A stretch of 64,000 nucleotides of DNA, taken from Crossaster papposus. Its lineage: Eukaryota; Echinodermata; Asteroidea; Velatida; Solasteridae. The DNA is taken from positions 434,001-498,000 of the forward strand of contig JBAIAA010000784.1 of NCBI GenBank assembly GCA_037893245.1. Direction: 5' to 3'. The position numbers and the translations under genes are program-made. Below the pieces are notes generated by a model. It saw nothing but the letters and a program-made list of their open reading frames with translations, ran no database searches and had not been told where the DNA came from. This document shows positions 1-64,000 of the stretch, piece after piece. Position 1 is the stretch's first letter; the number at the start of each line of letters is the position of its first letter.

Positions 1-519
1 GATGTCGGTATATTTGACGTCGTATTTTCAAATAAAGAAGAGCATAAATATCGAAACAAAAACTGTAGTTTCTCCATCACTCAAGGTAAACTACTAAACC
101 TATTTCATTTAAATTTCGAGGATTAGACTTGCCGAAAACAGCCTGAATATTTTTTGCGATCCGGAACTAGGAAAACGTCTGTAATGTGGCCAGAATGCAG
201 CCCAAGGCCGGGATTTAGAAAACGGCCCTTGGAAAACCCATGATATTACTACATATTATAATGCACTGCACGTGATCGAGTCTCGGCCAATCAGAAGCCT
301 TCAACTCTCCTAGGTATTTATTAATATACAAATAAACCACAAGGGGTTCAAGTTCGTCCTTGCCAATTTCTTTGTTCATTTTAACATTTATGCAAAATTA
401 CATGTAGTGTACCTACATGTAGTCAGTTTCCCTTGTGGTTTATTTGTGTCAAATGAATTGTAACATGTTTTTTAAATGCTACATGTATATAAAAAAAAGT
501 GTTTTATGTTTTCCTGTAG
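1..519 (+). other. Intron of ASS1 upstream of the first visible exon
   Basis: AT-rich sequence ending in a polypyrimidine tract and ctgtag at 514-519. The preceding ASS1 exon is not in the window. I see no coding motif here. Confidence 0.8.
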
Positions 520-52726
<52,207 letters not shown>

Positions 52727-52730
52727 GTGA

Positions 52731-55700
52731 TGTATACGTGTTACGTGTACACTGAGCAGAAAAGAAGTAGCACTATTTCATTAGATGTTAGCCGCGTGAA
52801 AATGTCTCATCAATTTAATATCTTAGCATTGCTGTTTGTTAGAGCTAAATTAGCGGGTTTTGGTGTATTGGTATTCCCGAGTATATACGTTAATTGCGTA
52901 GCCTGTTGTCAAGTGCTTAACTGGTTTTCGAAAAGAAAACAAGCTTATGATTGTATGTAGATAAGGGTAGAAGATCCTAGAGTAGATCCTAAAAATGTAA
53001 GGAATTAATGGAATTAATACAATTAATACAATTAATAATTGTTGTAACTAAAAACATGGAATTGCACAGCATGGCATGTTATCATTAGCAGTAATATTTT
53101 TCCAAAGGAAATTATTATTAATTACAAATTATGGAAATTCTCCAATAATCTCTTTTCCCACGCTTCTTATCAACTGTATTATTTCTCTATGTTTAAAAAG
53201 GTTACCATTCGATATTTGGCATGTTTACGTGATGAAAATACATCACTTGAGTTTCTGACGCACAAACATAGTATAGTAAGAAATATTCCATGACATTGGG
53301 CGCTTAGTCTTGACAGAGTGGTTTCTTTTGCTTGTTTTATTTGAAGGGATCGTATACGTTTGGTAATTGGAACCCACTGTTTGTTGTATTCCTATATAGT
53401 TATAGATATATACCATAAAACTAACCTGTAACAATTTCATTTTAAAGGGTGATAGCGATTTTGAGATATTGCCTAAAATCTGGAGCGGTTTTGTACAGCA
53501 TGGCATGTTATCATTAGCAGTAATATTTTTTCCAAAGGGAATTATTATTAATTACAAATTATGGAAATTCTCCAAGTATCTCTTTTCCCACGCTTCTTAT
53601 CAATTGTATTATTTCTCTACGTTTAAAAAGGTTACCATTCGATATTTGGCATGTTTACGTGATGAAAATACATCACTTGAGTTTCTGATGCACAAACATA
53701 GTATAGTAAGAAATATTCCATGACATTGGGCGCTTTTGCTTGTTTTATTTGAAGGGATCGTATACGTTTGGTAATTGGAACTCACTGTTTGTTGTATTCC
53801 TATATAGTTATAGATATATACCATAAAACTAACCTGTAACAATTTTATTTCAAAGGGTGATAGCGATTTTGAGATATTGCCGAAAATCTGGAGAGGTTTT
53901 GTCCACGCAGGAAGAATAATCTGCATTTGAATACACAGTCTGAGAAACTTTACTGCTTCTGAGATTCAAATTTTTCGGGATAAAAAGTGATATTCTTTTT
54001 CCATAACCGCAGTACTTCGAAGTGAAAAATGCATTATACTATCCAAAAGCTGCTGTACTTCTTACCAAGTAAGTTTTTATTGCCATTAATTTTTTGAGTA
54101 ATTACCGAACGTATACGATCCCTTTAAGTCGGCGTCTTTTTGTAGAAATGTATAATTGTGTATGATTTTCTATGATAATGTGACCATTGGCGTAGATATA
54201 TCTGTGTCAGGGCATTCGCTGGGGGGCATCAGGGACGCCCAAGAATACCACGACCCCGGAAATTTAAATAGGCCGTTCTCGCGCGCATGGTTGATCAGCC
54301 CGTCGTAAATAATTTGTATACGTGTTACGTGTACACTGAGCAGAAAAGAAGTAGCACTATTTCATTAGATGTTAGCCGCGTGAAAATGTCTCATCAATTT
54401 AATATCTTAGCATTGCTGTTTGTTAGAGCTAAATTAGCGGGTTTTGGTGTATTGGTATTCCCGAGTATATACGTTAATTGCGTAGCCTGTTGTCAAGTGC
54501 TTAACTGGTTTTCGAAAAGAAAACAAGCTTATGATTGTATGTAGATAAGGGTAGAAGATCCTAGAGTAGATCCTAAAAATGTAAGGAATTAATGGAATTA
54601 ATACAATTAATAATTGTTGTAACTAAAAACATGGCATTGCACAGCATGGCATGTTATCATTAGCAGTAATATTTTTCCAAAGGGAATTATTATTAATTAC
54701 AAATTATGGAAATTCTCCAATAATCTCTTTTCCCACGCTTCTTATCAACTGTATTATTTCTCTATGTTTAAAAAGGTTACCATTCGATATTTGGCATGTT
54801 TACGTGATGAAAATACATCACTTGAGTTTCTGACGCACAAACATAGTATAGTAAGAAATATTCCATGACATTGGGCGCTTAGTCTTGACAGAGTGGTTTC
54901 TTTTGCTTGTTTTATTTGAAGGGATCGTATACGTTTGGTAATTGGAACCCACTGTTTGTTGTATTCCTATATAGTTATAGATATATACCATAAAACTAAC
55001 CTGTAACAATTTCATTTTAAAGGGTGATAGCGATTTTGAGATATTGCCTAAAATCTGGAGCGGTTTTGTACAGCATGGCATGTTATCATTAGCAGTAATA
55101 TTTTTTCCAAAGGGAATTATTATTAATTACAAATTATGGAAATTCTCCAAGTATCTCTTTTCCCACGCTTCTTATCAATTGTATTATTTCTCTACGTTTA
55201 AAAAGGTTACCATTCGATATTTGGCATGTTTACGTGATGAAAATACATCACTTGAGTTTCTGATGCACAAACATAGTATAGTAAGAAATATTCCATGACA
55301 TTGGGCGCTTTTGCTTGTTTTATTTGAAGGGATCGTATACGTTTGGTAATTGGAACTCACTGTTTGTTGTATTCCTATATAGTTATAGATATATACCATA
55401 AAACTAACCTGTAACAATTTTATTTCAAAGGGTGATAGCGATTTTGAGATATTGCCGAAAATCTGGAGCGGTTTTGTCCACGCAGGAAGAATAATCTGCA
55501 TTTGAATACACAGTCTGAGAAACTTTACTGCTTCTGAGATTCAAATTTTTCGGGATAAAAAGTGATATTCTTTTTCCAAAACCGCAGTACTTCGAAGTGA
55601 AACATGCATTATACTATCCAAAAGCTGCTGTACTTCTTACCAAGTAAGTTTTTATTGCCATTAATTTTTTGAGTAATTACCGAACGTATACGATCCCTTT

Positions 55701-55891
55701 AAGTCGGCGTCTTTTTGTAGAAATGTATAATTGTGTATGATTTTCTATGATAATGTGACCATTGGCGTAGATATATCTGTGTCAGGGCATTCGCTGGGGG
55801 GCATCAGGGACGCCCAAGAATACCACGACCCCGGAAATTTAAATAGGCCGTTCTCGCGCGCATGGTTGATCAGCCCGTCGTAAATAATTTG
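52731..55891 (+). repeat. Tandem duplication of a ~1.58-kb segment, with nested duplication
   Basis: Unit 1 (about 52731-54315) and unit 2 (about 54316-55891) are near-identical (offset 1584, falling to 1575 after a 9-base gap near 53030). Both end CCCGTCGTAAATAATTTG. Within each unit a ~430-base block is itself repeated (AGCATGGCATGTTATCATTA at 53071, 53498, 54643 and 55073). The first unit begins about five bases after the ASS1 stop codon, so it covers the 3' UTR. A 75-codon open frame (52732-52957 and 54307-54541) is conserved by the duplication but is unrecognised. Confidence 0.92.
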
Positions 55892-57298
55892 CCCGGTTTG
55901 ATAATGGCGGTGGCGCGGTGTCCTGGTCGGCATATAGCGTCAGCGCCGTTTCTTAAGCGACATATAGTTGTGCGCATGTGCCATTTTAAAATCCAGACCA
56001 AATAAAATGCATAATTTATCAGCGGTGACCGGCGACAGAGGACGATAAAAACCTGGAATTACCGATGAATACTGACAGGGGCCTTTTAAATTTTCATGAG
56101 TTTATTCATAAGAATATCCGTGATGTAATAAACTCAAAAAAAGACAAACTAAAATACAGACGCTCCGTTTCGTTAGTCATTAAGGAAAGGATGTTTTTTA
56201 GGACAAATTTGACAGTGAAGATAATTTTTTTCAAACTCAAAAATTGGTTTGTATACAAAAGCAGATTGTGATCTCTTTGAATCATGTGTTTTCGTAGGAG
56301 CAAACCCAACAAACTTGTAGTTGGGTCCAAAACATAAGTTCCGTGACCATTCTCTGGCTAGGAAGGTTTGACGATGGATTTTACTTCTATGGACCATTTA
56401 TAAAGAAATTAGCCCCCCGGTCCCTCCCAAAAATCCCGGCATTTTTCGCTAGAGGGCCAAATTCAAGATGGCCACCGGCGCCATCTTGGAAAATTAACTT
56501 TTGAACCAGAGCACCTAGAATCATGTCTGAAAACACCTTTTCGGGTAAGTGAACCTCGAGGATTCCGATTCCGACATCGGTTTGACAATATGACATCAAC
56601 TTGACCTAGAAATCTAAGATGGCCGCCGGCGCCATCTTGAAAAATTTACTTTTGAACCAAAGCACCTACAATCATGACATTTTTTCGGGTAAGTCGACCA
56701 CAAGGATTCTGATTCAGACATCGGTTTAATGCTGTGAAATCGATTTGACCCAGACACATTTAAGATGGCCACCATACGATAGAGAAAATCCTAACTTTTA
56801 AACGGTAAATGAAGATGTGGGGTTTGCCATTTATACAGTACATAAGGAAGGAACAGTTAGAGCTATTTTACTTATGAGTCCATGCCTAATAAACATGCTA
56901 GGTTTAGTAATGGCAATTTGTGATTATGGGGCGGGGTGATAATTTCATAATTAAGTTCGGTCAAAAACTGTTAATGACAAACCCGTTTATTTTGGTACTG
57001 CTTTACTCTTTAATATTAAAGCAAACTACCTATATAAAATCTGTTGCAGCCAAATGAATGACAATAGAACTATAATTATTCTTTAAAATAAACTCCTTGT
57101 TATAGCTGTAACTTAAATACATGTAGTTATCAAATGAAACCACAAAAAGCATGTCAATACAAAATCATTTGTTCTTTTTGGTTGTTTTTTAAGAGAAGAC
57201 AAATGACACCACAGTGCAACGCAATTAAAACCCATTTAGGATTAGTCACCAATTATGCTTTTGTCTTATGCTACACATTGTTTCAACATCGTAACAGG

Positions 57299-57598
57299 TT
57301 AATCAATATGACATTGAGAGATGTGATCAGTCTGAATCAGAGAATTCTGGCTCACTAGATTCTGGACATCAGATTCAGATGAATCCTCCCTCCTCTGTAC
57401 ATCATCATTTCCCTCCTCCTCATCATCATCCCAATCGTGCTCATCTTCGTCGCTCTCGTTAGCTGGCCCTGATGCAGGTAGATGCATCGGGAGAGCAGGT
57501 CGCGTGTGGCAGACAGGGCGACAGCGGCCACCCACCAGCTCCCAACCATGTTCGATTGGTGAGGGGTGGTAATTCAGGAATGGGGGCGCACTACCCAC
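57299..57598 (-). other. Open frame with GWELxGG-x-PV and acidic tail, unrecognised
   Basis: Ninety-nine codons on the minus strand; EHGWELVGGRCRPV is followed by an Asp/Glu-rich stretch (ESDEDEHDWDDDEEEGNDD). The H-G-W..P-V pattern is reminiscent of C-terminal ends of multi-copy mobile-type proteins, but the match is weak. No start or splice evidence; likely a fragment. Confidence 0.25.
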
Positions 57599-57599
57599 T

Positions 57600-57945
57600 G
57601 GGTATTTTACCCGATATTACCCGGGTTGTAACGATATTACCCCATATTACCAGGGATAATGTAACCGTTATTTCCGACATTGCATTGTCATTACCACCCA
57701 AATTTCCCCTTTACCCAATATTACCAGAGAGAGTGTAACCGTTATTTCTGGCATTGCATTGTTTTACCACCCGATATTACCCGATATTTACCCAATATTA
57801 CCAGGGAGAATGTAACCGTTATTTCCGGAATTGCATTGTTATTACCACCCGATATTACCTAATATTACCAGGGAGAATGTTACCGATATTTCTGGCATTG
57901 CACGTTATTACCACCCGATATTATCCCATTTACCCAATATTGGTT
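57600..57945 (+). repeat. ~85-bp minisatellite (CCGATATTACCC)
   Basis: About four diverged units built from ACCCAATATTACCAGGGA, ATGTAACCGTTATTTC and GGCATTGCATTGTTATTACC. A solitary related piece is at 58328-58390. The C-rich ACCCGATATTACCC core repeats within units. Confidence 0.85.
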
Positions 57946-58736
57946 AATTGGTTAATTATATTAGTTAATACTAATACATGTATTACGATACTACCGGAAC
58001 AATACTACAATGTATACATTATAAACGTCTATGATTCTTCTGCCACTCCTACAATCTAAGCGTGTAGTAAACGCTATATATGTGCCCAATATCACCGCCG
58101 TCTGTAATCACAGTTTGCCGATCTTTTTTTGTTAATTTATTTGTGTGTTGGCTTTTTGGCAAATTCGTTTCTTTGAGACTTTGAGTAAATAAATATTACA
58201 CAATTATCTCAACGAAAACACCCTAAACGTATCGCTATTACGCAAAACATAACGTTCATGTAGAAAAAGTGACAAAATTGTTTTACCAAGGTTTTTTACG
58301 CCCACTTGGGGTCAGCATGTAAATTGAGGTCACCCGATATTACCCCATTTACCCAATATTACCAGGGAAAATGTAACTGATATTCCTCAATTCACAACAC
58401 AACTACTGAAACCACAGTATCAGTGGAACAATAACAGAAAGAAGTATCATGTTTGTGATACAAAACTGTACAAAGAGAAACTAATCTGGTGCCAATACTA
58501 CGATTATGTAGTGACGGTGATTGGTGTATTCAGCGAATTAAGACACAAACTGAAAAGAAAGTGTGCATTGTTAAAATAAATCAGACCGATCAGTGTGCTA
58601 AATACTTGTACCCACATAAAAATTCAGCCAATATGGCCCTTATACCATTAGGAGCTCACTCCTAGAACCATTATTCATCATATCCGGCTGACCAGGACCT
58701 TAATTGCATCAGCGCAATGATTTAACCGAACAAAAT

Positions 58737-59707
58737 GGGCTGTAACTACGAAAGCTGTTTAAGCCATTAGATGCGTATAAATTAGTAGTCACTGTTTAAA
58801 CATGGTGTCTTACTTCAAACAAGTACTACTAAGCTTGTCTTAGGTTAGCCGCGTTTAAATGACCATTGGAGTTAAACGTGTGTTTATAACAAACAATAGC
58901 AATTCTTAAACATGGTACGGGGGTTGTTTAGTGAGTATTCTGAGCCGTTTAGAAGCCATATATGTACACAGAAAGGTAGAAAGGTGGACAGGATGGATGC
59001 GCTTCAAATCTTCTTAATTGCTCAAGAGGAGGACAACTAACAAGAAAAGCGTCATGGTCGCCAACACCTACGTGCTCCAAGAGTTTATAGGGACAAGTTG
59101 AATCCCTTAGAAGAGTATGACGAGGAACATTTCATCAAACGTTTCAGAGTTAGCGAAGACACGTTGACGATTTACTTGGACTTCTCGGATTGTATTTAGA
59201 ACACCCAATTCTTTGTTGTCTTTATAGCAGATCGGCTTTTACGGTCAGGAAAAGAGATGGACATTTCTGAAGTGATAGCTTTCCAGGCATCAGCTTTTTT
59301 TCTGGTTGGCTTTAGTGTCACATCGTTTGTCACCAATAATGGAATTAAAGTTCCTCATGGTCTCAACGAGAGCCATTCTTTCGTCAGAAGTGAAATTGTC
59401 ACTGCGTTGCCTTTTGGTATCAGCCATATGGCTCAGGCTGTATCTAAGTAAAGACCTGCTGGAGATTTATCTACTGAGGCATATCGTATGTTTATACTGT
59501 TGCCCAATCCTCTATATTACAATGTATTTAGGGACCACGGTCAATAAGTTTAGACTGTCAAGTTACACGAGGATAACTAAACAACCATTTAAGATATTTA
59601 ATAAGAGTTGTTTAATTCAGGTGTTTAGGAAAATGCGTGTAACTTGGATTTATCCATGTCTATATACTACACTCGCATAAAGATAAACAGCTTTCGTAGT
59701 TACAGCC
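58737..59707 (+). mobile_element. PIF/Harbinger element, internally decayed
   Basis: Ends GGGCTGTAACTACGAAAGCT (58737) and AGCTTTCGTAGTTACAGCCC (59707) are exact inverted repeats of 25 bases, flanked by AAT on both sides, a 3-base duplication as Harbinger elements make. The interior has a transposase N-terminal fragment (58993-59200, 59230-59451). At 971 bp it lacks the DDE core. Confidence 0.8.
58993..59451 (+). pseudogene. Harbinger transposase N-terminal fragment
   Basis: MDALQIFLIAQEEDN from 58993, an in-frame TAA, then APRVYRDKLNPLEEYDEEHF and KRFRVSEDTLTIYL up to a TAG at 59197. This matches the R-x-x-R-D-x-x-N-P-L segment of HARBI1-like transposases. After a possible AG boundary at 59229 it continues as DRLLRSGKEMDISEVIAFQA, resembling the helical region before the DDE domain. 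The catalytic domain is absent. Confidence 0.65.
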
Positions 59708-60079
59708 CAATGTGTTCATTCGTGTTTCTACTGGTGTTCCCTTGCAAAAAAATATGTTTTTCCTCTATCAGATGGCGGCCATCTTGGATTTCTTGGGTCA
59801 AATTGATGTCATATTGTCAAACCGATGTCGGAATCGGGATCCACGGGAAAAGTGTTTTCAGACATGATTCTAGGTGCTCTGGTTCAAACGTTAATTTTCC
59901 AAGATGGCGCCGGCGGCCATCTTGGATTTGGCCCTCTAGCGAAAAATGCCGGTATTTTTGGGAGGGACCGGGGGGCTAATTTCTTTATAAATGGTCCAAA
60001 GAAGTCAAATCCATCGTCAAACCATCCTAGCCAGAGAATGGTCACGGAACTTATGTTTTGGACCCAACTATTGGTTTAA

Positions 60080-60860
60080 ATATTTAATTATTTCCATCTT
60101 GAACGAAGCGGCTAATATACAGCGCTATGCTCAAACCGACATTTGATCCAATGACTCACCTCCCCCCTCCCCCTCCCCCGGTCCAAAAAGGACACCCATT
60201 CCGGAATTTACGCCCATGGTTAGGTGAATACTATTTGAATACTGTTTTGTCATGCAAATCACAAGCCATTTTTGTTTTCTTTTTCCTCAAAGTGACAACT
60301 ATACATTTCACTTCGAGTAAAAGATAAGGCAGCTTTGCAGTCTGACTAGAAAGGAGTACTTGTATTGTATAATACATGTGTTTTGTAAAAAGCATGTTTG
60401 TGTTAAAATTGTCTGTCTTAATCATATATCCGGTATTTGGATACACTATACTTCATTGGTAGTATAATAATTTCTTTCACAAAATCGGATACCTTATACC
60501 TGTAGAATGTCTTCTGCTTCGTTCAAATTGTATTGCCTGCTTTAATGTTGCATTTGCATTTTTGGAATAATAAACACAATAATTTCATTTGGCCAAACGT
60601 AAAAAGGACATAACTGTCAATCGCCAAATCTACACTATAAATGCATTTGCAAATACAATCTTGCGGAGCAAATAGTTCAAATATTAAAGTCACTGTATCA
60701 CAGAAAGATAATTCTTCCAAGTATGTCGTCTTCTACCAGAGATCAATGGTTGTATAGTTTATTGTGGGTATGAGTTTAATTAAAGGGAAAGCAAAGTTTC
60801 GAGATTCGAAGTATCTTCCATTCATTGTGGTCTAGTTATGATGATTGGCCTTTACCATGC
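60080..60860. other. Intergenic sequence, no gene seen
   Basis: AT-rich, downstream of ASS1. A CTCCCCCTCCCCC stretch is at 60166-60180. No coding motif. Confidence 0.5.
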
Positions 60861-60863
60861 TGC

Positions 60864-61232
60864 GCAATTCACCGTCGGAACACGAAATGGACTTCCAACA
60901 CTCCCAAATTTGCTATAACGCCGATTAGGCCTAACAAACACTTTTCGGCGCAATTCACCATCAGAACACGAAATGGACTTCCAACACTCCCAAATGTGCT
61001 ATAACGCCCATAACAAACACTTTTCGGCACTATTTACCTTCAGATCACGAAATGAACTTCCAACACTCCCAAATGAGCTATAGCGCCCATTGAGCCTAAC
61101 AAACACTTTTCGGCGCTATTCACCATCAGAACACGAAATGGACTTACAACACTCCCAAATGTGCCATAGCGCCCATTAAGCCTAACAAACACTTTTCGGC
61201 GCAATTCACCGTCAGAACACGAAATGAACTTG
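60864..61232 (+). repeat. ~84-bp minisatellite, about 4.3 units
   Basis: Units begin CGCAATTCACCGTCGGAACA at about 60866, 60951, 61028, 61114 and 61199. Each carries ACGAAATGGACTTCCAACAC, ATAACGCCCATTAGGCC-type and AACACTTTTCGG segments. Confidence 0.9.
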
Positions 61233-61820
61233 ATTGGTGCAATAGATTGCCAAAATTGTTCAGAAAGTGTTAGAAGCACCAAACTTGGCACAAATGTTCT
61301 TTGTACTATACTGATCATTTTCAAGGGTAGTGCCAAAAATAACAAAGCGTTGCTTAGCAACCGTTGCTAGGAAAGCGAATTACCTTAGTAACAAGCTAAT
61401 TGGACCTTTCTAGTCCATTTTAAATGATTTAGAAAGGTAATAATGTTTCAGGACATCAGAACGATCAGTAGACTATTTTAAGGCCATTAAAAAGCCAAAT
61501 AAGCCTGAGCAACAGTTGCTAGGCAACATAGCAACAAACTTTTTACGTTGTGTTAGTCTATATAATAAGGCAAATCTATGTAACTGGCTAGGAACTATAC
61601 TATTGAGCAAGATATTCATAACTTTAAGCCAGTTAGTTGAAACAATTGTGTGAAATTTACACACATCTGATCAAAACATTGCTGCTGATACTTGAAGGCA
61701 GTACATTCAAAGTTAGGAACAGTCATTTTCAAGAGTGTAATCACCTTAAGAATGTTTGTGGACCTTTGCCATAGTTTAGGCGTTGTCACAATCTCCCTTG
61801 CACGTGCAATATACAGTGCA

Positions 61821-62663
61821 TTATAAGAGTGCCCTTACACATTTACAGTTTTTGCATCTGCTCCTACATGCACACTTCAGCAACACTTCAGGACAGGACA
61901 CTCTAGCTTCTGGCAAATGTGTCCACAAGGGTGTCCACTGTTCTGGACAAGTCCAACCCCAGTCAGCAGGAGATGGTATTTGACGATATGGCACCGTAGT
62001 ACTAGCCCAGATATGTCCACCTTGCAAGACTGCTCTTCTAATATGTTGCTGTAGAGCAGCCTTGGTGGGAGGAAGAGATGACATCTGACGGCCTTTGTGT
62101 GTGAATAGAAGCTTTCGAACTTCATTGATAGAGGTACATGTTGCTGTCCTGTCATAGAGAAGTATAGTGAAATACTCCAATGAAGATTCTGTCTCTTCAG
62201 ATATTTGCTGTGGTGAATTGTGCAGCTCATAGAAGGTTTCAGTGAATTCATCATGTGTTGCCCATACTTTCCATGTAGTCTTCTTTCCCACTTGGGCTAA
62301 CTGGGATACAGTGTCGCAGCCTGTGAAAGCATGAAACACCAGAAGTGCCACAGATTTCTGTGGACCAAGTGATGCACATATTTCATGAGCAGGGATGTAG
62401 CGAAAGTTCTTGCCAGTACCAAATGCAATCCAAAGTTCTGCCCTTCCCAGCTGTGGCAGAACAGCTACTGCAAGCACAACTACGTCAGTATCTACTGTTC
62501 GAACAAGGATCTTTTGAAAGCCCAGCATGATGGCATCTGCAACATGCACCATGATTCTGGAATCTGCTTCCTCATGGTTGCAGGGAGCTAAGTTGGTCAT
62601 GTCTTGAGTAGGGGTGTGCAGTGTCGCCCTTGGTAACAACGAATTACTTCCCTGCAGTTGCAC
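61821..62663 (-). pseudogene. 'FTGCDT' mobile-type gene, copy 2 (C-terminal half)
   Basis: A continuous 280-codon minus-strand frame equivalent to the C-terminal half of the gene at 8238-12650: NHEEADSRIMVHVADAIM, LVRTVDTDVVVLAVAVLPQL, IAFGTGKNFRYIPAHEI, LVFHAFTGCDTVSQLAQVGK, YFTILLYDRTA, LPPTKAALQQHIRRAVLQGG, PSPADWGW and a terminal cysteine cluster CACRSRCKNCKCVRALL. The frame is intact here, but the N-terminal half is absent and the upstream sequence passes straight into the tRNA array. The copy is therefore truncated, though younger than copy 1. Confidence 0.75.
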
Positions 62664-62800
62664 GTGCTACAAGTTCACGATTAAGGAGTTTGAACAAAGA
62701 GGTATTTTTGCTTCACTGTTATTCAAATTTAATAAATATTTTAGAATGTTTTTAGAATGTCTGCTTTTATTTTGTTTGTTGTTTTTCTAAATTTACATGA

Positions 62801-62872
62801 GGCATGGTGGCGCAGTGGAAGCTTGCTGGGCCTATAACCCAGAGTGCCGAGGATGAAAACCTCGCTCTGCTG
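62801..62872 (+). tRNA. tRNA-iMet-like segment A1, anticodon TAT (likely pseudogene)
   Basis: 72 bases aligned to initiator tRNA-Met: GGTGGCGCAGTGGAAGC (D arm), CTGGGCCTATAACCCAG (anticodon arm with GGG/CCC stem and TAT in the CAT position), CGAGG..CCTCG (T stem). The 5' acceptor GGCATG does not pair with the 3' CTCTGCT. Confidence 0.7.
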
Positions 62873-62906
62873 CTAATAAGTTTTTGGTATGACTTGAAGT
62901 ACTCGA

Positions 62907-62977
62907 CTCAGAGTGACAAGTAGACCCTTTCTTGGTCAGTAACCGAGAGTTCGGATGAGCACAACCTCGGTCTGCTC
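62907..62977 (+). pseudogene. Third, decayed tRNA-iMet-like segment C1
   Basis: About 71 bases aligned to the same tRNA: CTCAGAGTGAC at the 5' end, CTTGGTCAGTAACCGAGAG in place of the anticodon arm, and ACAACCTCGGTCTGCTC at the 3' end. Repeated at about 63308-63379 and 63711-63782. Confidence 0.5.
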
Positions 62978-63026
62978 AGGATAATTTTGTATTTGATAGG
63001 GATTTCATTTTCATTAAAAATAGTTA

Positions 63027-63098
63027 CGCAGAGTGGTGCAGTGGGAGCGTGATGGGCCCATAACCCAGAGGTCCGAGGACCAAAACCTCGCTTTGCTA
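63027..63098 (+). tRNA. tRNA-iMet-like gene B1, anticodon CAT
   Basis: 72 bases: CGCAGAGTGGTGCAGTGGGA (acceptor and D arm), ATGGGCCCATAACCCAG (anticodon arm, loop CCCATAA, CAT), CGAGGACCAAAACCTCG (T arm with initiator-type A54), then CTTTGCT and A. Acceptor pairs 2-7 form (one G-T); pair 1 is C.T and the top anticodon pair is A.G. Confidence 0.7.
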
Positions 63099-63200
63099 AC
63101 GAGGTATTTTTGCTTCACTGCTATTCACATTTAATAAATATTGTAGAATGTTTTTAGAATGTCTGCTTTCATTTTGTTTGCATTTTCTAAATTTACATGA

Positions 63201-63272
63201 GGCATAGTGGCGCAGTTGAAGCGTGCTGAGCCCATAACCCAGAGTGCCGAGGATCAAAACCTCGCTCTGCTG
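63201..63272 (+). tRNA. tRNA-iMet-like segment A2, anticodon CAT (likely pseudogene)
   Basis: As A1 but with CTGAGCCCATAACCCAG, so the anticodon is CAT with an A.C mismatch in the stem. The acceptor stem is broken (GGCATAG against CTCTGCT). Confidence 0.65.
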
Positions 63273-63427
63273 CTAATAAGTTTTTGGTATGACTTGAAGT
63301 ACTCGACTCGGAGTGACAAAGTAGACCCTTTCTTGGGCAGTAACCGAGAGTTTGGATGAGCACAACCTCGGTCTGCTCAGGATAATTTTGTATTTGATAG
63401 GGATTTCATTTTCATTAAAAATAGTTA

Positions 63428-63499
63428 CGCAGAGTGGTGCAGTGGGAGCGTGATGGGCCCATAACCCAGAAGCCCGAGGACCGAAACCTCGCTCTGCTA
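63428..63499 (+). tRNA. tRNA-iMet-like gene B2, anticodon CAT (best copy)
   Basis: CGCAGAG pairs with CTCTGCT at all positions except the first (C.T). The anticodon loop is CCCATAA; the T arm CGAGGACCGAAACCTCG keeps the GACCGAAACC B box close to that of initiator tRNAs. The top anticodon-stem pair is A.G. It is the copy most likely to be transcribed. Confidence 0.75.
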
Positions 63500-63603
63500 A
63501 AGAGGTATTTTTGCTTCACTGTTATTCAAATTTAATAAAAATTTTAGAATGTTTTTAGAATGTCTGCTTTTATTTTGTTTGTTGTTTTTCTAAATTTACA
63601 TGA

Positions 63604-63675
63604 GGCATGGTGGCGCAGTGGAAGCTTGCTGGGCCTATAACCCAGAGTGCCGAGGATCAAAACCTCGCTCTGCTG
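63604..63675 (+). tRNA. tRNA-iMet-like segment A3, anticodon TAT (likely pseudogene)
   Basis: Same variant as A1 (GGAAGCTTGCTGGGCCTATAA), confirming that units 1 and 3 are the same type. Acceptor stem broken. Confidence 0.65.
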
Positions 63676-63830
63676 CTAATAAGTTTTTGGTATGACTTGA
63701 AGTACTCGACTCAGAGTGACAAAGTAGACCCTTTCTTGGGCAGTAACCGAGAGTTGGGATGATCACAACCTCGGTCTGCTCAGGATAATTTTGTATTTGA
63801 TAGGGATTTCATTTTCATTAAAAATAGTTA

Positions 63831-63902
63831 CGCAGAGTGGTGCAGCGGGAGCGTGATTGGCCTATAACCCAGAAGTCCGAGGACCAAAACCTCGCTTTGC
63901 TA
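63831..63902 (+). tRNA. tRNA-iMet-like segment B3, anticodon TAT (likely pseudogene)
   Basis: Acceptor CGCAGAG/CTTTGCT is kept, but the anticodon arm ATTGGCCTATAACCCAG has two stem mismatches and TAT in the anticodon position. Confidence 0.6.
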
Positions 63903-64000
63903 ACGAGGTATTTTTGCTTCACTGCTATTCACATTTAATAAATATTGTAGAATGTTTTTAGAATGTCTGCTTTCATTTTGTTTGCATTTTCTAAATTTAC

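Follow-up and report, generated by a model that had tools for sequence, protein, structure and literature searches.

The stretch of Crossaster papposus DNA analysed here (64,000 nucleotides, hereafter the window; C784:434001-498000 of a 1.02-Gb assembly in 1841 contigs) ends inside a tandem array whose units carry sequences resembling initiator tRNA-Met (iMet). Is this a cluster of genes or a satellite, and how did an initiator tRNA come to be repeated in it? In our view the array very probably belongs to a satellite family that was born from a small group of iMet genes, amplified as a trio of copies (A, C and B), spread and partly decayed.

Tandem organisation of iMet-derived units in the window

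TRF reports an iMet-derived tandem array at positions 62699-64000 of the window, with a period of 403, 3.2 copies and 93% matches, and BLAST sets its left end at 62696. Each unit of about 403 bp holds three bodies of about 72 nt in the order A-C-B, all on the + strand, and the units follow one another head to tail. Alternate units are more alike (97.8% between u0 and u2; 100% over 95 bases between u1 and the cut unit u3) than neighbouring ones (95.0% for u0-u1 and 94.5% for u1-u2). An earlier interpretation made without database searches (the sequence-only reading) had claimed just this: a tandem unit of about 400 bp, a closer likeness of alternate units and, in each unit, three iMet-like segments that point the same way. 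The last point stands on Rfam matches for A and B and, for C, on the resemblance of its body to A (score reached by 0 of 1000 shuffles) and to B (2 of 1000). Judged by these likenesses, A, B and C are all descended from iMet. The features are as follows.

62696..64000, + strand: iMet-derived satellite array, left end (TRF period 403; start from BLAST; runs on to C784:532072)
62801..62872, + strand: A0, iMet pseudogene, anticodon TAT (RF00005 34.4 bits; mismatches at gene positions 5:67 and 11:23; first acceptor pair G.U)
62881..62885, + strand: TTTTT run, Pol III terminator-like, after A0
62907..62977, + strand: C0, decayed iMet relative, one base shorter than C1 and C2 (without Rfam match)
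63027..63098, + strand: B0, iMet pseudogene, anticodon CAT (36.3 bits; mismatches at gene positions 1:71 (C.U) and 26:42)
63107..63111, + strand: TTTTT run after B0
63201..63272, + strand: A1, iMet pseudogene, anticodon CAT, anticodon stem GAG/CCC (39.6 bits)
63281..63285, + strand: TTTTT run after A1
63307..63378, + strand: C1, decayed iMet relative
63428..63499, + strand: B1, iMet pseudogene, anticodon CAT (37.6 bits)
63508..63512, + strand: TTTTT run after B1
63604..63675, + strand: A2, iMet pseudogene, anticodon TAT (38.9 bits)
63684..63688, + strand: TTTTT run after A2
63710..63781, + strand: C2, decayed iMet relative
63831..63902, + strand: B2, iMet pseudogene, anticodon TAT, three stem mismatches (27.5 bits, under the gathering score)
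63911..63915, + strand: TTTTT run after B2

Decay of the window copies

Five of the six A and B copies in the window reach the gathering score of the Rfam tRNA model RF00005 (29 bits), with 34.4, 39.6 and 38.9 bits for A0-A2 and 36.3, 37.6 and 27.5 bits for B0-B2, as compared with 58.7 bits for an intact iMet. A covariance model thus does score copies of this array as tRNA, a result on which the sequence-only reading had staked its claim. The C bodies in the window had no Rfam match at E <= 1, and ARAGORN called zero tRNAs in the window. When aligned with the Drosophila iMet, the A copies are identical at 61-63 and the B copies at 60-64 of 72 positions.

All six A and B copies carry at least two stem mismatches, and the acceptor stem is mismatched in every one of them. 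The A1:U72 pair is absent throughout (G.U in A0-A2, C.U in B0-B2). The anticodon reads CAT in A1, B0 and B1 and TAT (UAU) in A0, A2 and B2, and the GGG/CCC anticodon stem is present in A0, A2, B0 and B1 but broken in A1 and B2. A54 and A60 are found in all six copies. A TTTTT run starts nine bases beyond the end of every A and B body, so that the plan of a Pol III gene can still be recognised. As far as sequence can tell, the A and B copies of the window are pseudogenes and none is an intact gene.

These data do not agree with the earlier statement that only B retains the acceptor stem, the GGG/CCC stem and A54: the A copies score 34.4-39.6 bits against 27.5-37.6 for B, the features named are shared or lost as described above, and it is A that occurs as an intact gene elsewhere in the genome.

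Extent and higher-order structure of the arrays

The array continues beyond the window, as the sequence-only reading had stated, to position 532072 of C784; it measures about 35 kb in all, with 85 A copies in the main orientation, and a further two-unit piece lies at 555 kb of the same contig. Similar arrays extend to position 938183 on C833 (at least 68 kb) and to 158192 on C424 (at least 48 kb, including a 1.8-kb break). All three run head to tail with small breaks, which is the long-array organisation of a satellite. The unit recurs at eight more sampled places on seven contigs (C146 twice), and this presence on several contigs speaks against a lone assembly artefact, the other outcome that would have undone the sequence-only reading. 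To the right of 158192 on C424 and of 938183 on C833, the flanks share long pieces that are 97-99% alike; the two arrays may therefore be alleles (uncollapsed haplotypes) or a segmental duplicate.

Types of A alternate between neighbours at 150 of 169 places on C833 and 98 of 109 on C424 (each reached by 0 of 10000 shuffles). On C784 the alternation is found at 40 of 84 places (12 of 10000 shuffles), mostly in a tetramer of the form XXXY, and in one 10-kb slice of C146 it was not significant (10 of 18; 1053 of 10000 shuffles). Mean unit identity at lag 2 and lag 1 was also compared for 320 units of 380-420 bp over four contigs, other spacings being dropped: it is.966 and.916 on C784,.975 and.900 on C833,.978 and.900 on C424, and.994 and.970 on C146 (11 units). 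The C146 subfamily is only about 0.91 alike to the units of the other contigs. Short units of about 174 bp and inverted copies are also present in the arrays.

The decay seen in the window extends to all three arrays. An A-U first acceptor pair was found in 0 of 365 A copies and 1 of 356 B copies in the main orientation on C784, C833 and C424. None of these 365 A copies is free of stem mismatches and 213 read TAT; the set omits the copies in opposite orientation (5 on C784 and 12 on C424), one of which has no stem mismatch. The consensus of the Pol III type 2 B box is GGWTCGANNCC. It is matched exactly by 18 of 85 A copies on C784, 76 of 170 on C833 and 57 of 110 on C424 (main orientation), by 0 of the 356 B copies, and, in one slice of C146, by 14 of 19 A and 0 of 28 B copies.

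Genome-wide amount and exact copies on C146

Junctions between A and C, searched as a 30-mer with up to 3 mismatches, number 23,572 in the genome, a count that, like those below, could shift through assembly collapse or duplication. At about 400 bp per unit this corresponds to about 9.4 Mb, or about 0.9% of the 1.02 Gb. Nucleotides 1-44 of iMet gave 13,187 matches with up to 3 mismatches. This figure leaves out most copies of the window type, since 60 kb of C784 contain a single match to that pattern. The full 72-nt iMet with at most one mismatch occurs 2,555 times, 2,479 of them on the reverse strand. Reversed-pattern controls for the genome counts gave 0 matches. The idea that an initiator tRNA has been amplified in satellite fashion with pseudo-tRNAs embedded in the repeat is thus borne out at the scale of the genome.

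Among the full-length matches listed, all are exact and lie on C146, from 5.441 Mb on. When this contig was sampled with 20 slices of 500 bases, eight were wholly satellite, namely one at 4.35 Mb and all seven at 5.55-6.60 Mb, the latter in a single orientation; the other 12, including those at 5.40 and 6.75 Mb, were without satellite. Together with the exact copies listed from 5.441 Mb, these slices suggest that C146 holds a satellite block of about 1.2 Mb, which would be continuous between the samples. Four 10-kb slices of C146 contained 70 A copies, of which 21 are exactly iMet (8, 8, 5 and 0 by slice), and the gene-like member of the unit is therefore A, not B. The non-exact A copies have 1-9 differing positions, except for 11 of the 70 that carry a one-base deletion (appearing as 17 differences). 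Twelve additional exact iMet bodies in the C146 slices carry the B-type 3' flank. The exact copies score 58.7 bits with RF00005 and retain the A and B boxes and the T run.

Five perfect iMet copies, each with 58.7 bits, are also present on C885, where their flanks are non-satellite. This group looks like a set of ordinary iMet genes, and they may be the ones that serve translation. Four of the five have the 5' flank sequence GTGCAATGAA in common (C885 563118-574052), and three of these are about 850 bp apart.

Variation of bodies and spacers

Diversity was calculated from 40, 169 and 100 units of C784, C833 and C424, respectively, and ranges over.066-.073 for A,.049-.059 for C,.038-.057 for B and.047-.096 for the spacers; the repeats being near-identical and not independent, such figures have no simple error bars. 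As a group, the bodies are not clearly better kept than the spacers, so that the tRNA bodies of the three decayed arrays look neutral on this comparison, although the values of B and C, at the low end of the range, count against neutral drift. In the three window units, tRNA bodies had seemed to change faster than spacers (variable sites: 17 of 215 versus 8 of 185; Fisher p 0.15), but this was not upheld in the 309 units of the three arrays.

The first C146 slice (11 units) has a diversity of.010 for A,.010 for C,.031 for B and.000-.033 for the spacers. Over the 70 A copies of four C146 slices, the A body (.041) varies less than its 5' flank (.056), but not less than its 3' flank (.035). Likewise, 35 of 70 A bodies are within one base of their commonest form, against 19 of 70 for 5' flanks of equal length and 57 of 70 for the 3' flank, which is shorter (31 bases). 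These values would be compatible either with some constraint on the A bodies of C146 or with neutrality.

Origin of the satellite

The three bodies resemble one another: the A-B and A-C scores were reached by 0 of 1000 shuffles and the B-C score by 2 of 1000. Their flanks of 34-60 nt show no such likeness (145-769 of 1000 shuffles score as high), and BLAST alignments of A with B stay within the tRNA body. This combination fits separate gene copies followed by amplification of the block, rather than one long duplicated stretch. According to the scenario that we favour, three iMet gene copies (A, C and B) with unrelated flanks would have come to lie within about 400 bp, B and C would have decayed at a time when A remained intact, and the A-C-B trio would have been amplified head to tail into higher-order repeats. 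Amplification probably proceeded through unequal exchange and gene conversion, with which the higher-order repeats, the short units of about 174 bp and the inverted copies fit. Blocks of repeats would then have spread to several contigs. The C146 branch, with its block of about 1.2 Mb, would have retained many exact iMet copies, whereas the A1:U72 pair and, in some copies, the CAU anticodon would have disappeared from the branch of the window, which includes C833 and C424 and would be drifting as a neutral satellite. Most copies would be silent or yield no working initiator tRNA.

It is conceivable, if rather unlikely, that the family is a centromeric or pericentromeric satellite and only incidentally of iMet origin. 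Such a role would be compatible with the origin proposed here, so that the two probabilities overlap; the size of the C146 block, the single orientation of its seven sampled slices and the higher-order repeats would suit it, whereas the other arrays are short and lie inside contigs (about 35 kb on C784).

Slightly less probable still is a bank of working genes comparable to rDNA. C146 would then supply iMet in bulk at times of extreme protein synthesis, perhaps in the oocyte, the early embryo or at the onset of zygotic transcription, and the decayed arrays would be offcuts of its turnover; alternatively, damaged copies might make variant initiators (UAU anticodon) or tRNA fragments. The 2,555 full-length copies that carry no more than one mismatch, the A and B boxes and T run kept in the exact ones, and the better conservation of C146 A bodies than of their 5' flanks would be expected of such a bank. 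However, the genome has five exact iMet genes with non-satellite flanks on C885. Moreover, departures from iMet occur in the C146 slices in most B bodies, in every C body observed and in some of the A copies, including a variant with a one-base deletion (11/70), and the 3' flank is as uniform as the body (57/70).

Retroposition followed by tandem growth, for instance of a SINE, seems very improbable. Several tRNA-like parts in one unit do recall multimeric SINEs. Tandem repeats derived from tRNA-derived SINEs are described in reptiles in the available part of one source (PMC10702118). Here, however, A, B and C have unrelated flanks, a T run of its own follows every A and B body in the window, and all 8 further sampled places carry the same tandem A-C-B unit. 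Finally, higher-order repeats are hard to assemble and C424 and C833 are perhaps uncollapsed haplotypes, but an assembly artefact is scarcely credible for a unit that occurs on several contigs, inside contigs of 1.1-6.9 Mb, and in subfamilies only about 0.91 alike (C146 versus the others).

The satellite scenario, with A as its gene-like member, has consequences of its own. Human iMet genes number about ten, and the dose of initiator tRNA is commonly assumed to be restricted, since it influences the choice of start codon. Where near-perfect iMet sequences exceed two thousand, as here, the animal has to keep them silent or live with them, so that dose control of translation initiation can be put to the test. 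Intact gene, intact satellite and decayed satellite coexist in one genome and mark a route from gene to satellite DNA. The tRNA annotation of such a genome is liable to be swamped by satellite copies.

Other observations in the window and the assembly

Relatives of the array were sought outside the genome. An iMet-pattern scan of viral contigs returned one contig with bacterial-type tRNAs, a spacer-pattern scan returned two contigs without tRNA, and neither yielded a relative; a second iMet pattern gave zero matches in viral contigs, and BLAST of the array against plasmids gave no match. By BLAST, tRNA-Met genes of Campylobacter phages are about 80% alike to the array, which we read as the general resemblance of initiator tRNAs. 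The matching records are L004 (605-676) and seven other Campylobacter phage records, and six of the eight list no feature there.

Elsewhere in the window, simple arrays of (TTGAC)n, about 36 copies, and (TGTAAACA)n, 102 copies, adjoin at 3245-4236 (TRF). The same open frame of 118 aa occurs at 53612-53965 and 55187-55540. These two stretches, 1,575 bases apart, differ at 1 of 354 bases and remain alike beyond both ends, which indicates a local duplication. The open frames at 61824-62666 and 8344-8685, both on the - strand, are alike by eye (LPPTK...QH...R) and may be parts of a single repeated gene or mobile element. A Pfam search of 10 window ORFs, these two included, gave no family above the cut-off.

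The mitochondrial contig C1841 (16,330 bp) has a COX1 with 13 in-frame TGA. Within its first 648 bases, 6 of 6 AAA codons stand opposite Asn in the best-matching PDB COX1, and the 4 AGA codons opposite Ser, Ser, Ala and Gly, none opposite Arg; with TGA as Trp, this is the table 9 code of echinoderm and flatworm mitochondria. In our judgement, how closely the sequence matches such a COX1 would favour an echinoderm over a flatworm. C8, a contig of more than 5 Mb, has stop-free COX1-family matches near 2.87 and 5.21 Mb and is perhaps a bacterial contig in the animal assembly.

Comparison with known systems

The 3.18-kb tDNA unit of Xenopus laevis, present in about 150 copies, contains iMet together with several tRNA isotypes. 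It likewise places iMet genes in a high-copy tandem repeat, but it is longer and of mixed isotypes. Satellites bearing tRNA in newt, frogs and maize, and tandem arrays of tRNA genes, show that the kind of element described here is known. We did not find, in those parts of the open-licence literature available to us, a satellite of initiator tRNA whose unit combines intact and dead copies.

Among the satellites, PolIII/TAN of the newt Cynops (a tandem repeat of about 360 nt, transcribable in vitro), the Xenopus OAX 'satellite I' and Rana/polIII (about 250 nt, in some frogs up to 10% of the genome) are tandem repeats with a tRNA-related part, like the array here (PMC10702118). As described in the available text of that source, each has one such part, whereas the present family has three iMet bodies per unit, forms higher-order repeats and includes copies that match the intact gene exactly (PMC10702118). 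Maize tRNASAT_ZM is also a satellite array named for tRNA, but it is a plant element and, in the part of the report at hand, forms a single array in the genome, of 91.95 kb on chr4L (PMC10335936).

Among the gene arrays, those of Hydractinia and Nematostella are described, in the sections available, as evenly spaced, with tens to hundreds of near-identical tRNA copies and near-identical spacers, and Nematostella as having more than 17,000 tRNA genes and pseudogenes (PMC11067881, PMC2888827). The Hydractinia arrays cover all 20 amino acids, whereas here one initiator tRNA is repeated with dead partners (PMC11067881); unlike both, the present family has more than 20,000 units beside ordinary iMet genes (PMC11067881, PMC2888827). 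In the human 1q23.3 tDNA VNTR, tRNA genes also lie within a long tandem repeat, but on the available account the unit is of 7.3 kb, with 9-43 copies per allele, and binds CTCF (PMC4041453). Arabidopsis offers repeats of about 0.4 kb with a tRNA gene and a pseudogene side by side, as here, but in a plant and, as far as these sources describe, in 4 units of about 420 bp for tRNA-Cys (PMC10701932) and 27 units for the SYY cluster, where the array meets heterochromatin and is silent in most tissues (PMC12308677).
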